64,000 bases of DNA, taken from Phycisphaerae bacterium RAS1 (GTDB lineage Bacteria; Planctomycetota; Phycisphaerae; UBA1845; Fen-1342). Each line of letters starts with the position of its first letter. Position 1 is the stretch's first letter. The notes under the pieces are model-generated. The model was not told the DNA's origin, did not search any database, and was given only the letters and a program-made list of their open reading frames with translations. This document shows positions 1 to 64,000 of this stretch, in pieces. The translations under genes and the position numbers were made by a program. Location: contig SMLU01000003.1 in assembly GCA_007859745.1 (NCBI GenBank), positions 1 to 64,000 of the forward strand, in the 5' to 3' direction.

Positions 1-522
1 GAGCGAGCGGTTCTTAAGCCTCCGCTCCCTCACGGTCACGGCTCCGAAAGAGCTCTGCGCCGCGCGTGAGCAAGCGGTTCTTAAGCCTCCGCTCCCTCAC
101 GGTCACGGCTCCGAAAGAGCTCTGCGCCGCGCGTGAGCGAGCGGTTCTTAAGCCTCCGCTCCCTCGCGGTCGCGGCTCCGAAAGAGCTCTGCGCCGCGCG
201 TGAGCGAGCGGTTCTTAAGCCTCCGCTCCCTCACGGTCGCGGCTCGGAAAGAGCTCTGCGCCGCGCGTGAGCAAGCGGTTCTTAAGCCTCCGCTCCCTCA
301 CGGTCGCGGCTCCGAAAGAGCTCTGCGCCGCGCGTGAGCAAGCGGTTCTTAAGCCTCCGCTCCCTCACGGTCACGGCTCCGAAAGAGCTCTGCGCCGCGC
401 GTGAGCAAGCGGTTCTTAAGCCTCCGCTCCCTCACGGTCGCGGCTCCGAAAGAGCTCTGCGCCGCGCGTGAGCAAGCGGTTCTTAGGCCTCCGCTCCCTC
501 GCGGTCGCGGCTCGGAAAGAGA
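1..522. repeat. 67-bp tandem repeat array, about 7.8 copies
   Basis: Copies start at about 1, 68, 135, 202, 269, 336, 403 and 470, so the period is exactly 67 bp. Each unit contains a 'gcggttcttaagcctccgct' core, then a 'cctcacggtcgcggctc' segment and an 'agagctctgcgccgcgcgtg' segment. Copies differ at only a few positions, which suggests recent amplification or gene conversion. The array runs off the left edge of the window. The last, partial copy forms the 3' end of the nrnA-like gene. Related single copies occur near 12140 and 27410. Confidence 0.97.
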
Positions 523-1499
523 CTCGCCGCCGCCACGACGCGCTCGATCACCTCGCCGAGCTCGCCCCGCACGCGCGCCCCCGCACTGGCCACGTGCCCG
601 CCGCCCCCGAATGCTTCCGCGATCGGCAGCACGGCCGTCCCGCCTTCGCCGCGGAAGTTCACGCGAATGACGCCCGGCTCGCCCTCCGTGAAAAGCATCG
701 CCACCGTGATCCCCTCGATCGAGCGCGGGATTTCGACCTGGTTATCGATGACGTTGGCATCGCAGCCGGTGGCGGCGATTTCGGCCAGCGACGCACTGCT
801 CCACGCCACGCGGCCGTCGGCCGAAATGCGCGTATTCTGATGGATGAGCTGGTGCAGCGCGAACTCCTCGCGCGTCTGGCTGCGGTGCAGTCGTTCGCCG
901 ACTTCCGCGATGCGCGCTCCGGCGCGGGCGAGCTGATGCGCCACGTCGAGGCAGCGCGGCGTCGTGCTGGCCAGGGAAAAACCCTGCGTGTCGCTGTGAA
1001 TGCCGGCGTAGAGCAGCGTGGCGATGTCGGACGTCGCCGCGCAGCCCAGCGCGCACAGCAGCTCGAATGCCATTTCGGCCGTGCTGCTGCGGTGCGGATC
1101 GACCCAGTTCACGTCGCCGTATCGGGTGTTGGTGGCGTGATGGTCCACGTTGATGATCGGGGGCAGCGCCGCGAAGGCCGCCGCCTCGCCGGCGATGTTG
1201 ACGCGCTTCTCACGCGCCGTGTCCAGGATGAGTGACGCGTTGCAGGCCCGCACCTCGACCAGCGTCCCGCCGTGCATCGCCCCGAGCGCGGTCAGGTAGG
1301 TCAGTTTCCGCGCGACGCTCTCGGGCGGAAGGCTCAGCACGCAGGATTTTCCGATCGACGTCAGCCCCAGCCGCACGGCCCCCATGCTGCCCAGGCAGTC
1401 CGCATCCGGGTTGACGTGACCCAGAATCGCAATCCGCGAAGCGCCACGAAGCGCGTCCGCCGCCGCCCCCGCGCTGCTCTCACGTTCGGCTGAGATCAT
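483..1499 (-). CDS. nrnA: DHH-family phosphoesterase, NrnA-like (nanoRNase/pAp phosphatase)
   Basis: This 338-residue protein resembles bifunctional oligoribonuclease/3'-phosphoadenosine-5'-phosphate phosphatases, which degrade 2-5 nt RNA and recycle pAp in the cytoplasm. The DHH domain shows the metal-binding motif HVNPDADCLGS (residues about 28-38), a later aspartate in LDTA, and the signature NVDHHATN (about 115-122). The DHHA1 domain near the C-terminus has the GGGGH substrate motif. The last residues, PSRDREGAEA, are encoded by the final copy of the 67-bp array, so the C-terminus is repeat-derived. No Shine-Dalgarno is visible, but TAGAAT lies 6 nt before the ATG. Length is close to the usual 310-330 aa. 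Confidence 0.9.
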   Translation of the reverse strand: MISAERESSAGAAADALRGASRIAILGHVNPDADCLGSMGAVRLGLTSIGKSCVLSLPPESVARKLTYLTALGAMHGGTLVEVRACNASLILDTAREKRVNIAGEAAAFAALPPIINVDHHATNTRYGDVNWVDPHRSSTAEMAFELLCALGCAATSDIATLLYAGIHSDTQGFSLASTTPRCLDVAHQLARAGARIAEVGERLHRSQTREEFALHQLIHQNTRISADGRVAWSSASLAEIAATGCDANVIDNQVEIPRSIEGITVAMLFTEGEPGVIRVNFRGEGGTAVLPIAEAFGGGGHVASAGARVRGELGEVIERVVAAASLFPSRDREGAEA

Positions 1500-1505
1500 G
1501 CGCGA

Positions 1506-1511
1506 ATTCTA
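1506..1511 (-). promoter_or_regulatory. Putative -10 box 6 nt before the nrnA start codon
   Basis: TAGAAT on the minus strand is separated from the nrnA ATG by 6 nt. No Shine-Dalgarno lies between. The arrangement fits a leaderless promoter and recurs before several other genes in the window. No clear -35 box is seen. Confidence 0.4.
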
Positions 1512-1556
1512 CATCAGAACGCGCGGCGACGCCCTGGCTCGCCGGCGATGGCGACG

Positions 1557-2402
1557 TCAACCGGCGGCGGGCGAGAGCAGGTCGCGCGCCGCCTGCTCCA
1601 CCGCGTCGAGATCCTCACGATCGTGAAACTGAATCCCCTGTCGCAACAGCGCGGATACATCGGCCCGTGTCGGGTGCCGGAAGTAGCTGCGCTTCGACAA
1701 ATCCTGCGGATACGCGCCCTGCTCCGACGTCTCTCCCGCGTAGAAGCGGTTCAGCATCGGCGAAACCAGCGCCATCTGCTTCCGCAGTACGCCCAGCACC
1801 GTCCGCAGCCCGGCCATCGCAAACCGCCGCTGTTCGATGATCGGTCCGGCGTCCAGCCGCGACGCGATCTGATGCAGCGTCACCCCCGACTCGCTCTCGC
1901 CATTCCGCAGGTACCAGAAATAGGGCGACAATCCCGCATACGCCGGCAGCAGCGCGTAGTGCGCGTTGACGGCCGCGCGCGACGGCACTTCAACCAGTTG
2001 ATCCTGGAAGCGCGTCGTCGCGCTGAACGAAAGCAGAATCTCCGGGGCAAAACCGCGAACGCGCTCGACAATCGCCGGCTCGTTGATGTCGGCCGCGTCG
2101 ATCACCTCTGCCGGACTCCCCACGTGCCGCAGATACTCCGCGACGGTGGGGCACAGTCCCTTGCCACGCAGACGCATCGGCAGCAGACGATTCGTAAGCA
2201 ACTTGAACTTCGTGTAGGCCCACCCGCTGCGCAGGAACATGCGCCAGACGCCGATGATGTTCGACCGCTGCGACGGAAGCCGCGTGGTGATGAACACCGC
2301 CGCGATGTCCCGATGGTGCGCTTTCAGGAAGTCGCCCAGCGACAGCAGGCTCAGCAGGTTCCCGTTTGTAACCAGAACGGTTCGCAACGCACACCCAAAC
2401 AC
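1557..2402 (-). CDS. Formyltransferase-domain protein (methionyl-tRNA/sugar formyltransferase superfamily)
   Basis: This 281-residue protein belongs to the formyl_trans_N superfamily, which moves a formyl group from 10-formyltetrahydrofolate to an amine. The family core is visible as NAHYALLPAYAGLSPYFW (about residues 170-187), with the Asn-x-His pair and the LLP.Y.G loop. It is followed by SGVTLHQIASRLDAGPII, which holds the conserved aspartate. The protein starts 15 bp after a glycosyltransferase and reads the same way. A role in N-formylating an amino sugar or a related glycan precursor is therefore more likely than initiator tRNA formylation. That choice is inference. The N-terminal third is divergent. 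Confidence 0.8.
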   Translation of the reverse strand: MFGCALRTVLVTNGNLLSLLSLGDFLKAHHRDIAAVFITTRLPSQRSNIIGVWRMFLRSGWAYTKFKLLTNRLLPMRLRGKGLCPTVAEYLRHVGSPAEVIDAADINEPAIVERVRGFAPEILLSFSATTRFQDQLVEVPSRAAVNAHYALLPAYAGLSPYFWYLRNGESESGVTLHQIASRLDAGPIIEQRRFAMAGLRTVLGVLRKQMALVSPMLNRFYAGETSEQGAYPQDLSKRSYFRHPTRADVSALLRQGIQFHDREDLDAVEQAARDLLSPAAG

Positions 2403-2417
2403 GTTGTGGACGCCGGC

Positions 2418-3641
2418 CTACCCGCGTGCAACAGCCGCCTCGAGCGTCGCGACAAACGCCGATCCCAACGCATCGCGGGAAAACTGCGCCTCCGCCAGCG
2501 CCCGCGCCGCCCGGCCCATCGCCGGCAGCTCGCAGCGCCGCGCGCGCAGCGACAGCACCGCATCGGCGAAAGCCTTCGCGTCGTCTGGAGGCACTACGAC
2601 GCCGCAGCCGTGCTCGCGGATCAGCCCTGCCAGCCAGCCGGGATAATTGTTGAGCACCGGCAGCCCGCACGCAATGTAGTCGAAAAACTTGTTGGGCGAG
2701 GTGCCGTAGTAGAACGCCGGAATGTTCTTCAGAATCATCATGCCGATGTCCATCCGCGGCAGGATGCGGGCCAGCTCGGCCTTGGGCACCGACGCATGCC
2801 ACAGGCAGATTTCGCCCAGCCCCTCCGCCGCGCTGCGCTGCATCAGCCGCTCGCGCTGCCCGCCCTGGCCGATGAACACGAACCGCACGCCCTTCACACC
2901 ACGGCGCTTCAGCTCCGCCGCCGCGTCCAGCACGCCGTCCAATCCGTTCGCCAGGCCGTGCGCCCCGGTGAAGATCAGCCGGAAATCACCCGCCTCGCCG
3001 AAACGCGGATCGTCCAGCGGCGCATCATCCGGCTGAAACAGATCGAGGTCGGCCGCGTTGGGCACCAGCGCGACATGCTCGGCCGGATAACCGGTCTTGC
3101 AGATCCCCTCCTTGATGCCCGGCGCCAGCGCAATGATTCGGCGCGCGGCGCGGTAATACGTGCGCTCCATCCGCCGCGTGTACCACTTCAGCAGCGGGTT
3201 CCGGATGATTCCCATGGCGATCGGGAGCTCGGGCCACAGGTCGCGCACCTCAAATACGAACGGCACACCCAGCCCGCGGGCGCCCAGCATGCCCGGCTTG
3301 CCCACCGTCAGCGGCGTCGACGTCGCGAACACCAGGTCGGCCCTGCTGGATTTCACCAGTTCAGTCGCCGTCCGCGCAAATCGCTGAAACGCGAGAATGC
3401 GGCGAGCGAAGCCCATCTGGTTTGCGTAGGGCTCGGCGATGCACAGCACGCGAATGCCGTCGATCTCCTGCTCGGTGACCCGCCCGCGCACCTCAAAACA
3501 GCTCGCGGTGACATCGCTGACGCCGCAGATCATCGTGACGCTGTGTCCGGCGCGCAGCAGGCGCCGGCTCATCTCGTAGGAGCGCGTTCCCATGGCGCCC
3601 TTGGTGGTCGAAAAATGCTGGTGGATATACGCGACGTGCAT
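2418..3641 (-). CDS. Glycosyltransferase family 4, WbuB-like
   Basis: This 407-residue GT-B enzyme should transfer a sugar from a nucleotide donor in cell-surface glycan assembly. The N-terminus MHVAYIHQHFSTTKGAMGTR and the segment FEVRDLWPE are hallmarks of WbuB/L-fucosamine transferase-type GT4 proteins. The C-terminal donor-binding region contains FDYIACGLPVL. The start at 3641 is preferred over one 45 codons upstream. The homology begins there, and a purine-rich AGGA lies about 11 nt before it. The downstream formyltransferase follows after 15 bp, suggesting co-transcription. Confidence 0.88.
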   Translation of the reverse strand: MHVAYIHQHFSTTKGAMGTRSYEMSRRLLRAGHSVTMICGVSDVTASCFEVRGRVTEQEIDGIRVLCIAEPYANQMGFARRILAFQRFARTATELVKSSRADLVFATSTPLTVGKPGMLGARGLGVPFVFEVRDLWPELPIAMGIIRNPLLKWYTRRMERTYYRAARRIIALAPGIKEGICKTGYPAEHVALVPNAADLDLFQPDDAPLDDPRFGEAGDFRLIFTGAHGLANGLDGVLDAAAELKRRGVKGVRFVFIGQGGQRERLMQRSAAEGLGEICLWHASVPKAELARILPRMDIGMMILKNIPAFYYGTSPNKFFDYIACGLPVLNNYPGWLAGLIREHGCGVVVPPDDAKAFADAVLSLRARRCELPAMGRAARALAEAQFSRDALGSAFVATLEAAVARG

Positions 3642-3808
3642 GGACCGATAGTTCCTGCGGCCGATCGGGCCGCGTCGCGCCGGGCGCACCGACCCTCGAA
3701 TCATCGGCCGGACCGCAGCACCGGCCGAGTGTAGTTTGCCGCTCCACTCGGAGCAATTCGCGCATCGCCTAGCCAATTCTCCAGTGACTCATAACGGCGC
3801 CGCCGACG

Positions 3809-6166
3809 TCACGCGACCGGTCCGCGAAGCGCCAACCACGCCCGTAGCAGAACCTGCGTCGCAGCCTTGTCGGGGAATTCGTAGCCGCGGTACAGATCCG
3901 GATCGTGGTGAATCGCGACGCGCAGGTTGGGCGGGCCCACACAGCCGGGACAGCCATTCTCACAGCCGCAGCCTTCGAGCAGCTCGGCCGCCATCCGAAG
4001 CAGGTCGCTCGCGCACTCGTATCCGTGCCGGCAATAGCCGACCCCGCCCTCGTAACGGTCGTACAGGATGATGGTGCTGACGCCCAACTGCGAGGAATCA
4101 ACCACGCCGCCAATGTCGTAACGGTCGCTCATGGCCAGCGTCGGCAGCACCACCACCAGCAGATTGCGAATGCCGGAGAGCGCTTCGAACGCCTTGTGAC
4201 CCGCGTCGCGAAGCGCCGCCAGCGCATCGGGCGGCGGTTGAAACCAGCAGCCGCTGGTGTTGATCGTCTGCGGCGGCAGATCGGCCTTGGTCTGGCCGAT
4301 CAGTTCGGTGGTGTAGAACTTGAACTTGCGAAAAGCGGTCGTCTGCCACTTTACCAGCACGTCGCCGAAGCAGCGCCGCCCGCGCTCGGATCCGTCGCCG
4401 ACGAATCGAATGGGCTCGGTCAAACGCTGTCCGACGATGCGGCACTCGCTGGCCAGCACCGGCTGCGTGTAATAGTCGACCTCCTGCCTCTCTACCCGCG
4501 CCAGCTTTGCAGAGCAGTCCAACTCGCGAACCAGGTAGCTCTCGCCCTGGTGCAGGTAGACCGCGCCGGGGTAGATCAGTTCCGGCGCCGAAATCGAATC
4601 CACGTTCCCCAGCACCTCGCGCTTGCCGTCGCGCTCTTCAACGATCGCGTACGTCGCGCTGCTGATGGTGCGCAGGTCAACCTTCGCAGCCGCAAAGTCG
4701 GGCGAGGACCAGAAGTACCGCCCGTCCGTCTGCCGCAGCTTCGCGTCTTCGGCCATCGCGTCAGCCACCTCTGCCGCATTCCCGCCGAACCGGGCCAGGT
4801 CGTCCGCAGACAGCGGCAACTCGAACGCCGCGCAGCCGAGCTGCGCCGCCTGAATCAGCGGGTTCTGCGGGTCAATCACCGCTTTCTCCAACGGCTTGTC
4901 GAAGATGAACTCCGCGTTGCGCATCAGGTACTGATCGACCGGATCGTCATACGCCACGAAGATGGCCAGCGACTCATCCTGCCGCCGCCCGGCGCGGCCG
5001 GCCTGCTGCCAGAGACTGCACAGCGTCGACGGAAAGCCGATCAGGATGGCGGCGTCCAGCGAGCCGACGTCGATGCCCAGCTCCAGCGCGTTCGTGCTGC
5101 ACACGCCGAGCAGCCTGCCCGAGAACAGCGCCTGCTCGATTTCCCGCCGCTCCAGGGGCAGGTAGCCGCCGCGATAGGGCCGAATCCTGGCCGCCAGGTC
5201 CGGCCGCTTCCGCTGCGTCAGCGATTCCTGCAGATACTTGTACAGCAGTTCCGCCACGACACGCGCCTTGCCGAAGGCGATCGTCCCCGCGCCGGCCTCC
5301 AGCAGCGCCTCCATCAGCCGCTGCGCTTCGACATTCGCACTGCGCCGGCTGATGCGCGTGGCGTCGTCCACCCACGGCGGATTCCAGAGCACGAACCAGC
5401 GCCGTCCGCGCGGCGAGCCATCCCGGTCAATCAGCCGCATCGGCCGGCCCGTCAGGCGCTCCGCCAGCTCGCGCGGATTGCCCAGCGTGGCGGAGGCGCA
5501 CAGGAACTGCGGCGACGCGCCGTAATGCTCCGCAACGCGCTGCAGCCGCCGCACCACGCCGGCCACGTGGCTCCCGAAAATGCCGCGGTAGCTGTGAATC
5601 TCGTCGAGAATGACGTACTTCAGCCGAGCGAAAAAGCCCGCCCACTTCGCGTGGTAAGGCAGAACGCTGATGTGCAGCATGTCCGGATTGGTCAGCAGCA
5701 TGCTGGCGCTGCGGCGGATGCCGGGCCGCTTGCTCGTGGGCGTGTCGCCGTCGTAACAGCCGGGTTTGGCGATGTCGCCGATGCCGGCGGCGGCGACCAT
5801 CCGCTCGAGGTTGCCAAGCTGGTCATACGCCAGCGCCTTGCTGGGGAAGAGATACAACGCACGGGAGCCGGGATCGTCGATCAGCGACGAAAACACCGGC
5901 AGGTGAAAGCAGAGGCTCTTTCCCGACGCCGTGCCGGTGCAGACGACAAAGTTCTCGCCGGCCCCAGTCGCATCCAGTGCGTCTGCCTGGTGCCAATAGA
6001 GCTGCTCGATGTTTTCGGCGGTCAGCAGTCGCGAAAGACGGTCGGGCAGAGCGGACACGGGGGTGCGATACTCGGCGGCCCGCGGCTCAATACAGCGCGT
6101 CGCGGCGATCTGATCGCGGTAATGACGATCCCGGGTCAGTCGGGCAAGAAACGACTCGACGTTCAT
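3809..6166 (-). CDS. mrfA: DEAD/DEAH-box helicase with C-terminal DUF1998 zinc-binding domain (MrfA/Hrq1-like)
   Basis: About 785 residues. It is a superfamily 2 ATP-dependent helicase of the kind linked to mitomycin/crosslink repair in Bacillus (MrfA) and to yeast Hrq1. Walker A is TGTASGKSLCF, motif II is LDEIHSYRG and motif III is ASATLGN. Motif VI is in AGRAGRR. The C-terminal DUF1998 domain ends with a cysteine cluster CGCENGCPGC, as expected for the family's metal site. An upstream in-frame ATG exists at 6220. Those 18 codons contain a TATATATAT tract that looks like a -10 region, so 6166 is taken as the start. A GGAG lies about 16 nt before it, which is long spacing. Confidence 0.9.
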   Translation of the reverse strand: MNVESFLARLTRDRHYRDQIAATRCIEPRAAEYRTPVSALPDRLSRLLTAENIEQLYWHQADALDATGAGENFVVCTGTASGKSLCFHLPVFSSLIDDPGSRALYLFPSKALAYDQLGNLERMVAAAGIGDIAKPGCYDGDTPTSKRPGIRRSASMLLTNPDMLHISVLPYHAKWAGFFARLKYVILDEIHSYRGIFGSHVAGVVRRLQRVAEHYGASPQFLCASATLGNPRELAERLTGRPMRLIDRDGSPRGRRWFVLWNPPWVDDATRISRRSANVEAQRLMEALLEAGAGTIAFGKARVVAELLYKYLQESLTQRKRPDLAARIRPYRGGYLPLERREIEQALFSGRLLGVCSTNALELGIDVGSLDAAILIGFPSTLCSLWQQAGRAGRRQDESLAIFVAYDDPVDQYLMRNAEFIFDKPLEKAVIDPQNPLIQAAQLGCAAFELPLSADDLARFGGNAAEVADAMAEDAKLRQTDGRYFWSSPDFAAAKVDLRTISSATYAIVEERDGKREVLGNVDSISAPELIYPGAVYLHQGESYLVRELDCSAKLARVERQEVDYYTQPVLASECRIVGQRLTEPIRFVGDGSERGRRCFGDVLVKWQTTAFRKFKFYTTELIGQTKADLPPQTINTSGCWFQPPPDALAALRDAGHKAFEALSGIRNLLVVVLPTLAMSDRYDIGGVVDSSQLGVSTIILYDRYEGGVGYCRHGYECASDLLRMAAELLEGCGCENGCPGCVGPPNLRVAIHHDPDLYRGYEFPDKAATQVLLRAWLALRGPVA

Positions 6167-6262
6167 GTTTCGACCAGCAGCACTCCAGCGCAACTCCGAT
6201 ACCGAACATATATATAACATGCGTCCACCCGGTTGGCCAGCGCCGCCGGCCGCACCGCTTTT

Positions 6263-6492
6263 CCGAACCCGCCGCGCCTGGCGGCGGGTTGACGATCGTG
6301 AGCGAGCGGCGTCTCATGGGCTGGGGACGTCACCCCGCCGCTTGGCGCGGCGGGTTCGGACCGAGCTGCGCACCGAGCCCGCCGCTTGGCGCGGCGGGTT
6401 CGGACAGAGCTGCGCACCGAGCCCGCCGCTTGTCGCGGCGGGTTCGGACCGAGCTGCGCACCGAGCCCGCCGCTTGGCGCGGCGGGTTCGGA
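6263..6492. repeat. REPIN-like paired palindrome plus three extra tandem 44-bp arms
   Basis: A left arm (CCGAACCCGCCGCGCC...) and its inverted right arm (...GGCGCGGCGGGTTCGG) flank a core of about 40 bp containing GACGATCGT and GACGTCA, spanning 6263-6359. The right arm is then repeated three more times with a 44-bp period up to 6492. This fills most of the 500-bp gap between the helicase gene and rpsP. Confidence 0.9.
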
Positions 6493-6560
6493 CAGAGCTG
6501 CCCGCCGAGCCTGCCAGACCGCACAGTCACACCCGGCAATCCGTCGCCTGATCCACCCCC

Positions 6561-6589
6561 TTGGCAACGCTCCCGAATCGCCTTATAGT
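6561..6589 (+). promoter_or_regulatory. Putative sigma-70-type promoter of the rpsP-trmD-rplS-yraN block
   Basis: TTGGCA at 6561-6566 and TATAGT at 6584-6589 are separated by exactly 17 bp. They lie 75 bp upstream of the rpsP start. The region between the REPIN array and rpsP contains no other gene. Confidence 0.55.
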
Positions 6590-6663
6590 AAAGAACTCGT
6601 TTCGAATCGGCGGCCGGACGCCTCGTGCGGCCCGGCCGGAGTGATGGATCACGGAGTGCCGCG

Positions 6664-6915
6664 ATGGCGGTAAAGCTGCGTCTGAAGCGTTTTGGCCGTA
6701 CTCATAAGCCTCTCTATCGCCTGAGCGCCATGGACTCGCGCTGCCCGCGCGACGGCGTCACGGTCGAGGAGCTCGGTCAGTACGACCCCACCAATGCCGA
6801 TAAGTCCAAGCAGGTCCAGCTCAACGCCGAACGCATCAAGTACTGGCTCAGCGTTGGCGCCCAGCCGTCGGAGACGGTCGCCGGCCTGCTCAAGCTGTCC
6901 GGAATCAAGAAGTAG
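6664..6915 (+). CDS. rpsP: 30S ribosomal protein S16
   Basis: This 83-residue small-subunit protein has the canonical N-terminus MAVKLRLKRFGRTHKPLYR and the typical segment DSRCPRDG...LGQYDP. It binds 16S rRNA and helps 30S assembly. The start is set by this conserved N-terminus and by a GGAG 8 nt upstream. It heads the classic rpsP-trmD-rplS cluster. In most bacteria rimM lies between rpsP and trmD. Here only 30 bp separate the two genes, so rimM is absent from this position. Confidence 0.97.
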   Translation: MAVKLRLKRFGRTHKPLYRLSAMDSRCPRDGVTVEELGQYDPTNADKSKQVQLNAERIKYWLSVGAQPSETVAGLLKLSGIKK

Positions 6916-6945
6916 TGAATTCGCGGCGGTACATGGCTGCTCACC

Positions 6946-7830
6946 ATGCGAATCGACGTTTTGACACTGTTTCCCGAGGTAATGTCGCCGTATCTGGCGG
7001 CCAGCATCCTCGGTCGTGCGCAAGCCGCCGCTTTCGCTGAAATTCATCTCCACCAGCTTCGCGATTACTCCACCGACCCACATAAGAAAGTTGACGATCG
7101 CCCCTTCGGCGGCGGCCCCGGAATGGTGCTAATGTGTCAGCCCGTCGTCGATGCGGTCGCCGCGATTGAAAAACTGGACCAGCGCCCGGCCCTGCGGATC
7201 ATGCTCACCCCGCAGGGCCGGCCCTTTACGCAGCAGACCGCCCGCCGCTTTTCTGCCGCTCCTCGACTTCTGCTCATCTGCGGCCACTACGAAGGCTTCG
7301 ACGAACGCATCGTCGCGCTGCTGCAACCCGAAGAAATCAGCCTCGGCGATTTTGTCCTCACCGGAGGCGAAATCGCCGCTCTCGCAATGATCGATAGCGT
7401 CGTCCGGCTGCTGCCGGGCGTTCTCGGAAACGACGAGACGCTCAGCGCCGAGTCGTTCGACAACGGCCTGCTCGACTGTCCGCACTACACCCGCCCGCGC
7501 GCGTTTCGCGGGCTGGAAGCGCCGGCCGTGTTGCTCTCCGGCAACCACGCGGAAATCGCCGCGTGGAGGTCGCAGCAGGCCCGCGCGCGAACGGCCGAGC
7601 GCCGCCCGGATTTGCTGGAGGCCGCGCCACTCACGGACCAGCCTCTGGGGGACCGGCCTCTGGCCGGCCTGGCGAACGCCGGTAGCGGCCGGCCCCCGTG
7701 CCGGCCGTCGATGGCCGAAGACCGTTCGCACGATGTACGGCCGGCACGGGGGCCGGCCGCTACCGACCTGTCGCCGGCGGTGCGTACTTCGTCGTGCCCG
7801 GCTCTGCATCCGATGGTCTCGTCCTGCTGA
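6946..7830 (+). CDS. trmD: tRNA (guanine-N1)-methyltransferase
   Basis: TrmD methylates G37 of tRNAs that read CNN codons, preventing +1 frameshifting. The SPOUT-class knot and substrate motifs are clear: MRIDVLTLFPEV, DDRPFGGGPGMV, CGHYEGFDERI, and ISLGDFVLTGGE. The canonical protein would end near residue 228 (RRPDLL). The frame continues about 66 residues through copies of a GC-rich hairpin repeat, including a 27-bp inverted repeat at about 7680-7706/7740-7766, giving 294 aa. The tail is repeat-derived and probably disordered. The gene lies between rpsP and rplS and is probably co-transcribed with them. Confidence 0.95.
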   Translation: MRIDVLTLFPEVMSPYLAASILGRAQAAAFAEIHLHQLRDYSTDPHKKVDDRPFGGGPGMVLMCQPVVDAVAAIEKLDQRPALRIMLTPQGRPFTQQTARRFSAAPRLLLICGHYEGFDERIVALLQPEEISLGDFVLTGGEIAALAMIDSVVRLLPGVLGNDETLSAESFDNGLLDCPHYTRPRAFRGLEAPAVLLSGNHAEIAAWRSQQARARTAERRPDLLEAAPLTDQPLGDRPLAGLANAGSGRPPCRPSMAEDRSHDVRPARGPAATDLSPAVRTSSCPALHPMVSSC

Positions 7831-7888
7831 GTTTGCCGCGGCGGCGCGGGAAGCGTTGACCGCTCAGAATGGAAAGTGAGTCGCTGCG

Positions 7889-8362
7889 ATGAGAAACCCC
7901 CTGTTTGATGTCGTCGAGAAGAAGTACAAACGCGCCGCCGTCCTCGATTTTGAGATCGGCGACACGGTCGTCGTAACCATCCGCATCGTCGAAGGCGACA
8001 AGGAGCGGCTTCAGGACTTCGAGGGCGCCGTGATCGCCCGCAAAGGCAGCGGCCTGGACGAAATGTTCACCGTCCGCCGCCTGGTAGGCAACGAGGGCGT
8101 CGAGCGCATCTTCCCCGTGCACTCGCCCAAGATCGCGTCCATCAAGAGCGTCCGCAGCGGCAAGATCCGCCGCTGCAAGCTCTACTTCCTGCGCGACCGC
8201 GTCGGCAAGGCCCGCAAGCTCCGCGAGCGCCGCATCTCCGCCGAAGCCCGTAAGGCCGCGTCCGACGCCCGCGCCGCGCGCGCCAAGGTGGTGGCCGAAG
8301 CAGCCGAGGCCGTCGCCGCCGCCAAGGCCGGCCGCGGCGAGCCGGCGCTGGCGTCAAGCTGA
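7889..8362 (+). CDS. rplS: 50S ribosomal protein L19
   Basis: 157 residues. The conserved core covers about residues 1-112, including [24 protein letters not shown] and FTVRRL...GVERIFP. L19 sits at the 30S-50S interface. A purine-rich GGAAAGTGAG lies upstream of the ATG. The C-terminus has an Ala/Arg/Lys-rich extension of about 40 residues beyond the 115-residue bacterial norm. Such extensions are not needed for the core fold. Confidence 0.97.
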
Positions 8363-8386
8363 GCCGATCCGAGCCGCGACCCTTCG

Positions 8387-8502
8387 TAGGGTCCGCTGTG
8401 CGGACCTCTTCTTCCGTCAGCACGGTGGCGGCCTGCGGAAAAAAGGTCCGCACAGCGGACCCTACCGTCTGCGGAAAAAAGGTCCGCACAGCGGACCCTA
8501 CC
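8387..8502. repeat. Inverted and tandem copies of an 18-bp hairpin repeat
   Basis: The unit TAGGGTCCGCTGTGCGGA and its reverse complement TCCGCACAGCGGACCCTA occur in one forward and two inverted copies, separated by A/T-rich CTGCGGAAAAAAGG. They fill the gap between rplS and yraN and could form a strong stem in the transcript. Confidence 0.85.
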
Positions 8503-8534
8503 GTCTCAGAAGGCGGCTTGGACGAACCGGGACT

Positions 8535-8918
8535 ATGGCAGCGCAGCGCAACTCACGTGACGCCGATCCGCGGCACGTCCTGGGGGCGCAGGGCGAGGCC
8601 CTGGCCGAGTCTCACCTTCGCAACCTCGGGTACAAGCTTCTGGCACGTCGCTTCTCGACGCCGGTCGGCGAGATTGACCTCGTCATGCGCGACGCCGGCG
8701 CGATCGTCTTCGTCGAAGTGAAATCGCTCCGCAGCGACCGCTGGAGCGATCCGGAATCCAGAGTCACGCCCGCCAAGCAGCGCAAGCTGCAATCAGCCGC
8801 CGAGTGGTATCTCAACCGGCATCGCCTCGCGGCCAGGGCCGTGCGTTTCGACGTGGTGGCAGCCGTCATCCCCGAAAATGGCGATCCGCAGATCGTGCAT
8901 TTTCCGGATGCGTTTTAG
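8535..8918 (+). CDS. yraN: UPF0102 (YraN) family nuclease-like protein
   Basis: 127 residues with the family core: LGAQGEALAESHL near the N-terminus, then GEIDLVMRDAGAIVFVEVK, the PD-(D/E)XK-like E-x-D...E-V-K pattern. This is followed by SRVTPAKQRKL. The family is restriction-endonuclease-like by fold, but its cellular role is poorly defined. The position after rplS is conserved in many bacteria. Here a hairpin repeat cluster separates the two. Confidence 0.92.
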   Translation: MAAQRNSRDADPRHVLGAQGEALAESHLRNLGYKLLARRFSTPVGEIDLVMRDAGAIVFVEVKSLRSDRWSDPESRVTPAKQRKLQSAAEWYLNRHRLAARAVRFDVVAAVIPENGDPQIVHFPDAF

Positions 8919-8927
8919 TCTCGATTT

Positions 8928-9168
8928 GTAGGCTGGGCTGAGGACTCGAAGCCCAGCGCGGCCAGTTGCTGGGCTTCGAGTACTCAGCCCAGCCTACGAC
9001 TCTCGAAGCCCAGCGCGGCCAGTTGCTGGGCTTCGAGTACTCAGCCCAGCCTACGACTACGACTCTCGAAGCCCAGCGCGGCCAGTTGCTGGGCTTCGAG
9101 TACTCAGCCCAGCCTACGACTCTGGGCTTCGAGTACTCAGCCCAGCCTACGACTACGACTACGGCCTA
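8928..9168. repeat. Tandem/inverted array built on a GGGCTTCGAGTACTCAGCCCAGCCTACGAC unit
   Basis: Short blocks such as GGGCTTCGAGTACTCAGCCC, their near-inverted partners (GGGCTGAGGACTCGAAGCCC) and CGCGGCCAGTTGCT are repeated about four times. The array lies between the convergent yraN and ruvC genes and fills the entire gap. The hairpins could act as a bidirectional terminator, but no T-tract supports that. Confidence 0.9.
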
Positions 9169-9181
9169 CGACTACAACTCG

Positions 9182-9730
9182 TCATCCGATTCTCGCCGCC
9201 TCACTCATTCTCAACCCGCACAACCCGATCGCAATCGCATCCGCCACGTCATGCGGTTCGGGCAGCCGCGCCAGCCGCAGCGTGCTGGCGACGCAGCGCT
9301 GCATCTGCCGCTTGGAGGCGTGGCCGTTGCCCGTGAGCACCTTCTTGACGTTTGTCGCCGCGACCGACAGCACCCGCACGCCCATCCGCGCCGCCGTCGC
9401 CAGGATCACCCCCCGCGCATGTCCCATCAGGATCGCCGTCCGAGGATGCTTGTAGTGCGCGTAGAGTTGCTCGCACGTCAGGATCGCCGGATGGTGGGCC
9501 TCAATGACCGCGGCAAGGCTCTTCTCCAATTCGACCAGACGCTCTTCGAGCGGCGTCCGCGGCGTCAGCCGAATCACGCCGGCCTCGACCAGCACGGCAT
9601 CATCCAGCCGCGAGCCGGCCGATAATATGGCGTAGCCGGTCCGTTGCAGCCCGGGGTCGATCCCCAGCAGTAGCGGCGCCGCGTCTCCCGATCGGCGGCT
9701 GACGGCGAATCCCTCGGCGGGGGTGCTCAT
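9182..9730 (-). CDS. ruvC: Crossover junction endodeoxyribonuclease RuvC
   Basis: About 182 residues. RuvC resolves Holliday junctions with RuvAB. The RNase H-like fold residues are visible: first Asp in GIDPGLQRTGYA, Glu in CEQLYAHY, and the C-terminal pair in EPHDVADAIAIG. ASKRQMQRCV fits the DNA-binding region. The start at 9730 (MSTPAEG) is preferred because GGAAAGAG lies about 8 nt upstream; a GTG at 9763 would add 11 residues. ruvA and ruvB are not in the window. Confidence 0.94.
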   Translation of the reverse strand: MSTPAEGFAVSRRSGDAAPLLLGIDPGLQRTGYAILSAGSRLDDAVLVEAGVIRLTPRTPLEERLVELEKSLAAVIEAHHPAILTCEQLYAHYKHPRTAILMGHARGVILATAARMGVRVLSVAATNVKKVLTGNGHASKRQMQRCVASTLRLARLPEPHDVADAIAIGLCGLRMSEAARIG

Positions 9731-9955
9731 CGGCGCTCTTTCCGGCCCGGCCGCGCGGAACACGCTCCCGAAAGCCGATGAAGTTTACGACATATGCGAC
9801 GCGTGGCGACCATCATATAATTGGTCGCCCGCCGCGTGAAACTTTCCGTGCGGGCCGGATGAGTGGCGAGGGTGGCGCGGGATTCTCGCCCGCGCGTGTG
9901 CAGGCTCCAAAGCCCGCACCACCCGGACGCACGACGACGAAAGGACGTACTCTGC

Positions 9956-12130
9956 ATGCCTTCACGGCGCCCGTACCGCACGATTCTCACTGCAATCCTG
10001 TTGCTCCCGACTCTGGCGCTGGGCGCCGATGAGACGCTCACGTCGGCTTACGACGCCATCCTGCGCGGCGAGTTCGACGCCGGCAAGTCGGTCGTCGCCG
10101 GACTGCACAACGGCGGCGCGCAGGTCAAACAGGTCGAAACATGGCTCGACTCCTACAGCAAGGTGGCCGAGTCGCGCACCGAGCTGAGGCAGAAGACTTT
10201 TGAATGGAATCTCGATAACGCGAAGAAGGCGCTGGATGAGGGCAAGACTTACCTGGCGCTGAGCTTCGCAACCGGCGCCTCGTTCTACGCTCCCAATCGC
10301 GCGTCGTTCTCCTGCGATCCGTGGGTCGCGACGCTCACCGAGAAGGCCCGCGCGGAGGCGCAGGCCTTCGAAAAAGCCGACAAGTGGGCCCGCGCCACCG
10401 CCTACTACTCCGCCCTGGAGCGCCTGCACGAGGAGGATGACCAGCTCCGCGAAACGCGCGAGCAGGCCGGCCGCCATGCGCGGCTCGAAATCGTGTACGA
10501 CAGCAAGGAAGCGCTGCAGCGCCGCACGAAGGACGTCAACGGCGACCTGCTGAAGACCGCCCTGAAGCGAATCAACAGCGATTACTTCGAGCAGCCCGAC
10601 TTTCGCGCGCTGGCCGACGGCGCCCTGTGGAACATTGAGGCGCTCTGCAACACGCGCAAGCTCTACGAATACCTCGACGGCGTCGGCAACCCCGAGGCCC
10701 GCAACCTGTTCATCAAGAAGCTCGGCGAGCTGCGGGCGCAGGTCAAGCGTGAGGAGCGCTACAGCCACGACGACCTGAAGAAGCTCTACTCGCAGATCGC
10801 CTTCGCCAACAAGGAAACGGTGAGCCTGCCCGAGGAGCTCCTGATCGTCGAGTTCCTCGAAGGCGCGCTGCAGGAGCTCGACGACTACAGCAACATGGTC
10901 TGGCCCGCCGACCAGGCCGAATTCAACAAGCTCATGATGGGCGACTTCGAAGGCGTCGGCATCCAGCTCGGCGTCGATGACCGCAGCGGCCGGCTCAAGG
11001 TGGTCACCCCCCTCGAAGACTCGCCCGCGCTCGAAGCCGGCATCCGCCCGGGCGACCTGATCATCAGCGTCAACGGCGGGACGACCAAGGGTTGGACCAC
11101 TGAAGACGCCGTGCGAAACATCATGGGTCCCTCCGGCTCCGAAGTAACGCTCGGCCTCTTCCGCCCCACCACCGGCAAGGAACTCGAGTTCAAACTCAAC
11201 CGCCGCCGCATCATTCTGAAGACCGTCCGCGGCGTGAATCGCCTGGACGACGGCAAGGGCGCCGCCTGGAATTACATGCTCGACACCGACGAGGGCGTGG
11301 CCTACATCCGCTTGACCGGTTTTCACCCCGAGTCGGCCAACGAGCTGAGCGATGCGCTCAAAGCGGCCAAGGCCCAGGGCATGAAAGGGCTGATCCTCGA
11401 CCTGCGCTACAACCCCGGCGGTCTGCTGGATGTCGCGGTCGAGGCCGTCAGCACCTTTGTCGAAAGCGGCAAGGTCGTCACCACCAGCGGCCGCCGCGAG
11501 CAGAAAGAGCGGCACGACGTCACCGGCCGACCCGAGTGGCAGAACCTCCCGTTGATCGTCCTCATCAACGAAGGCAGCGCCAGCGCGTCAGAGATTCTGG
11601 CCGGCGCGCTGCAGGATCACGAGCGCGCCGTCGTCCTCGGCGAACGCACGTTCGGCAAGGGAAGTGTTCAAAAGGTCCTCCCGATCGGCGACAAGGCGCG
11701 ACTCAAACTGACGACCGCGCTCTACTACCTGCCCAGCGGACGGTCGCCGCACAAGAAACCGCACGCCGACGAATGGGGCGTTTCACCCGACGTCGACGTG
11801 GACCTGACGCCCAAAGAAATCCGCAAGGTCATCGAAAAACAGAACGCTTTGGCGGTGATTCGCTCCGGCGAAGCGGAGGCCGAGAAGGCCGCCGAAGAGG
11901 TTGACCTGTCCGCGCTCAAGGACGACGGGAAGGAAAAGGACAAGGACGACGACGAGCCGCTGCTGAGCGAGGCCGATTTGAAGCTGCTCGAGTCCGATCC
12001 CTTCAAGGCCCCGGACGCCGACCCGCAGCTCGAAACGGCGCTCCTGCAGATGCGCGTGAAACTGACCGCCAACCTGCCCTGGCCGGCGCGGAAGCTCGCA
12101 GCCGTGAAGGACGACGCCAAGCGACAGTAG
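9956..12130 (+). CDS. ctpA: Secreted S41-family C-terminal processing protease with PDZ domain
   Basis: About 724 residues. The N-terminus PSRRPYRTILTAILLLPTLALGAD is a signal peptide (basic n-region, hydrophobic core, A-x-x-A-like site), so the enzyme should act outside the cytoplasmic membrane. A long N-terminal helical region is followed by a PDZ domain (GVGIQLGVDD...GIRPGDLIISVNG). The S41 core has the catalytic Ser in NEGSASASEIL and the catalytic Lys in GERTFGKGSVQ. These proteases cleave near exposed C-termini of secreted or periplasmic proteins. The tail is acidic and lysine-rich (KEKDKDDDEP). The start is set by the signal peptide and an AGGA about 12 nt upstream. Confidence 0.9.
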   Translation: MPSRRPYRTILTAILLLPTLALGADETLTSAYDAILRGEFDAGKSVVAGLHNGGAQVKQVETWLDSYSKVAESRTELRQKTFEWNLDNAKKALDEGKTYLALSFATGASFYAPNRASFSCDPWVATLTEKARAEAQAFEKADKWARATAYYSALERLHEEDDQLRETREQAGRHARLEIVYDSKEALQRRTKDVNGDLLKTALKRINSDYFEQPDFRALADGALWNIEALCNTRKLYEYLDGVGNPEARNLFIKKLGELRAQVKREERYSHDDLKKLYSQIAFANKETVSLPEELLIVEFLEGALQELDDYSNMVWPADQAEFNKLMMGDFEGVGIQLGVDDRSGRLKVVTPLEDSPALEAGIRPGDLIISVNGGTTKGWTTEDAVRNIMGPSGSEVTLGLFRPTTGKELEFKLNRRRIILKTVRGVNRLDDGKGAAWNYMLDTDEGVAYIRLTGFHPESANELSDALKAAKAQGMKGLILDLRYNPGGLLDVAVEAVSTFVESGKVVTTSGRREQKERHDVTGRPEWQNLPLIVLINEGSASASEILAGALQDHERAVVLGERTFGKGSVQKVLPIGDKARLKLTTALYYLPSGRSPHKKPHADEWGVSPDVDVDLTPKEIRKVIEKQNALAVIRSGEAEAEKAAEEVDLSALKDDGKEKDKDDDEPLLSEADLKLLESDPFKAPDADPQLETALLQMRVKLTANLPWPARKLAAVKDDAKRQ

Positions 12131-12134
12131 AGGC

Positions 12135-12340
12135 CACCGCAGAGCTCTTTCCGAGCCGCGACCGTCGGGAAGTGGGGTTCGGCGTGGGGGGCCGGGGTCT
12201 GGCATGGGAGACCGGCCTCCGGCCGGTCTTACCGCTTCGGCAGTGCGAGACCGGCCAGAGGCCGGTCCCCCAACCGCCGACGGAGCAGGTGCCGTCGCGC
12301 CGTGCGAGACCGGCCAGAGGCCGGTCCCCCGACCTGACCT
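12135..12340. repeat. Cluster of GC-rich hairpin repeats (GACCGGCC-type)
   Basis: The gap holds a degenerate piece of the 67-bp repeat (about 12140-12168) and then three copies of GAGACCGGCC..GGCCGGTC-type hairpins at about 12209, 12248 and 12304. The last two are near-identical (TGCGAGACCGGCCAGAGGCC). No gene is seen here. Confidence 0.8.
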
Positions 12341-12344
12341 CGTG

Positions 12345-12584
12345 CTACCACCACCACCCGTCCCAGTACCCGCCCCCGCAGCACCCCGGATCGACGTACG
12401 TCTCTCCGTAGTAGTACTCGTCTACGTACGCCGGGCTCCCGTAGCCGTACCCGTCGTACCCGTACCCATACCCGTAGATCGGATAACTGCCCAGCCCGCC
12501 GGCGTACGGCTCACACGCGACCGTGAATTGCATGACAGCCCCCGCGGCCAGACACGCCGACAGCCACTTTGCGTTGCGACGCAT
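12345..12584 (-). CDS. Small Tyr/Gly-rich putative lipoprotein
   Basis: 79 residues. The start follows an excellent Shine-Dalgarno, GGAGGT, 6 nt upstream. The N-terminus MRRNAKWLSACLAAGAVMQF is a signal sequence ending in a plausible lipobox (FTVAC), so Cys would be the lipidated residue. The mature part is low complexity: YGYGYGYDGYGYGSP, DEYYYGETYVDP and a Cys/Gly/Trp-rich tail ending in WWW. No family is recognised. It is probably a surface or cell-envelope protein. Confidence 0.65.
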   Translation of the reverse strand: MRRNAKWLSACLAAGAVMQFTVACEPYAGGLGSYPIYGYGYGYDGYGYGSPAYVDEYYYGETYVDPGCCGGGYWDGWWW

Positions 12585-12679
12585 GGCGCACCTCCATCTC
12601 GCCCACCCGTTCGACTGTTCAGACACGCGCCCGGGCCGAACGTTGGGGCGAAGTGAGTTTGGAGAGCGCCGGACTCCGC

Positions 12680-13639
12680 CTACCTGCAAATCTGGGTGCC
12701 CGCGTTGCCGCTTAACGCTTCCGAAATCCGGTCGAGGTGGCAGATCAGTGCCCGCGCCCCAGGCCGCGTCGATTCCTCGACGAAGCCGGCGGCCGCTTCC
12801 ACCTTCGGCCCCATGCTCCCGTCCGGAAACTGGCCGGCCGCCCGGTAGCGCCGTGCCTCCGCAACCGTGAGGCGCTCCAGAAACCGCTGCGAGGGCTTCC
12901 CAAAGTCCAGCGCGACCTGCTCCACCTCCGTGGCGATGAGCAGCACGTCCGCCCCGACCAGCCGCGCCAACAACGCCGATGTGCGGTCCTTGTCGATAAC
13001 CGCCTCAATGCCCGACCACCGGCCGTCATCGCCGCGCACCACCGGAATCCCCCCTCCCCCGCCGACCACCAACAGCCGCCCGCGCTCCGCCAGCTCGCGA
13101 ATCAGGTCGATCTCGACGATCGCCCGCGGCGACGGCGACGCCACGACCCGGCGAAACCGCCCGCGCGACGTTTCCACGATGCGCCAGCCGTGCGCCCGAC
13201 GAAACTCCTCGGCCTTCAGCGCGGTGTACGGCCGGCCGATCGGCTTGGTCGGGTTGGCGAAAGCCGGATCGTTCGGGTCCACCTCCACGCACGTCACGAT
13301 CGCCCCGGCCCGTCGCGGGTCGCCCCGCCGCTGCAACTCGTTGTTCAGGCACTGCGCGATCATGTAGCCCATGCCCGCCTGAGTGTCGGCGACGCAGATT
13401 TCCAAGGGCAGCATGTACACTTCGCGCGACGCCAGCTCCGCCCGCCGAAGCACATTGCCCACCTGCGGCCCGTTGCCGTGCGTGATCAGCAGGCGATAGC
13501 CGGCCTGCGCCACATCCGCGAGCCGCACGGCCGCGGCCCGCGTCGCGGCGAACTGCTCCGGGATGTTCCCCTCGGCATGCGGCGGGGAAATGGCGTTTCC
13601 GCCCAGTGCGACGACGACGAGGGGATCGGCCGAACTCAT
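12680..13639 (-). CDS. arcC: Carbamate kinase
   Basis: About 319 residues of the amino acid kinase fold. Carbamate kinase makes ATP and carbamate from carbamoyl phosphate and ADP, usually the last step of arginine deiminase or related fermentation. Motifs include VVVALGGNAI, LLITHGNGPQVGN, VVGGGGGIPV, AVIDKDRTSALLA and the C-terminal MGPKVEAAAGFV. No arcA/arcB or carbamoyltransferase is adjacent, so the pathway partner is unknown. TATATT lies 7 nt before the ATG, a leaderless-like arrangement. The overlapping GGTGAAG could also serve as a weak ribosome site. Confidence 0.93.
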   Translation of the reverse strand: MSSADPLVVVALGGNAISPPHAEGNIPEQFAATRAAAVRLADVAQAGYRLLITHGNGPQVGNVLRRAELASREVYMLPLEICVADTQAGMGYMIAQCLNNELQRRGDPRRAGAIVTCVEVDPNDPAFANPTKPIGRPYTALKAEEFRRAHGWRIVETSRGRFRRVVASPSPRAIVEIDLIRELAERGRLLVVGGGGGIPVVRGDDGRWSGIEAVIDKDRTSALLARLVGADVLLIATEVEQVALDFGKPSQRFLERLTVAEARRYRAAGQFPDGSMGPKVEAAAGFVEESTRPGARALICHLDRISEALSGNAGTQICR

Positions 13640-13690
13640 CTTCACCAATATAAGTGTGTGAATGAACAGACACCAACGCGTGCCCGCCCG

Positions 13691-14713
13691 CTACGGCACT
13701 TTTCTCAGCCGCGTCGCATCCAACAGCACCTGAAAACATACGCACGCAAACGCCGCGATCAGCCACGCCTGCGAGCGCTCCTCCCAGCGGACGAACCGCC
13801 GCTCCTCCACTTTCGTCCGCTCCAGCTTGTCGATCTCCTCGTAGATCTTCCGCAATGACTCTCGATTCGTGGCGTGGAAGAACTTGCCGCCCGTGACGTC
13901 GGCGATCGCCCGCAGATCGCGACTGTCCACCGGACGCCGGAACGGACCCTGCTGTTGACCCGTGCCCGCCAGAATGGTGTACACCTTGATGCCGTAGTTC
14001 GCCGCCAGGTCGCCCGCCTGCTGCGGCTCGACGTTGCCCATGTTGTTCTCGCCGTCCGTCAGCAGGATGACGATGCGGCTGCGGATGACGTGCTGCTCGC
14101 CGGAGCCGCTGGTGCGCTTCAGGTCCTTCAGCCGCTCGACCGCCAGGGCCAGGCCGTCGCCGATGGCTGTGCCGTCTTCCTCCTGCCGGCGCTGCGGCTG
14201 GATGGTCTGCGTGCTTTCGAGCACGGCCAGCAGACTGGCATGATCGAGCGTGAGCGGGCAGACGCTGTCGGCGAAGCGCGCGAAACGGACCATGCCGATC
14301 AGGTCGTTGGGCCGCCCGGGCAGGTCGCCGTCGCCCTTGACGAAGCGCTTGAAGACATCCTTCACGACGTCCAGCCGCGTGAGCTGGGCGCCGCGCGGCG
14401 CCAGGTCCAGGTCATTCATGCTGCTCGAAATATCGACCGTCATCTGGATCGCAATGCCCTCGGCGAAGACCTTGCTCGATTCGTCCGAACGCTGCGGGCG
14501 GGCCGCCGCCACGATCAGGCAGGCCAGAGCCGCGCTGCGCAGGACCGGGAGAATCAGACGTACACGCCCCGGCCACGCCCCGGCGGCCGCCCGCACCGCC
14601 GCCAGATCAGAAAAGCGAATCACCGGCCGCCGCGCCCGACGCAGCCACAAAAACCACAGCAGCGGGATTAGCAGCAGGAAGAGCAGCACAAAGGGATACG
14701 CCAGTCGCGTCAT
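13691..14713 (-). CDS. VWA-domain membrane protein, BatA-like
   Basis: 340 residues. It has an N-terminal hydrophobic segment (PFVLLFLLLIPLLWFLWL) and a second near residue 60. A von Willebrand A domain follows, with the MIDAS motif DISSS (about residue 94) and downstream VILLTDGENN. A C-terminal transmembrane helix completes the usual BatA topology. Bat proteins work with MoxR ATPases in envelope stress or protein maturation. The gene overlaps the upstream BatD-like gene by 4 bp (ATGA), indicating translational coupling. Confidence 0.88.
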   Translation of the reverse strand: MTRLAYPFVLLFLLLIPLLWFLWLRRARRPVIRFSDLAAVRAAAGAWPGRVRLILPVLRSAALACLIVAAARPQRSDESSKVFAEGIAIQMTVDISSSMNDLDLAPRGAQLTRLDVVKDVFKRFVKGDGDLPGRPNDLIGMVRFARFADSVCPLTLDHASLLAVLESTQTIQPQRRQEEDGTAIGDGLALAVERLKDLKRTSGSGEQHVIRSRIVILLTDGENNMGNVEPQQAGDLAANYGIKVYTILAGTGQQQGPFRRPVDSRDLRAIADVTGGKFFHATNRESLRKIYEEIDKLERTKVEERRFVRWEERSQAWLIAAFACVCFQVLLDATRLRKVP

Positions 14714-15927
14714 GCCGCCGCCCCCCGTGCCGCGGGGCCGATGGGTGGCTGTACTTGGCGCTCAGCCGCCGCCGCGGTCGCGTTCACGAAGGCGCGGGCA
14801 GTCTGAAGCGCGGCGTCGGCGTCTTCGCGGCGCGGCTGGAGCGCAGCGTATTTCACCATGTCGCAGGCTTCGAGGAAGGCCCGCAGCTTGTCCGCTTCGT
14901 ACGGCAGCCGCCCGCGGTCGCGGCTGATGAGCGTCAGGAATTCCTCGGTCGTTTTTTCAGGCGCGGCCAGCGCGAACTTTCGCTCGACGTACGCGCGCAC
15001 GATTTCGGTGAGACGATAGTAGTAGTCGCGCGCCTCCCCACGCTCGACCAGCCCGGCGGCCTCCAGCTCTTTCAGGCAGCGCATCGCCCACACTTCCGGC
15101 AGAATCGGCGGCGGCGGACGCAGGGCACGCAGCCGCAGCCAGCGCACGAGCAGTAACGCAGCCGCCACGGCCGCCAGCAAAGCTCCGCCCAGAAGCGACC
15201 ATTCCCACCATGTCCAGCGCCGCGGCGGCGGCAGCAGCGTTGCGGTGATGTCGCGCGGCGCCTGCACACTGTCCTGCGTCGTCAGCGCCGAGCGCACCTC
15301 GACCTTCAACGTGCCGGCGGCGATCTCATTGGACTCGGCCGGCTGCGAAGCCGCCGCATTCCGCCTGTACTTGACGACCAGCGGCGGGATTTCGAGTGTA
15401 CCGGAAACGAACGTGTCGACTCGGAACGTGCGCCGCCAGAGTTTCCCCCCCTCCGGCAGCGGGCGCGGATCGGGCGTCTGCATCTCGCGCACCGTGAGAC
15501 CGCTGAGCTCGGCCGAACCGGGCAATTCGACTTCAAACTCCTCCGGCGTCTTCATCTCAACTGTGACGGTGAAGCTGTCGCCGACCCACAGTTCCGTCGG
15601 TTCCGCGCGGACGACCAGTTTCAGCGGACCGCGCTCGGCGGTGTCGGAAACGCCCGGGAGGGCGGGCGGCGTCGCGTCGCGGCAGGCCGCGAAGATCAGC
15701 AGCGCAAGGGCGGATACGGCACTCAGCGACGACCGAACAGGGCCGGATCGTGAAAGCCCCGGAGAGCTTGGGAGTAAATTGGGTGGGGCGGGCGTCTCGC
15801 CCGTCCCGGCCGCATCAGGAGCGGGCAAGATGCCCGTTCCAGCCCAGGCGTACCCACGGCTTGCGCCGTGGGCTTTGTTCTCTCGCCGCTCCGCGGCTGA
15901 ATTAGGTTCTCGCCGGCACCGGTTCAT
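14710..15927 (-). CDS. BatD/DUF4381-like membrane protein with a repeat-encoded N-terminus
   Basis: 405 residues. The recognisable protein begins near residue 66 with a lipoprotein-type signal (SAVSALALLIFAACRDA). It continues as a beta-rich extracytoplasmic domain, a transmembrane helix (about 240-260: WSLLGGALLAAVAAALLLV) and a cytoplasmic helical tail with RDYYYRLTEIVRAYVERKFA, as in DUF4381 proteins. The first 50 or so residues are translated from the GGGCGTCTCGCCCGTC repeat family. No in-frame ATG or GTG is seen between them and the signal. The only supported start (15927) overlaps the upstream DUF58 gene by ATGA. Either the repeat inserted without breaking the frame or a rare start is used. 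Confidence 0.75.
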   Translation of the reverse strand: MNRCRREPNSAAERRENKAHGASRGYAWAGTGILPAPDAAGTGETPAPPNLLPSSPGLSRSGPVRSSLSAVSALALLIFAACRDATPPALPGVSDTAERGPLKLVVRAEPTELWVGDSFTVTVEMKTPEEFEVELPGSAELSGLTVREMQTPDPRPLPEGGKLWRRTFRVDTFVSGTLEIPPLVVKYRRNAAASQPAESNEIAAGTLKVEVRSALTTQDSVQAPRDITATLLPPPRRWTWWEWSLLGGALLAAVAAALLLVRWLRLRALRPPPPILPEVWAMRCLKELEAAGLVERGEARDYYYRLTEIVRAYVERKFALAAPEKTTEEFLTLISRDRGRLPYEADKLRAFLEACDMVKYAALQPRREDADAALQTARAFVNATAAAAERQVQPPIGPAARGAAA

Positions 15928-16856
15928 CGCCGCCTCTCCCGCCGGCGGAAGAAGCGCGTCAGCGGCATGACGAACGGCTCGCCGGTGGCAACGGCGATCG
16001 TGTCGATGCCCAGCTTGTGAAACTCGGCCGTCAGCCGCGTCCGGCGCTGCTCAACCAGCGCCGAAAAACGCCGGCGAAACGCGCGCGTCGACGTGTCCAC
16101 CAGCACCTGCTCGCCGGTTTCGGGGTCGAGCAATTCCAGGTAGCGCACTCGCGGCAGCTCGCGCTCGCGCACGTCGGAAACGAAGATCGGAATCAGGTCG
16201 TGCCGATGCCGCACAATCCGCAGCGGCCCGGAAAAATCCCCGGTCTGAAAATCGCTGATGAGAAACACCACCGAGCGGCGCGTCAGCACGCGCTCCAGAT
16301 ACCGCAGCGCCAGCGACACGTCCGTCCCGCGGCCGGTCGGGCTGCGGCCATCCGGGCGCTCGTGCGGGCGCGGAACGTACGCCGGCGCTTCGGCCGGATC
16401 GCGATAGAGCAGCTCGCGGACGACCCGCAGCACGTGCCGCGCGCCTTTTCGGGCGGGAACAAACCGCTCGATCCGATCGGTGAAGAGCAACAGCCCGACC
16501 TTGTCGTTGTTCTGAATCGCCGACAGCGCCAGCGTCGCCCCCAGTTCCGCCACCAGCTCGCTTTTGAGCTGCTCGCGCGTGCCGAAGTCCTGCGACGCAC
16601 TCACGTCGACCACCAGCATCACCGTCAGCTCGCGCTCCTCGCGGTAGCTCTTGATGAACGGCCGCCCGGCGCGGGCCGTCACATTCCAGTCGATCGTCCG
16701 CACGTCGTCGCCGGGCTGATACTCGCGCACCTCCTCGAACTCCATCCCGCGCCCTTTGAAGGCGGAGTGATACTGCCCCGCGAACACGTCGTTGACGACG
16801 GCCGAGGTGATGATCTGGATGCGGCGGACTTTCTTCAAAACTTCAGTCGGAACCAT
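15924..16856 (-). CDS. DUF58-domain protein
   Basis: 310 residues. The family signature is GRGMEFEEVREYQPGDDVRTIDWNVTAR, followed by a VWA-like part with VDVSASQDFG. DUF58 proteins are standard partners of MoxR AAA ATPases and Bat proteins. This is the first gene of a three-gene operon joined by two 4-bp overlaps. In most genomes a moxR gene lies directly upstream, but here a repeat hairpin and an unrelated gene are found. The start ATG has no strong Shine-Dalgarno. Confidence 0.92.
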   Translation of the reverse strand: MVPTEVLKKVRRIQIITSAVVNDVFAGQYHSAFKGRGMEFEEVREYQPGDDVRTIDWNVTARAGRPFIKSYREERELTVMLVVDVSASQDFGTREQLKSELVAELGATLALSAIQNNDKVGLLLFTDRIERFVPARKGARHVLRVVRELLYRDPAEAPAYVPRPHERPDGRSPTGRGTDVSLALRYLERVLTRRSVVFLISDFQTGDFSGPLRIVRHRHDLIPIFVSDVRERELPRVRYLELLDPETGEQVLVDTSTRAFRRRFSALVEQRRTRLTAEFHKLGIDTIAVATGEPFVMPLTRFFRRRERRR

Positions 16857-16920
16857 CGTCCATTCTTCCAGGTATCCACCACCCTAGCGTAGGGCGCAAG
16901 TTCATCGCGGCGCAGGCCAT

Positions 16921-16985
16921 GGGGAGCATCGGCGTCCCGCCGGTGCGAATCCCGCATTCGCACCGGCCAGAGGCCGATGCTCCCC
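16921..16985. repeat. Hairpin repeat family 2 (GGGGAGCATCGGCGTC)
   Basis: The sequence begins GGGGAGCATCGGCGTC and ends with the inverted GCCGATGCTCCCC, with an inner GGTGCGAAT/ATTCGCACC stem. It lies upstream of the DUF58 gene. Other copies are at 27468, 31582 and 33242. Confidence 0.9.
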
Positions 16986-17054
16986 GCGCAGCCTTCGCGA
17001 AACCTCCTTTGAGGCACCACACTAGACGGACCGCACCGCCGCCGCCGTCAGGAA

Positions 17055-17711
17055 TCAGCGCACTAACACACCCGTCGCCCATGTGCTCGGGTCGGCGTTC
17101 CAGCCCAGCTCGTCATTCACGCTCAGATGCTGCCCGCCATGCCCCGAGTCCTTGATCTTGTAGAAGATGCCGATCCGCGGGTGCTCGGCCGGGTCCCAGC
17201 CGTTCAGGCACGCCGACGGGATGAAAACTTCGAGCTGATACGCGCTGCGCTCGACGTGCGCCGCGGCCTTGATCAGCGTCAGGTCGCAGCGCGGCGGCGG
17301 CTCCTTCGCCCGGCTCATCTTGTGACTGCCGACCAGCGGGGCTTTCCTGTTCGGCCCGCCGCCGACCGGCAGGACATAGAAAAAATGGCAGAAGCGCGTC
17401 GCCCGTTTGACGTCGCGTGCGTCGCGCGTGTCCACGCAGATGCGCACGCCGTCGTTTTTCCACCACGCATCCGCATCCGCCTTCGGCGGCCCCTTGCGGT
17501 TGGGCACGTCGCACGCGAAAAACAGGCCGTCGTCGTTCCAGCCCCAGTACACGTCCGCGAACGCGTCGTCTCCCTCCAGCTCAACCAGCGGCGGCACGAG
17601 CGATTCGCGCGGCCAGTCACGCAGGTCGCCGTCAATCCGCGGCGCCTTGACGAGAAATCGGACCGGCAGCTCGAACTGAAAAAACGCCCGGCGGCAGATG
17701 GCATCAAGCAT
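17055..17711 (-). CDS. Carbohydrate-binding family 9-like (CBM9/DOMON-type) domain protein
   Basis: 218 residues. The core IDGDLRDWP...VYWGWNDDGLFFACDV... DGVRICVDTRDARD...FCHFF matches the CBM9-like beta-sandwich that binds sugars or haem in extracytoplasmic proteins. No signal peptide is visible with the start at 17711, and no Shine-Dalgarno is clear. The frame is open a further 103 codons upstream, but that part is translated REPIN and tandem repeat sequence. It may be a single-domain cytoplasmic form or a piece of a once larger enzyme. Confidence 0.72.
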   Translation of the reverse strand: MLDAICRRAFFQFELPVRFLVKAPRIDGDLRDWPRESLVPPLVELEGDDAFADVYWGWNDDGLFFACDVPNRKGPPKADADAWWKNDGVRICVDTRDARDVKRATRFCHFFYVLPVGGGPNRKAPLVGSHKMSRAKEPPPRCDLTLIKAAAHVERSAYQLEVFIPSACLNGWDPAEHPRIGIFYKIKDSGHGGQHLSVNDELGWNADPSTWATGVLVR

Positions 17712-17764
17712 AGCGGACTGAGAGTAGCGACCGGCAGCAGGGCCGCCAAGTCTCCGGCGGTTGT

Positions 17765-17881
17765 CCGAACCCGCCGCGCCAAGCGGCGGGGTGAGGTCCG
17801 GGCGCGTTCGCAGCGGCGCGTCGCAGACTGACGCCGAGCGCGGCGCGCACCTCACCCCGCCGCTTGGCGCGGCGGGTTCGG
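17765..17881. repeat. REPIN-like paired palindrome
   Basis: Left arm CCGAACCCGCCGCGCCAAGC and its inverted right arm flank a core of about 65 bp that is itself GC-rich. It lies just upstream of the CBM9-like gene. Confidence 0.92.
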
Positions 17882-17922
17882 AAAGAAGAGCCGCCCGCCC
17901 GGAAAAATGGGCACACCCTACA

Positions 17923-18033
17923 GTGCGGGCTGCCCGAGGAGTGCGGGCTGCCCGAGGAGTGCGGGCTGCCCGAGGAGCGCGGGCGTCTCGCCCGTCCCCT
18001 GCGGTTTCACGAACGGGCAAGATGCCCGTTCAA
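17923..18033. repeat. 18-bp tandem repeat (x3) followed by hairpin family 3
   Basis: GTGCGGGCTGCCCGAGGA is repeated exactly at 17923, 17941 and 17959. It runs directly into the GGGCGTCTCGCCCGTCC...GGGCAAGATGCCCGTTC hairpin family, also present at about 15785 and 43451. Confidence 0.92.
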
Positions 18034-18049
18034 CCCGAACATCTGCCGC

Positions 18050-19120
18050 CTACGCCTTCGCCGGCGACACGCCCGAGCTTCCGCGCGGCGCCGGCGGCGT
18101 CGCGCCGGCCGGATTGCCGCCCCCCGCCCGCTCCTGTTGCAGGAACCAATCGATCGTCAGCGGAATGCCGACGTCATATGTTATCGTCGAGTCCCAGCCG
18201 AGCTTCTGGCGCGCCTTGTCCGCCGAAAAGTATGTCAGCCGGCCCATCAGCCAGACCGCATAGCGCGTGACGAAGGGCGGCTTCTTCCAGTTGAACATGT
18301 GCCCCAGACACTCAAGCACAAAGCCGGCGAAGTAGGCCAGCTTGTACGGCACGCGAATCGTCGGCGGCGGGCAGCCAAGCGTCCTGGCCAGCAGCTCAAA
18401 GTACTGAAGCTGCGTGATGTCCCCGTCGTTGCTGATGTTGAACGCTTCCCCGTTGGCGTCGCTGCGGCCGGCCGCGGTGATGGCCGCCTCGGCGATGTTG
18501 CCGGCGTATACCACGTTCAGGCGGTTGTGCCCGCGCCCGAGAATCCGCGCTCGGCCCTGCCGGATCATCGTCACCAGCCGCGCAATCGTGGCCCGGTCGC
18601 GCGGACCGTAGATCCACGCCGGGCGGATCACCGTCAGGCCGATCTTGCCGGTGCGATGCACCTTCCACGCCAGTTCCTCGGCGGCGATCTTCGAACGCGT
18701 GTAGTAGGCCCATTTGTAGAGCTTGTAGCCCAGCGGGTAACTTTCATCGACGGTGTAGTCGCCCGTGTGATAGCCGTACGTGCTGATCGAGCTGATGTGG
18801 ACGAACCGCCGCACTCGCGCCGCAACCGCCGCATCCAGGATGTTCTGCGTCCCGTCGATCGTGATCCGCTGAAAGTCCGCCCACGGACCCCAGTCGCCGA
18901 CGCGGGCGGCGGCGTGGTAGACCACGTCAACGCCCTCGCACGCGCGCCGCAGCGACTCGCGGTCCGTCACGTCCCCGTCGACGAACTCCACGCCTTGCGT
19001 CAACAGCCACGATGGGTCGCTGCCGCGGCGGACGAGCACGCGGACGGGCATGTTTCGCTTGCGGAGCTGCTCGACGATGTGGCTTCCGAGCAGGCCGGTG
19101 GCGCCGGTGACGAGGTTCAT
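18050..19120 (-). CDS. NAD-dependent epimerase/dehydratase (extended SDR)
   Basis: 356 residues. It is an extended short-chain dehydrogenase with the Rossmann motif VTGATGLLGSH at the N-terminus, an Asp/Thr cluster (GDVTDRESL), and the catalytic pair in YYTRSK (Tyr and Lys). The sequence resembles the 3-beta-HSD/dihydroflavonol reductase-like group often found with sugar or terpenoid modification. The substrate cannot be named. The C-terminus is Pro/Gly/Ala-rich. TAGATT lies 6 nt before the ATG with no Shine-Dalgarno. Confidence 0.88.
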   Translation of the reverse strand: MNLVTGATGLLGSHIVEQLRKRNMPVRVLVRRGSDPSWLLTQGVEFVDGDVTDRESLRRACEGVDVVYHAAARVGDWGPWADFQRITIDGTQNILDAAVAARVRRFVHISSISTYGYHTGDYTVDESYPLGYKLYKWAYYTRSKIAAEELAWKVHRTGKIGLTVIRPAWIYGPRDRATIARLVTMIRQGRARILGRGHNRLNVVYAGNIAEAAITAAGRSDANGEAFNISNDGDITQLQYFELLARTLGCPPPTIRVPYKLAYFAGFVLECLGHMFNWKKPPFVTRYAVWLMGRLTYFSADKARQKLGWDSTITYDVGIPLTIDWFLQQERAGGGNPAGATPPAPRGSSGVSPAKA

Positions 19121-19222
19121 GCGGTCAATCTACAGGAACAGGCCCGATCCGGCGAGGGCCGCCCGGGGGCCGCCCTCGGAGAAGAGGCGCATCCCGATAG
19201 GGTTGCGATTGGCGGCGTCTTT

Positions 19223-19259
19223 CCGAACCCGCCGCGCCAAACGGCGGGTTGACGATCGC
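19223..19259. repeat. Solitary REPIN left arm
   Basis: CCGAACCCGCCGCGCCAAAC followed by GGCGGGTTGACGATCGCTGA. Only the left arm and core start are present, without the inverted partner. It lies in the gap between the divergent epimerase and purB genes. Confidence 0.85.
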
Positions 19260-19329
19260 TGACTGCGACCATCCGTACGTCCATGGCCCAGCCACCCGGA
19301 CCGAGCGCGACAACGGTACAATCCGCCGG

Positions 19330-20772
19330 ATGCAAGCGACGCGCTCAGCCGCAACGCCGCACTTTGACCATCCCCTCGCCACGCGCTACGCCTCGACCGA
19401 GATGCTTCGAATCTGGGACCGCGCGCAGCGCTACGGGACCTGGCGGCGCATCTGGATCGCGCTGGCGGAAGCGGAGAAATCGCTGGGGCTGCCGATTACG
19501 TCGAGGCAGATCGCCGCCCTGAAAGCCGCGGCGGATCGCATCGACTTCAAATCCGCGGCCCGCTACGAAAAGCAGACGCGCCATGACGTAATGGCTCATA
19601 TTCACGCGCTGGGCGACGCGGCGCCGGCGGCGCGGGGGATCATTCATCTCGGCGCCACGAGCATGGACGTGGTGGACAACGCCGATCTGATCCTGATGCG
19701 CGACGCGCTCGACCTCTTGATCGGTCGGCTGGCGGCGGCGGCGCGGGCGCTGGCCGGTTTCTGCGAGGAGCACGCGGCCCTGCCGACGCTCGGCTTCACG
19801 CACCTGCAGCCGGCGCAGCTCACGACGGTGGGCAAGCGCGCGGCGCTGTGGCTGGCCGACCTGACGGCCGATCTGCGGCGGCTGCTGGAGCTGCGCCAGG
19901 GGTTGAAATGCCGCGGCATTCGCGGGGCCACCGGGACGCAGGCGTCGTTTCTCAAGCTGCTGGGGAGCGAGTCGAAGGTCGCGGCGCTGGAATCGCGCTT
20001 CGCGCGGGCGCTGGGGTTTGCGGATTGCTACCCGGTCTGCGGCCAGACCTACTCGCGCCGCGTCGATGCGGAAGTTCTCTGCGCGCTGGCCGGATTCGCG
20101 TGCGGCGTTCACAAGATGTGCAACGATATTCGGCTGCTGGCGATGCACAAGGAGATTGAGGAGCCGTTCGAAGAATCGCAGGTGGGCAGCTCCGCGATGC
20201 CGTATAAGCGCAATCCCGCCCTGTGTGAGCGGGCGACCGGGCTGGCGCGCTACCTGATCAGCGTGTGCGGCTCGCCGCTGATGACGCACGCGGCGCAGAT
20301 GCTCGAGCGGACGCTCGACGACAGCAGCAACAAGCGGCTGGTGATGCCGGAGGCGTTCCTGGCGGCGGATGCGATCGCGATCTTGCTTGGGCGGATTGCC
20401 GGCGGGCTGGTCGTGTACCCGGCGATGATTGCGGCGCATGTGAATGCGGAGCTGCCGTTCATCGCGACGGAGGAGATTCTGATGGAGGCGGCGGCCCGCG
20501 GCGGGGACCGGCAGACGCTGCATGAGCAACTGCGGCGGCACAGCCAGGCGGCGGGCGAGCAGATCAAGCGCCATGGGCGGGCCAACGACCTGGTCGAGCG
20601 GCTGCGAGCGGACGCGGCGTTCGCGGGAGTGAACTGGAAGCGCGTGCTGGATGCGCGGCGTCATATCGGCCTGGCGCCGCAACAGACGCGGCGTTTCCTG
20701 CGAAGCGAAGTGTGTCCGCTGCTGCGGAAGCTCGCGGGCAGGATGATCGCGCCGCCGCCGATTCACGTCTGA
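19330..20772 (+). CDS. purB: Adenylosuccinate lyase
   Basis: 480 residues. It cleaves SAICAR and adenylosuccinate in purine synthesis, releasing fumarate. The fumarase/aspartase superfamily signature GSSAMPYKRNP (about residue 293-303) is intact. HLGATSMDVVDN, GFTHLQPAQLTTVGKR and the C-terminal segments also match. The start MQATRSAATPHFDHPLATRY is chosen over an ATG 27 codons upstream that lies inside REPIN sequence. TACAAT lies 7 nt before this ATG with no ribosome site, again suggesting a leaderless message. Confidence 0.93.
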   Translation: MQATRSAATPHFDHPLATRYASTEMLRIWDRAQRYGTWRRIWIALAEAEKSLGLPITSRQIAALKAAADRIDFKSAARYEKQTRHDVMAHIHALGDAAPAARGIIHLGATSMDVVDNADLILMRDALDLLIGRLAAAARALAGFCEEHAALPTLGFTHLQPAQLTTVGKRAALWLADLTADLRRLLELRQGLKCRGIRGATGTQASFLKLLGSESKVAALESRFARALGFADCYPVCGQTYSRRVDAEVLCALAGFACGVHKMCNDIRLLAMHKEIEEPFEESQVGSSAMPYKRNPALCERATGLARYLISVCGSPLMTHAAQMLERTLDDSSNKRLVMPEAFLAADAIAILLGRIAGGLVVYPAMIAAHVNAELPFIATEEILMEAAARGGDRQTLHEQLRRHSQAAGEQIKRHGRANDLVERLRADAAFAGVNWKRVLDARRHIGLAPQQTRRFLRSEVCPLLRKLAGRMIAPPPIHV

Positions 20773-20875
20773 CCGCCGACGCACAACCGGCGGGGCTTGA
20801 CCCGGCCGCCTACGCGCGGGTACTTCTATCGACGGCCGAGCTTCCCGTTCGTTCAACCCGCAGGAGAGCATCGAC

Positions 20876-21493
20876 ATGCGCATGCCTTGTCTGAGCACGA
20901 TCTTCGTCTGCCTGACGCTGGCCGCCGTGGCCGCCGCCGGCGAGCAGTCGTTTGACTTCAAGGACCCCAAGGGCGTGAACGCCATGTATTTCCTGCTCGA
21001 TTCGCAGGTCGAGCCGATCATGGGGCTGGCCGCGGGCATCTCGGGCAAAATCAAGTTTGATGCGGCCGCTCCGGCCAAGGCGAGTGGTTCGATCGTCGTC
21101 GCGGCCAAGAGCCTGCAGACGCAGAACAAGGGCATGAACGAGAAGCTGCATTCGCCGGAGTGGCTGGATGTGGAGACGCAGCCGGAAATCACGTTCGCGT
21201 TCAAGTCGGTGAAAGACGTGAAGAAGGTGAGCGAAACCGCGACGGAGATGATGGTGGTCGGTGATTTCACCTGTCGCGGCGTGACGAAGGAGCTGACGAT
21301 TCCGGTGCGGGCGGACTACCTGGCGGGTGGGCTGAAGAACCGCATGGGCAAGGAAGGCGACCTGCTAGTCCTGCGCACGTCGTTTTCAATCAAGCGCGGC
21401 GATTTCGAGATCAAGAAGGACATGCTCGGCTCGCCGGTCGTGGCGGACGAGATTCAGATTCGGGCGCACGTGACGGGGACATGTGCGAAGTAG
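20876..21493 (+). CDS. YceI-family secreted protein
   Basis: 205 residues with a signal peptide (MRMPCLSTIFVCLTLAAVAAAG) and the YceI lipocalin-like barrel. Characteristic parts are the S-x-V-E-P core, FHSPEW-like LHSPEWLDVETQPEITF, and FTCRGVTKELTIPV. YceI proteins bind polyisoprenoid or amphiphilic ligands in the periplasm. A good Shine-Dalgarno (AGGAGAG) lies upstream. The next gene starts 6 bp after the stop, so the two are probably co-transcribed. Confidence 0.92.
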   Translation: MRMPCLSTIFVCLTLAAVAAAGEQSFDFKDPKGVNAMYFLLDSQVEPIMGLAAGISGKIKFDAAAPAKASGSIVVAAKSLQTQNKGMNEKLHSPEWLDVETQPEITFAFKSVKDVKKVSETATEMMVVGDFTCRGVTKELTIPVRADYLAGGLKNRMGKEGDLLVLRTSFSIKRGDFEIKKDMLGSPVVADEIQIRAHVTGTCAK

Positions 21494-21499
21494 TGGCGA

Positions 21500-22531
21500 A
21501 TGTCGAATAGCGAGCAGCGAATGAGGACTTCGGCATCACGTATTCGAACGGTGCTTCTTGTTGCCGCACCGCTGCTGTTGCTAATGACCGGCTGTGCGGC
21601 GGCCGGGCCGACGCAGGCGGCCGGCGCGTCGCCTCGTGTGGAGAGCTGGGTTTCAAACGCAGACTGGTCGCACCTCGATCGAACGCGTCCGGAGCCGGCG
21701 CCCGGGCCGGGGCGCGAGCGGATGATCAAGCAACTGGACGACGCACGGGCGGAATTGGCCGCCGATCCGGACAACCCGGACAAGCTGATCTGGGTCGGCC
21801 GCCGGCTTGGGTATCTGCTGCGGATCGGCGAAGCGATCAACGTGTTCATGGAGGGACAGAAGCGCTGGCCCGCCGACGCGCGGTTCTATCGCCATGCCGG
21901 GCATCGGTTCATCAGCCTCGGACTGTTCGACTTTGCGATTCTGGAACTGGAACGGGCCGCGGAGCTGATTCGCGGCAAGCCGGACGAAATCGAGCCGGAC
22001 GGGCAGCCGAACGCGGAGAATATTCCGCTGACGACGCTGGGATTCAACGTCTGGTATCACCTGGCGCTGGCGCGGTATCTGAAACGCGACTGGGAGGGGG
22101 CGCTGACGGCGTGGCGCGAGACGATGAAATACTCGCTCGCGCACGACGACAATCTGTGCGCGACGACGCACTGGACGTACATGACGCTGCGGCGGCTTGG
22201 AAGAGACGATGAGGCCAAGGCGCTACTGGAGCCGATCCGGGCGCAGATGCGTATCCTGGAGAACCACGCCTATCACCGGCTGCTGCTGATGTACAAGGGC
22301 GAAATGACGCCGGAAGAGGTCGTGCGGCTGAGCGCGTCGTCGCCGACGGAGGCGGCGAGCGCCGGCTACGGGGTGGGAAACTGGTATTTGTGCAATGGTC
22401 ATGCGACGCAAGCGGTGGAGCAGTTTGAGCGGGTGGTCCGAATGGAACAGGCGTGGCCGGCATTCGGGTGCATCGCGGCCCGCGAGGAACTCAGGAGGTT
22501 GAGGGTGATTGCGCCGAATGCGGGGCGGTGA
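21500..22531 (+). CDS. TPR-like lipoprotein
   Basis: 343 residues. The N-terminal signal sequence ends in LLMTGC, a good lipobox, so Cys is expected to be lipid-modified. The rest is alpha-helical with degenerate tetratricopeptide patterns (for example DARFYRHAGHRFISLGLFDFAI, LARYLKRDWEGALTAWRET). It probably serves as a protein-interaction scaffold at the membrane. An internal ATG at residue 8 is an alternative start. No specific family is recognised. Confidence 0.72.
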   Translation: MSNSEQRMRTSASRIRTVLLVAAPLLLLMTGCAAAGPTQAAGASPRVESWVSNADWSHLDRTRPEPAPGPGRERMIKQLDDARAELAADPDNPDKLIWVGRRLGYLLRIGEAINVFMEGQKRWPADARFYRHAGHRFISLGLFDFAILELERAAELIRGKPDEIEPDGQPNAENIPLTTLGFNVWYHLALARYLKRDWEGALTAWRETMKYSLAHDDNLCATTHWTYMTLRRLGRDDEAKALLEPIRAQMRILENHAYHRLLLMYKGEMTPEEVVRLSASSPTEAASAGYGVGNWYLCNGHATQAVEQFERVVRMEQAWPAFGCIAAREELRRLRVIAPNAGR

Positions 22532-22610
22532 TTGGCGGGCGCGGCCCACCTCATACAGCTCATCGGCGCCGAATGCGGGGCGGTGATTGGTGGGCACGGC
22601 CGACCCTACA
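22511..22610. repeat. Direct repeat at the 3' end of the TPR lipoprotein gene
   Basis: GCCGAATGCGGGGCGGTGAT plus the following GGC/GGT GGGC occurs twice, at about 22512 and 22567, about 55 bp apart. The first copy encodes the C-terminus of the lipoprotein. Confidence 0.75.
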
Positions 22611-22627
22611 GAATCGCGTGCGCGCGG

Positions 22628-23389
22628 TCAGCCCGATTTCGGCGGATAGGCGGGCGGCGTAAGCGGGGCCAGGCCGCTGAAGTGAGCCAGCGGGTCCTTC
22701 ATCGGCAGCGGATGCGGCACGGCGAACAACTCGCCGTAGTCGAAGCCCGCGCGGGCGCCGTCGGCGGCGTCGAAAGCGTTGATGCGGTGCAGCAGCGCCG
22801 CGAGGCGTTTCTCGTCGAACTGCGATTTGTAGCAGGAAATCGCGGCGATCTTCTGCGCATGCACGTCGCTCGTGTCCACCACGAACGTCGCCGGCCAGTG
22901 GCCCGTCTCGGCGGAGAAGACCAGCGGGCGGTACCAGAGCCAATCGACGCGGTGCGGCGTCGTGTGGTCGAAGCGGTCGTCCCACTTGGTGAGTTGCGAA
23001 TAGAAGCGGGCGGCCTCGACGATGAGCTGACCCTGGTAATGATCGGGCGAGGCGCCCGGCGTGCGGCCCCACATGCCCACCACGACGCGCGGGCGGTAGC
23101 GGCGGAAGACCGTGGCGACGGCGTAGCGCGCCGGCGGGCCGTCCATCAGCTCGCGGTTGGTCAGGTTCAGCGTCTCGACGTGCGTCACTCCCAGGATTCG
23201 CGACGCTTCGGTCAGCTCCGCGGCGCGAGTCTCCGGCGTGCCGCGGGGCGTCGGCTCGCCATTGGTCAGATGGACGATGCCGACCTTGTGGCCGAGCTTC
23301 ACAAGCCTGGCGATCGTCCCGCCGCAGGTGATTTCGAGGTCGTCGGGGTGTGGCATGGCGAAGAGGATGTCGAGTTGAGCATCGGGCAT
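22628..23389 (-). CDS. PIG-L family deacetylase
   Basis: 253 residues of the LmbE/PIG-L family. These zinc hydrolases remove acetyl groups from N-acetylglucosamine-type substrates or, in actinobacteria, from mycothiol/bacillithiol precursors. Zinc-binding motif AMPHPDDLEITCGGT lies at the N-terminus and the later histidine is in the SPDHYQ segment. The start at 23389 is supported by GAGGAG 7 nt upstream. The gene is divergent from the DtxR-type regulator. Substrate is not deducible. Confidence 0.9.
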   Translation of the reverse strand: MPDAQLDILFAMPHPDDLEITCGGTIARLVKLGHKVGIVHLTNGEPTPRGTPETRAAELTEASRILGVTHVETLNLTNRELMDGPPARYAVATVFRRYRPRVVVGMWGRTPGASPDHYQGQLIVEAARFYSQLTKWDDRFDHTTPHRVDWLWYRPLVFSAETGHWPATFVVDTSDVHAQKIAAISCYKSQFDEKRLAALLHRINAFDAADGARAGFDYGELFAVPHPLPMKDPLAHFSGLAPLTPPAYPPKSG

Positions 23390-23445
23390 TGCGGCTCCTC
23401 GGCGCTGGGCCAATCGTGCGGGGCGTCGCCAGCCTCGCGATGGAG

Positions 23446-23451
23446 TATAAT
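23446..23451 (+). promoter_or_regulatory. Putative -10 box upstream of the DtxR/MntR gene
   Basis: A consensus TATAAT lies 32 bp before the GTG start of the regulator, in the divergent gap with the PIG-L gene. No good -35 is seen. Confidence 0.4.
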
Positions 23452-23483
23452 CCGGTGACTGAAATTCTCCGCCGGAGCGCCGC

Positions 23484-24014
23484 GTGGAAACGTGGAAAGA
23501 GTTTGACCAGAACGTCGTCACGCACAGCGCCGCCCATCACCTGATGGCGATCGACGATCTCATCCAGAAACTCGGCTACGCCCGCGTTTCGGATGTCGCG
23601 CGGCAGCTCAACATCACGCGCGGCAGTGTGTCGATTTCGCTTCAGCCGCTCAAGAAGGCCGGGCTGGTGGTTCAGGATGAGAACCGGCACATCAGGCTTT
23701 CGGGCGACGGGCAGGCGCTGGTCGACGCGATCAAGACCAAGCGCGTTCTGATGCAGCGGTTTTTCGACGAGATCCTGGGAGTCGGTGCGGAACAGGCCGA
23801 AATCGACGCCTGCAAGCTGGAGCATCTGCTCAGCAACGCCACCGCCCAGCGGCTGCTCTCGTTCCTGCGATTTTTCGATTCGGACCAGGTCGCCGCCCGA
23901 CGGACGCTGGACGCCTGGCGGCAGTTCGATCCGACCTGCGATCATCAGACCCAGCGTTGCCCAAGCTGCGAGTCGGGCGTGTGCCTGGCGCAGAACGTCT
24001 CAGAATCTCACTGA
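23484..24014 (+). CDS. DtxR/MntR-family metal-dependent transcriptional regulator
   Basis: 176 residues starting at GTG, with GGAG 8 nt upstream. An N-terminal winged helix (RVSDVARQLNITRGSVSISLQPLKKAGLV) is followed by the dimerisation and metal-binding domain. The latter has the family motif EIDACKLEHLLSNATAQRLLSFL, in which Cys, Glu and His are candidate ligands. A Cys-rich C-terminus follows (TCDHQTQRCPSCESGVC). It should repress iron or manganese genes when metal is plentiful. The adjacent bacterioferritin-like gene, 28 bp downstream, fits iron homeostasis. Confidence 0.88.
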   Translation: METWKEFDQNVVTHSAAHHLMAIDDLIQKLGYARVSDVARQLNITRGSVSISLQPLKKAGLVVQDENRHIRLSGDGQALVDAIKTKRVLMQRFFDEILGVGAEQAEIDACKLEHLLSNATAQRLLSFLRFFDSDQVAARRTLDAWRQFDPTCDHQTQRCPSCESGVCLAQNVSESH

Positions 24015-24042
24015 GCCGGCACGGTTTACCGGAGACCAAGGA

Positions 24043-24537
24043 ATGCAGCGCCTGACAAAACCCGGCCCGAGTCAGCCCGACGCGGCGCGGCCGGCGGCCG
24101 CCGCAGCCGGCGGGCCGGGCATCGAGCCCGACGAGCTGATCGCCGATCTGAACCGGCTGTATGCCGAAGAGGTCGAGGCCGCGGTGCGCTATCTTCATTT
24201 GTCCAGCGCCGTGCGCGGCATGGATCGGCTGCTGGTCGAGGGGAAGCTGAAAGAGGGCTTTCAGGAGACGATTCAACACGCGGAGATCATCGCCCAGAAG
24301 CTTCGCGCGCTGGGGGCGGTGCCGAAGCTGGAAATCAACGTCGAATGCCCGCCGCAGGCCATCAGCGGGCGCGAGGCGCTGCGTTTCGCGCTGACGTTTG
24401 AAGAGGCGGCGCTCGAGGCGTATCAGGACGTGCTGCGGCGGGTGGAGGGGGACGTGGTGCTGGAGGAATTCATCCGCGGGCAGATTGCCGTCGAGTCGGT
24501 GCACGTCGCGGAATTGAAGGAGCTCATTTTCGAGTAG
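24043..24537 (+). CDS. Bacterioferritin-like ferritin superfamily protein
   Basis: 164 residues. After a Pro/Ala-rich start, a four-helix ferritin domain shows EEVEAAVRYLHLSS, a Glu and the E-x-x-H pattern in FQETIQHAEII, a second-half Glu in FEEAALEAYQDVLRR, and ESVHVAEL, again E-x-x-H. These are the usual di-iron ligands. It probably stores or oxidises iron. It follows the DtxR-type regulator by 28 bp and has AAGGA directly before the ATG. No haem-binding Met could be assigned with certainty. Confidence 0.85.
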   Translation: MQRLTKPGPSQPDAARPAAAAAGGPGIEPDELIADLNRLYAEEVEAAVRYLHLSSAVRGMDRLLVEGKLKEGFQETIQHAEIIAQKLRALGAVPKLEINVECPPQAISGREALRFALTFEEAALEAYQDVLRRVEGDVVLEEFIRGQIAVESVHVAELKELIFE

Positions 24538-24602
24538 TACTCCCCCGCGGGGGAGCATGGCGCCCGTCGCGCCACCCGCCCGCGGTGGCGGTGCAAAGGC
24601 GT

Positions 24603-25178
24603 CTAGAACAACTTCTGAATTCGCGCTAAATCCAGCCGCATCCCTGCCAAAATGGTCGAGGCGAAGTGCGTGGCGCCCGACGGCGCATCCTGGTAGACTC
24701 CGCTACGCAGGACCAGGAAGCGCATCACATGATCCTGCGGATCGATGAGCCAGTATTCGCCCACGCCGGCCGACTGGTAGTCGTCTCGCTTGGTGCGCGT
24801 GTCGCGCTGCCGCGACTCGGGCGACAGGATCTCGACAATCAGGTCGGGCGGTTCGAGCACGCCACGCCGGACACGCGCGGCTTTTTCGGCCGAGAGGAAG
24901 ACGAGGTCGGGTCGGTAGACAAGGCCCTCACGGAGCTTGACGTCCACGTCGGCGACGGCCCGGCCGATCGGATGCGTCTCGAGAAAGCGCCGGATTTGAT
25001 AGAGGAGCTCGCCCGCGATGTCCTGATGACCGAATGAGGCTGCCGGGGCCATGACGACCACTCCGTCGATCAGTTCATAGTGAATCGGGCTCTCGGGCAA
25101 CGCCAGAAACTCATCGGCGGTCATGCGCGTGCCAAAGACGCACGTACTCAGCGCCGGAGTGTCCAGTTGCAGCGACAT
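24603..25178 (-). CDS. Uma2-family (DUF820) putative endonuclease, copy 1
   Basis: 191 residues. The domain has the PD-(D/E)XK-like core: YELIDGVVVM, DVDVKLREGLVYRPDLVFLS, and PPDLIVEILSPESRQRDTRTK, then GVGEYWLIDPQ. Function of the family is unclear; it is strongly expanded in cyanobacteria and planctomycetes. Another member lies at 46455. No ribosome site is seen. TAGAAT lies 8 nt before the ATG. Confidence 0.88.
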   Translation of the reverse strand: MSLQLDTPALSTCVFGTRMTADEFLALPESPIHYELIDGVVVMAPAASFGHQDIAGELLYQIRRFLETHPIGRAVADVDVKLREGLVYRPDLVFLSAEKAARVRRGVLEPPDLIVEILSPESRQRDTRTKRDDYQSAGVGEYWLIDPQDHVMRFLVLRSGVYQDAPSGATHFASTILAGMRLDLARIQKLF

Positions 25179-25287
25179 CGTCTCGTATTCTAGCACTTTT
25201 CGAAGCGCCGTAGCGCCTCCGCAATCAACTCGCGGCCGCCATCCGGCGTGGCCGCAGATTGTGGGCAGGCTCGGCGGGCCGCTCCAT

Positions 25288-25384
25288 CCGAACCAGCCGC
25301 GCCAAGCGGCGGGGCGATGATCGTCAGCGAGCGAGGCCCCACCGGCCGCGGACGTCAACCCGCCGCTTGGCGCGGCGGGTTCGG
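25288..25384. repeat. REPIN-like paired palindrome
   Basis: Left arm CCGAACCAGCCGCGCCAAGC and inverted right arm with the core GATGATCGT...GACGTCA. It lies in the 314-bp gap between divergent genes (Uma2 and HExxH protein). Nothing else is seen in the gap apart from the Uma2 -10 box. Confidence 0.92.
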
Positions 25385-25492
25385 AAAAACCGTCCGCCCG
25401 GCGATGTCTGCCAAACACGTCGGTTACCCTTCGGTCACGCTTCGCCCCCCTGCCGCCACCCGTCCCCCCTTGCAATCCGTCGCCGCCTGGCG

Positions 25493-26137
25493 ATGATCCG
25501 GCGTCTCCACGGATGGACGCCGGAAATGGATTTCACCAACGACACCGCCCTCGAAAGCGCCCGCCTGCATGAGCTTTTCGTCCGCTACACGCACCCCTAT
25601 CCGCACGAGCGCCTATGCGTCCGCGTCCGCTACAGCCGGCGGTCGGCGTTTTCCGGCTCGTGCTACTATCGCGAGGGGCGCATCTTCATCAATCTCGGCC
25701 GCAGGAACCGCTACCCATACGTCATCTGCACGCACGTCGCCCGGGCCCGCTCGTTCGGCACGCACTGGCGGCGCGAGGCGTACAAGCTGACCGTCACCGA
25801 CGCTTACGAGCTGGCCCTGTTCATCTACCGCCACGAGCTGTTCCATCATCTCGTGCATGCCGCCGGCCGCTGTGTGCGGCGGAAAGAGTCGATGTGCGAC
25901 CGCTTCGCGACGCGCGTGCTGGTCGATCACTTCGCCTGTCCGCTGCTGGATTCGAGCGGGTCGCTGGTGGCGCGGGCGGCGTGGGATTTTCAGGACTTGG
26001 ACGGCTTCGTGTCCGCCGCCGCGCCGCCCATTCTGCGAAACGAACCGGCGCCGCTCGCCGCCGAAATCGGACCGCTCTTTGCCGCGATCCCGCGCGCCGC
26101 CGCGATCCGGCCGATTCCAGTGACGATCCGCCTGTGA
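25493..26137 (+). CDS. Putative zinc-metalloprotease-like protein with HExxH motif
   Basis: About 214 residues. The motif HELFHH (about residue 114) gives an HExxH zinc-binding site. A downstream ESMCDRFATRVLVDH segment could supply the third ligand, similar in layout to SprT/DUF955-type gluzincins. No signal peptide is visible. The frame extends upstream into REPIN sequence, so the start is taken at the first ATG after the repeat; an ATG 11 codons later is also possible. No close family is recognised, and the function remains unassigned. Confidence 0.6.
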   Translation: MIRRLHGWTPEMDFTNDTALESARLHELFVRYTHPYPHERLCVRVRYSRRSAFSGSCYYREGRIFINLGRRNRYPYVICTHVARARSFGTHWRREAYKLTVTDAYELALFIYRHELFHHLVHAAGRCVRRKESMCDRFATRVLVDHFACPLLDSSGSLVARAAWDFQDLDGFVSAAAPPILRNEPAPLAAEIGPLFAAIPRAAAIRPIPVTIRL

Positions 26138-26189
26138 CGGCGCGCGCCGGTCGGGCAGCGCGCGGGCGCCACAACGCCGACCGACGATC

Positions 26190-26273
26190 GCACTGGCGGG
26201 CAAGCCGCCAGTGGCACGCGGCGAGAATCCCTTCTCGCACCGCGTGCTGGTGCGAGAATCCCTTCTCGCACCT
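26190..26273. repeat. Short hairpin and direct repeats
   Basis: ACTGGCGGGCAAGCCGCCAGT is a hairpin. It is followed by two direct copies of GCGAGAATCCCTTCTCGCACC, each a small palindrome. They lie between the convergent HExxH and WecA-like genes. Confidence 0.8.
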
Positions 26274-26274
26274 G

Positions 26275-27351
26275 TCACTCCCCCGCCCCGCGCGTCATCC
26301 CCGCCGCGTGCGCCAGCGTCCACGTCAGCAGCGCCACGCCCGCGAAGATCAGCAGCGCCGGCCAAGGCGGCGTCCAGATCACAATCAGCCCGATCGCCCC
26401 GAACGCCGCCGTTACGGCGTAGCACACGAGCACCGTCTGCCGCACGGTCAGGCCGCGCTGCACAAGCTGATCGTAGAAATGGCTGCGGTCGCCGACGAAA
26501 ATCGGCTTGCCGCTGTTCCAGCGGCGGAACATCGCCAGCGCGGTGTCAAAGACCGGCAGCGTGAAGATCACCAGCGCCCCCAGCAGCCAGCGCGCATCCG
26601 GCGCGTCGGCAAACAGCAGCATCAGCATTCCCGAGTTGAATCCCAGGAGCAGGCTTCCACCGTCGCCCATGAAGATCTTGGCCGGCTTGAAGTTCCACAG
26701 CAGGAATCCGCCCGTCGCCCCAGTCATCGCGGCCGCCAGGATCAGCCGCGCCTTGGCGGCATCGCCGGGCATCTGCGGCATGAGCGCGGCCCCAAGCAGG
26801 AAGTAGACGACGCAAACAACGCAACTGACCCCGGCGCACAATCCGTCGAGTCCGTCGATCAGATTGGTGGAATTGCACGCCCCCAGCACAATGAAAACGC
26901 CCACGCCCAGCGACAGCGGCACCGCGACCGCGATGGGCAGGTCGAGCCCCACCATCCCCGCCACCACCTGCCCGATCTGCATCCCCGCGCCCGACGCCAC
27001 CATGACGCCGCCGACGATGATCGTGCTCAGCGCCAGGCGCAGCTTCGGGGAAATGTGTTTCTTGTCGTCAACCGTACCGAGCGCGGCGATCGCCAGTCCG
27101 CCGCCCACGATCCATCCCAGCATCGGCGGGAGCTTGAGCGGGCTGAAGAGGGTCGCCGCCAGAATCGCCCCGGCCCACGCCAGCCCCATCGCCACCCCGC
27201 CGAGATACGGCATCGCCCGCGCATGCGGTTTCAGCAGCGTGTCGGGATGGTCCATGATGTCGAGCCGCCGCGCGACCTGGATCGCGATGGGCGTCGCAAC
27301 GGCGGCAAGACCTAGTGCCACGGGCGCGTAGGCGAGGTACGCTGGGGTCAT
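26275..27351 (-). CDS. Undecaprenyl-phosphate sugar-1-phosphate transferase (WecA/TagO/MraY family)
   Basis: 358 residues with about ten hydrophobic helices. It should start glycan synthesis by moving a HexNAc-1-phosphate from a UDP-sugar to undecaprenyl phosphate. Family motifs: PHARAMPYLGG, ALGTVDDKK (the Asp-Asp metal pair), NSTNLIDGLDGL, NFKPAKIFMGDGGS and a cytoplasmic DRSHFYDQL, close to the DR-x-H-x-H/Y-x-x-L motif that separates WecA types from MraY. It stands at the left end of the polysaccharide cluster and is transcribed opposite to the flippase and later genes. Confidence 0.92.
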   Translation of the reverse strand: MTPAYLAYAPVALGLAAVATPIAIQVARRLDIMDHPDTLLKPHARAMPYLGGVAMGLAWAGAILAATLFSPLKLPPMLGWIVGGGLAIAALGTVDDKKHISPKLRLALSTIIVGGVMVASGAGMQIGQVVAGMVGLDLPIAVAVPLSLGVGVFIVLGACNSTNLIDGLDGLCAGVSCVVCVVYFLLGAALMPQMPGDAAKARLILAAAMTGATGGFLLWNFKPAKIFMGDGGSLLLGFNSGMLMLLFADAPDARWLLGALVIFTLPVFDTALAMFRRWNSGKPIFVGDRSHFYDQLVQRGLTVRQTVLVCYAVTAAFGAIGLIVIWTPPWPALLIFAGVALLTWTLAHAAGMTRGAGE

Positions 27352-27561
27352 CCGGGGTAGGAATATTCGCTTCCGCAGGAGTTCGCAACGACGTGGTGTA
27401 CAATCCGAGCCGCGACCGTGAGGGAGCGTTCTTCAGCGACCGAACGCCGCGTCACGCAGTTCGTTTCGGGGAGCATGGGCGTCTCGCCGGTGCGTACCGG
27501 CGGGACGCCGATGCTCCCCATGAGAACACCACCGTGTCACGGAACAACTTCGCGTTCCCGA
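27352..27561. repeat. 67-bp-family fragment plus hairpin family 2
   Basis: About 27408-27440 matches part of the 67-bp unit (GAGCCGCGACCGTGAGGGAG). 27468-27519 is a copy of the GGGGAGCAT...GATGCTCCCC hairpin. No gene or clear promoter is seen in the gap. Confidence 0.85.
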
Positions 27562-28548
27562 TCACCGCGCCGGCCGCGTCAGTGACGACACCGTGCGGGC
27601 CAGCTCATCTTTCGGATGCTCCCGCGCGACGCGACGCGACGCGGCGTGCGCCGCGGCATAATCGCCGCGCTGCATTTCCATGTACGCCAGCAGCAACATC
27701 ACATCCGCTGACGCCTCGTTCACAGCCGTCCAGTCACGCAGCCCGTCGACATGCCGGTCGAACACATCCGGCTGCGGATACGTCTCGCTCAGGTTCAGCG
27801 GCACGTACAGCAGTTTCGGCTGAAGCTGCAACGCACGGCGAAGCGCCCGGCCGGCCTCGTCGTAATGACCCAGCGCCAGCCGCGCCTGCGCCAGGTGAAC
27901 TCGACACGCCGGGTCGCCCTGGTTCAGCTCCGACGCCAGCGAAAGCACCATCAGCGCCTTCTGATATTCCCCGGAAGCCAGCAGCCCGACGCCGGTCTTG
28001 AGCGTCTTTTCGTGCGCCGTCAGCAGCTTCGCCTTGCGTTCCGCCATGTCGAGCGTGTTGAACGCCCGGCGGGCGTCCTCCCGCGCCGCCAGGCGGCGGG
28101 CGATGAAGGAATCTTCAAACGCGAAGGGCGCGCCGTACCCGTCGCAGATCACGCCGCCGTAGCCGCCGATGATCGCGCCGTTGTTCACGCCGCCTCCCGC
28201 AAAACCGCCGTCATGCGGGACATCGCTGACCATGCGCGGATACCGGCCGCGATACTCCCGCAGGTTCTGGCTGTCGAGATCGCGCTGGATGTTCCGCAGG
28301 CGCTGCGCCGACACCAGCCGCTCGCGCGGCAGGCCTGCACCGGAAAGGTCCAACACGCGCACGAAAGGCGCCGTCGACACACGCGGCTCCTGCAGCGGAC
28401 CGCTCACGATCACCGCCGGCATCATCCCGCCGCGGCACATCACGTAGCAGGTAGCCTCGGTCGGCGGGGCCGCGCCCAGCGCCTCGACGGACGCGGCGGC
28501 GCCGAGCAACGCACCAATGACCGGTTGCAGCGTATGACGGTTAAGCAT
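27562..28548 (-). CDS. Secreted TPR-repeat protein
   Basis: About 328 residues. The start MLNRHTLQPVIGALLGAAAS is chosen because AGGAG lies 9 nt upstream and a signal peptide begins there. A -10-like TATAAT (minus strand, 28582-28587) precedes it. The first half is unassigned, with a Gly-rich stretch (GGGVNNGAIIGGYGG). The second half has tetratricopeptide units (GVGLLASGEYQKALMVLSLA, RLALGHYDEAGRALRRALQL). It probably works outside the cytoplasm, perhaps in glycan export given its neighbours, but that is only context. Confidence 0.7.
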   Translation of the reverse strand: MLNRHTLQPVIGALLGAAASVEALGAAPPTEATCYVMCRGGMMPAVIVSGPLQEPRVSTAPFVRVLDLSGAGLPRERLVSAQRLRNIQRDLDSQNLREYRGRYPRMVSDVPHDGGFAGGGVNNGAIIGGYGGVICDGYGAPFAFEDSFIARRLAAREDARRAFNTLDMAERKAKLLTAHEKTLKTGVGLLASGEYQKALMVLSLASELNQGDPACRVHLAQARLALGHYDEAGRALRRALQLQPKLLYVPLNLSETYPQPDVFDRHVDGLRDWTAVNEASADVMLLLAYMEMQRGDYAAAHAASRRVAREHPKDELARTVSSLTRPAR

Positions 28549-28709
28549 GATGTGCGCTCCTGCGCCGTGTTGGCGCAACTCATTATACGTCGGCGGCCTG
28601 TCGGGGCGCAGTCTGCCCCATTAGGCAGACACGCCCGCGGAACGAAGGTTAGTCTCAGATTGCGGGACCGGCCATTTCAGGGAGGCCAGCCTCCGGCCGG
28701 TCCGGTTTT

Positions 28710-28807
28710 CCGAACCCGCCGCGCCAAGCGGCGGGGTGACGATCGTAGGCAGGCGCAAGCCAAACGGGCCGAAGACGTCAACCCGCCGCTTGGCGCGGCG
28801 GGTTCGG
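28710..28807. repeat. REPIN-like paired palindrome
   Basis: Complete element with both arms and the GACGATCGT...GACGTCAACC core. It lies in the 366-bp gap between the divergent TPR and flippase genes. Confidence 0.93.
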
Positions 28808-28914
28808 ACACACCCTGACACGACCGGAACAAGCTCGGGTGTTGACAGCGCCGACCGCACTATCAACGATCCGCCTTGGCGTTCTGGACGCTGGCCACTG
28901 CTGGAGCCCGCCGA

Positions 28915-30522
28915 GTGAGCGAGCCGCCGACTCCCGCCACCGTCGTCCCCGACCCCGGCGTCCCGGACTCGGATGACTCGATTCTGAACCAGCCGGTCAG
29001 CCGCCGGATCGCGACGCTCTGGAACCTCGCATTTTCCTACGCCACGCTCTTCCTGGTGCTGGTGCGCAACCTCGGGCTGCTGCCGCTCTACACGCGCTAC
29101 ATCGACGGCGTCGAAATCGGCGCCTGGTTCGCCACCGGCGGCGTGCTCGCCATGCTCACCAACGTTGACTTCGGGCTGATGGGCGTGCTGCAGCAGCAGG
29201 TCGCCGTCGCGTACGGACGCAAAGACCGCGACCGGCTCGGCCGCGTGATCGGCACCGGCTTTGTCGCCGCGGTGATTCTGGCCCTCGGCGTCGCGCTGGT
29301 GACCGCCGCGGCAAGCCCGCTGGCCCCGCTTTCGCTGCGGCTCAGCGGCGAGACCGCCACGCGCCTGGCGCTTTGCTTCGCGCTCGGCGCCGTGGCAAAC
29401 GCCGGGCAGTTGATCGTCTTCGCCACCGGAGGCGTGCTGCGTTGCCTGCAGCGCCCGATTCTGCCCGGCGCCCTGCGGCTGGCGGGTGAGCTGACGGCCG
29501 TCGTCGCCACCGTCTGGATGCTCCTGACCGGCTGGGGACTATGGTCGATTGCCTGGGGACTTCTGTTTCGCTCGCTGGTCGATGGCGGCGGAAACGTGCT
29601 CGCCTTCTTCTGGACCGTTCACGCACGCTTTCGCCTGCCGCTGCACGCCAACTGGCGCGACGCGCGTGAGATGCTCTCGCTCTCGATGTACTCCTTCGCC
29701 TTCCAGATGACGCGACCGCTCAAGTTCGGACTCGACGCCTGGTTCGTCGGCGCGGCCATCGGCGGCGAGCTCGGCGCCCGCGTCGGCGGCGCCTACGCCC
29801 TCACCATCCGCGCTCACGAAACCGTCCGCCTCGTCGCCGATCAGTTCGCCGCGGCGATCTTCCCGTCGCTGGCGCACCTGCACGGCGAAGGTGCGACGGA
29901 ACATCTGCGGCGCGTCGTCATGACCGCCTTCAAGCTGCAAACCCTCGTCGCCGCCGTCGGAATGGGCGGCGTGATGGCGTTCAATGAATCCTTCGTGCGG
30001 CTCTTCACCGATCCGGGCGTGAATTGGTACGGCGGCGACCTGATAACCGTGCTGGCCGCCCTGTGGGTGTTCGCCCTGCTGGCGGGCGGACTGAGCTTTG
30101 AGGTGCTGTATGCGATGGGCGAATTCGCGTCGATCGCCCGCCTCGTCTGGCTCGAAGTCGCGATTCGAACGCCCCTGGTGCTCGCCATGCTCTGGCTGGT
30201 GGGGCCGTGGGGAGTGCCGGCGGCAGCGCTCCTGACTCAGATCATCGTCTGCAACGTGATCATGTTGCGCTACATGTTGCGAATGGCGCGATTTTCCACG
30301 GCCGAGGTCCGGGCGCTCCTGGTCGGCCAGGCCCGCATCGCGGCGATCCCTCTCGCCGCCGGCGCGGTGCTGCTCGCCGCCGGCGTTGCTGCCCCGACGC
30401 GGCCGGCGTTCGCCTGGCAGGGCGCCCTCTTCGCCGTCCTGACCGCCGCCGCGGCCCTGCTGCTCGACCGGGACTTACGGCGTGTCGTCCGAAACCGCGG
30501 GCGGATCGAGGCGATGGCGTAG
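28915..30522 (+). CDS. Oligosaccharide flippase (Wzx/MATE-like) membrane protein
   Basis: About 535 residues with 12-14 predicted hydrophobic helices and the MOP-superfamily look: RNLGLLPLYTRYIDG near helix 1-2, RSLVDGGGNVL, and paired helices to the C-terminus. It should move lipid-linked glycan repeat units across the inner membrane. A GTG at 28915 is taken as the start, with GGAG 9 nt upstream; an earlier TTG (28876) is less likely. It is the first plus-strand gene of the polysaccharide cluster. Confidence 0.85.
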   Translation: MSEPPTPATVVPDPGVPDSDDSILNQPVSRRIATLWNLAFSYATLFLVLVRNLGLLPLYTRYIDGVEIGAWFATGGVLAMLTNVDFGLMGVLQQQVAVAYGRKDRDRLGRVIGTGFVAAVILALGVALVTAAASPLAPLSLRLSGETATRLALCFALGAVANAGQLIVFATGGVLRCLQRPILPGALRLAGELTAVVATVWMLLTGWGLWSIAWGLLFRSLVDGGGNVLAFFWTVHARFRLPLHANWRDAREMLSLSMYSFAFQMTRPLKFGLDAWFVGAAIGGELGARVGGAYALTIRAHETVRLVADQFAAAIFPSLAHLHGEGATEHLRRVVMTAFKLQTLVAAVGMGGVMAFNESFVRLFTDPGVNWYGGDLITVLAALWVFALLAGGLSFEVLYAMGEFASIARLVWLEVAIRTPLVLAMLWLVGPWGVPAAALLTQIIVCNVIMLRYMLRMARFSTAEVRALLVGQARIAAIPLAAGAVLLAAGVAAPTRPAFAWQGALFAVLTAAAALLLDRDLRRVVRNRGRIEAMA

Positions 30523-30553
30523 GGAGTGCATCCGGTTTCAGGTGGCGATCGGT

Positions 30554-30650
30554 CCGAACCCGCCGCGCCAAGCGGCGGGGTGATGTCCGCGACCTGTGGG
30601 GCTCCGATCGCCGACGATCGTCAACCCGCCGCTTGGCGCGGCGGGTTCGG
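30554..30650. repeat. REPIN-like paired palindrome
   Basis: Complete element between the flippase and methyltransferase genes. Both arms and the GACGATCGTCAACC inner boundary are present. Confidence 0.93.
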
Positions 30651-30811
30651 AAAGACGCCGCGATCGCCACCACTATCGGGTTGCGCCCTGGCGCAGCGCG
30701 GCTTCGGGCATTCTTGCCGCCCGGAGCAGGTGCAGCTATGCTTCCGACCCGCGCATTCAACGTGGCGGAAGACCCCTGCCGATAGTCCAGCGGGCGCGAG
30801 GACGCAGCGCA

Positions 30812-31534
30812 ATGAAGTACCGTGATCGAATTTTCAAAGCCTACGCGACGCTCGGCCACCGCCGCAGCGAGCCCATCTCGCTGGACGAAGCGGACCGCTG
30901 GGGCATTCCCTACGCGCACTATTTTCGGGGCTGGCTGCCGGCCGCGAAGGACGCGAAGATCGTTGACCTGGCCTGCGGATTCGGCCGCCTGCTCCGCTTT
31001 TTCACCAAGCGCGGCTACACCAATGTCATGGGCGTTGACCTGAGCGGGGAAGAGGTGGAGTTGGCTCGCAAAATCCACCCCAATGTCGTACAGGCCAACC
31101 TGCTCGATTTTCTCAAAGAGCACCAGAACGAGTTCGACCTGATCACGGCCACGGACATCATTGAACATTTGACAAAGGACGAAGTGCTGGACTTCCTGGA
31201 CGGCGTGAACGGCGCGCTGCGCCCCGGCGGGCGGGTCATCCTGCAGACCGTGAATGCAGATGTTCCCTGGGGGCTGATGCACCGCTATCACGATCTGACG
31301 CATGAACTGGCCTTCAATCCGCACTCCATCGAGTGGCTTCTGCATCTGACAGGGTTCTCCGAGGCGCGGAGCCGCGAGTGCGGCCCGGTCGCGCATGGCG
31401 TCGCGTCGTCAATTCGCCTCGTGCTGTGGCAGGTGATGCGTCTGAGGCTGATCCTTGAAAACCTGATCGAGACGGGCGCCGCCGGCGCTGGCGTGATGAG
31501 TCGCGTTTTCATGGCCAGCGCCGTCAAGCGCTGA
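30812..31534 (+). CDS. Class I SAM-dependent methyltransferase
   Basis: 240 residues. The SAM-binding motif I is IVDLACGFGRLLRF, with acidic residue after beta-2 in VMGVDLSGEEVELA. Motif post-I is FDLITATDIIEHL, and LRPGGRVILQTVN follows, as in Methyltransf_11/23 families. It probably methylates a sugar or a lipid-linked intermediate in the glycan pathway. The ATG follows GAGGA by about 10 nt. Confidence 0.87.
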   Translation: MKYRDRIFKAYATLGHRRSEPISLDEADRWGIPYAHYFRGWLPAAKDAKIVDLACGFGRLLRFFTKRGYTNVMGVDLSGEEVELARKIHPNVVQANLLDFLKEHQNEFDLITATDIIEHLTKDEVLDFLDGVNGALRPGGRVILQTVNADVPWGLMHRYHDLTHELAFNPHSIEWLLHLTGFSEARSRECGPVAHGVASSIRLVLWQVMRLRLILENLIETGAAGAGVMSRVFMASAVKR

Positions 31535-31581
31535 CGGCCGAACAGCGGAACGACCGAGTCTTCGGTCAACGCCGAATTGAT

Positions 31582-31632
31582 GGGGAGCATCGGCGTCTCG
31601 CCGGTGCGCACCGGCTGGAAGCCGATGCTCCC
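31582..31632. repeat. Hairpin repeat family 2
   Basis: GGGGAGCATCGGCGTCTCGC with inner GGTGCGCACC and inverted GCCGATGCTCCC. It lies between the methyltransferase and Wzy-like genes. Confidence 0.92.
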
Positions 31633-31741
31633 TATCCCTCGTCTCGATCGGCGTCCGGCCCGTTGAAGCCGTGCCGGGGCAAGTGCCGATAATTCGGGTC
31701 AACCGGGCTGATGCGCGAAGGCCCAGACCCGCCGGAAGGCC

Positions 31742-33277
31742 ATGAGCAACCAGGTCGTAAACGTCCGCGCCATTCAATCGCTGGTCGAGCGCGATCGCCG
31801 CTCGACCCAGTCCTGGTTCGCGCGCCCCGCGGTGATCTTCCTGTTCGGTCTCGGCCTCCTGATCATGGTCGGCGCCGGGGAAAACCTGCTGGCCGCGGCC
31901 CTGGCCTACGTAAACCTGATCATCATGGCGGCTACCGCCGTCCACTTCGCCAAGCAGCGCACGCTGCACGGCGCCATACCGATTTTCTTCCTGGCGTGGT
32001 TCGCCATGTCATGGCCGTTCACCTCGATCTACGCCGCGGTCTTCAACCCGCACATGGCCTACAGCACGCTGCACGACGTGCGCGAGTTCCTCTCCGGGAA
32101 TGTGCGGCTCCAACTGGTTGTGCTGCTCTTTCTCGCGGTTTACATCCCGATCGTCACCTCTCTGATCCGGCCGGCCGCGGCAGGATGGACGGACCAGTAC
32201 CTGGCCTCGCAGCACGCCCGGCGCTTGGCGCTCGTGGCGCTGGTCATCACCATCGTCTTCCTGGGCGCCAACGCCTTTTCGAAGGTGCGGCCGCTTCCCG
32301 GCCCTCTTCAGTACATCGCCGACGGGTCGTATCTCTATCTACGCGGACTCGTCTTCGTCATCGGGGCGACCTTCCCGTTCCTGGTGTTCGGCGTCCGCGC
32401 GACGGCGATCGCCTACCTGCTTCTGAGCGGGTTCTTCTACACGCTCGGAAATGCGCGCGAGTTCGCGGTGCTGCCGCTGGGCATGCTGCTGGGCGGGCTG
32501 CTCTTCGTCAGCCGTCTGAGCAAGCGCTGGAAACTGATCGTCGTCACCGGCGTGGCCCTGGCGTTTCCGGTCTATCTCGTGGTGGGCGAGACCACGCGCG
32601 CCATGCTCGGAACCGTCGGGTTCAAGAACCTCGAACGTCGCGCCGAAACGCTCGGCCGCTGGCAGGAAATGTTCTCAAAGGGCGGCGGCGTGACGCGCGC
32701 CTTCGGCCGGCTGTTCAACACCGGCGGGCATTCGCTCATCACGCTCATGCCCGAGAGCTACCCCTATCTGGAATTCTCGGCGCCGCGCTACGTTGTCGAA
32801 ACCGTGCAGCGGCTTGTGCCCGGCAGAATCTTCTACCAGCCTTACTACTCGAGCGCCGGCTTGCTCCGTTCGTACGACTTCAACATCACCGACAAGACCT
32901 CGGTCGAGCTGTCGTTTCTGGGCAGCCTATGGATGATTGGCGGCCCGGTGCCCGTGATCGTCGGGACCGTGGTCATTGCACTGATTCACGCCGGGCTGGC
33001 CCGGCTGCTGCTGCTGCTCGTGACCCGCTCGCCCGGATATGCCTTGCTGATGGCGGCGATGCTCGCGCCCGAGATCATGTGGGCCGTCAACTCGGACATC
33101 ATCACCAACATCCGCAACATCGTCTGGCGGCTGCTGGCCGCAACCGTGGTCTATTTTGTAGTCTTTCGCCCGTTCATCGGCCGCGACCCGCAGGCGGCGC
33201 ACGCCAGACACCCCGCCGTGGCCACCGCCCCGACGACCTTCGGGGAGCATCGGCGTCTCGCCGGTGCGCCTCAATGA
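31742..33277 (+). CDS. Wzy-like O-antigen/exopolysaccharide polymerase (multispanning membrane protein)
   Basis: 511 residues, with 10-12 hydrophobic helices and a large hydrophilic loop at about residues 280-400. That topology fits Wzy/WaaL polymerases, which lack strong sequence motifs; the assignment therefore rests on topology and on its place between Wzx-like and glycosyltransferase genes. GGAAGG lies just before the ATG. The last 11 residues, GEHRRLAGAPQ, are translated from hairpin family 2, whose copy supplies the stop codon. Confidence 0.68.
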   Translation: MSNQVVNVRAIQSLVERDRRSTQSWFARPAVIFLFGLGLLIMVGAGENLLAAALAYVNLIIMAATAVHFAKQRTLHGAIPIFFLAWFAMSWPFTSIYAAVFNPHMAYSTLHDVREFLSGNVRLQLVVLLFLAVYIPIVTSLIRPAAAGWTDQYLASQHARRLALVALVITIVFLGANAFSKVRPLPGPLQYIADGSYLYLRGLVFVIGATFPFLVFGVRATAIAYLLLSGFFYTLGNAREFAVLPLGMLLGGLLFVSRLSKRWKLIVVTGVALAFPVYLVVGETTRAMLGTVGFKNLERRAETLGRWQEMFSKGGGVTRAFGRLFNTGGHSLITLMPESYPYLEFSAPRYVVETVQRLVPGRIFYQPYYSSAGLLRSYDFNITDKTSVELSFLGSLWMIGGPVPVIVGTVVIALIHAGLARLLLLLVTRSPGYALLMAAMLAPEIMWAVNSDIITNIRNIVWRLLAATVVYFVVFRPFIGRDPQAAHARHPAVATAPTTFGEHRRLAGAPQ

Positions 33278-33345
33278 AGCGCGCGCGCCGGCCGGGCGCT
33301 CCCCGCGGAACGCCGAATCGCGCCGGCGGGACGCCGATGCTCCCC
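33242..33345. repeat. Hairpin repeat family 2, interrupted copy
   Basis: GGGGAGCATCGGCGTCTCGC and the inverted GGACGCCGATGCTCCCC are separated by about 65 bp instead of the usual 15-20. The left arm lies inside the coding region of the Wzy-like gene. Confidence 0.88.
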
Positions 33346-33380
33346 GCTTGGATAATGTCCTCTGCAGGAATGCCGCCGCG

Positions 33381-34274
33381 ATGAGCAGTTCAGCCGATCA
33401 GTTCAACTGGAAAGAAGTCCGCAAGTTCTGGGAGACGCATAGCGCCCTCTTCGCCCAGATCGACGACGGCGCCGACCCGGACGCGCTCGCCAACGTGTGC
33501 CATCCGGGCGCCCCGGCCTGGCTCAACGACTATTACGCGCGATTTCAACGACAGGTCTATTCCGCTCTCTTTCACCGCGTCCCCCCGCCCACCGGCGACT
33601 CGCGCGCCCTCGAAGTCGGCTGCGGCGCCGGCCGCTGGTGCCGCTTCCTCGCCGCGGCCGGATTCAAAACGACCGGCGTCGACCTCCAGCCGCACCTGGT
33701 CGAGCGAAACCGAAAGCGCTACCCGCACATCGAGTTTGTCTGCTCTGCAATCCAGGATTTTCAACCGACGGACCGCTTCGACGTGATCTCGCACGTGACC
33801 GTCATCCAGCACATTCCGAAGGACCAGCAACTCATCGCCATCCGTCGGTTCCGCGAGATTCTCAAACCCGGCGGACACGTGCTGGCCCTCGAAAACGTGC
33901 ACGACCGCGGCACGCACGTCTTCGCCAACCGCGTGGCCGAGTGGACGCGCATGTTTGAGACCAGCGGCTTTCGCCGCATCGCCGTCCGGCGCTACGACTA
34001 CAGTCCGTTTCATCGCTCGCTGATGACCGTGCGCGAACTCGGATCGTTCCTGTGGCGGCGCCGCGCCAGCGCCACGCCCGAGACGTATCTGCACACGTTT
34101 GACGATCCCAACAAGAGCCGGAAGGCGTCGGTGCTACGGAGGACGGCCCGCGCCGTCGATCTGACGTTTCAACGCGTCGCCGTCGCCTGCGACACCGCCG
34201 CAGAAGCGACGCTGATTCCGCTGAATCCGCCCTTCTCGTGCGTCCATTGCGGGTTCCTGTTCCGGGCCGTATGA
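33381..34274 (+). CDS. Class I SAM-dependent methyltransferase, second copy
   Basis: 297 residues. Motif I is ALEVGCGAGRWCRFL, then TTGVDLQPHLVER, FDVISHVTVIQHI and LKPGGHVLALENV. It differs clearly from the neighbouring methyltransferase and has an extra C-terminal part ending in a Cys-rich PFSCVHCGFLF. A role in glycan methylation is inferred from context. GCAGGAA lies about 10 nt upstream. Confidence 0.86.
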   Translation: MSSSADQFNWKEVRKFWETHSALFAQIDDGADPDALANVCHPGAPAWLNDYYARFQRQVYSALFHRVPPPTGDSRALEVGCGAGRWCRFLAAAGFKTTGVDLQPHLVERNRKRYPHIEFVCSAIQDFQPTDRFDVISHVTVIQHIPKDQQLIAIRRFREILKPGGHVLALENVHDRGTHVFANRVAEWTRMFETSGFRRIAVRRYDYSPFHRSLMTVRELGSFLWRRRASATPETYLHTFDDPNKSRKASVLRRTARAVDLTFQRVAVACDTAAEATLIPLNPPFSCVHCGFLFRAV

Positions 34275-34300
34275 ACAAACGAATGTCGAATGTGATGTCC

Positions 34301-34358
34301 GAACGCGACGCGCCAGCGAGCGCCCGCGCGCGCCGGCGCTCGCTGGCGCTTCGCGTTC
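34301..34358. repeat. Inverted repeat, GCCAGCGAGCGC type
   Basis: GAACGCGACGCGCCAGCGAG and its near-exact inverse (CTCGCTGGCGCTTCGCGTTC) form a long hairpin. A second member lies at 47104-47161. Confidence 0.9.
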
Positions 34359-34410
34359 TGATCACGGCGCGCTCCGGCATATGGCACGGCTTGGGTCGGA
34401 CTGACATCGC

Positions 34411-35613
34411 ATGAACTACCTCGTCGCCGCCGATGACTGCTTTCTCGACCGCCCCGGCGGCATGGGCCGCGTGGCGTGGGACATCGCCCAGCTCATGCGT
34501 GAGCGCGGGCACCTGGTCGGCATGGTGTGCATGAACCACGATCCGGCCCGCTTCCCGAACGGCCTGAGCGAGCAGAACGGCGTCCGCATCGTCCGCTACC
34601 AGCGGCCCGACCTGCCCGCCTGGCACCCCGGACGCATGTCCGCCTGCATCGAGGCCGCCTCGAAAGCCGTCTGGGAGCACTTCAGCGAGACCTCCTGGCA
34701 CCTCGTCCACATGCACACGGCGTTCACCGGCGGCGGCGTGTTTCAGGTTCTGGGCCGCAATCCGCGCTACGTCTACACCATGCACTCCCCCATCGTTCTC
34801 GAAAATGAAATCAACTGGGCCCAGCAGGGCATCGTCGGCAGGATCAAGGCCTGGATGGGGCTGGGCAAATTGAAAGCCGCGGAGCACAAGGTGCTCGACC
34901 CGGCCACGGACATCCAGACGCTGTCCAATTTTACGAAAGTCCAGGTTGATCACTTTCACAAGATGGGCCACAAGGTCCGCGTCATCCCACACTGGCGCCG
35001 GCCCGAGCTGCGCCGCGAAATGGACAAGGCCGAGGCCCGCCGCCGCCTGGGCTGGCCGCTTGACGAGAAAATCCTCTTCACCGTCCGCATTCACGGCCCG
35101 CGCTACGGCATCGACGTGGCCATCCGCGCCGCCGCGCCGCTCATCCAGGACAAGCGCTGCTGGTTTGCCATCGGCGGCGACGGGCCGCTGCGCCCGACGC
35201 TGGAAAACCTGGCCAAAGAGCTGGGCGTCGCCGAACGGACCCGGTTCACCGGGCGTCTCTCCGACGCTGACCTGGCGCTGGCTTACCAGGCGGCCGACCT
35301 GTTCGTCCTGCCGACGCTCTCGCTGGAGTGCTTCGGTCTGATCACCATCGAAGCCATGTCTTTCGGATGCCCGGTCATCGGCACCGACGCCGGCGCGACC
35401 CCGGAAATTTTGGATAAGTACTGCCCCGGCCTGGTCGTGCCCGCCGGAAACGTCGAGGCGCTGCGCGAAAAGCTCGGCGCCTACTTTGCGGGCAGGTTGC
35501 AGACGCCCGACGAGGCCGCCACTGTCGCATTCATCGAAAAGAACTACGGCCGCGACGTCATCGTTCCCAAGCTGATCGACCTGCTCGAAGTCCAGACCGG
35601 ACGCCGCCGGTGA
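34411..35613 (+). CDS. Glycosyltransferase family 4
   Basis: 400 residues, GT-B fold. The acceptor half begins MNYLVAADDCFLDRPGGMGR, with a glycine-rich loop. The donor half has IGGDGPLRPTLENLAKELGV, FTGRLSDADLALAYQAADLFVLPT, and the E-x7-E region SLECFGLITIEAMSFGCPVIG. It should add one sugar to the lipid-linked glycan. The ribosome site is weak. Downstream, a REPIN separates it from a second GT4 gene. Confidence 0.93.
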   Translation: MNYLVAADDCFLDRPGGMGRVAWDIAQLMRERGHLVGMVCMNHDPARFPNGLSEQNGVRIVRYQRPDLPAWHPGRMSACIEAASKAVWEHFSETSWHLVHMHTAFTGGGVFQVLGRNPRYVYTMHSPIVLENEINWAQQGIVGRIKAWMGLGKLKAAEHKVLDPATDIQTLSNFTKVQVDHFHKMGHKVRVIPHWRRPELRREMDKAEARRRLGWPLDEKILFTVRIHGPRYGIDVAIRAAAPLIQDKRCWFAIGGDGPLRPTLENLAKELGVAERTRFTGRLSDADLALAYQAADLFVLPTLSLECFGLITIEAMSFGCPVIGTDAGATPEILDKYCPGLVVPAGNVEALREKLGAYFAGRLQTPDEAATVAFIEKNYGRDVIVPKLIDLLEVQTGRRR

Positions 35614-35694
35614 TGAAGCGTGCATTCGACCTTCCGTTGCCGCCGGGCACTCTGTCAGAACCCACCGCGCCCCAACCGAACGCCGGCACTCTTT

Positions 35695-35790
35695 CAGAAC
35701 CCGCCGCGCCAAGCGGCGGGGTGACTTTCGACGGCGATTCGCGTTCTTCGCAGCGTGACGTCACCCCGCCGCTTGGCGCGGCGGGTTCGG
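35695..35790. repeat. REPIN-like paired palindrome
   Basis: Complete element between two glycosyltransferase genes. A degenerate extra left arm (TCAGAACCCACCGCGCC) lies about 40 bp upstream. Confidence 0.92.
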
Positions 35791-35833
35791 AAAGACGCTC
35801 CGCGCCGCAACGCAGCGCTGGATGCACCCGGTT

Positions 35834-36988
35834 ATGAACGTGCTGCACGTCATCGTCGGACTGGCCGAGACCATCGGCGGCCCGCCCGTCGCCCTCGCAA
35901 CGCTGGCCCGCGCCCAGGCCGCCCGCGGCGATGACGTGTTCGTGCTGCCCGCGCGGCGAACCGCCGGCGCGCAGACGCTGCCCGCCGGCGCCCACGGCCG
36001 CCTCACCGTGTACGACGCGCCGACCGAGCACCACCTGCTCTGGTACAACGCCGCGCTGAAACGCGAGCTTCGCCGCGTCGCCCGCGGCTGCGACATCATT
36101 CACATCCACGGCACGTGGCGCTATCACCTGCTTGCGGCGGCCGGAGCGGCCCGCGCGTACGGCATCCCCTACATCGTCCGCCCGGCCGGCAACCTCGGCG
36201 TCGCCACCCGCGGCCACAAGGCCTGGCGCAAGCGCCTCTACTTCACTCTCTTTGAACGCAAGGCGATTAACGCCGCCGCCGCGATTCACTGTTGCAGCCG
36301 CAAGGAGGAGCGCGAGCTCTCGGGGCTTGGCCTCTCGCCGCGGACGTTTGTCGTCCCCCAGCCGGTCGAGACGGATCTGACGGCGAGCGAGCCGGACGAG
36401 GCTTCGCTGCGAGCGCTCTGTCCGACGCTGCGCGACGAAGAGTCGGTCTTGCTCTACGTCGGCCGCGTGGGATGGGTGAAGCGGCTCGACGTGCTGCTCG
36501 AAGCGTTCACCTCGCTGGCGACGGAATTCCCGGAATGGCGCCTGGTGATCGCCGGTACGCACGAGCAGCCGGAGATCGCCGATTCGCTGCGGCAGCGGGC
36601 GGCCGCAGCAAACCTATCGGCGCGCGTGTCTCTGCCGGGAACGGTGCGCGGCCCGCAGAAGGCCGCCCTCTTGAAGCGGGCGGCGGTTTTTGCCCAGCCG
36701 TCGCAACACGAGAATTTCGGATTGTCGGTAGCCGAGGCGCTCATTTTCGGTTTGCCGTGCGTCGTTTCCGACGGCGTCGCGATCGGCGAAGATGTCGCCG
36801 AGGCCGGCGCGGGCGCGGTGTGCCCCAGCGAGCCGGCGGCGATGGCGGCGGCGCTTCGGCCGCTGATGGCGGATCGGGCATTGCGAGAGCAGCGCGGCAA
36901 CGCCGCCGCGGCCCTCGCGCAGCGCTTCACGCCCGCATCCGTCGCCGCGCAGCTCGCCGATGAGTACGCACGCTGCTCGAAAACGTAG
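35834..36988 (+). CDS. Glycosyltransferase family 4, second copy
   Basis: About 384 residues. It shows NVLHVIVGLAETIGGPPVAL at the start, HIHGTWRYH in the acceptor domain, LLYVGRVGWVKRLDVLLEAF at the hinge, and FAQPSQHENFGLSVAEALIFGLPCV with the E-x7-E motif. The start MNVLH is preferred over an ATG four codons earlier. It should extend the same glycan as the upstream GT4. Confidence 0.92.
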   Translation: MNVLHVIVGLAETIGGPPVALATLARAQAARGDDVFVLPARRTAGAQTLPAGAHGRLTVYDAPTEHHLLWYNAALKRELRRVARGCDIIHIHGTWRYHLLAAAGAARAYGIPYIVRPAGNLGVATRGHKAWRKRLYFTLFERKAINAAAAIHCCSRKEERELSGLGLSPRTFVVPQPVETDLTASEPDEASLRALCPTLRDEESVLLYVGRVGWVKRLDVLLEAFTSLATEFPEWRLVIAGTHEQPEIADSLRQRAAAANLSARVSLPGTVRGPQKAALLKRAAVFAQPSQHENFGLSVAEALIFGLPCVVSDGVAIGEDVAEAGAGAVCPSEPAAMAAALRPLMADRALREQRGNAAAALAQRFTPASVAAQLADEYARCSKT

Positions 36989-37063
36989 CGCCGGACCTCC
37001 GCGTCCGACGGCGCGTGCTGTAGCCCGGCCGCCCCCGGCCGGGCCGGACGCCGATATCACAAT

Positions 37064-38782
37064 ATGTTCATCCTCGGCAATGACTGGCAAGATGGCTACC
37101 TCGACCCGCACAGCACCGCCGGCGACGTGCGCATCGCCGTCCGTTTCTGGCAGCCGCTGGAAGCGCTCCGCGACGTGTTCCTAGAACAGCCGCGCAGCGT
37201 GCGGCGCGTGCTCAACTACGTGCGCGAGGTCGGCATTCGTGAGGTGCTGAAAAAAATCCGCTCGCGCCTGGCCGAAACGCTCCGCGACCAGCGCGTCATC
37301 GCGATCGGCGCGGGCGAAGTGCTGGAGGCGGACGAGTCGTCGCCCTTCCGGCCCGGCGCCCCCGTTGCGTTCGTCGCACCCTGTCACCCGCCCAGCGTCG
37401 AGCGCGTCTGCCTGCCGGAGTTCTGCGTTGCCGCGCTGGACGCGGAGGTCGCGGGACGACTGGCGAAATCGGGCGTTGTCCTTCTCGCTGCACAGTACGC
37501 AGGTCCCGACGCGAAGAACGTCCCGGCCGAGGGCGGCCGGGCTACAGAGGCCGGGGGCGGCCGGGCTACAGCGCCGGACTGGTCCGCCGTCGCCGGCTGG
37601 AATCGGTTTTCGGGAAGCGACATCGCCGAGCGCGCGCAGGCTCTCCTCGAATGGGCCGGACTCCACCTCGCGCGATTCAGCATTACCGGCGCTCGCGAGC
37701 TTCCGCTCACCGCGCCCTCGGCGATCCGCGAACGCTCCCACCCGGTCGAGCCGCGCAGCACCGCCTCCGCCGTCCTCTTCGGCCTCGGCAACTACGCCAA
37801 GACCTGCATCCTGCCGAATCTCGATCCGCGCGTCCGCGTCCGCTGCATACACGAGATCGACCCGACTCAGATCGGCGCGGTGAAGTGCGACCCGCGATTG
37901 CAGCCGCGACGAGCCGGGGACGTCAACCCGCCGCTTGGCGCGGCGGGTTCGGGCCATACGGCGGCAGGTTCGGAAGGAGGGCCGGGCGCCGGCGTCGCTC
38001 ATGACACGTGCCCCGTTTTCCGCGACCGCGAGGAATACGACATCTGCATCATCGCCGGCTACCACCACACGCACGCGCCGCTCGCGGTCGAAGCCCTTCG
38101 GCGCGGGGCCACGGTGATCTCTGAAAAGCCGCTCGTCACCACCCGCGCCGAATTGAACGCCCTTCTCGGGGCGATGGAACAGCACCCCGGCCGCTACCAC
38201 GCCTGCTTCCACATGCGCTATAACCCCCTCTGGAAGCTGGCCCGCGAAGACCTGCGGTCGGCCCGCGGCGATCCGATCCACTACTCCTGCATCGTCTTCG
38301 AAGTCCCGCTCGTCAAGCGCCACTGGTACAACTGGCCCGCCTCGTGCAGCCGCATCGTCAGCAACGGCTGCCACTGGCTGGACCATTTCCTGTTCATGAA
38401 CGATTTCAACCGCCCCACGCGCACGCACCTGTGGCGAGCAAGCAACGACGACGTGCATGTCAGCGTCGAATTGCAGAACGGCGCCGTCTTCAGCATGGTC
38501 CTGACCGACAAGGGCAGCCGCCGCATCGGTGTGCAGGACCACATTCAGCTCCGCGCGGGCGAAGTGACGGTGCGCGTGGACAACGGCAGCCGATATGAAT
38601 CGGAGGAGCGTTTCCGGGTGATCCGCCGCAAACGGATCAACAAGATGACCTCGTTTCGCACGCTTTACGGGACGGTGTCGCGCAAGGCGCTGGCCGGCGA
38701 GCCGGGCGACGCGCTCGAATCGACCCAGCGAAGCTGCGAGCTGATGCTCGAACTGGAGGAGCAGTTTCAGCGTAGAGTTTGA
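37064..38782 (+). CDS. Gfo/Idh/MocA-family oxidoreductase with N-terminal extension and in-frame repeats
   Basis: 572 residues. The NAD(P) domain starts near residue 240 (VLFGLGNYAKTCILPNL) and holds the family motif ISEKPLV; the C-terminal half supplies the substrate domain. These enzymes oxidise or reduce nucleotide-activated or lipid-linked sugars. The first 230 residues are of unknown type and may be a degenerate partner domain. At about residues 285-296 the peptide GDVNPPLGAAGS is a translated REPIN right arm. Around residues 154-171 two GGGRAT units are inverted copies of the GTAGCCCGGCCG repeat. Both keep the frame and lie in loops. Activity is probable but unproven. Confidence 0.82.
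   Translation: MFILGNDWQDGYLDPHSTAGDVRIAVRFWQPLEALRDVFLEQPRSVRRVLNYVREVGIREVLKKIRSRLAETLRDQRVIAIGAGEVLEADESSPFRPGAPVAFVAPCHPPSVERVCLPEFCVAALDAEVAGRLAKSGVVLLAAQYAGPDAKNVPAEGGRATEAGGGRATAPDWSAVAGWNRFSGSDIAERAQALLEWAGLHLARFSITGARELPLTAPSAIRERSHPVEPRSTASAVLFGLGNYAKTCILPNLDPRVRVRCIHEIDPTQIGAVKCDPRLQPRRAGDVNPPLGAAGSGHTAAGSEGGPGAGVAHDTCPVFRDREEYDICIIAGYHHTHAPLAVEALRRGATVISEKPLVTTRAELNALLGAMEQHPGRYHACFHMRYNPLWKLAREDLRSARGDPIHYSCIVFEVPLVKRHWYNWPASCSRIVSNGCHWLDHFLFMNDFNRPTRTHLWRASNDDVHVSVELQNGAVFSMVLTDKGSRRIGVQDHIQLRAGEVTVRVDNGSRYESEERFRVIRRKRINKMTSFRTLYGTVSRKALAGEPGDALESTQRSCELMLELEEQFQRRV
37919..37952. repeat. REPIN right arm inside a coding region
   Basis: GACGTCAACCCGCCGCTTGG plus the rest of the right arm to GGGTTCGG, in frame within the oxidoreductase gene. 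Confidence 0.92.
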
Positions 38783-38978
38783 GAGCACCCACGCACCGCG
38801 CTCCGCCGCCGTCCGCGGCGCCGAGCCGCGAACAATGAAATGGAAGAATTGGAGATGGGAAATGGGAAATTGAAAATGGCCGAGTGATGCGAGTCGCCAT
38901 CACAGCACGCGCGTTGAAAATGATCTCTGACGTTCGGCCTTTGGCCTTCGACCTTCAGCATTCGACCTTCGACATTCT
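38783..38978. other. Non-coding gap with short imperfect repeats
   Basis: Between the oxidoreductase and asnB-like genes. It contains purine-rich repeats (GGGAAATGGGAAATTGAAAA) and direct copies of TTCGACCTTC. No gene, hairpin or Shine-Dalgarno was found; the asnB-like start lacks a ribosome site. Confidence 0.6.
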
Positions 38979-40901
38979 ATGTGCGGCATCGCCGGAATCA
39001 TCTCCACCGATCCGAACCGCGTCCGCGACGCGCTGCCGCGCATGACCGGCGCCATGGTTCATCGCGGCCCGGATGACAGCGGCATCGAAGTGCTTCCCCT
39101 GGGCGGCGCCACGCTCGGCCTGGGCTTCCGCCGCCTCGCGATTCAGGACTTGTCCGCCGCCGGCCACCAACCCATGCGTCATCCGCACACCGGCGACGCG
39201 ATCATCTTCAACGGCGAAATCTACAACGCCTACGAGCTGCGCGACGAGCTGCTGGCCGCGGGCGAAGTGTTCCGCGGCCACAGCGACACCGAAATCCTCC
39301 TGCACGCGCTGACCCGATACGGACCGCAGACAATCAACCGCCTGGCCGGGATGTACGCCTTCGCGTTCTACAACGCCCAAGAGCAGCGACTGCTGCTCTG
39401 CCGCGATCCGCTGGGCATTAAGCCGCTCTACGTCGCGTACGCCCCCGGCGTCATGCTCTTCGCCAGCGAGGTGCGCCCGATTCTCGCCTCCGGCCTCGTC
39501 GCCAGCGCCATCGACCCGGCCGCCGTCGCCGGATTTCTGGCCTATGGGTCGGTGCAGGAGCCGCTGACGATCTTCAAGGAAGTGCAGGCGTTTCCGCCCG
39601 GCTGCTGGCAGCAGCTCGACGCGCGCGTGCTCGACGGGCAGCAGCGACCGCAACCGCGCCGCTACTGGAACGTTCCGCCGCCCGATCCCGCCGCCACTCA
39701 GCCCGCCGCCGAAAAGCGAGTCCAGAGCCTGCTCGAAACCTCGATCCGCGATCACCTCATCAGCGACGTGCCCGTAGGCGTCTTCCTCTCCGCCGGCTTC
39801 GACAGCACCATCACCGCCGGACTGGCCGTTCGCCACACGAGCAAGCTGCGCACCTTTACCGTCGGCTTCGCCGACAATCCCGATCTGAGCGAAGGCGACC
39901 TGGCCGCCCAGACCGCCCGGCAGATCGGGGCCGAGCACACCGACATTCAGATTCTCGGAAAAGACGCGGAAGCCGCGCTGGCCCCCTGGCTGGCGGCGAT
40001 GGACCAGCCTTCGATCGACGGCATCAACACCTACATCATCAGCAAGGCGGTCCGCCAGGCGGGCATCATCGTCGCACTCTCCGGCCTCGGCGGCGACGAG
40101 CTGTTCGCCGGGTACGACTCCTTCACGCGTGTGCCCTCGATGCTCAGCACCTTTCGCAAGGTCGGTTGGCTGCCCGCCTGGGGCCGCTCGGCGCTCTCGA
40201 CCGTCGCCACGCTGGGCAAGCCCGCCGCCGTCGCCGGCAAGGCGCTCGACATCGCCCGCAGCGACGGCAGCCTGCTCTCGCTCTACCTGCAAACCCGCCG
40301 CACGATGTCCAACCGCCAACTCGCCGAGCTGGGCGTCGACGCGGCCGGCCTCGATCTGGATGCCACGTTCATGCCGCCGGCGGCGCTCGACGCTGTAACG
40401 GCAGACGAATCTGACCCCGTCTGGAGCGTCTCGCAGCTCGAATCGCGGCTCTACATGAACAACACGCTGCTGCGCGACAGCGACGCCAATGGCATGGCCC
40501 ACAGCCTCGAAATCCGCGTGCCCTTCCTCGATCGCCGCGTCATCGACTACGTCCTGGCGTTGCCCGGCAACCTGCGCCGCCCGCCTGGCTCGGTCTACAA
40601 GCACCTTCTGCGTCGGTGCTTCGGCGGCCTCCTGCGCCCCGCGCTGCTCGATCGCAAAAAAAGCGGCTTTTCGCTGCCGATCGGCCGCTGGCTGGTGGGT
40701 CCGCTGCGCGAATTCTGCGAAGAGAGCATTTCCCACCTGAAATCGCTCGGCCTGCTGCGTCCACAGGGCATCGGCCAGGTGTGGAACGGCTTCGTCGCCG
40801 GCGGAGACACGACCCGCTGGTCGCGTGCGTTTTCGCTCTGCGTCCTGGGGGCATATCTGCGTGCGCAGACACGCCGCCACGACGGAATCGTCCGGCGCTG
40901 A
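38979..40901 (+). CDS. asnB: Asparagine synthase (glutamine-hydrolysing) family amidotransferase
   Basis: 640 residues. The class II glutaminase domain begins MCGIAGIIS (Cys2 catalytic after Met removal) and carries VHRGPDDSG and FNGEIYN. The synthetase domain has the PP-loop VFLSAGFDST and SGLGGDELFAGY. In many exopolysaccharide clusters such enzymes amidate a uronic acid rather than make free asparagine. Its place after glycosyltransferases and an oxidoreductase supports that role. It is the last plus-strand gene of the cluster. Confidence 0.92.
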   Translation: MCGIAGIISTDPNRVRDALPRMTGAMVHRGPDDSGIEVLPLGGATLGLGFRRLAIQDLSAAGHQPMRHPHTGDAIIFNGEIYNAYELRDELLAAGEVFRGHSDTEILLHALTRYGPQTINRLAGMYAFAFYNAQEQRLLLCRDPLGIKPLYVAYAPGVMLFASEVRPILASGLVASAIDPAAVAGFLAYGSVQEPLTIFKEVQAFPPGCWQQLDARVLDGQQRPQPRRYWNVPPPDPAATQPAAEKRVQSLLETSIRDHLISDVPVGVFLSAGFDSTITAGLAVRHTSKLRTFTVGFADNPDLSEGDLAAQTARQIGAEHTDIQILGKDAEAALAPWLAAMDQPSIDGINTYIISKAVRQAGIIVALSGLGGDELFAGYDSFTRVPSMLSTFRKVGWLPAWGRSALSTVATLGKPAAVAGKALDIARSDGSLLSLYLQTRRTMSNRQLAELGVDAAGLDLDATFMPPAALDAVTADESDPVWSVSQLESRLYMNNTLLRDSDANGMAHSLEIRVPFLDRRVIDYVLALPGNLRRPPGSVYKHLLRRCFGGLLRPALLDRKKSGFSLPIGRWLVGPLREFCEESISHLKSLGLLRPQGIGQVWNGFVAGGDTTRWSRAFSLCVLGAYLRAQTRRHDGIVRR

Positions 40902-40947
40902 CCCGCTTCTGCTTGCGCGGCGAGTCCGGCGGACGGCTCGCCTTTAG

Positions 40948-41398
40948 TTAGCGCTTCTCCACCGTCCGCGCCTGCATCGCCTTCTGAATCAGCCCCACGA
41001 ACTCCGCCCGATACTCCGCGAAATCCGCGCCCCGGGCCGTGTCCGCGGACATCAGCGCCTCGTCGAGCGTCCACGCCCCGCAATGTTCCGAGCCGCGCAG
41101 CGACATGCCAAACGCCGCCACCGCCGCCGCGAAACGAAAATCGTCCGACGCTTCGTAGAACGCCGCCCCGTCGTCGCCGATTGGAAATTCCAGGAGCCGG
41201 CTGTCGCCGCCCTCGGGCTGCTTGTACCGAATCTTAAGCGTCAGCGTCTCCATCGCCTCGCCCGTCAGCCCCGCCGCCGTCGCAAGTTGCCCCGGCGTCT
41301 GGTACCGCAGCGGATCGACGTTGGTCTCCTGCAGCGCATCGGCGACGGCCGGGTCGTACCCCGTGACCGCGGGCGTACCGACGTTGCGGCGTTGAGCT
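40948..41398 (-). pseudogene. C-terminal remnant of a YfbK-like VWA/DUF3520 protein
   Basis: The minus-strand frame reads a partial DUF3520 domain: TNVDPLRYQTPGQL, LTLKIRYKQPEGG, DDFRFAAAVAAFGMSLRGSE and YRAEFVGLIQKA. These are characteristic of the C-terminus of YfbK/planctomycete VWA proteins. The open frame starts at an in-frame stop at 41397-41399, right next to the inserted ATPase gene. The VWA domain that should precede it is absent. A 101-residue product could start at 41253, but it would be a fragment. The N-terminal remnant lies at 43119-43367 on the same strand. Confidence 0.85.
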
Positions 41399-41406
41399 TA
41401 AGTTCG

Positions 41407-41412
41407 TATTCT
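41407..41412 (+). promoter_or_regulatory. Putative -10 box 7 nt before the ATPase/DUF4435 gene
   Basis: TATTCT lies 7 nt upstream of the ATG, with no Shine-Dalgarno. The gene could thus bring its own promoter, consistent with an independently transcribed insertion. Confidence 0.35.
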
Positions 41413-41419
41413 ATTCGGT

Positions 41420-43135
41420 ATGGCTCCGAATGAAGCAACCGAAGCTACAATGAGATTTTCCATTCATCTACCGGCGGAGTCACCCCCTACGGGGCGCCCC
41501 GAACTTAGGGCAGAATTCGGCCGAATCACGGTGCTATTGGGTCCCAACGGCAGCGGCAAGTCGAAGCTGCTTCGCACTATCAAGGACAAGTGCTCGCTGC
41601 GGTTCGGTGTCGGGCCGCGCCCGGTGCTGTTCGTCGAGGGCGGTCGATCCGTGCAGGTTCAAGCAACGATCGGTTTTTCACCCCCGGATTTCCTGTCCAC
41701 TGTTGAAGCCGCTAACCATGGATACCGAGAGGCGTCGGCGCAGGGAACGTCATCGGCGCGATTCCGTCGCGCGGTGAACGCGCTGGAACGAGAAAGCGAC
41801 GTCATTTCCAATGGATACCTGCGGGAAATGCAAAGGTGGGAGGCGAATCCGACGATCGGAGACCGGCCACGGACGCCGCGGCTTCCGATCGACCAACTAG
41901 CGGAATCATTCGGCCGGATCTTCCCGAACAATTCCATGGAGGTACGCGATCGTGTCAAGAGCCTCGTGTGCACGCGGGAAGGCGAGACCTACGGCGTTAA
42001 TGAACTGTCGGATGGCGAACGACAGGTACTCGTGATTTTGGCGGACGTGCTACTGATCTCTTCCAACAGCCTCGTTGTTGTCGATGAACCGGAGCAGAAC
42101 CTGAACCCGGCACTTGCGTGTCGCTTGTGGGACGAAGTCGAGGCACAAAAGCCGGAGTGCGTGTTCGTCTATGCAACGCACTGCGTTGCGTTTGCCCTTC
42201 GGAGAAGTGTCGAGCGAATCATCATTCTGCGGTCCGGTGCGGGGGAGGCGCTTGCCATCGGGTCGATCGGAGAAATACCGCCGGAAGAACTGCGGGAGCT
42301 TCTTGGAACGATTCCGGGGATTCTCTCGACCTCCGCGGTTCTTTTTGTAGAGGGTGACGACGCCTCCTTCGACCGGGAGTTCTTCGAATGGATTCTAGGC
42401 GCGCCTAACGTGTCGGTAATACCCGTCCGCTCGTGCGAGCAGGTTCGAAAGTTCGCATCCGCATCGGGCGCGGTGCTCAATCGTGCGCTGGCCGGCCTGA
42501 CGACTTGGGGCGTGGTGGATCGCGACTTCGGGGACTCAGAGACAAAGGCAGGCAACTGGACGGTACTTCGCTTGCATGAATCGGAGTCGTACCTGTGCCA
42601 TCCACAACTGCTTGCGGACCTTCATTCCAAGGTAGGGTTGAGTAAGCAGTCGTGGCCTCGTGAATCGATCGCTTCTTTGATCCGCGAGTTCTGCAAGGAG
42701 CGCCGAATACAAATTGCCCTTCGTCGCGCTTGCAGTGTTCCTGCCGAGTGTTCTGTTGGCGCGCTTCATCGCGCCGAGATTGCTGCGGCCACAGACAAGC
42801 ACGCCGCGCGCGCCCGAATAAAGGCTTCGTTCAAGTTGGATCCGCAGAAACTCGAAGATGCCGAGAAGCGCGCGATAAGTGCCTTTGATAGGGAGCTAGA
42901 GCGAGTCGATGACGCGCTCGCCTCGGAGAATCCAGAGGACTGGCTCGCCATTGCTCCCGGCAAGGAGCTGCTTGCGCATCTCTGCAAGCAGCTTGAATTG
43001 AAGGACTGGTGCATGGCACTTCGGCTCTGCGTCAAGCACGTCCGGGTCGAGGACTACAAACACTTGCGCCATCTTCGTGATGAGCTTCGTCGGAATCTGA
43101 ACGTTGGCGGTCTCGCCGCTATGGGAGCGAGCTAG
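41420..43135 (+). CDS. ABC-type AAA ATPase fused to DUF4435/TOPRIM domain (PARIS-merge-like defence candidate)
   Basis: 571 residues. The N-terminal ATPase has Walker A GPNGSGKS (41-48), ABC signature NELSDGERQ (194-202), Walker B LVVVDEPEQNLNP (218-230) and the switch His in YATHC (254). The C-terminal part matches DUF4435/TOPRIM: FVEGDDASFDREFF (Glu311), VVDRDF (Asp367, Asp369) and RLHESESYLCHPQLL, like the E-x-E-N-Y-L segment of these nucleases. AriA (ATPase) and AriB (DUF4435) form the PARIS anti-phage system, and single-chain fusions are known. Other overcoming-lysogenisation-type nucleases are alternatives. GC content and third-base use are visibly lower than in neighbours. The gene lies between two halves of a broken YfbK-like gene, so it looks acquired. 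Confidence 0.82.
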   Translation: MAPNEATEATMRFSIHLPAESPPTGRPELRAEFGRITVLLGPNGSGKSKLLRTIKDKCSLRFGVGPRPVLFVEGGRSVQVQATIGFSPPDFLSTVEAANHGYREASAQGTSSARFRRAVNALERESDVISNGYLREMQRWEANPTIGDRPRTPRLPIDQLAESFGRIFPNNSMEVRDRVKSLVCTREGETYGVNELSDGERQVLVILADVLLISSNSLVVVDEPEQNLNPALACRLWDEVEAQKPECVFVYATHCVAFALRRSVERIIILRSGAGEALAIGSIGEIPPEELRELLGTIPGILSTSAVLFVEGDDASFDREFFEWILGAPNVSVIPVRSCEQVRKFASASGAVLNRALAGLTTWGVVDRDFGDSETKAGNWTVLRLHESESYLCHPQLLADLHSKVGLSKQSWPRESIASLIREFCKERRIQIALRRACSVPAECSVGALHRAEIAAATDKHAARARIKASFKLDPQKLEDAEKRAISAFDRELERVDDALASENPEDWLAIAPGKELLAHLCKQLELKDWCMALRLCVKHVRVEDYKHLRHLRDELRRNLNVGGLAAMGAS

Positions 43136-43367
43136 CCGCCGCGTCGATCATCGCCGTTCGTTCGGCGCTGCTCAGGGCGATTGCCGATCCGGCTGCGGTG
43201 CTCGCCGCCGCGTCGCTCAGCATCGCCGCGGTTCGTCGGATGTTCTCCACCTCCACCCGCAGCGTCGGCGAGCGCTTCAGCGCCGCCGCCACCGCCGCCC
43301 GCTGATTCGCGTCGAGCTCGTTCAGGACATAGGCCGTCAGTCGCGGATCGTTTGGGTCTAGTCGCAT
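43119..43367 (-). pseudogene. N-terminal remnant of the YfbK-like VWA protein
   Basis: 82 codons: MRLDPNDPRLTAYVLNELDA, then AALKRSPTLRVEVENIRRTA and LSSAERTAMIDAAAS. This is the usual N-terminus of planctomycete YfbK-like proteins (a short helical region before the VWA domain). The frame ends 16 bp inside the ATPase gene at a stop that belongs to the inserted DNA. Strand and order relative to the C-terminal remnant fit a single gene cut by the insertion. The intervening VWA domain, probably more than 250 residues, has been lost. Confidence 0.82.
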
Positions 43368-43439
43368 CGTGAATTCCCCAGGTGCGAGCCTCGTCCGGTG
43401 CGGCGAGTGGCTCTGCGTGTGATCAGCCCCGAAGAGCCT

Positions 43440-43790
43440 GGGAATGAAATGGGTGGGACGGGCGTCTCGCCCGTCCCGGCCGCATCAGGAACGGGCAAGA
43501 TGCCCGTTCCACCCGAGACAACTCTCAGCCCCGGAGGGGCGAAAGAGTAAAGCCCACGGCGCGAGCCGTGGGTGCGCCGCGCCGTGGAACGAATCTCTAA
43601 GAAATCTCCAAGCCCCGGAGGGGCGAAAGAAGTTCTCGCTCGAAGCGGCGAAAGCGTGGCAGGCGTTCTGTCGCCCCTCCGGGACTTTCCCGAAACGAGA
43701 CATATGTGAGGATTCGGTTGGGGGCGCGGAGACCCCGGGCTTGCGCCCGGGGCTTTATTCTGTCGCCCCTCCGGGGCTAAGGTCATCATC
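43440..43790. repeat. Cluster of hairpin repeats (family 3 and CCGGAGGGGCGA type)
   Basis: 43451-43507 is a copy of GGGCGTCTCGCCCGTCC...GGGCAAGATGCCCGTTC. Then AGCCCCGGAGGGGCGAAAGA occurs twice in forward form (about 43531, 43611) and in inverted form at about 43671 and 43767, with further hairpins such as CCCACGGCGCGAGCCGTGGG. No complete gene is seen between the YfbK remnant and the reductase remnant. Confidence 0.88.
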
Positions 43791-43962
43791 GCTCGCCCTC
43801 GCCGAGACTCTCTCGCACGCGTTTCAATCCCGCATGAAAGGCGGCGCTTTCGGGCGCGTCCGTCCGGCGGTTCCAGCCAATGACTTCCACGCCGCGCCCC
43901 CGCAGCGCGTGCCCCAGCGCCGGCGCCACAGTCCCGTTCATCCCGGTCACAATGACTCGCAT
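43786..43962 (-). pseudogene. Truncated RmlD-like sugar nucleotide reductase
   Basis: 58 codons: MRVIVTGMNGTVAPALGHAL and VEVIGWNRR form the first beta-alpha-beta of an RmlD/dTDP-4-dehydrorhamnose reductase-like Rossmann domain. It then ends at a stop beside a repeat cluster. A complete family member would have about 250-300 residues. It starts 17 bp after the NapH-like gene and may have been the last gene of that operon. Confidence 0.65.
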
Positions 43963-43979
43963 GGATCGCCGCAACCCCC

Positions 43980-46133
43980 CTACCGCGGTCCGACGCGCTG
44001 ACTTCCCGGCGGCGTGGCACGGCTCTGGAGCTTCCGCCACAGCGCTTCCGCGTCCGCCTGCCGCCCGGCCGCCTGATACAAATAGAGCAGGCCGTACTTG
44101 GCCGGAATGTCGGCGTCGCCGGCCCGCTCGGCCGCCTCGATCGCCGCCGCGAGCTGTTGCTGGCGCGCGACCATCGCCGCCCACATCTGCGCGAAGTTCG
44201 GGTTGTAGGGTTCAATGCGGCGACATTGCTCCAGGTGCGCCAGCGCCTCCGCCGGCCGGTTTGTCTGCACCGCCGCATTCGCCGCGAGGAACTGTGCCGC
44301 CGCGAAATCAGGATTGAGCTCCAGCGCCTTCCGCGCGCTGGAATACGCCTCGCTCCAGCGCTCCGCGTCCGCCAGGATCGCGGCCCGCTGGTAATGCCCG
44401 GCGGGAAGCCGCGGCTGCTCATGAATCAGGTCATCCATCTCGCGCAGGGCATCGTCGATTCGTTCTGCGCTGACCAGCGCCAGAACGTAGGCCAGCCGCA
44501 AGGGTGCATTCTCGGATTTTCGCGTCGCGGCCCGGCCGAGAATGGCGATCGCCTCATCGTGGCGATTCAGCGCGGCCAGCGCCTGCTGCAAGTCGTGCGC
44601 CGCCCCGGGAAAGACGGGGTTATCCTGCAAAACGCGCGTCAGTTCTCGAATCTGGGTTTCCTGATCGCCGGCGTGCGCCGCGAGGCGCGACAACTCATAT
44701 CGCGACGGAGCGTAGGTCGGCTGGATCGACAGCGACTTGCGAAACTGCTCCGCCGCCGCGTCCAGATTCCCATCCAGCATGTGCGCCGCCCCGAGCATGC
44801 CCTCCATTCGCGCTACCGGCAGAAGCCCGATCCGGCTCGCGGTCCCCATGAGCTGCCGCCCCACTCGCAGGTCCGTCGTCGCCGCCGCGTCGAGCGTGCC
44901 GCCGCTCTGCTCGAAATGAGCGCGGGCGCGGCTGAGCAACGCAACCCCGCGCACGAAGCAGATTTGCACCACGGCCGAATGCGCGAGGAACAACACCCAA
45001 ACGCCGATCCCCGCCATCACCACCGCCCCGCCGCGCGTCCACGCGCCGTTGCGCCGGATCTGCACCCGGAACATGCGCTGGTTCCGGGCCGCGAGCGCCT
45101 GCGCCGCGGACACAACCACGAACGCGCTCATCGACGCGATCGCCAGCGACAGGAGGAAGGGAATCTGATCGTACAGGTTCCGCACAATGAGCAGCGTCGC
45201 CAGAAACACGACCGCGAGCAGCGCCTCCTGCCCCCACGTGAAATCGAAGTGCCGCGCGCGCTTCGGCACGTTCAGCGCGACCGCCGCCACGCTCGGCTTC
45301 CCAAAGCCGACATAGAGCGCGTCGTTCGGGCAGACGCTCACGCAATCCAGGCATTTCATGCAGCCCGGATCGACCACCATCCCGTGCGTCCGCACCTCCT
45401 CGTGCACGCGCACATTCGAGCTGCATGACGCCGTGCAGTGCCCGCACCCCTCGCACGCCTCCGTCACACGAATCTTGCCCGGCGCGAACTGGTCCGCGAA
45501 GCCGAAGAACCCGCCGTACGGACAGGCATACGTGCAGAAACCCTTGTTGCCCAGGAAGTACACGATCAACGGCCCGCACGCGACCACCGACAGGATCGAC
45601 ACCCACAGCCCCGGAAACGTCTCCCAGAAATCCTCGGTCGTGAAGTGATACACCAGGGGCGGCAAGCCCGCGCTTTGCAGCAGCCGATACACCACCGGCC
45701 AGACGAACATGTACAGCGCCGCCCCCAGCGGCACGAACACCAGCAGCCGCGAGCGAAACGGCTTCGGATGAATCCCGCACTTCTTCAGCACCCATGAGCA
45801 GATATCCTGCAGAAAAATCAGGTGGCAGCCCCACCCGCAGAAAAACCGCCCGAAGATAAACGTGCTCAGAATCGCGACGGCGAACAGAATGAACCCGGCG
45901 TTGAGCAGCCCGTCATCGAGCGTCTGCACCGACTCGCTCGGCTCCAGCGGCGTCACCGTCCGCCCCGTCGCCAGCCAGTGCCACACGTGCAGCGCCACGC
46001 CCACGTGCACCGCGACCAGCACGCCGAAACGCCAGCGCGTCATCCGGCTCGTCCGGACGGTCCCGCAGCTCGGCCCGTGCTCGCGGCGGGCCGATCGCGG
46101 GTGATGCAGCGGCAGGGAAATCACGCTGTCCAC
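43980..46133 (-). CDS. NapH/CcoG-like 4Fe-4S membrane protein with C-terminal TPR domain
   Basis: 717 residues, starting at GTG. The N-terminal half has about five membrane helices and ferredoxin cysteines: FFCGWGCHLIFLQD, CTYACPYGGFF, then two clusters CEGCGHCTASC and CMKCLDCVSVCPND, each fitting a [4Fe-4S] centre. NapH-like proteins pass electrons from quinol. The C-terminal half (from about residue 440) consists of TPR repeats such as NLDAAAEQFRKSLSIQPTYA. The fusion suggests an electron carrier docked to a periplasmic or cytoplasmic partner. TAGAAT lies 6 nt before the start codon. Confidence 0.87.
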   Translation of the reverse strand: MDSVISLPLHHPRSARREHGPSCGTVRTSRMTRWRFGVLVAVHVGVALHVWHWLATGRTVTPLEPSESVQTLDDGLLNAGFILFAVAILSTFIFGRFFCGWGCHLIFLQDICSWVLKKCGIHPKPFRSRLLVFVPLGAALYMFVWPVVYRLLQSAGLPPLVYHFTTEDFWETFPGLWVSILSVVACGPLIVYFLGNKGFCTYACPYGGFFGFADQFAPGKIRVTEACEGCGHCTASCSSNVRVHEEVRTHGMVVDPGCMKCLDCVSVCPNDALYVGFGKPSVAAVALNVPKRARHFDFTWGQEALLAVVFLATLLIVRNLYDQIPFLLSLAIASMSAFVVVSAAQALAARNQRMFRVQIRRNGAWTRGGAVVMAGIGVWVLFLAHSAVVQICFVRGVALLSRARAHFEQSGGTLDAAATTDLRVGRQLMGTASRIGLLPVARMEGMLGAAHMLDGNLDAAAEQFRKSLSIQPTYAPSRYELSRLAAHAGDQETQIRELTRVLQDNPVFPGAAHDLQQALAALNRHDEAIAILGRAATRKSENAPLRLAYVLALVSAERIDDALREMDDLIHEQPRLPAGHYQRAAILADAERWSEAYSSARKALELNPDFAAAQFLAANAAVQTNRPAEALAHLEQCRRIEPYNPNFAQMWAAMVARQQQLAAAIEAAERAGDADIPAKYGLLYLYQAAGRQADAEALWRKLQSRATPPGSQRVGPR

Positions 46134-46139
46134 GGCGGA

Positions 46140-46145
46140 ATTCTA
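46140..46145 (-). promoter_or_regulatory. Putative -10 box before the NapH/TPR gene
   Basis: TAGAAT on the minus strand, 6 nt before the GTG start at 46133. It fits the leaderless pattern. No Shine-Dalgarno is visible. Confidence 0.4.
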
Positions 46146-46226
46146 GCGAGTGAAATCGGATTGGGGAGTGCGGGCGTCCCGCCGCTGCACGCCGGCCGAC
46201 CGCCGACACGCGCGCCGTCCCCCGAA

Positions 46227-46343
46227 CGGCGCACATGCTTCCGCCGACCCGGACGGCGCACATACTTCCGCCGGCCCGGAGGGCGCACGTGGCTCCACCC
46301 GCCCGGAGGACACATGCTTCCACCCGCCCGGAGGGCGCACGTG
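46227..46343. repeat. Tandem repeat of about 27 bp, four to five copies
   Basis: The unit is built on CGGCGCACATGCTTCCGCCG with CCCGGA between. Copies begin near 46227, 46254, 46281, 46308 and 46333, diverging by several bases. It lies in the 320-bp gap between the NapH-like and Uma2 genes, which contains no gene. Confidence 0.8.
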
Positions 46344-46454
46344 CATTGCCAGGGACTTCAGTCCCTGGCGCCGCCCAGTCCGTGCTTCCCGCCCAGAGGG
46401 CGGACGAAACCACGCCGATTCAGCCTTGTGTTATCATTGTCTTGAGGACTTGCC

Positions 46455-47060
46455 GTGCACAACCAGCTTGCGCCGATCCCCGACTCGCCGCCCGTGCCGC
46501 TCTACGACGGCCTGCGCGCCACCGCCGATGAATATCTGGCGCTGGCAGACGACGACTTCCGTTATGAGCTGATTGACGGGGTGATCCTGATGTCGCCAAG
46601 TCCGCTGCCGTTGCACCAGCGCGTCGCGTTTGAAATTGCCTACCAGCTTGAGGCGTTCCTGCGGCAGCGCCCGATCGGAATGGTCGTCCCCGAGGTGGAC
46701 GTGAAGCTCTCCGACAAGCTCGTCTACCGACCCGAACTCGTTTTCGTGCGTCAGGACAATCTGAAGCGGATCGCCCCGAGAATAACGTTCACGCCCGACG
46801 TCGTCGTCGAGGTGATCTCCCCTGCCTCCCGGGGCCGCGACACGCGCACCAAGTTCGACGACTATCAGCGCGTCGGCGTCGCCGAGTATTGGCTGATCGA
46901 CCCGCAGAACGAAGCGACGACGTTCTACCGGCTCGAAGGAGACCGATACGTTGACGCGTCGCCGCCGGCCGGGCAGGAAGCCTTCGAAAGCCGCGCGGTT
47001 GAGGGCTTCTCGCTGGACCTCGTAGCTCTTCGTCGGGCGTTTCACGCATTCGGTTCGTAA
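46455..47060 (+). CDS. Uma2-family (DUF820) putative endonuclease, copy 2
   Basis: 201 residues from a GTG start with GAGGA 10 nt upstream. It shows the same PD-(D/E)XK-like core as copy 1: YELIDGVILM, EVDVKLSDKLVYRPELVFV, PDVVVEVISPASRGRDTRTK and GVAEYWLIDPQ. It is about 22 kb from copy 1 and clearly diverged from it, so this is not a recent duplication. Function is unknown. Confidence 0.88.
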   Translation: MHNQLAPIPDSPPVPLYDGLRATADEYLALADDDFRYELIDGVILMSPSPLPLHQRVAFEIAYQLEAFLRQRPIGMVVPEVDVKLSDKLVYRPELVFVRQDNLKRIAPRITFTPDVVVEVISPASRGRDTRTKFDDYQRVGVAEYWLIDPQNEATTFYRLEGDRYVDASPPAGQEAFESRAVEGFSLDLVALRRAFHAFGS

Positions 47061-47103
47061 GTAGTTTGCGGTGGGCGCCCGGGAGGCTGCGCGCCGCCTG
47101 TCA

Positions 47104-47161
47104 GAACGCGAAGCGCAAGCGAGCGCGGACCGACGCAGGCGCTCGCTTGCGCTTCGCGTTC
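47104..47161. repeat. Inverted repeat, GCAAGCGAGCGC type
   Basis: GAACGCGAAGCGCAAGCGAG and its inverse (CTCGCTTGCGCTTCGCGTTC) form a long hairpin between convergent genes. It is related to the element at 34301. Confidence 0.9.
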
Positions 47162-47188
47162 GGACGCGCGGCGCGGACGCCGGAAAGC

Positions 47189-48295
47189 TCACGGCACGGC
47201 CGGACTATCGGCGAGAACAACCAACGGCCCGTGTCCCAGCGTCAACAGTCCGAGGACCTTTCTATTGGGGTCGAGAACGACGATCTGGTCGTTTAGCTCG
47301 TACACGACCAAGTCCCCCGGCAGAACGGTCGGACAGCGGGCCGCCATCTGGCTGAACGGCGTTTCCCACGCAACGCAGAGCTCCTCCACGCCGGCCGCGC
47401 CGTAAACCGCCAAGCCTTCGATCGAGGATAATCCCGCGTGCACGAGGCGAACACGCTGGCTTTGCGGTCGAAGGTCTGTGGCCGTGCCGAAACTGCCCCA
47501 ATAGTCGTTCTCGACCGCACCGCTGGCGAATTCCGCGGGCGCCGCGAACCGCGCTGGGCCGCCTATGCCCGGTCTCCCGCTGGACTCGTCACGCAACGCA
47601 CGCGTCGGCCCGCGCCGGCCCTCATTGACGAATAACCGCCATCCAGGCCCGCCATCGATCCTTCGAGCGAAGAGTCGCGAGTTGATTGACGTGATATCGT
47701 CTTGCCTTACCGTCTCGACTTGCCCGCCTTGAATCGGAATTCGCTTCACGTCGCCGCTGACTCGATCGATGAAGTAGACCTGCGCGTGAAGCTCGCTGGG
47801 CACAAACTCCCCGCACGGACGAACCCGAACAGCCGTCGCCAACGAGATTCCACTCACTGTCAGGTACGCCGGAATGAGAAGCGCGTACGAACTCGCCTGC
47901 GCCGCAAGACAGCCAGCGACGACGCGCCCGAGCGTCCGCCGGCCCGCTCCCAGCGCGGCGGCAACGAACGGCCATTCCAGGATGTTCGTTAGGAAGAAAG
48001 ATCCAATCACACATGCGATCAAGATCGAACGAATGTGCGTCACCAGCGGAAACGGGGTCGTCTCGTCCGACAAGCGATCATCGATCCAGGAAAACCCGAG
48101 CGCACCGCCAACCGCGGAAAAGTAGTTGCCGATGATCATCCAGAAGATCGCCCGAGTCGCCAGTACCCGAAACAAACGCCCGATGATCAGCCCCTCGATC
48201 GCGCCGATCAGAAGATTGCCGAAAGTCAGGTGAAGCAGTCCCGCCCACATGAGCGGCGTGCCGACGTTCGCGATCATCAGCGGCAAATTCGACAT
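47189..48295 (-). CDS. Hypothetical membrane protein
   Basis: 368 residues. The first 170 residues hold about four hydrophobic segments (LMIANVGTPLMWAGLLHLTF, LLIGAIEGLIIGRLF, IFWMIIGNYFSAVGGALGF, ILIACVIGSFFLTNIL). The C-terminal half is soluble and beta-rich (VYFIDRVSGDVKRIPIQGG; DLVVYELNDQIVVLDP), possibly a propeller-like domain. No family is recognised. The radical SAM gene ends 26 bp upstream on the same strand (48322 versus start 48295), so co-transcription is possible. Confidence 0.7.
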   Translation of the reverse strand: MSNLPLMIANVGTPLMWAGLLHLTFGNLLIGAIEGLIIGRLFRVLATRAIFWMIIGNYFSAVGGALGFSWIDDRLSDETTPFPLVTHIRSILIACVIGSFFLTNILEWPFVAAALGAGRRTLGRVVAGCLAAQASSYALLIPAYLTVSGISLATAVRVRPCGEFVPSELHAQVYFIDRVSGDVKRIPIQGGQVETVRQDDITSINSRLFARRIDGGPGWRLFVNEGRRGPTRALRDESSGRPGIGGPARFAAPAEFASGAVENDYWGSFGTATDLRPQSQRVRLVHAGLSSIEGLAVYGAAGVEELCVAWETPFSQMAARCPTVLPGDLVVYELNDQIVVLDPNRKVLGLLTLGHGPLVVLADSPAVP

Positions 48296-48321
48296 GGCTC
48301 ACGTCGTCGGAGCGAAGATTC

Positions 48322-50328
48322 CTACGATGCTCCTCTACTCATTGGACGCGCGGTGCCACGCGCGCCTTGCCCGCCGCGCGCCTTCCCCGTCTGACCCAGC
48401 GCCACAAACATGTCCTCGTAGCTCTCTTCCAGATACCCCCGTCGCATATGCAACCCGATGTGATCCCACGGCAGAAGCTCATCGAAGCGCCGCTCACGAT
48501 GCGCATAAAACGCCGGATCGACGCCGGCCGCCTCGAACGCCTGCTGCCAGATCAGGAAATTGAAGCACTCATCCCAGCCATCCAGCCGTGCCCCGCGCCG
48601 CCATGCCTCCAGAATCACCGCGCCCAGCCGCCGGTCGCCACGCGCGAAGACGCCCTCCAAGATCGAGCGTTGCGGATGATGCGTCGTGATCTTCACATTC
48701 GACCGCTTCCCGCCCCACCGACCGCCTGAATTCTGCGGGTCAAAGTAGGCCGATTCGCCGCCATCCTCCATCATCTCCCGCGCCGACGCATATCCACCCA
48801 TCCCCCCATCCACCACCACCGGCCCGCGCGACCCCTTCCCCGCCAGTCGCCGCAGCTTCTCTCGCACTTCCAGAAAATACTCCAGCCGCGGCTGCGCCAT
48901 CCACTGCAATGGCGTAAACGGCTTGGGTACCAGCCACCCCACGCTCGCGTTCACGTCCGCCGCCGGCTTGTGCAGCCGGCAGCGCTCGCGACTCACCGCG
49001 TTGGCAATTTCCCAGATGCCGAAAATGTCCTCGTCGCGCTCGCCGGGAAACCCGCTCATGAAATACAGCTTCACCCGGTTCCACCCGGCCTTGTACACCT
49101 CGCGCACACCGTCCAGCAGCGCCCCGTCGGTCACTTTCTTGCGAATCGCCGCCCGCATGTCGTCTCGGGCCGCCTCGACCGCCATCGTGATCGACCCCTT
49201 GCGGACCGAGTTGCCCATCCACGGAATGTGCCGCAGCATCCGATCGATCCGCAGCGACGGAAAGCTCATGTTCACCTGCCGCGGGCCGAAGCGCTCGTTG
49301 AACCGTGCCGCCAGCTCCGGCAAGAGCGGATAATCCGCCGTGCTCAGCGACAAGAGGCCGATCTCATCATGCCCCGTCGCCCAGTACGCCTCTTCCGCGA
49401 TTTCCAGCACCTGCTCCACCGTGCGGTAATACAGCGGCCGCTTCGTATACCCCGCATGACAAAACCGGCACACCTGCGGACAGCCGCGCATGATTTCGAT
49501 CGAAACCCGGTCATGCACCACCGGCGTCCACGGCAGAATCGGCCGCTTCGGAAACGGCGCCGTCTCAAAATCCGGCGTCTTGCAGCGGTCGATCCGCGTT
49601 GGCAGCCCCTCGTGTCGCGGCGTCAGCGCCCGAAGCGTGCCGTCCGCGTGATAGCTCGGCTCATACAGATTCGGCGCGTAGATCCACGGAAACCGCCGCG
49701 CCAGCAGCAGAATCATCTCCCGCCGCCGCACGCCGCCGCGCTTGAATTCGGCGTACGCGTCGAGAATTGCCGCCAGCGCATGCTCGCCGTCGCCGATCAC
49801 GACCAGATCGAGAAAATCGGCCATCGGCTCGGGGTTGTCCGCCTGCGGCCCGCCGCAGATCACCAGCGGATGCGAGTCGTCTCGCTCCGAGGCCCGCAGC
49901 GGCACGCCCGCCAGGTCCAGCAGGTTCAGCACGGTCGTGAAGCACATCTCGTATTGCAGCGAGATCGCCAGGATGTCCGCGTCCGCGACCGGCTGCCGCG
50001 TGTCCCACGTAAACAGCGGAATCTTCCGCCCGCGCATCACCTTCTCGGCGTCGATCCACGGGCTGTACACCCGCTCCGCACAAACCCCCGGCGTGTGATT
50101 GCACAGCCAGTAAAGAATCTGGCACCCCAGGTGCGACATGCCGATCTTGTACGTATCCGGAAACGCGACCGCGACGCGAACTTCCGCCTGCTGCCAGTCC
50201 CCCGGCCGCACAAGCTGATTCACCTCGCCGCCGATGTACTGCGCCGGATGCTCGACGCGCGGCAGAAGCTCGTTACTGACGCGCTGATGGAGATTCAAAT
50301 CGCTCATCGCCCTCTGCCCGTCACCCAT
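48322..50328 (-). CDS. Radical SAM protein of the TIGR03960 type (B12-binding-like N-terminus)
   Basis: About 668 residues. An N-terminal cobalamin-binding-like Rossmann domain (VAVAFPDTYKIGMSHLG) precedes the radical SAM domain with the cluster motif CPQVCRFCHAGYTKRP (C-x3-C-x2-C). MSGFPGERDEDI follows further on. TIGR03960 proteins often occur with a TIGR03936/DUF2344 partner and are suspected to modify tRNA or a cofactor; that partner is not next to it here. The start at 50328 has GGGAG 6 nt upstream; the ATG seven codons later is possible. The first 70 codons of the longer frame are repeat-derived and rejected. Confidence 0.88.
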   Translation of the reverse strand: MGDGQRAMSDLNLHQRVSNELLPRVEHPAQYIGGEVNQLVRPGDWQQAEVRVAVAFPDTYKIGMSHLGCQILYWLCNHTPGVCAERVYSPWIDAEKVMRGRKIPLFTWDTRQPVADADILAISLQYEMCFTTVLNLLDLAGVPLRASERDDSHPLVICGGPQADNPEPMADFLDLVVIGDGEHALAAILDAYAEFKRGGVRRREMILLLARRFPWIYAPNLYEPSYHADGTLRALTPRHEGLPTRIDRCKTPDFETAPFPKRPILPWTPVVHDRVSIEIMRGCPQVCRFCHAGYTKRPLYYRTVEQVLEIAEEAYWATGHDEIGLLSLSTADYPLLPELAARFNERFGPRQVNMSFPSLRIDRMLRHIPWMGNSVRKGSITMAVEAARDDMRAAIRKKVTDGALLDGVREVYKAGWNRVKLYFMSGFPGERDEDIFGIWEIANAVSRERCRLHKPAADVNASVGWLVPKPFTPLQWMAQPRLEYFLEVREKLRRLAGKGSRGPVVVDGGMGGYASAREMMEDGGESAYFDPQNSGGRWGGKRSNVKITTHHPQRSILEGVFARGDRRLGAVILEAWRRGARLDGWDECFNFLIWQQAFEAAGVDPAFYAHRERRFDELLPWDHIGLHMRRGYLEESYEDMFVALGQTGKARGGQGARGTARPMSRGAS

Positions 50329-50344
50329 GCTGTCTCCCGCCAAG

Positions 50345-50398
50345 TGTAGCCCGGCCGCCCCCGGCCGGAAACGTAGCCCGGCCGCCCCCGGCCGGGTT
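50345..50398. repeat. Tandem GTAGCCCGGCCGCCCCCGGCCGG hairpins
   Basis: Two direct copies of GTAGCCCGGCCGCCCCCGGC lie upstream of the radical SAM gene. A single copy is at 37019-37041. Two inverted copies sit in frame inside the oxidoreductase gene near 37530-37575. Confidence 0.9.
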
Positions 50399-50651
50399 TC
50401 ACATTTGATCGCATGTGGCACGGGAGTTTGTGTGGCACCGGTTTCCAATCGGTGTCTGTCTACACGCGTCTTCGACCCGTGCAACGCCTCGCCGGCCGCG
50501 CGGCGGCCCACCGCGATCCGGCAAGCCGCACCCCGCAATTGACACGCCCAACCCGCGGCGTTAGGACCAGATTCGCCAAGTCGCTCTCCGGACGCTTTTG
50601 TGCGTCCGCGGTGCGGCTTGCCGTTCCCTTCTACTTTTCGGAGGAAGAGAG

Positions 50652-51287
50652 ATGCTTCGCAGAATTCTGTGCCTTCCGGTCGTTTTCGCGCTCAGCGTTG
50701 CCGCCCAGGCGGCATTGTTCTCCGGGCCGTCGTCGTTTTCGGTCACGCCGACGACGCAGCTCGGCCCGCTCACCAACAACCTGATCCTCACCGACAACGC
50801 CAATGGCTTCGTCGTTTCGGGGCAGGTGCTGATTACGATTCCGGGGTCGCCCGTCGCGGGAACGCTCGTGAGCTGGGTGGTCGACCGCCCGCTCGACGCG
50901 ACGTTTGGAACCGGGTCGCTCCAGACCACCACGATTCTCGACGGCTTCTCGCAGCCGCCGCCGGGGCTGGCCGGCAACACCAGCGGCATCTGCGAGTCTT
51001 CCTTCACCAACTTCCCGGTAACGTCGCTCTCGCAGATTCCCGTGACGCTGCCCGCGGGGACGGCGACCTGGCCTAACATCACGGTCAACAGCTCGACGTT
51101 TTCCTACACGTCGGGCGGCGTCAACTTTCTGCGCCAGCGCTTCGATGTTGACGGCGTCTACCTCGGCGGCCCCGGCGGAATCTGGGTCGTCGACGTCCCC
51201 GTGACCACGATCGCAACCGTCATCCCCGAGCCCGCGACAGCGTCGCTGCTGGGCCTGGGCCTGGCGCTGGCCCGTCGGCGACGCTAG
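50652..51287 (+). CDS. PEP-CTERM secreted protein
   Basis: 211 residues. A signal peptide (LRRILCLPVVFALSVAAQAA) is followed by a Ser/Thr-rich beta-type domain. The end is the PEP-CTERM sorting signal: VIPEPATASLLGLGLALARR, that is a PEP motif, a hydrophobic helix and arginines. Exosortase should cut it and attach the product to the surface or to the exopolysaccharide. Strong Shine-Dalgarno GGAGG is 7 nt before the ATG. The mature domain is not recognised. Confidence 0.88.
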   Translation: MLRRILCLPVVFALSVAAQAALFSGPSSFSVTPTTQLGPLTNNLILTDNANGFVVSGQVLITIPGSPVAGTLVSWVVDRPLDATFGTGSLQTTTILDGFSQPPPGLAGNTSGICESSFTNFPVTSLSQIPVTLPAGTATWPNITVNSSTFSYTSGGVNFLRQRFDVDGVYLGGPGGIWVVDVPVTTIATVIPEPATASLLGLGLALARRRR

Positions 51288-51339
51288 AAACGACCGCCAC
51301 CCGAGCGCCTCAATCGCTCATCGCGGCCGTCGCGAAAGC

Positions 51340-51420
51340 GCGCCGGGCCGACACACTGGGGTATGGGCTTCCAGCCCGTCGCGCTGTCTTTCGGGCTTCC
51401 AGCCCGCTGAGCCGTGAACG
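51340..51420. repeat. GGGCTTCCAGCCCG hairpin repeats
   Basis: GGGCTTCCAGCCCG occurs twice, at about 51364 and 51390, each with dyad symmetry. It lies between the PEP-CTERM and kinase genes, which converge. No other feature is seen there. Confidence 0.75.
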
Positions 51421-51557
51421 GAAAACTGTTCATCCCGCCGCCCGCATAACTGAATACGATGAGCGCCCTGCGGCCGACGATGCGCGAACCCCGCGAGAGG
51501 CGCCGTCGGCCACAGAGGGCCGACGCTACATCCCAGGAGCGCTGCGAGAGCCTCGCG

Positions 51558-53843
51558 CTACTTCTTGCCTTCCTGGTTCTGACTTCCGGCGGCATCGTCC
51601 TGTTTGCCGACCCGATCCATCAGCGCCCGCGTGCGCGTCGCCTCGGCGCTCTGCGTTCCCAGCCGTTTCTCGATGATCGCCAATGCCTCCGTCAGCAGCT
51701 CGGCCGCCTCGTTGAAGCGCCGCTGCGTGCGAAGCAGGTCGGCCAGGTTCCGCTGCCCGCGCGCGACAAACTCATGGTCCGGTCCGTACGCCTGGCGCAG
51801 AATCTCCAGCGCACGCCGAAAACAGCGTTCCGCCTCGCTCGCCTTTCCGGCGTCGGCCAGCACCAGGGCGTAGTTGTTGAGCGCCTTGGCCACGTCGGGG
51901 TGGTTCGCATCAAGCCAGGCAGTCCGCAGCGCCAGCACGGCCTCATATTCGTGTTCGGCCTCAGTCGTCAGCCGCGCCGCCGCGGCGCCGTCGACGGGCC
52001 CCAGCCGGGCGGCCTCCGCCCGCAGCAGGCCCGCCAGGTTGTTCCGCGTCTGCGCCAGCGCGTTGGCGGCGCGCGCCTTCTCGCTCCGCGACACGCCGGC
52101 GCCGTGCAGCGCGGCGTCGAAGATGCGCGTGCGGATACTGAGCGCCTCGCGATACTCCGCGCTGGCTTCCCCGGTTCGCGCGAGCTGCTTGTGAAGCAGC
52201 CCCAGGTTGTTGAGCGTCGCCGCAAGCTCCTCCGACCCCGGCAGGCGCCGCCGGCGAATCGCCAGCGCCTGCTTCAGAGCGGCCTCCGCCTCGTCGTATC
52301 CGCTGCGGCGCAGCAGCAGCAGCTCGCCCAGGTCATTCAGGCTCTGGGCCACGTCCACATGATCTTCGCCCAGACGCTCTCGCCGCGTCTGGAGCGCAAA
52401 ACGCAGGTGCCGCTCGGCGGCGTCGTAGTCGCTGAAACTCAGGAAGGTATTGCCGAGCGTGTTTCGCACGGCGGCCGATTCGAGCGGCTGATCATCCAGC
52501 TCCATGACGATTCGCCGGTCGGCGGCGCGCAGTGCGTCATACACGGTGACCGACCGATCGCCTTGCCGGGCCGGATCGGGCGCGACCAGCACGCTCTGCA
52601 GCACATCGCTGATCCAGCGGAACTTGGTCGCCTCGGACCGGGCGCGCGACAGCAGGTCCTGAGTCACCACGAGCGCGCCGACCAGCACGGCGAAGAGCGC
52701 CGTCAGCAGCAGCGTTCCGGCGCGATGCCGCCGGATGAACTTCGCCAGCCGGTAGGCGGCGCTGGCGGGCCGGGCGGTGATGGGATAGCCGTTCAGGAAG
52801 CGCACCAGGTCGTCCTGAAGCCCCGCGACCGTCTGGTACCGCCGCCCGGCCTCCTTTTCCACCGCCTTCATCGCGATGACCGAGACATCCCGCGGCACAG
52901 CGCCGTTCAGCGAGCGCGGGTTTCGCGGAGGCTGCTCACAGATGCGCTGCACGGCTTCGTGCAAGGCGGTCTGCGCCACGCGCACCGGCAATTCGCCCGT
53001 CACCAGCTCATACAGAATGACGCCCAGCGCGTAGACGTCGGTCCGCACGTCGATCGCCTCCACCTGGCCGCGGGCCTGCTCCGGACTCATGTACGGCAGC
53101 GTCCCCAGCAGCCGGCCGGTCTCAGTGGCGACGGTGACGGCCGCCACGTCGCTGTCGCTGATTCGCGCCAGGCCGAAATCGAGCACTTTCGGCCGCCCGT
53201 CGTCGCTCACCAGGATGTTCCCCGGCTTCAGATCGCGGTGAATCACGCCGCGCTGATGGGCGTAGTTGATCGCCTCGCAGATTTGCACGAACAGCCGCAC
53301 GCGTTCCATCAGCGACGATGGCGCGGCGCCAGCCCCGCTGCTGCGCCGCCCGGCCGCGTAGTCGCCCAGCGACACGCCCTGCACCAGCTCCATCGCGAAG
53401 TACTGCTGCCCGTCGGCCGACCCGGCCTCGTAGATGGCGGCGATCGAGGGATGCGACAGGCGCGCCAGCGTCTGCGCCTCGCGGCGGAAGAGCCGCAGGC
53501 GGTATTCGTCCGCGTCGGCGAATCCGCGAATGACCTTCAGCGCAACCGATCGCTGCGGCGTCTGCTGCTCAGCTTCGTAAACGACGCCCATTCCGCCCTG
53601 GCCGATCCGCCGGATGATCCGGTAGCTGCCGATCGACTTGGGCAGCGCCGCCGCACGACCGGCCTGGCCCACCGCGCCGGCCGCGAGGCGAATCCCGGCC
53701 AGCAATCCGCGCATCTCATCCGCCCTGGCCTGGCAACGGTCGCAGGTCGCGACGTGCGACGCGATATCGCGCTCGGCGGTCGCGTCGTCCTCTTCCCCAT
53801 GCACCCATACCCACAGCCGTTCGCTGGGCATGTCGCAGCTCAT
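51558..53843 (-). CDS. Ser/Thr protein kinase with anti-sigma-type zinc finger and TPR domain
   Basis: 761 residues. The first 45 contain HVATCDRC, a His-x3-Cys-x2-Cys motif like that of anti-sigma factors. The Pkn-type kinase domain follows (about 74-340): RRIGQGGMGVVYEAE, catalytic HRDLKPGNIL and DFGLARI. A transmembrane helix (LLLTALFAVLVGALVV) precedes a C-terminal TPR array (repeats such as YDEAEAALKQALAIRRRRL). The gene overlaps the upstream ECF sigma gene by 4 bp. In planctomycetes such kinases are thought to control their sigma factor by phosphorylation. A signal through the TPR region is inferred. Confidence 0.93.
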   Translation of the reverse strand: MSCDMPSERLWVWVHGEEDDATAERDIASHVATCDRCQARADEMRGLLAGIRLAAGAVGQAGRAAALPKSIGSYRIIRRIGQGGMGVVYEAEQQTPQRSVALKVIRGFADADEYRLRLFRREAQTLARLSHPSIAAIYEAGSADGQQYFAMELVQGVSLGDYAAGRRSSGAGAAPSSLMERVRLFVQICEAINYAHQRGVIHRDLKPGNILVSDDGRPKVLDFGLARISDSDVAAVTVATETGRLLGTLPYMSPEQARGQVEAIDVRTDVYALGVILYELVTGELPVRVAQTALHEAVQRICEQPPRNPRSLNGAVPRDVSVIAMKAVEKEAGRRYQTVAGLQDDLVRFLNGYPITARPASAAYRLAKFIRRHRAGTLLLTALFAVLVGALVVTQDLLSRARSEATKFRWISDVLQSVLVAPDPARQGDRSVTVYDALRAADRRIVMELDDQPLESAAVRNTLGNTFLSFSDYDAAERHLRFALQTRRERLGEDHVDVAQSLNDLGELLLLRRSGYDEAEAALKQALAIRRRRLPGSEELAATLNNLGLLHKQLARTGEASAEYREALSIRTRIFDAALHGAGVSRSEKARAANALAQTRNNLAGLLRAEAARLGPVDGAAAARLTTEAEHEYEAVLALRTAWLDANHPDVAKALNNYALVLADAGKASEAERCFRRALEILRQAYGPDHEFVARGQRNLADLLRTQRRFNEAAELLTEALAIIEKRLGTQSAEATRTRALMDRVGKQDDAAGSQNQEGKK

Positions 53844-54415
53844 GCGTCGCTGTGCCCCGTCAGCTTCTGCATCTGCTCCTGAAGATAGTCGGACGCCCGC
53901 ACCAGCCGGCCCTTGACCGCCTGCTCGCTGACGCCCAGCGACTCGGCCATTTCCTGTCGCGAAAAACCCTCGAAATACTTGAGTTGCAGAACGCTGCGAT
54001 ACTCCTCCGGCATGCCGGCGATGATCTGCGCGATCAGCGCCTCGCGCTCCTCGCGTGCGGCCTTGGTTTGCGGCCCGCTAGTCGAGCCGGCCGCGTCGAA
54101 ACCCGTGCGAATGCGGAAATCATGCGTTGGGCTGCGCTGTTGGCGGCGGAGGATGTCGAGGCAGTGATTGCGGGCGATTTTGTAAACCCACGGCTTGAAC
54201 GCCCCGTCGGGAAGGTTTGCGGCTTCCGTCAGCTTGGCGAACGTCTCTTGCGAAACGTCCTCGGCAAGCTGGCTGTCCTGCAGGTATGAGGCGCAGAAGC
54301 GATGAATCGCCGGCCAATAGCGCCGCACCAGCTCGTCAACGCAGCCGCTCTTCTTCTCGCGCGCGCCGGCGACGAGTTCCGCGTCGGACAGGCTGTCGAT
54401 CGGTCCTTCAGCCAT
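53840..54415 (-). CDS. ECF-type RNA polymerase sigma factor
   Basis: 191 residues. Region 2 is FCASYLQDSQLAEDVSQETF and KPWVYKIARNHCLDILRR. Region 4 is LQLKYFEGFSRQEMAESLGV plus SEQAVKGRLVRA. It directs transcription of a small regulon in response to its partner. Overlap with the kinase gene (ATGA) indicates translational coupling, so the kinase is the likely regulator. No anti-sigma gene other than the kinase is adjacent. The upstream 179-bp gap contains no repeat or gene. Confidence 0.93.
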   Translation of the reverse strand: MAEGPIDSLSDAELVAGAREKKSGCVDELVRRYWPAIHRFCASYLQDSQLAEDVSQETFAKLTEAANLPDGAFKPWVYKIARNHCLDILRRQQRSPTHDFRIRTGFDAAGSTSGPQTKAAREEREALIAQIIAGMPEEYRSVLQLKYFEGFSRQEMAESLGVSEQAVKGRLVRASDYLQEQMQKLTGHSDA

Positions 54416-54594
54416 GGCCGCGATATGTTAGCCGGGGCTGGCGAAACCTGCCCGCACTCACGGCGCGGAACTGGTGCCCGGCCGCCCCCCGCCGAAGCCG
54501 CAGCGACCAGCTCGCCGCCACGCGAGAAAACGCGGAAGGCTCGGCGACTGCGTCAACGTCCAATCGCCTGGGATCTGCCCACGCACTGATTGCC

Positions 54595-56628
54595 TCACGT
54601 CCCCAGCGGATTCCTGAGCCGCACAAACTCCGCCTTCGACGGCACCGACCCTTGCAGCCCCGAGGCGTGCGTGCCGGTGCAGATGAACAGCATGTACCAC
54701 GCCGGCGGGGCGATGTTCGGGTTGCTCGGCGGCGTGATGCGGAGCTGGCCCTGCGGCGTGATGCGGAAGTCGAGATCGATCATGCGTTGCGTCACGTCCA
54801 TCGAGTGCGTCGCCGAGCCAGGGCGAATCAGGCGAACCGCGGTGATGGCCTCGCTGCCCTGGTAGTCGATGTTGAACGGCGTGCCGTATAGAATCTCGCA
54901 GTTGGCCGGCAGCGACGACGCGACGATCGTTGGCCGCACGACTTCCGGCAGACAGTACGGCGGCAAGTAGGTCTGGTACTTGGCGCAGCAATCAGTATAG
55001 GGCTGGCGCGGCTGTCCGGCTATGAAGATGTAACCGGATTTTGTGAGAACGGCGGCCGAATGGTATCCAAAGCGCGTCGCCCCGCTGGATAGGTTGTCGG
55101 CCGCGGCGCACCATGCGTCGGCCTGCGGGTCATAGATGTCGACGCTGCTGCCCTCGATGGAGAAGCCCATCAACCCGGGGCAGGCGCCGCTGATCGCGGA
55201 ATAGAAGCGTTGTCCGATCGCGTATAATCTGCCGTCCGGACATGGAATGATGTAGAAGTGATTCCTCCAGGTCGGCATCACGCCCGTGCTCGCCCAGGCC
55301 GGGCTGCCGTCCGTCAGGCAAATGCGATAGGCGTCCCGAATCGGGCATTCCTCGCCCGATTCGACCTCCTGCGCCCGCCCGGCCTTGATCACTTCCTCCT
55401 TCAGCGTGAAATCGCCCGTGTTCGGGTCGCGCCGGTAGTAGATGGCCGCAGCCCCGCCCTGCAGCGGGACCGCCGGGCCGAACGTGCTGCGGTTGATCCA
55501 TGTCTCGCCCGACGGATTGAGCTTCCGGCTGTAGATCGTGAGCGACGAGGCGCCGCCGGCGCAGGAGTTGTTAACTGGCGGGTCGTGAGCCGGGTTGGAG
55601 CACTGCCAGGCGGCGGTCGATCCTCCGGCAAATAGCAGCGTGCCGTCGGATACCTGGAAGATATGCGGATAAAAGCCGGGATCGAAATACTGGACGTCCG
55701 TGCCGGCGTGGTAGTTCGTGAAGTACTCGGCCGTCTTCATCGGCTCGAACTTCCAGTCCCACGGGTCGGCCGACGTCTGCGTGACGGTGAGCGGGACCCA
55801 GCCATTGCCCCAGGCGGAGTCGCAGCGAATGCAGTCGGCCGGCGGGTCGGGGTTTCCCGGGTTGCCGTTGCACTCGCCCTGCTTGCAGCGACAGGGCCCG
55901 TCGATAACTACAAGCTGCCCGTTGCCACGCTGAACTACAGTTGGATAATACCTTCCGACATTGTGATAGCCTGTCTCCGTGCAGCCGCCCCACTGGTCGG
56001 GGGCGAGCCCGGCGCAGGACGTGCCGCCGTGGTCCCAGCACTCGGTGATCGATGCCTTGAACTCGCCGGGCCCGCCGGTCATGCTGGGCGTGTAGATCGA
56101 GCAGTACTTCGGGTTGGGCATCGTGGACGGAATGCCGATGCGGCAGCAGTATGGATCGCCGCCGGATATGAAGACCGTTCCGTCTGACATCGTCGTGTGT
56201 CCAGAACAGAACGCCCAGTGCCTTCCAAGCGGATCGCCGCCGGGAACATCCGGTAGCAAGCCTTCACGCACGAACTGAAACGTCGGCGCGTTCGTGAGCG
56301 GGTCGGCGGGCGGATCGACGAGGACGACGTCGGGCCACTGCGCAGCTTGCGGCGTACCGGTAACCACATGCTGGTCGATCGCGAGGATTCGACCGCTGTG
56401 AAGGGCCACCATATGCACTATCTGAATCGGATAGGCGAACTGTTGCGGCTGCCCCGCGATCGTGCAGTCGTAGGGGTTCCCGCTGTACGAATTACATGGG
56501 TGTCCGACTGGTCCCCATTGACCGGTCGATGCACACGGCGTTTGGGCCACACCCGAAAGCCCCAGAACCCAACAGCCAAAGACGGCGAAGAGGGCCGCAG
56601 AGCATCGCTTGGACTGAGTCGCAGACAC
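54595..56628 (-). CDS. Copper-radical oxidase of the galactose/glyoxal oxidase type
   Basis: About 677 residues from a GTG start with AGGAGG 6 nt upstream and a signal peptide (CSAALFAVFGCWVLGLSGVAQ). The kelch-type propeller and C-terminal DUF1929 Greek-key domain (FNIDYQGSEAITAVRLIRPG) are visible. The residues for the Tyr-Cys cofactor and copper site appear conserved: Cys in HWAFCSGHTTMSDGTVFISG, Tyr in GRYYPTVVQ, Tyr-His in RFGYHSAAVL and His in ATHSMDVTQRM. Such enzymes oxidise primary alcohols or aldehydes of carbohydrates to give H2O2. There are many additional cysteines. The frame is open upstream into the preceding PEP-CTERM gene. Confidence 0.86.
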   Translation of the reverse strand: MSATQSKRCSAALFAVFGCWVLGLSGVAQTPCASTGQWGPVGHPCNSYSGNPYDCTIAGQPQQFAYPIQIVHMVALHSGRILAIDQHVVTGTPQAAQWPDVVLVDPPADPLTNAPTFQFVREGLLPDVPGGDPLGRHWAFCSGHTTMSDGTVFISGGDPYCCRIGIPSTMPNPKYCSIYTPSMTGGPGEFKASITECWDHGGTSCAGLAPDQWGGCTETGYHNVGRYYPTVVQRGNGQLVVIDGPCRCKQGECNGNPGNPDPPADCIRCDSAWGNGWVPLTVTQTSADPWDWKFEPMKTAEYFTNYHAGTDVQYFDPGFYPHIFQVSDGTLLFAGGSTAAWQCSNPAHDPPVNNSCAGGASSLTIYSRKLNPSGETWINRSTFGPAVPLQGGAAAIYYRRDPNTGDFTLKEEVIKAGRAQEVESGEECPIRDAYRICLTDGSPAWASTGVMPTWRNHFYIIPCPDGRLYAIGQRFYSAISGACPGLMGFSIEGSSVDIYDPQADAWCAAADNLSSGATRFGYHSAAVLTKSGYIFIAGQPRQPYTDCCAKYQTYLPPYCLPEVVRPTIVASSLPANCEILYGTPFNIDYQGSEAITAVRLIRPGSATHSMDVTQRMIDLDFRITPQGQLRITPPSNPNIAPPAWYMLFICTGTHASGLQGSVPSKAEFVRLRNPLGT

Positions 56629-57726
56629 AAAAGACCTCCTAACGTGAAGCGCGCAACCGGCGTCTGCTGCCGAGGTTGGCCGACAGTCCCGCACACGCGT
56701 GCGGATGCCGGACCGGATGCGCTGGCTGATTGCTGTCTTCTTTAACAACGCGCCGTGCCGCGACCTGCCGCACCGAACGGCACCGAGCAGCACCGAACCG
56801 AATAGAAGCAGGAGGCTGCTGGAGGGCTCCGGTACGAAGACGGCAAAGCTCTCGAAGGAGAGCGCATATCCAGGGGGCAGATAGACATTCCCCACCTGCG
56901 ACCACTGTCCTCCATCGACGGAGACTCTGCTCACCGGGGCGCCCCCACGGTACATGAACGATTCATCGGGAGTCAGCCGTATGTCGGCCAGGAAATAGCT
57001 GTCCCCGGGTACGATCTGCCGCCCGGTGCTGGCATCTTCGTGGTCAAAGCGCCACAGGCCCGCGCCACCGTAGACAAATACGCTGCCGCCCGAGTCGACC
57101 GCCAGTGATCCGAGCGACGACGGAAGCGTGGCGAAAAGGCTGCCCGCGCCCTCCGGCGTGATCCGGTAGACCCGCCTGTTGCCAAGCCCGTACTGTGCGT
57201 AATACAAATCCCCTGACGGCCCGAAGTCCAGCGTTCCGCCGCCGTTGACGCCATCCGCCGCGTCCGCAAACACCGTCGCCGGCCCGCCCGCCGCCGGGAA
57301 GCGCAGAATCTGGAACGCATTCGTGTTGACGACGTAGAAATCCCCGTCCGGCCCGTACGTCATCCCGTGCGGGCCGCTCAGGCCGTCGGCCGCGCTCATC
57401 ACCTGCACGCCGTTGCCGCTGCCGTCAACCTCGAAAAGCCGCGACGAGCCGAACATCGCCACCCGCAGCCGCGAGCCATCCGGCGCGAACTCGACCGCGC
57501 CAAGCTGCCCACGAATCCCGGTCGCCTCCCAGAAGGGCCGGGCGATGCCGGTGACCGGGTCGAATTCCCACACCATGTCGTAATTCGTCGCGCCGGTATC
57601 GAAAATATACGAGCCGCCCAGGTAAAGTCGGCCGGGCACAAAATCGGCCCACACCGGCCGCGCGGCCGGCGCCAGCGCGGCAAGCGCGAACCCGGCAAAC
57701 GCAAACCGGAGACTACGCATGCGCAT
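56629..57726 (-). CDS. PEP-CTERM propeller-like secreted protein without its own stop codon
   Basis: About 340 residues up to the sorting signal. The start at 57726 has GAGGTG 5 nt upstream. Signal peptide: RFAFAGFALAALAPAARPVWA. The body is repeated beta-propeller blades (DGLSGPHGMTYGPDGDFYVV; GGGTLDFGPSGDLYYAQYG). It ends with VPEPSSSLLLLFGSVLLGAV and basic residues, a PEP-CTERM signal. The frame then continues with no stop through about 45 codons to the GTG of the copper oxidase, in the same frame. A stop exists in the +1 frame about 15 codons past PEP. This is either a real fusion (57726-54595, 1043 aa) or a lost stop/indel. Confidence 0.75.
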
Positions 57727-57735
57727 CGGACACCT

Positions 57736-57767
57736 CGTCACCTCGCCGCTTGGCGCGGCGGGTTCGG
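57736..57767. repeat. Solitary REPIN right arm
   Basis: CGTCACCTCGCCGCTTGGCG and the rest of the arm to GGGTTCGG, just upstream of the PEP-CTERM gene start. Confidence 0.88.
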
Positions 57768-57908
57768 ACAATCTGCCCGCCACTGCCGTGGCGGCCGCCA
57801 TGAACGCCTTCCTCCTGCTCCCGACCGTGGGCGGCGCCTGCCCCTTCTACCCTCGCCGCCCCCGACGCCCATCCAGCACGCAGCGGTGTCTATTCCGTTT
57901 TTCCACCC

Positions 57909-57939
57909 CTTATATCACGAGCCCCCCCCCCTCCCGCAA
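57909..57939 (-). promoter_or_regulatory. Candidate promoter with a homopolymeric G10 spacer
   Basis: On the minus strand TTGCGG (57934-57939) and TATAAG (57909-57914) are 19 bp apart, and the spacer contains ten consecutive G (57922-57931). It points towards the PEP-CTERM/copper oxidase gene about 180 bp downstream. Variation of the run length would alter spacing. Box matches are moderate. Confidence 0.35.
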
Positions 57940-57979
57940 GACAATTCTCCGAGTTTTTCACTTCTATTTCTGAGAGCCT

Positions 57980-58045
57980 CTGACAGAACCCGCCACGGAA
58001 GACGCGGGCCAACGGGCCCGGCACTCCCATCCGGGGTTCTGTCAG
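57980..58045. repeat. Inverted repeat downstream of frr
   Basis: TGACAGAACCC at about 57980 and its inverse GGGGTTCTGTCA at about 58033 enclose GCGGGCC/GGGCCCG-type inner stems. It lies 13 bp after the frr stop and may act as its terminator, though there is no T-tract. Confidence 0.65.
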
Positions 58046-58057
58046 GAGAGCCGGCTG

Positions 58058-58624
58058 CTACACCTCCATAATCTCCTTCGACTTCTCCGCCAGCATGTCA
58101 TCCGCCTTCTTGCAGTAGTCGTCCGTCAGCTTCTGCACCGACTCCTGCCCGCTCTTCATCTGGTCTTCCGTGAGCTTCGCGTCCTTCTTGGACTGCTCCA
58201 GCAGCTTGTTCGCGTCGCGCCGGATGTTGCGGATCGCCACCTTCTGCTGCTCGGTCAGCTCCTTGACGCGCCCCACGAGCTGCTTGCGCCGTTCGGTCGA
58301 CAGCGGCGGCACCGGCAGGCGGATCAGCTTGCCGTCGTTCTGCGGGTTGATCCCCAGCTCGCTCTTCTCGATCGCCTTCTGAATATCCTTCAGCGTGCCG
58401 GGGTCGAACGGCTTGATGACGATCGTGTTTCCCTCGGCCACCGCGATATTCGCCAGCTCCCGCAGCCCCATGGTCGAGCCGTAGGACTCGACGTCGACGC
58501 GCAACGAGTCGACCAGGCCCGGCGTCGCACGCCCGGTTCGCACGCTGCGGAACTCGTGCTTGAGAAACTCCACCGCCTTGTCCATCTGGTCTTCCGCATC
58601 CAGAAGGATGTCATCGAGCGCCAT
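58058..58624 (-). CDS. frr: Ribosome recycling factor
   Basis: 188 residues, close to the usual 185. RRF splits the post-termination ribosome with EF-G. Conserved stretches: MDKAVEFLKHEFRSVRTGRA, IVIKPFDPGTLKDIQKAIEK, GINPQNDGKLIRLPVPPLST, ERRKQLV and VAIRNIRRDAN. The start is set by homology and GGAG 8 nt upstream. pyrH, its usual neighbour, is not next to it. Confidence 0.97.
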   Translation of the reverse strand: MALDDILLDAEDQMDKAVEFLKHEFRSVRTGRATPGLVDSLRVDVESYGSTMGLRELANIAVAEGNTIVIKPFDPGTLKDIQKAIEKSELGINPQNDGKLIRLPVPPLSTERRKQLVGRVKELTEQQKVAIRNIRRDANKLLEQSKKDAKLTEDQMKSGQESVQKLTDDYCKKADDMLAEKSKEIMEV

Positions 58625-58826
58625 GGCAGACTCCGAGTCGAAGGGCAAGTCCCGGCCGCCGAGGGGCCGCGCATTCCATGCGCCGTCGGCCGGCCGATCA
58701 TGCTGAGAATACCGGCGCAATACGAGCGCCTCAAGCGACGGCGGCGATCCGTGATCGCCGGTCTGACCAGAGGTTTTGGAAGGCTCGGCAGCTATGTCTC
58801 CGAGAACCCGCCGCGGGCCAGTCTGT

Positions 58827-58924
58827 CCGAACCGGCCGCGCCAAGCGGCGGGGTGACGTCCCCGGCCTGTGTGCCGCCGCTCGCATGACGATCGTCACCC
58901 CGCCGCTTGGCGCGGCGGGTTCGG
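58827..58924. repeat. REPIN-like paired palindrome
   Basis: Complete element with both arms and GACGATCGTCACC before the right arm. It lies in the 559-bp gap between the divergent frr and epimerase genes, which contains no other recognised feature. Confidence 0.93.
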
Positions 58925-59183
58925 AAAAAGCGGACCGGCCGGCGGCGTCTGCCAAAAATGCCGGCAAGACCCGTGATCGGTAACGCGTAATGAGTACGCG
59001 GGCGTCCGCGTCTCGCGTCGCCGGCAGCGCCCGCGCAAATACGCACGCCCCGCCAGCCGGCCCACTTCTTACCAAACCACGCTCGCCGAGCGGCCGATAC
59101 CTCACCAGTCAGGATGGCGGGGCCGAGTCTGCACGGATGCCGTTGGAACGAGCACGCATTTTTCCCGATCTGGAGGATCAGCC

Positions 59184-60143
59184 GTGCAGAATGTCTTAAT
59201 CACCGGGGCGGAGGGCTTCGCGGGGACTGCTCTCACCAAACTCCTCACCGCGAGCGGCTGCAGCGTCACGGGCGGGGTTCGCAATCGCGCCCGCAAGCTC
59301 GCCTTTGAAAAGCAGTTTGGCAAGGCGCTGGTGTGCGATGTGAGCGACGCCATCAATGTCGCCCGTGTCGTCGCCAGCGTGAAGCCTGGGGCGATTGTCC
59401 ACCTGGCCGGCGCGTCCAGCGCGGCCATCGCCGATGAGGACCCGCTGACCGCGTACCAATCGGTCGTGAGCGGCTGGGCCAATATTCTCGACGCCGTTCG
59501 CCGCAGCGTGCCGCGCTGCCGCGTGCTTATGATCAGCGGGGCCGAGGTTTATGGCGCCGCGTGCGATGGGTCGCCGGTCGGCGAGGACGCGCGCCCGCAG
59601 CCCTGCACGACGCTCGGGTCGATGAAGGAAACGGCCGAGTCGATCGCCCGTACGTTCCACAAGAATTACCACCTCGACGTCATGATCGGCCGCCCCTTCA
59701 GCTACACCGGCCCGAATCAGTCCGCGAGCTTCTTCTTCGGTTCGGTCGCCACGAAGCTGGCGCACTGGGACCAGTCGATCAACGGCGACGAACTCCGCCT
59801 GCCGGACCTGAACTGCCGTCGCGACGTGCTGCATGTCGACGACGTGGTTTCGGCCTATGAAACGTTGCTGAAGAATGGCCAGCCAAACCAGGCGTACAAC
59901 GTCTGCTCCGGTCAGAGCACAGCAGTGCGAGACATCGTGCAGTGGATGGTCTCGGCGACCGGTCGCTCGATTCGCATCGCTGAGCAATCGACCGACGGCG
60001 GGAGCAATCCGGGAACGAACATCTGCGGCAACAATCAGAAGCTGTGCTCGCTCGGCTGGTCGGCTCGACACACCGTTCAGCAGGCCGCTGAGCAACTGCT
60101 GGCAAGCTGCCGCACGGCGGCGCCGGCCAACATCCACGCCTAG
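59184..60143 (+). CDS. NAD-dependent epimerase/reductase (GDP-6-deoxy-hexulose reductase-like) with altered catalytic Tyr
   Basis: 319 residues from GTG with GGAGG 7 nt upstream. The Rossmann motif VLITGAEGFAGTAL starts the protein, and VHLAGASS, ISGAEVYG, IGRPFSYTGPNQ and RDVLHVDDVVSAY match extended SDR sugar-nucleotide enzymes of the RMD/GMD group. The catalytic Y-x-x-x-K site aligns with LGSMK, so Tyr is replaced by Leu and Lys is kept. Activity may be changed or lost, or the acid may come from elsewhere. It is isolated from the main glycan cluster. Confidence 0.82.
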   Translation: MQNVLITGAEGFAGTALTKLLTASGCSVTGGVRNRARKLAFEKQFGKALVCDVSDAINVARVVASVKPGAIVHLAGASSAAIADEDPLTAYQSVVSGWANILDAVRRSVPRCRVLMISGAEVYGAACDGSPVGEDARPQPCTTLGSMKETAESIARTFHKNYHLDVMIGRPFSYTGPNQSASFFFGSVATKLAHWDQSINGDELRLPDLNCRRDVLHVDDVVSAYETLLKNGQPNQAYNVCSGQSTAVRDIVQWMVSATGRSIRIAEQSTDGGSNPGTNICGNNQKLCSLGWSARHTVQQAAEQLLASCRTAAPANIHA

Positions 60144-60159
60144 CGGTGCGTGACCGTAG

Positions 60160-60420
60160 CGGCCGACCTCCGAGTCGGCCGTAGCCGTAGCGGCCGACCT
60201 CCGCGTCGGCCGTAGCCCAGGAAAGAGGTTCGAGCGGGGAGCGCGAGGCCCGGATTCACACCCGGGCCTCGCTGCGTTACGCAGAAGTCAGAAGTAAGAA
60301 GTAAGAAGTCAGAAGTTAGAAGTAAGAAACGGGATAGGCCCCTGGAGCGGGTCTTCCTGGTTCTGACTTCTGACTTCTGCCTTCCTCCGTTGCCGTGCGA
60401 TTCCATCGGCGATAGACTTT
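60160..60420. repeat. Hairpin pair and purine-rich short repeats
   Basis: GTAGCGGCCGACCTCCGAGT with its inner GGCCGACC..GTCGGCC stem occurs twice at about 60158-60218. From 60283 the 7-10 bp unit AGAAGTAAGA/AGAAGTCAGA is repeated six times, and the inverse TTCTGACTTCTGACTTCTG follows at about 60359. The latter could pair across about 60 bp. No gene is seen. Confidence 0.8.
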
Positions 60421-60436
60421 CGGGCGCCAAACCACA

Positions 60437-60510
60437 GTCCTCGTAGCTCAATTGGATAGAGCGTCGGCCTCCGGAGCCGAAGGTTGTGGGTTCGAGCCCC
60501 GCCGAGGACG
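60437..60510 (+). tRNA. tRNA-Arg (anticodon CCG)
   Basis: A full cloverleaf can be drawn. The acceptor stem pairs GTCCTCG with CGAGGAC, the D-stem is GCTC/GAGC, and the anticodon stem TCGGC/GCCGA encloses loop CTCCGGA with anticodon CCG. The T-arm is GTGGG TTCGAGC CCCGC. Discriminator base is G. No CCA is encoded. It decodes CGG, a common codon at this GC content. Confidence 0.95.
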
Positions 60511-60618
60511 GTTCTTCAGTTCCTGCCTGAGTTTTGCCCGATTGGACAGGTCTTTCCGCTCTCTTCCCGGGAGGCCCGCGGCGCCGTGCTGCGGAACCTC
60601 TGATGTGGAGGAGCGAAC

Positions 60619-62544
60619 ATGGACGCGATCGGTCGGGTTTTCGAAAGCTGGCGCCGCCTTCGGAGGACGACCGGCGAAATAAGCTGTGCGTTGCTGCTGC
60701 TCGGGGCGACGGCGGCGGCAAGGGCGGGCGACTATGTCTGGAACGCGGCTGCCCCGGCCAATGCCAAGTGGCACACGCCGGGCAACTGGACGCCCAACGG
60801 CCGGCCCGGTGCGAATGCAAACGACACGGCGAAGATCGACATCGCGGTCAACAAGCCGATCGAGGTGGATGCCGACGTCACGTTGAAAACGCTGCTGCTC
60901 AAGCACGCCGGCGCGACGCTGCGAATCAACCCTGCCAAGACGTTCAAGGTCACCACCGGTGCGACGATCGACGCCGGCGAGCTGGTCATCCGCGGCGCCT
61001 GGGAGGGAAAGATCACCAATCAGGCCAACGGTAAGCTGATTAGCGAAGGAGCGTCCGATCTGAAGTTCGCGGCCGCAGCCGACTTCGGCCAGGGCGGCAC
61101 GTTTATGATCCGCGGCGTCGAAGGGCTCGACGCCGAGGTGACCACGGACGGTTTCACCAACAGCGGCACTCTGACGTTCAACTCCCCGGATGCGGTTGCC
61201 AACGCGGCGCTGTTCATCAAATCGACGGGCATTTTCCAGAATGGGACGCTGAACAACAACGGCGGCACGATCAACTTCGAAGAGGGCAAGGTCGTTAACG
61301 GACAGCGCGGCTGGCGATACTTTTCCGGCGACCTCGTCAACCGCGGCACGATTAACGTCAGGACGAACGTCCAGTTCGCCGGCGTCGAGTCGCTCATCTT
61401 CGTCTCGGACAAGTACACCAACCACGGCAATTTCAACATCGCCGCCGGCGGGGCGTTCTATTGCGGGGCCAACAGCACGTTTGACATGAAAAACGGCGGC
61501 CTGGTGACAAACAACAACTTCTTCGGAAGGAAGATGACGTTTGAGTACAACGGCGGCGGCATCACGGGCGAGGTCACGCTGCGCGATTCGACGCTCAGGC
61601 TGGCGCACAACGGCGCGGCGACGTTCAACATGCGCGGCAACGACGGCAAGCTCACAACGGGAATCGCCGCCGGCCAGCACGTCCGCGTCATCGGTGACTT
61701 CAACGGACAGGCGGCGCTGCGCAGCAAGGAGAACACCACCAACTCCGGGACGCTCACGATTACTTCCGACGCACGCTCCAGCGCGCGCTACGACGTCTTC
61801 ACCGAAGAATCCCAGGTGCGGCGGCTGACGAACGCCAATAACGCCGTCATCAACATTGACCGCGGCCGCGGCGGCTGGCGCGGTCTGCGGGCCGAGCTGG
61901 TGAATCAGAATGGAGGCAAGGTGCAGGTAAACACGTCGGCGGACCTGGGATGGCTGGGGGCCAAGCACGCCAACGACGGGCAGCTTTTTCTCGCGGCCGG
62001 CGCGACGCTGGCCGTCAGCGGCGACGAATTCGTCAACAACCGCACCGGCAAGATCACGGGCAATGGGATCTTGAACGTCCGCCAGCTCACGACGCAGAGA
62101 ATCACGAACAAGGGCGGCACGGTCGAGCCGAAGCAGGTTGCTCCAAACGACCGCGACGCGCTCATCCCGACCACTGCGCAGCTCGTCATCGACGGGGATT
62201 TTGAGCAGCTCGAAATGGCCGCGCTCGATCTGGACCTGGATGCGAGCGAAGCCGATCCGCTGATGGACCAGCTTGTGGTTACGGGGCTGGTGCAGCTTGA
62301 GGAAAGCGTCATCAACCTGAGCGTGCTCGACCCGAACACCCTTCAGATCGGCCAGAGATTCACGGCCATCGACGGCGAAGTGCTTAGCGGCGTCGCGCCG
62401 CTGCTGAACGCCCCCCAGTACAGCGGCCTCGGCTTCGAGATCGAGCTCGATTACGCAAGCGGAAACGTCGATATCGTCGTCGTGCCGGAGCCGGCAACCG
62501 CGAGCATCGCGCTTCTCGGCCTGGCGCTGCTTCGGCGACGCTAA
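60619..62544 (+). CDS. Large PEP-CTERM protein with repetitive beta-structure
   Basis: 641 residues. GGAGGAG precedes the ATG. A signal peptide region (GEISCALLLLGATAAARA) leads to a long Asn/Gly/Thr-rich domain with many N-x-G-T-I/L-x-V-type units (NSGTLTFNSPD, LNNNGGTINFEEGKVV, VNRGTINVRTN), as in beta-helix or autotransporter-like surface proteins. The C-terminus is a PEP-CTERM signal: VPEPATASIALLGLALLRRR. It should be exported and sorted by an exosortase to the surface. It lies 108 bp after the tRNA gene. Confidence 0.88.
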   Translation: MDAIGRVFESWRRLRRTTGEISCALLLLGATAAARAGDYVWNAAAPANAKWHTPGNWTPNGRPGANANDTAKIDIAVNKPIEVDADVTLKTLLLKHAGATLRINPAKTFKVTTGATIDAGELVIRGAWEGKITNQANGKLISEGASDLKFAAAADFGQGGTFMIRGVEGLDAEVTTDGFTNSGTLTFNSPDAVANAALFIKSTGIFQNGTLNNNGGTINFEEGKVVNGQRGWRYFSGDLVNRGTINVRTNVQFAGVESLIFVSDKYTNHGNFNIAAGGAFYCGANSTFDMKNGGLVTNNNFFGRKMTFEYNGGGITGEVTLRDSTLRLAHNGAATFNMRGNDGKLTTGIAAGQHVRVIGDFNGQAALRSKENTTNSGTLTITSDARSSARYDVFTEESQVRRLTNANNAVINIDRGRGGWRGLRAELVNQNGGKVQVNTSADLGWLGAKHANDGQLFLAAGATLAVSGDEFVNNRTGKITGNGILNVRQLTTQRITNKGGTVEPKQVAPNDRDALIPTTAQLVIDGDFEQLEMAALDLDLDASEADPLMDQLVVTGLVQLEESVINLSVLDPNTLQIGQRFTAIDGEVLSGVAPLLNAPQYSGLGFEIELDYASGNVDIVVVPEPATASIALLGLALLRRR

Positions 62545-62603
62545 GACCGATTCCGACCGAGACTCCCGCCGACGCGCCAGTAGCCGCCAGACGGGCGCTG
62601 TTT

Positions 62604-62735
62604 CCGAACCCGCCGCGCCAAGCGGCGGGTTGACAATCGCAGGCGATCGGCGCCACACAGGCCGGGGACGATCGGCAGCGAGCGGCGGCGCACAGACCGG
62701 GGACGTCACCCCGCCGCTTGGCGCGGCGGGTTCGG
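62604..62735. repeat. REPIN-like paired palindrome, extended core
   Basis: Both arms are complete, but the core is about 35 bp longer than usual and repeats its GCCACACAGGCCGGGGAC/GCGCACAGACCGGGGAC segment twice. It lies between the PEP-CTERM and larC genes. Confidence 0.92.
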
Positions 62736-62837
62736 ACAGACATCCCCCCTGTCGTGCCGGAGACTCGCCCGACGAGCTTGCCACACCGCCGGTCACGACT
62801 CACGGTCGCGGCTCTGATCGGGCGCTGGAATAGCGGA

Positions 62838-62843
62838 TAGAGT
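62838..62843 (+). promoter_or_regulatory. Putative -10 box before larC
   Basis: TAGAGT lies 6 nt before the ATG, with no Shine-Dalgarno: the same leaderless-type pattern as nrnA and the NapH-like gene. Confidence 0.38.
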
Positions 62844-62849
62844 ACGGCG

Positions 62850-64000
62850 ATGAGAATCGCCTATTTCGACTGCTTCAGCGGCGCCGCCGGCGACATGATT
62901 CTCGCGGCCCTGATCGACGCCGGCTGCCCGCTGGACTACCTGATCGGCGTCGTTGCGACGCTGAACCTGCCGGGAGTGTCGCTCAGTGCAGAGAAGGCAA
63001 AACGCGGGGGAATCTCGGCGACGCACGTCCGCGTCCAGCTTGCCGCCGACGCGCCGCGCAAGCATCGGCATCTTTCGCATATTCTGAGGATTATCGACGC
63101 GGCCGGGCTTCCACAGAAAGTTGCCGACAATGCTCGGCGCGTCTTTACGCGGCTGGCGGACGCCGAGGCCGCCGTCCACGCGACAACCGTTGAAAAAGTG
63201 CATTTTCACGAGGTCGGCGCGGACGACGCGATCGTGGACATCGTCTGCGTCGCCGCGGCGCTGCACCAGCTCGGCGTCGAGTCGTGCGTATGCTCAGCGA
63301 TCCCGGCCGGGACAGGCACAGTCCGTTGCGATCACGGCCTGATGCCGGTCCCCGCGCCGGCCACGGCCCTGCTCCTCCGCGGCGCGGCGCTGGCCGCATG
63401 CGAGGAAGAGGGCGAGCTGACGACGCCGACCGGGGCGGCGATTCTGACGGCGCTTTGCGAGTCGTATGGACCGCTCCCGCCCATGACGCTGAGTCAGGTC
63501 GGCGTCGGGGCGGGCACGCGCGAGGGACGGACGCGGGCCAACATCCTGCGGGTGTTGATTGGTGAGTCGGCCGTGCCGCGGCCGTCGGACGAGCACGACA
63601 CGGTGGTCGTGCTCGAATCACAGCTCGACGACGCTACCGGCCAGGTCGTCGCGCACGCGTGCAGCCGTGTGCTCGAGGCCGGTGCTCTGGATGCCTACAT
63701 TGTGCCGATAATCATGAAAAAGGGCCGGCCCGGGCAGCTCGTGACCGTCCTCTCCCGGCCGGACGACGCGGCCGCGCTCGAGGCGATTCTCTTCGCCGAG
63801 ACGCCGACGCTCGGCATCCGGCGATACACGTGCGAGCGCACGACGTTGACGCGGCGGCAGGACACGGTCCAGACCGAGTTCGGCGCGATCCGGGTCAAGG
63901 TCGCGAGCCGCGATGGCGCGGCGCTGCGGATGCAGCCAGAATTCGAAGACTGTGCCGCGGCCGCTCGCGAGCACAAGGCGCCGCTGACGACGATTCAGGA
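62850..64000 (+). CDS. larC: LarC-family nickel insertion protein (partial, runs off the window)
   Basis: 383 codons are visible without a stop. LarC (DUF111) performs CTP-dependent nickel insertion into the pincer cofactor of lactate racemase and related LarA enzymes. Family features: MRIAYFDCFSGAAGDMIL at the start, VHFHEVGADDAIVDIV (His/Glu/Asp likely metal-binding), and TPTGAAIL. In many Firmicutes the gene is split by a programmed frameshift between LarC1 and LarC2; here the region examined is one continuous frame. larA, larB and larE are not in the window. Confidence 0.92.
   Translation, partial: MRIAYFDCFSGAAGDMILAALIDAGCPLDYLIGVVATLNLPGVSLSAEKAKRGGISATHVRVQLAADAPRKHRHLSHILRIIDAAGLPQKVADNARRVFTRLADAEAAVHATTVEKVHFHEVGADDAIVDIVCVAAALHQLGVESCVCSAIPAGTGTVRCDHGLMPVPAPATALLLRGAALAACEEEGELTTPTGAAILTALCESYGPLPPMTLSQVGVGAGTREGRTRANILRVLIGESAVPRPSDEHDTVVVLESQLDDATGQVVAHACSRVLEAGALDAYIVPIIMKKGRPGQLVTVLSRPDDAAALEAILFAETPTLGIRRYTCERTTLTRRQDTVQTEFGAIRVKVASRDGAALRMQPEFEDCAAAAREHKAPLTTIQ

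What the first reader, a model, noticed from the sequence alone, without database searches (positions are those of the whole stretch)
40948..43367. Defence-type ATPase/DUF4435 gene inserted into a YfbK-like gene
On the minus strand, an N-terminal YfbK-like fragment (43119-43367) and a C-terminal DUF3520 fragment (40948-41398) lie in the right order on either side of a plus-strand gene. The insert is visibly less GC-rich than its flanks. The VWA domain between the fragments is lost, so the event was a replacement rather than a simple insertion. The short sequence GAGCT occurs at both junctions (41394-41398 and 43129-43133); this may be a small target duplication or chance. No transposase or integrase is present, so the way it moved is unknown. 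If confirmed, this marks a site where defence genes enter planctomycete chromosomes.
Basis: partly seen in the sequence, partly recalled or inferred. Interest (0 to 1): 0.9.

Follow-up and report, generated by a model that had tools for sequence, protein, structure and literature searches.

The report
Foreign defence gene replaced YfbK's middle
A single foreign gene resembling a known bacterial anti-phage alarm protein has taken the place of the middle of an ordinary bacterial gene, leaving both ends of that gene behind; it is a clear and apparently recent gene replacement, but only one case of it was found.

Summary
The minus-strand pieces at 43119-43367 and 40948-41397 are the N- and C-terminal ends of one YfbK-like protein: both match the two ends of a single long open frame in 19 of 20 fetched relatives' loci. 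About 584 residues (474-768) are missing, including the VWA part; no YfbK-like copy of them was found elsewhere in the genome. In their place is one plus-strand gene, 41420-43135, in the lowest-GC 1.73-kb stretch of the window (58.6%; mean 66.3%, sd 1.9), with no close relative among the 114 held genomes of its order.

The inserted protein is a divergent fused AriA-AriB (single-gene PARIS-type) ATPase-Toprim protein: PADLOC AriAB E=3e-41; AriA leads its profile and structure matches. It looks intact; infection sensing followed by Toprim RNA cleavage is inferred.

The remnants have hardly decayed, so the event looks recent. The GAGCT pair is expected by chance (12-64%). The wider claim, a site where defence genes enter, is not supported: no other locus examined carries such an insert, and no defence enrichment was seen beside 19 intact copies. 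How it arrived is unknown.

The parts
43119..43367 (-). N-terminal remnant of the YfbK-like gene (82 aa; anti-sigma/zinc-finger-like head). Aligned conserved part about 43218-43379; the last few codons and the stop lie at or in the insert.
   Evidence: matches the N-terminus of 19 of 20 relatives' frames (alignments); keeps 12 of 15 columns conserved at 85% in 16 aligned relatives, 3 others dropped for lack of the motif used to cut them out
40948..41397 (-). C-terminal remnant of the same gene (149 aa, last two thirds of YfbK_C); a TAA in this frame stands at 41398-41400
   Evidence: PF12034 E=2.6e-26; 42-53% identity to relatives; keeps 31 of 33 columns conserved at 90%
41399..43133 (+). inserted low-GC segment; borders good to a few tens of bases only
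   Evidence: GC 58.6%; change points 41392/43105, support 41352-41408 and 43065-43189
41420..43135 (+). fused AriA-AriB (PARIS-type) gene, 571 aa; alternative start ATG at 41450. Stop TAG 43133-43135 lies at the right border.
   Evidence: PADLOC AriAB 139.7 bits E=3e-41; fold matches AriA and a PARIS chain; alternative start judged from the alignment
41540..42181 (+). ABC-ATPase core: Walker A GPNGSGKS (res. 41-48), signature LSDGER (196-201), Walker B VVVDEP (219-224), TH (253-254)
   Evidence: G41, N43, G44, G46, K47, S197, G199, E200, D222, E223, T253 invariant in 8 and in 20 sequences; motif names recalled
42335..42586 (+). Toprim/DUF4435 core: FVEG (E311), D318, DRD (D367, D369), E389
   Evidence: E311, D367, D369, E389 invariant and D318 nearly so in 20 sequences; 5 of 7 relatives pass PF14491
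41394..41398 (+). GAGCT at the left border
   Evidence: sequence; chance level
43129..43133 (+). GAGCT at the right border, running into the stop codon of the inserted gene
   Evidence: sequence; chance level

Best explanation
A horizontally acquired single-gene PARIS-type defence gene replaced the central 1.4-2.3 kb of a resident YfbK-like gene (the region after the anti-sigma-like head, vWF_A, VWA and the first third of YfbK_C) and inactivated it. Shown: both ends belong to one protein, no YfbK-like copy of the middle was found elsewhere in the genome, the insert is foreign in composition and family, and it consists of one gene with its start 20 or 50 bases inside one border and its stop codon on the other. 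Inferred: the event is recent; DNA carrying little more than this gene was joined in by illegitimate (perhaps microhomology) recombination with loss of the target's middle, in one step or as insertion followed by deletion. The gene product most likely works like PARIS: the ATPase half senses an infection signal and holds or releases the activity of the Toprim half, which cleaves RNA (tRNA in E. coli AriB), shutting down growth of the infected cell.
For: Same intact parent in 19 of 20 loci; 584 residues missing at the median, 474-768 in 18 relatives; the missing part holds vWF_A and VWA in 3 of 3 relatives scanned; no other YfbK_C in the genome and only three generic VWA matches of 26-39% for a relative's middle, whereas the VWA part of G003's YfbK is 54-72% identical to that of 15 of 19 relatives, the other four giving longer alignments at 40-42%; GC minimum of the window; inserted gene matched in 7 of 392 phylum genomes and 3 of 114 order genomes, own included, the others at 31% identity or less; 31 of 33 conserved C-piece columns kept, within the 88-100% seen when each relative is left out in turn. 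PARIS side: AriAB profile, AriA first among solved structures by profile (E=3.9e-15), fold Z 13.4 (rmsd 3.9, 219 residues) to AriA for residues 9-275 and Z 13.1 (rmsd 4.8, 219 residues) to 8ux9_A for residues 288-561; a relative in G338 lies between DrmD and DrmMI genes; relatives also occur in 25 plasmid records and 30 viral-contig loci, so the family is found on mobile DNA. PARIS mechanism: PMC12409363 (passages).
Against: No empty site: relatives at this locus are 53% identical or less, none of the genes next to the window's locus was found beside their YfbK (only two window genes about 15-22 kb away and a paralogous sigma gene at 53.8 kb had matches), and the ECF sigma match seen near YfbK in 10 of 21 loci is absent here, so the surroundings differ too. 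No recombinase, terminal repeat or promoter signature. The C-piece's mean identity to relatives, 43.5%, is at the low end of theirs to each other, 42.1-52.9%, so some decay is not excluded. Assembly error cannot be excluded without reads. The protein is only 18-26% identical to its relatives, scores 140 bits against 444-509 for four of five fused relatives, and the structural match of its mostly helical second half rests on one row of a model of middling confidence, so its sensing and target may differ.
Confidence: 0.85

Rival explanations
1. Two independent events in the other order: the YfbK-like gene first lost its middle (or was broken by rearrangement), and the defence gene came in later at the scar. 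This shares everything with the best explanation except the order of events.
For: A sigma gene next to the locus is missing as well. Broken YfbK ends exist without defence genes: G181 (L084) keeps only the C-end in the stretch fetched.
Against: Insert borders and remnant borders coincide within tens of bases on both sides, and the remnants have barely decayed.
Confidence: 0.3
2. The site is a hotspot or dedicated entry point for defence genes.
For: One defence gene here; G003 also has a YfbK C-end joined to another gene at about the same linker.
Against: G003's junction lies about 470 bases from a contig end and joins an antisense internal piece of what looks by eye like a sulfotransferase, so a chimera or rearrangement is likelier; none of the 20 fetched YfbK loci has a defence insert; PADLOC at E<=1e-20 on 104 flanking open frames of 19 loci gave only subtilase (2 members), UzuA and type II MTase matches.
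Confidence: 0.04
3. Assembly chimera: the defence gene was stitched into the YfbK-like gene by the assembler.
Against: The contig is 516,616 bases of a 7-contig, 5.5-Mb genome at 99.2% completeness; two joins would be needed.
Confidence: 0.06
4. The remnants are still functional small genes (a free anti-sigma-like head and a free YfbK_C tail).
For: No stop or frameshift in 82 and 149 codons; 31 of 33 conserved columns kept.
Against: Both frames end or begin at stops at the junctions; the C-piece's first ATG leaves only 101 aa; the vWF_A and VWA parts are gone; no sigma gene was found just upstream.
Confidence: 0.06

Closest known systems
PARIS, single-gene (fused AriAB) form; PMC9122126 (passages) and PMC12409363 (passages)
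   Same: AAA_21-type ABC ATPase followed by a DUF4435/Toprim domain in one polypeptide; catalytic residues of both halves kept; best solved-structure matches are AriA and a chain of the PARIS complex.
   Different: Distant (140 bits); DUF4435 itself not reached by Pfam for this sequence; occurs alone, whereas the paper's hotspots are in prophages and satellites.
OLD-family ATPase-Toprim nucleases (GajA of Gabija, class 1 OLD)
   Same: ABC ATPase plus Toprim in one chain; weaker matches to GajA and to an OLD entry.
   Different: AriAB profiles and AriA score higher. PMC10568477 (one passage) leaves open whether fused AriAB is a separate OLD class.
YfbK / DUF3520 VWA proteins with an ECF sigma neighbour
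   Same: Both remnants; intact relatives have vWF_A, VWA and YfbK_C, two of three scanned also zf-HC2, and in 10 of 21 loci a sigma match near them.
   Different: Here the middle and the sigma gene are missing.
Gene disruption by a horizontally acquired cargo gene
   Same: Host gene broken by a foreign gene.
   Different: Replacement of about the same length as the insert, with no recombinase, terminal repeat or convincing duplication.

Membership tests
PARIS, fused AriAB | ABC-type AAA_21/AAA_15 ATPase half | tested here: met
   PF13304 42.3 bits, cut-off 27; fold Z 13.4, rmsd 3.9, 219 residues to AriA over residues 9-275
PARIS, fused AriAB | DUF4435/Toprim (AriB) half in the same chain | tested here: met
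   AriAB profile spans residues 157-528; 8ux9_A Z 13.1, rmsd 4.8, 219 residues over 288-561, one row only (that this chain is AriB is inferred from chain B being AriA); E311, D367, D369 invariant. Against: PF14491 itself not reached at E<=1, though met by 5 of 7 relatives
PARIS, fused AriAB | fused-profile detection rule of PMC9122126 (AAA_21+DUF4435, threshold 20) | not tested
   their profile was not available; PADLOC's AriAB gives 139.7 bits
PARIS, fused AriAB | phage-triggered growth arrest, tRNA cleavage | not testable with these tools
   needs experiment
OLD / Gabija GajA | best match to an OLD or GajA profile | tested here: not met
   GajA 29 bits against AriAB 140; AriA above GajA by profile
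YfbK-like VWA protein (remnants) | both pieces are ends of one protein | tested here: met
   19 of 20 loci
YfbK-like VWA protein (remnants) | VWA and vWF_A domains | tested here: not met
   no match between or near the pieces, 39-47 kb, and no YfbK-like copy in the genome
Transposon or integron cassette | recombinase, terminal inverted repeats or target duplication | tested here: not met
   insert is one non-recombinase gene; no repeat pair joins the two borders in the listed results (lists capped at 20 and 25); 5-bp repeat at chance

The most novel reading that the evidence does not exclude
Fused PARIS genes move as bare one-gene units, cut from just upstream of the start codon to the stop codon, and replace resident sequence without any recombinase of their own; the same kind of unit sits inside a DISARM operon in G338 and among housekeeping-type genes, at low GC3, in G109.
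Probability: 0.08. Interest if true: 0.65.

Novelty: new member of a known kind. Interest (0 to 1): 0.33.

Why it matters
It is a clean, apparently recent example of a single defence gene replacing part of a chromosomal gene with no visible mobile element, which bears on how lone defence genes spread. The general rule cannot be drawn from one case. It also adds a divergent fused PARIS-type protein from an order where relatives of it were rare (3 of 114 held genomes, own included).

Tried and rejected
GAGCT as a target duplication: rejected as chance-level. Terminal repeats, promoter, terminator: nothing above expectation. The only genome-contig hit for the insert, L037, was a chance match of one short peptide in a locus without such a gene, dropped from all counts. 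With the single sequence, NCBIfam gave no model over its cut-off among the 25 shown and the PDB sequence search put an ABC-transporter ATPase first (E=1e-5) with an OLD entry fifth; only the profile of 20 sequences put AriA first.

Hotspot test: 104 open frames of 150 aa or more within about 4 kb of 19 intact loci, picked by a codon-composition filter that may miss or add genes; at E<=1e-20, besides the window's own AriAB, only subtilase (2 members), UzuA and type II MTase models matched. These families are broad, and one protein may be counted under several models.

Orphan YfbK C-ends: G003 (near a contig end, antisense fragment) and G181 carry no defence insert that I saw; the short frames of G333 and G259 lie at contig ends; G031's could not be judged because of unreadable bases. 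Sigma-factor remnant upstream of the N-piece: none of note (best E 0.09). Empty site by flanking genes: none found in 21 loci.

Foldseek alone put PtuA and retron ATPases first, with low TM-scores (0.21-0.29 of the query) on a model of middling confidence (pLDDT 68.9, pTM 0.56); the second aligner put AriA and a PARIS chain first. Paper searches for YfbK/DUF3520 with von Willebrand or Planctomycetes, for PARIS with AriA/AriB/DUF4435 or fusion terms and for planctomycete anti-phage systems with PARIS listed nothing on such a replacement; I saw the listings, and passages of three of the papers.

Full report
What is there. On the minus strand, 43119-43367 encodes 82 residues and 41397-40948 encodes 149 residues. 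The second is most of YfbK_C (PF12034, E=2.6e-26, profile positions 68-182 of 184). Searching 101 near relatives' genomes with it gave 30 with a match, own included, the others at 42-53% identity. I fetched 20 of those 29 others. In 19 of these 20 a single open frame matches the N-piece near its start and the C-piece at its end. In the 20th, G003, the C-end is near one contig's end and the N-end, with part of the VWA domain, runs off another contig. So the two pieces are the ends of one gene.

What is lost. Extrapolating each relative's alignment to the borders, a median of 584 residues is missing (474-768; 18 relatives). In 3 of 3 intact relatives scanned, that stretch holds vWF_A (PF12450), the VWA domain and the first part of YfbK_C. 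The own genome has no second YfbK_C, and a relative's middle finds only three general VWA proteins at 26-39% identity. By comparison, the VWA part of G003's YfbK is 54-72% identical to that of 15 of 19 relatives; the other four gave longer alignments, 551-599 positions, at 40-42%. An ECF sigma match lies near YfbK in 10 of the 21 loci compared; none of note is found upstream of the N-piece. None of the genes next to the window's locus was found beside a relative's YfbK, so there is no empty site to compare.

The insert. It lies at the GC minimum of the window, 58.6% against a mean of 66.3% (sd 1.9; 6227 overlapping windows), with GC change points at 41392 and 43105 and support ranges 41352-41408 and 43065-43189. 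Its GC3 is 0.65; the remnants have 0.80 and 0.85. It holds one gene, 41420-43135, possibly starting at 41450 by alignment. The stop codon is at the right border, and the protein aligns with its relatives nearly to their ends, so the gene looks complete. In the order, 3 of 114 held genomes have a match, own included, the others at 26% and 28%; in a spread of the phylum, 7 of 392, own included, the others at 25-31%. Vertical inheritance within the family is therefore unlikely. Relatives occur in 25 of 72,556 plasmid records, at 31% identity or less, and in 30 viral-contig loci.

What it encodes. Pfam sees AAA_21 and ABC_tran but not DUF4435. PADLOC's fused AriAB profile matches at 139.7 bits, E=3e-41, well above the PtuA, Mad or GajA profiles. 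Of seven relatives scanned, five pass DUF4435. Across 20 aligned sequences the ATPase and Toprim residues are invariant or nearly so. A profile of these 20 finds AriA first among solved structures (E=3.9e-15). The AlphaFold2 model is of middling quality (pLDDT 68.9, pTM 0.56). Aligned to PDB chains, its first half is closest to AriA (8v45, Z 13.4, rmsd 3.9, 219 residues) and its second half to chain A of the PARIS complex 8ux9 (Z 13.1, rmsd 4.8, 219 residues); the best rows of other families are retron and Septu ATPases at Z 11-12. The second half is covered by that one row and is mostly helical, so this part of the match is weaker evidence. It is best filed as a divergent fused AriAB protein. 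Its score is far below the 444-509 bits of four of five relatives scanned with the same profile, and close to the 130 bits of the fifth, its nearest relative, from G164.

How it likely works. In E. coli PARIS the AriA hexamer senses a phage protein such as Ocr and releases AriB, a Toprim nuclease that cuts tRNA; the two are sometimes one polypeptide (PMC12409363, passages; PMC9122126, passages). With the catalytic residues kept, the same scheme is the likeliest here, but trigger and target are unknown and nothing was tested. A relative in G338 sits between genes matching DrmD and DrmMI of DISARM, which supports a role in defence.

When and how it came. The C-piece keeps 31 of 33 columns that are at least 90% conserved in relatives (the set includes G003's C-end); each relative, left out in turn, keeps 88-100% of its columns. 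The N-piece keeps 12 of 15 columns at 85%, in 16 relatives; 3 of 19 were dropped because the cutting motif was not found in them. Neither piece has an internal stop or frameshift. So little decay has occurred, and the event is probably recent; against this, the C-piece's mean identity to relatives, 43.5%, is at the low end of theirs to each other (42.1-52.9%). No recombinase, terminal repeat or convincing duplication is present. Illegitimate recombination with loss of target, in one or two steps, is what remains; this is by exclusion and is inferred.

The wider claim. Evidence for an entry site is lacking. Among 104 open frames within about 4 kb of 19 intact YfbK loci, PADLOC matches at E<=1e-20 were to subtilase (2 members), UzuA and type II methyltransferase models only. 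Two other broken YfbK C-ends, in G003 and G181, show no defence gene. The finding is a well-supported single case.

Noticed in passing
L079:3806-13293 (G338): A fused AriAB gene (7071-8738) lies between genes matching DrmD and DrmMI, with gaps or overlaps of fewer than 10 bases: a PARIS-type gene apparently inside a DISARM operon.
   Followed up: partly
L057:1-854 (G003): YfbK C-end joined, at about the same linker as in the window, to an antisense internal piece of what looks by eye like a sulfotransferase, about 470 bases from a contig end; likely chimera or rearrangement.
   Followed up: partly
L084:5047-5574 (G181): Another lone YfbK C-terminal end, downstream of an acyl-CoA-dehydrogenase-like frame (named by eye); the rest of the gene was not found in the 11 kb fetched.
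   Followed up: partly
L080:6716-8305 (G109): A fused AriAB gene with GC3 0.45, followed by a small frame at 0.44, among neighbours at 0.66-0.81, just after a Mur-ligase gene.
   Followed up: partly
window 43440-43790: Several copies of a short repeat of the kind CCCCGGAGGGGCGAAAG in the gap upstream of the N-remnant, seen by eye.
   Followed up: no
L038:5020-7935 (G019): The intact YfbK-like protein has a long proline-rich insertion in the linker just before the C-terminal part, the same linker where the window's left border lies; seen by eye.
   Followed up: no
window 46455-47057: Uma2-family (putative restriction endonuclease) gene, E=6.8e-35.
   Followed up: no
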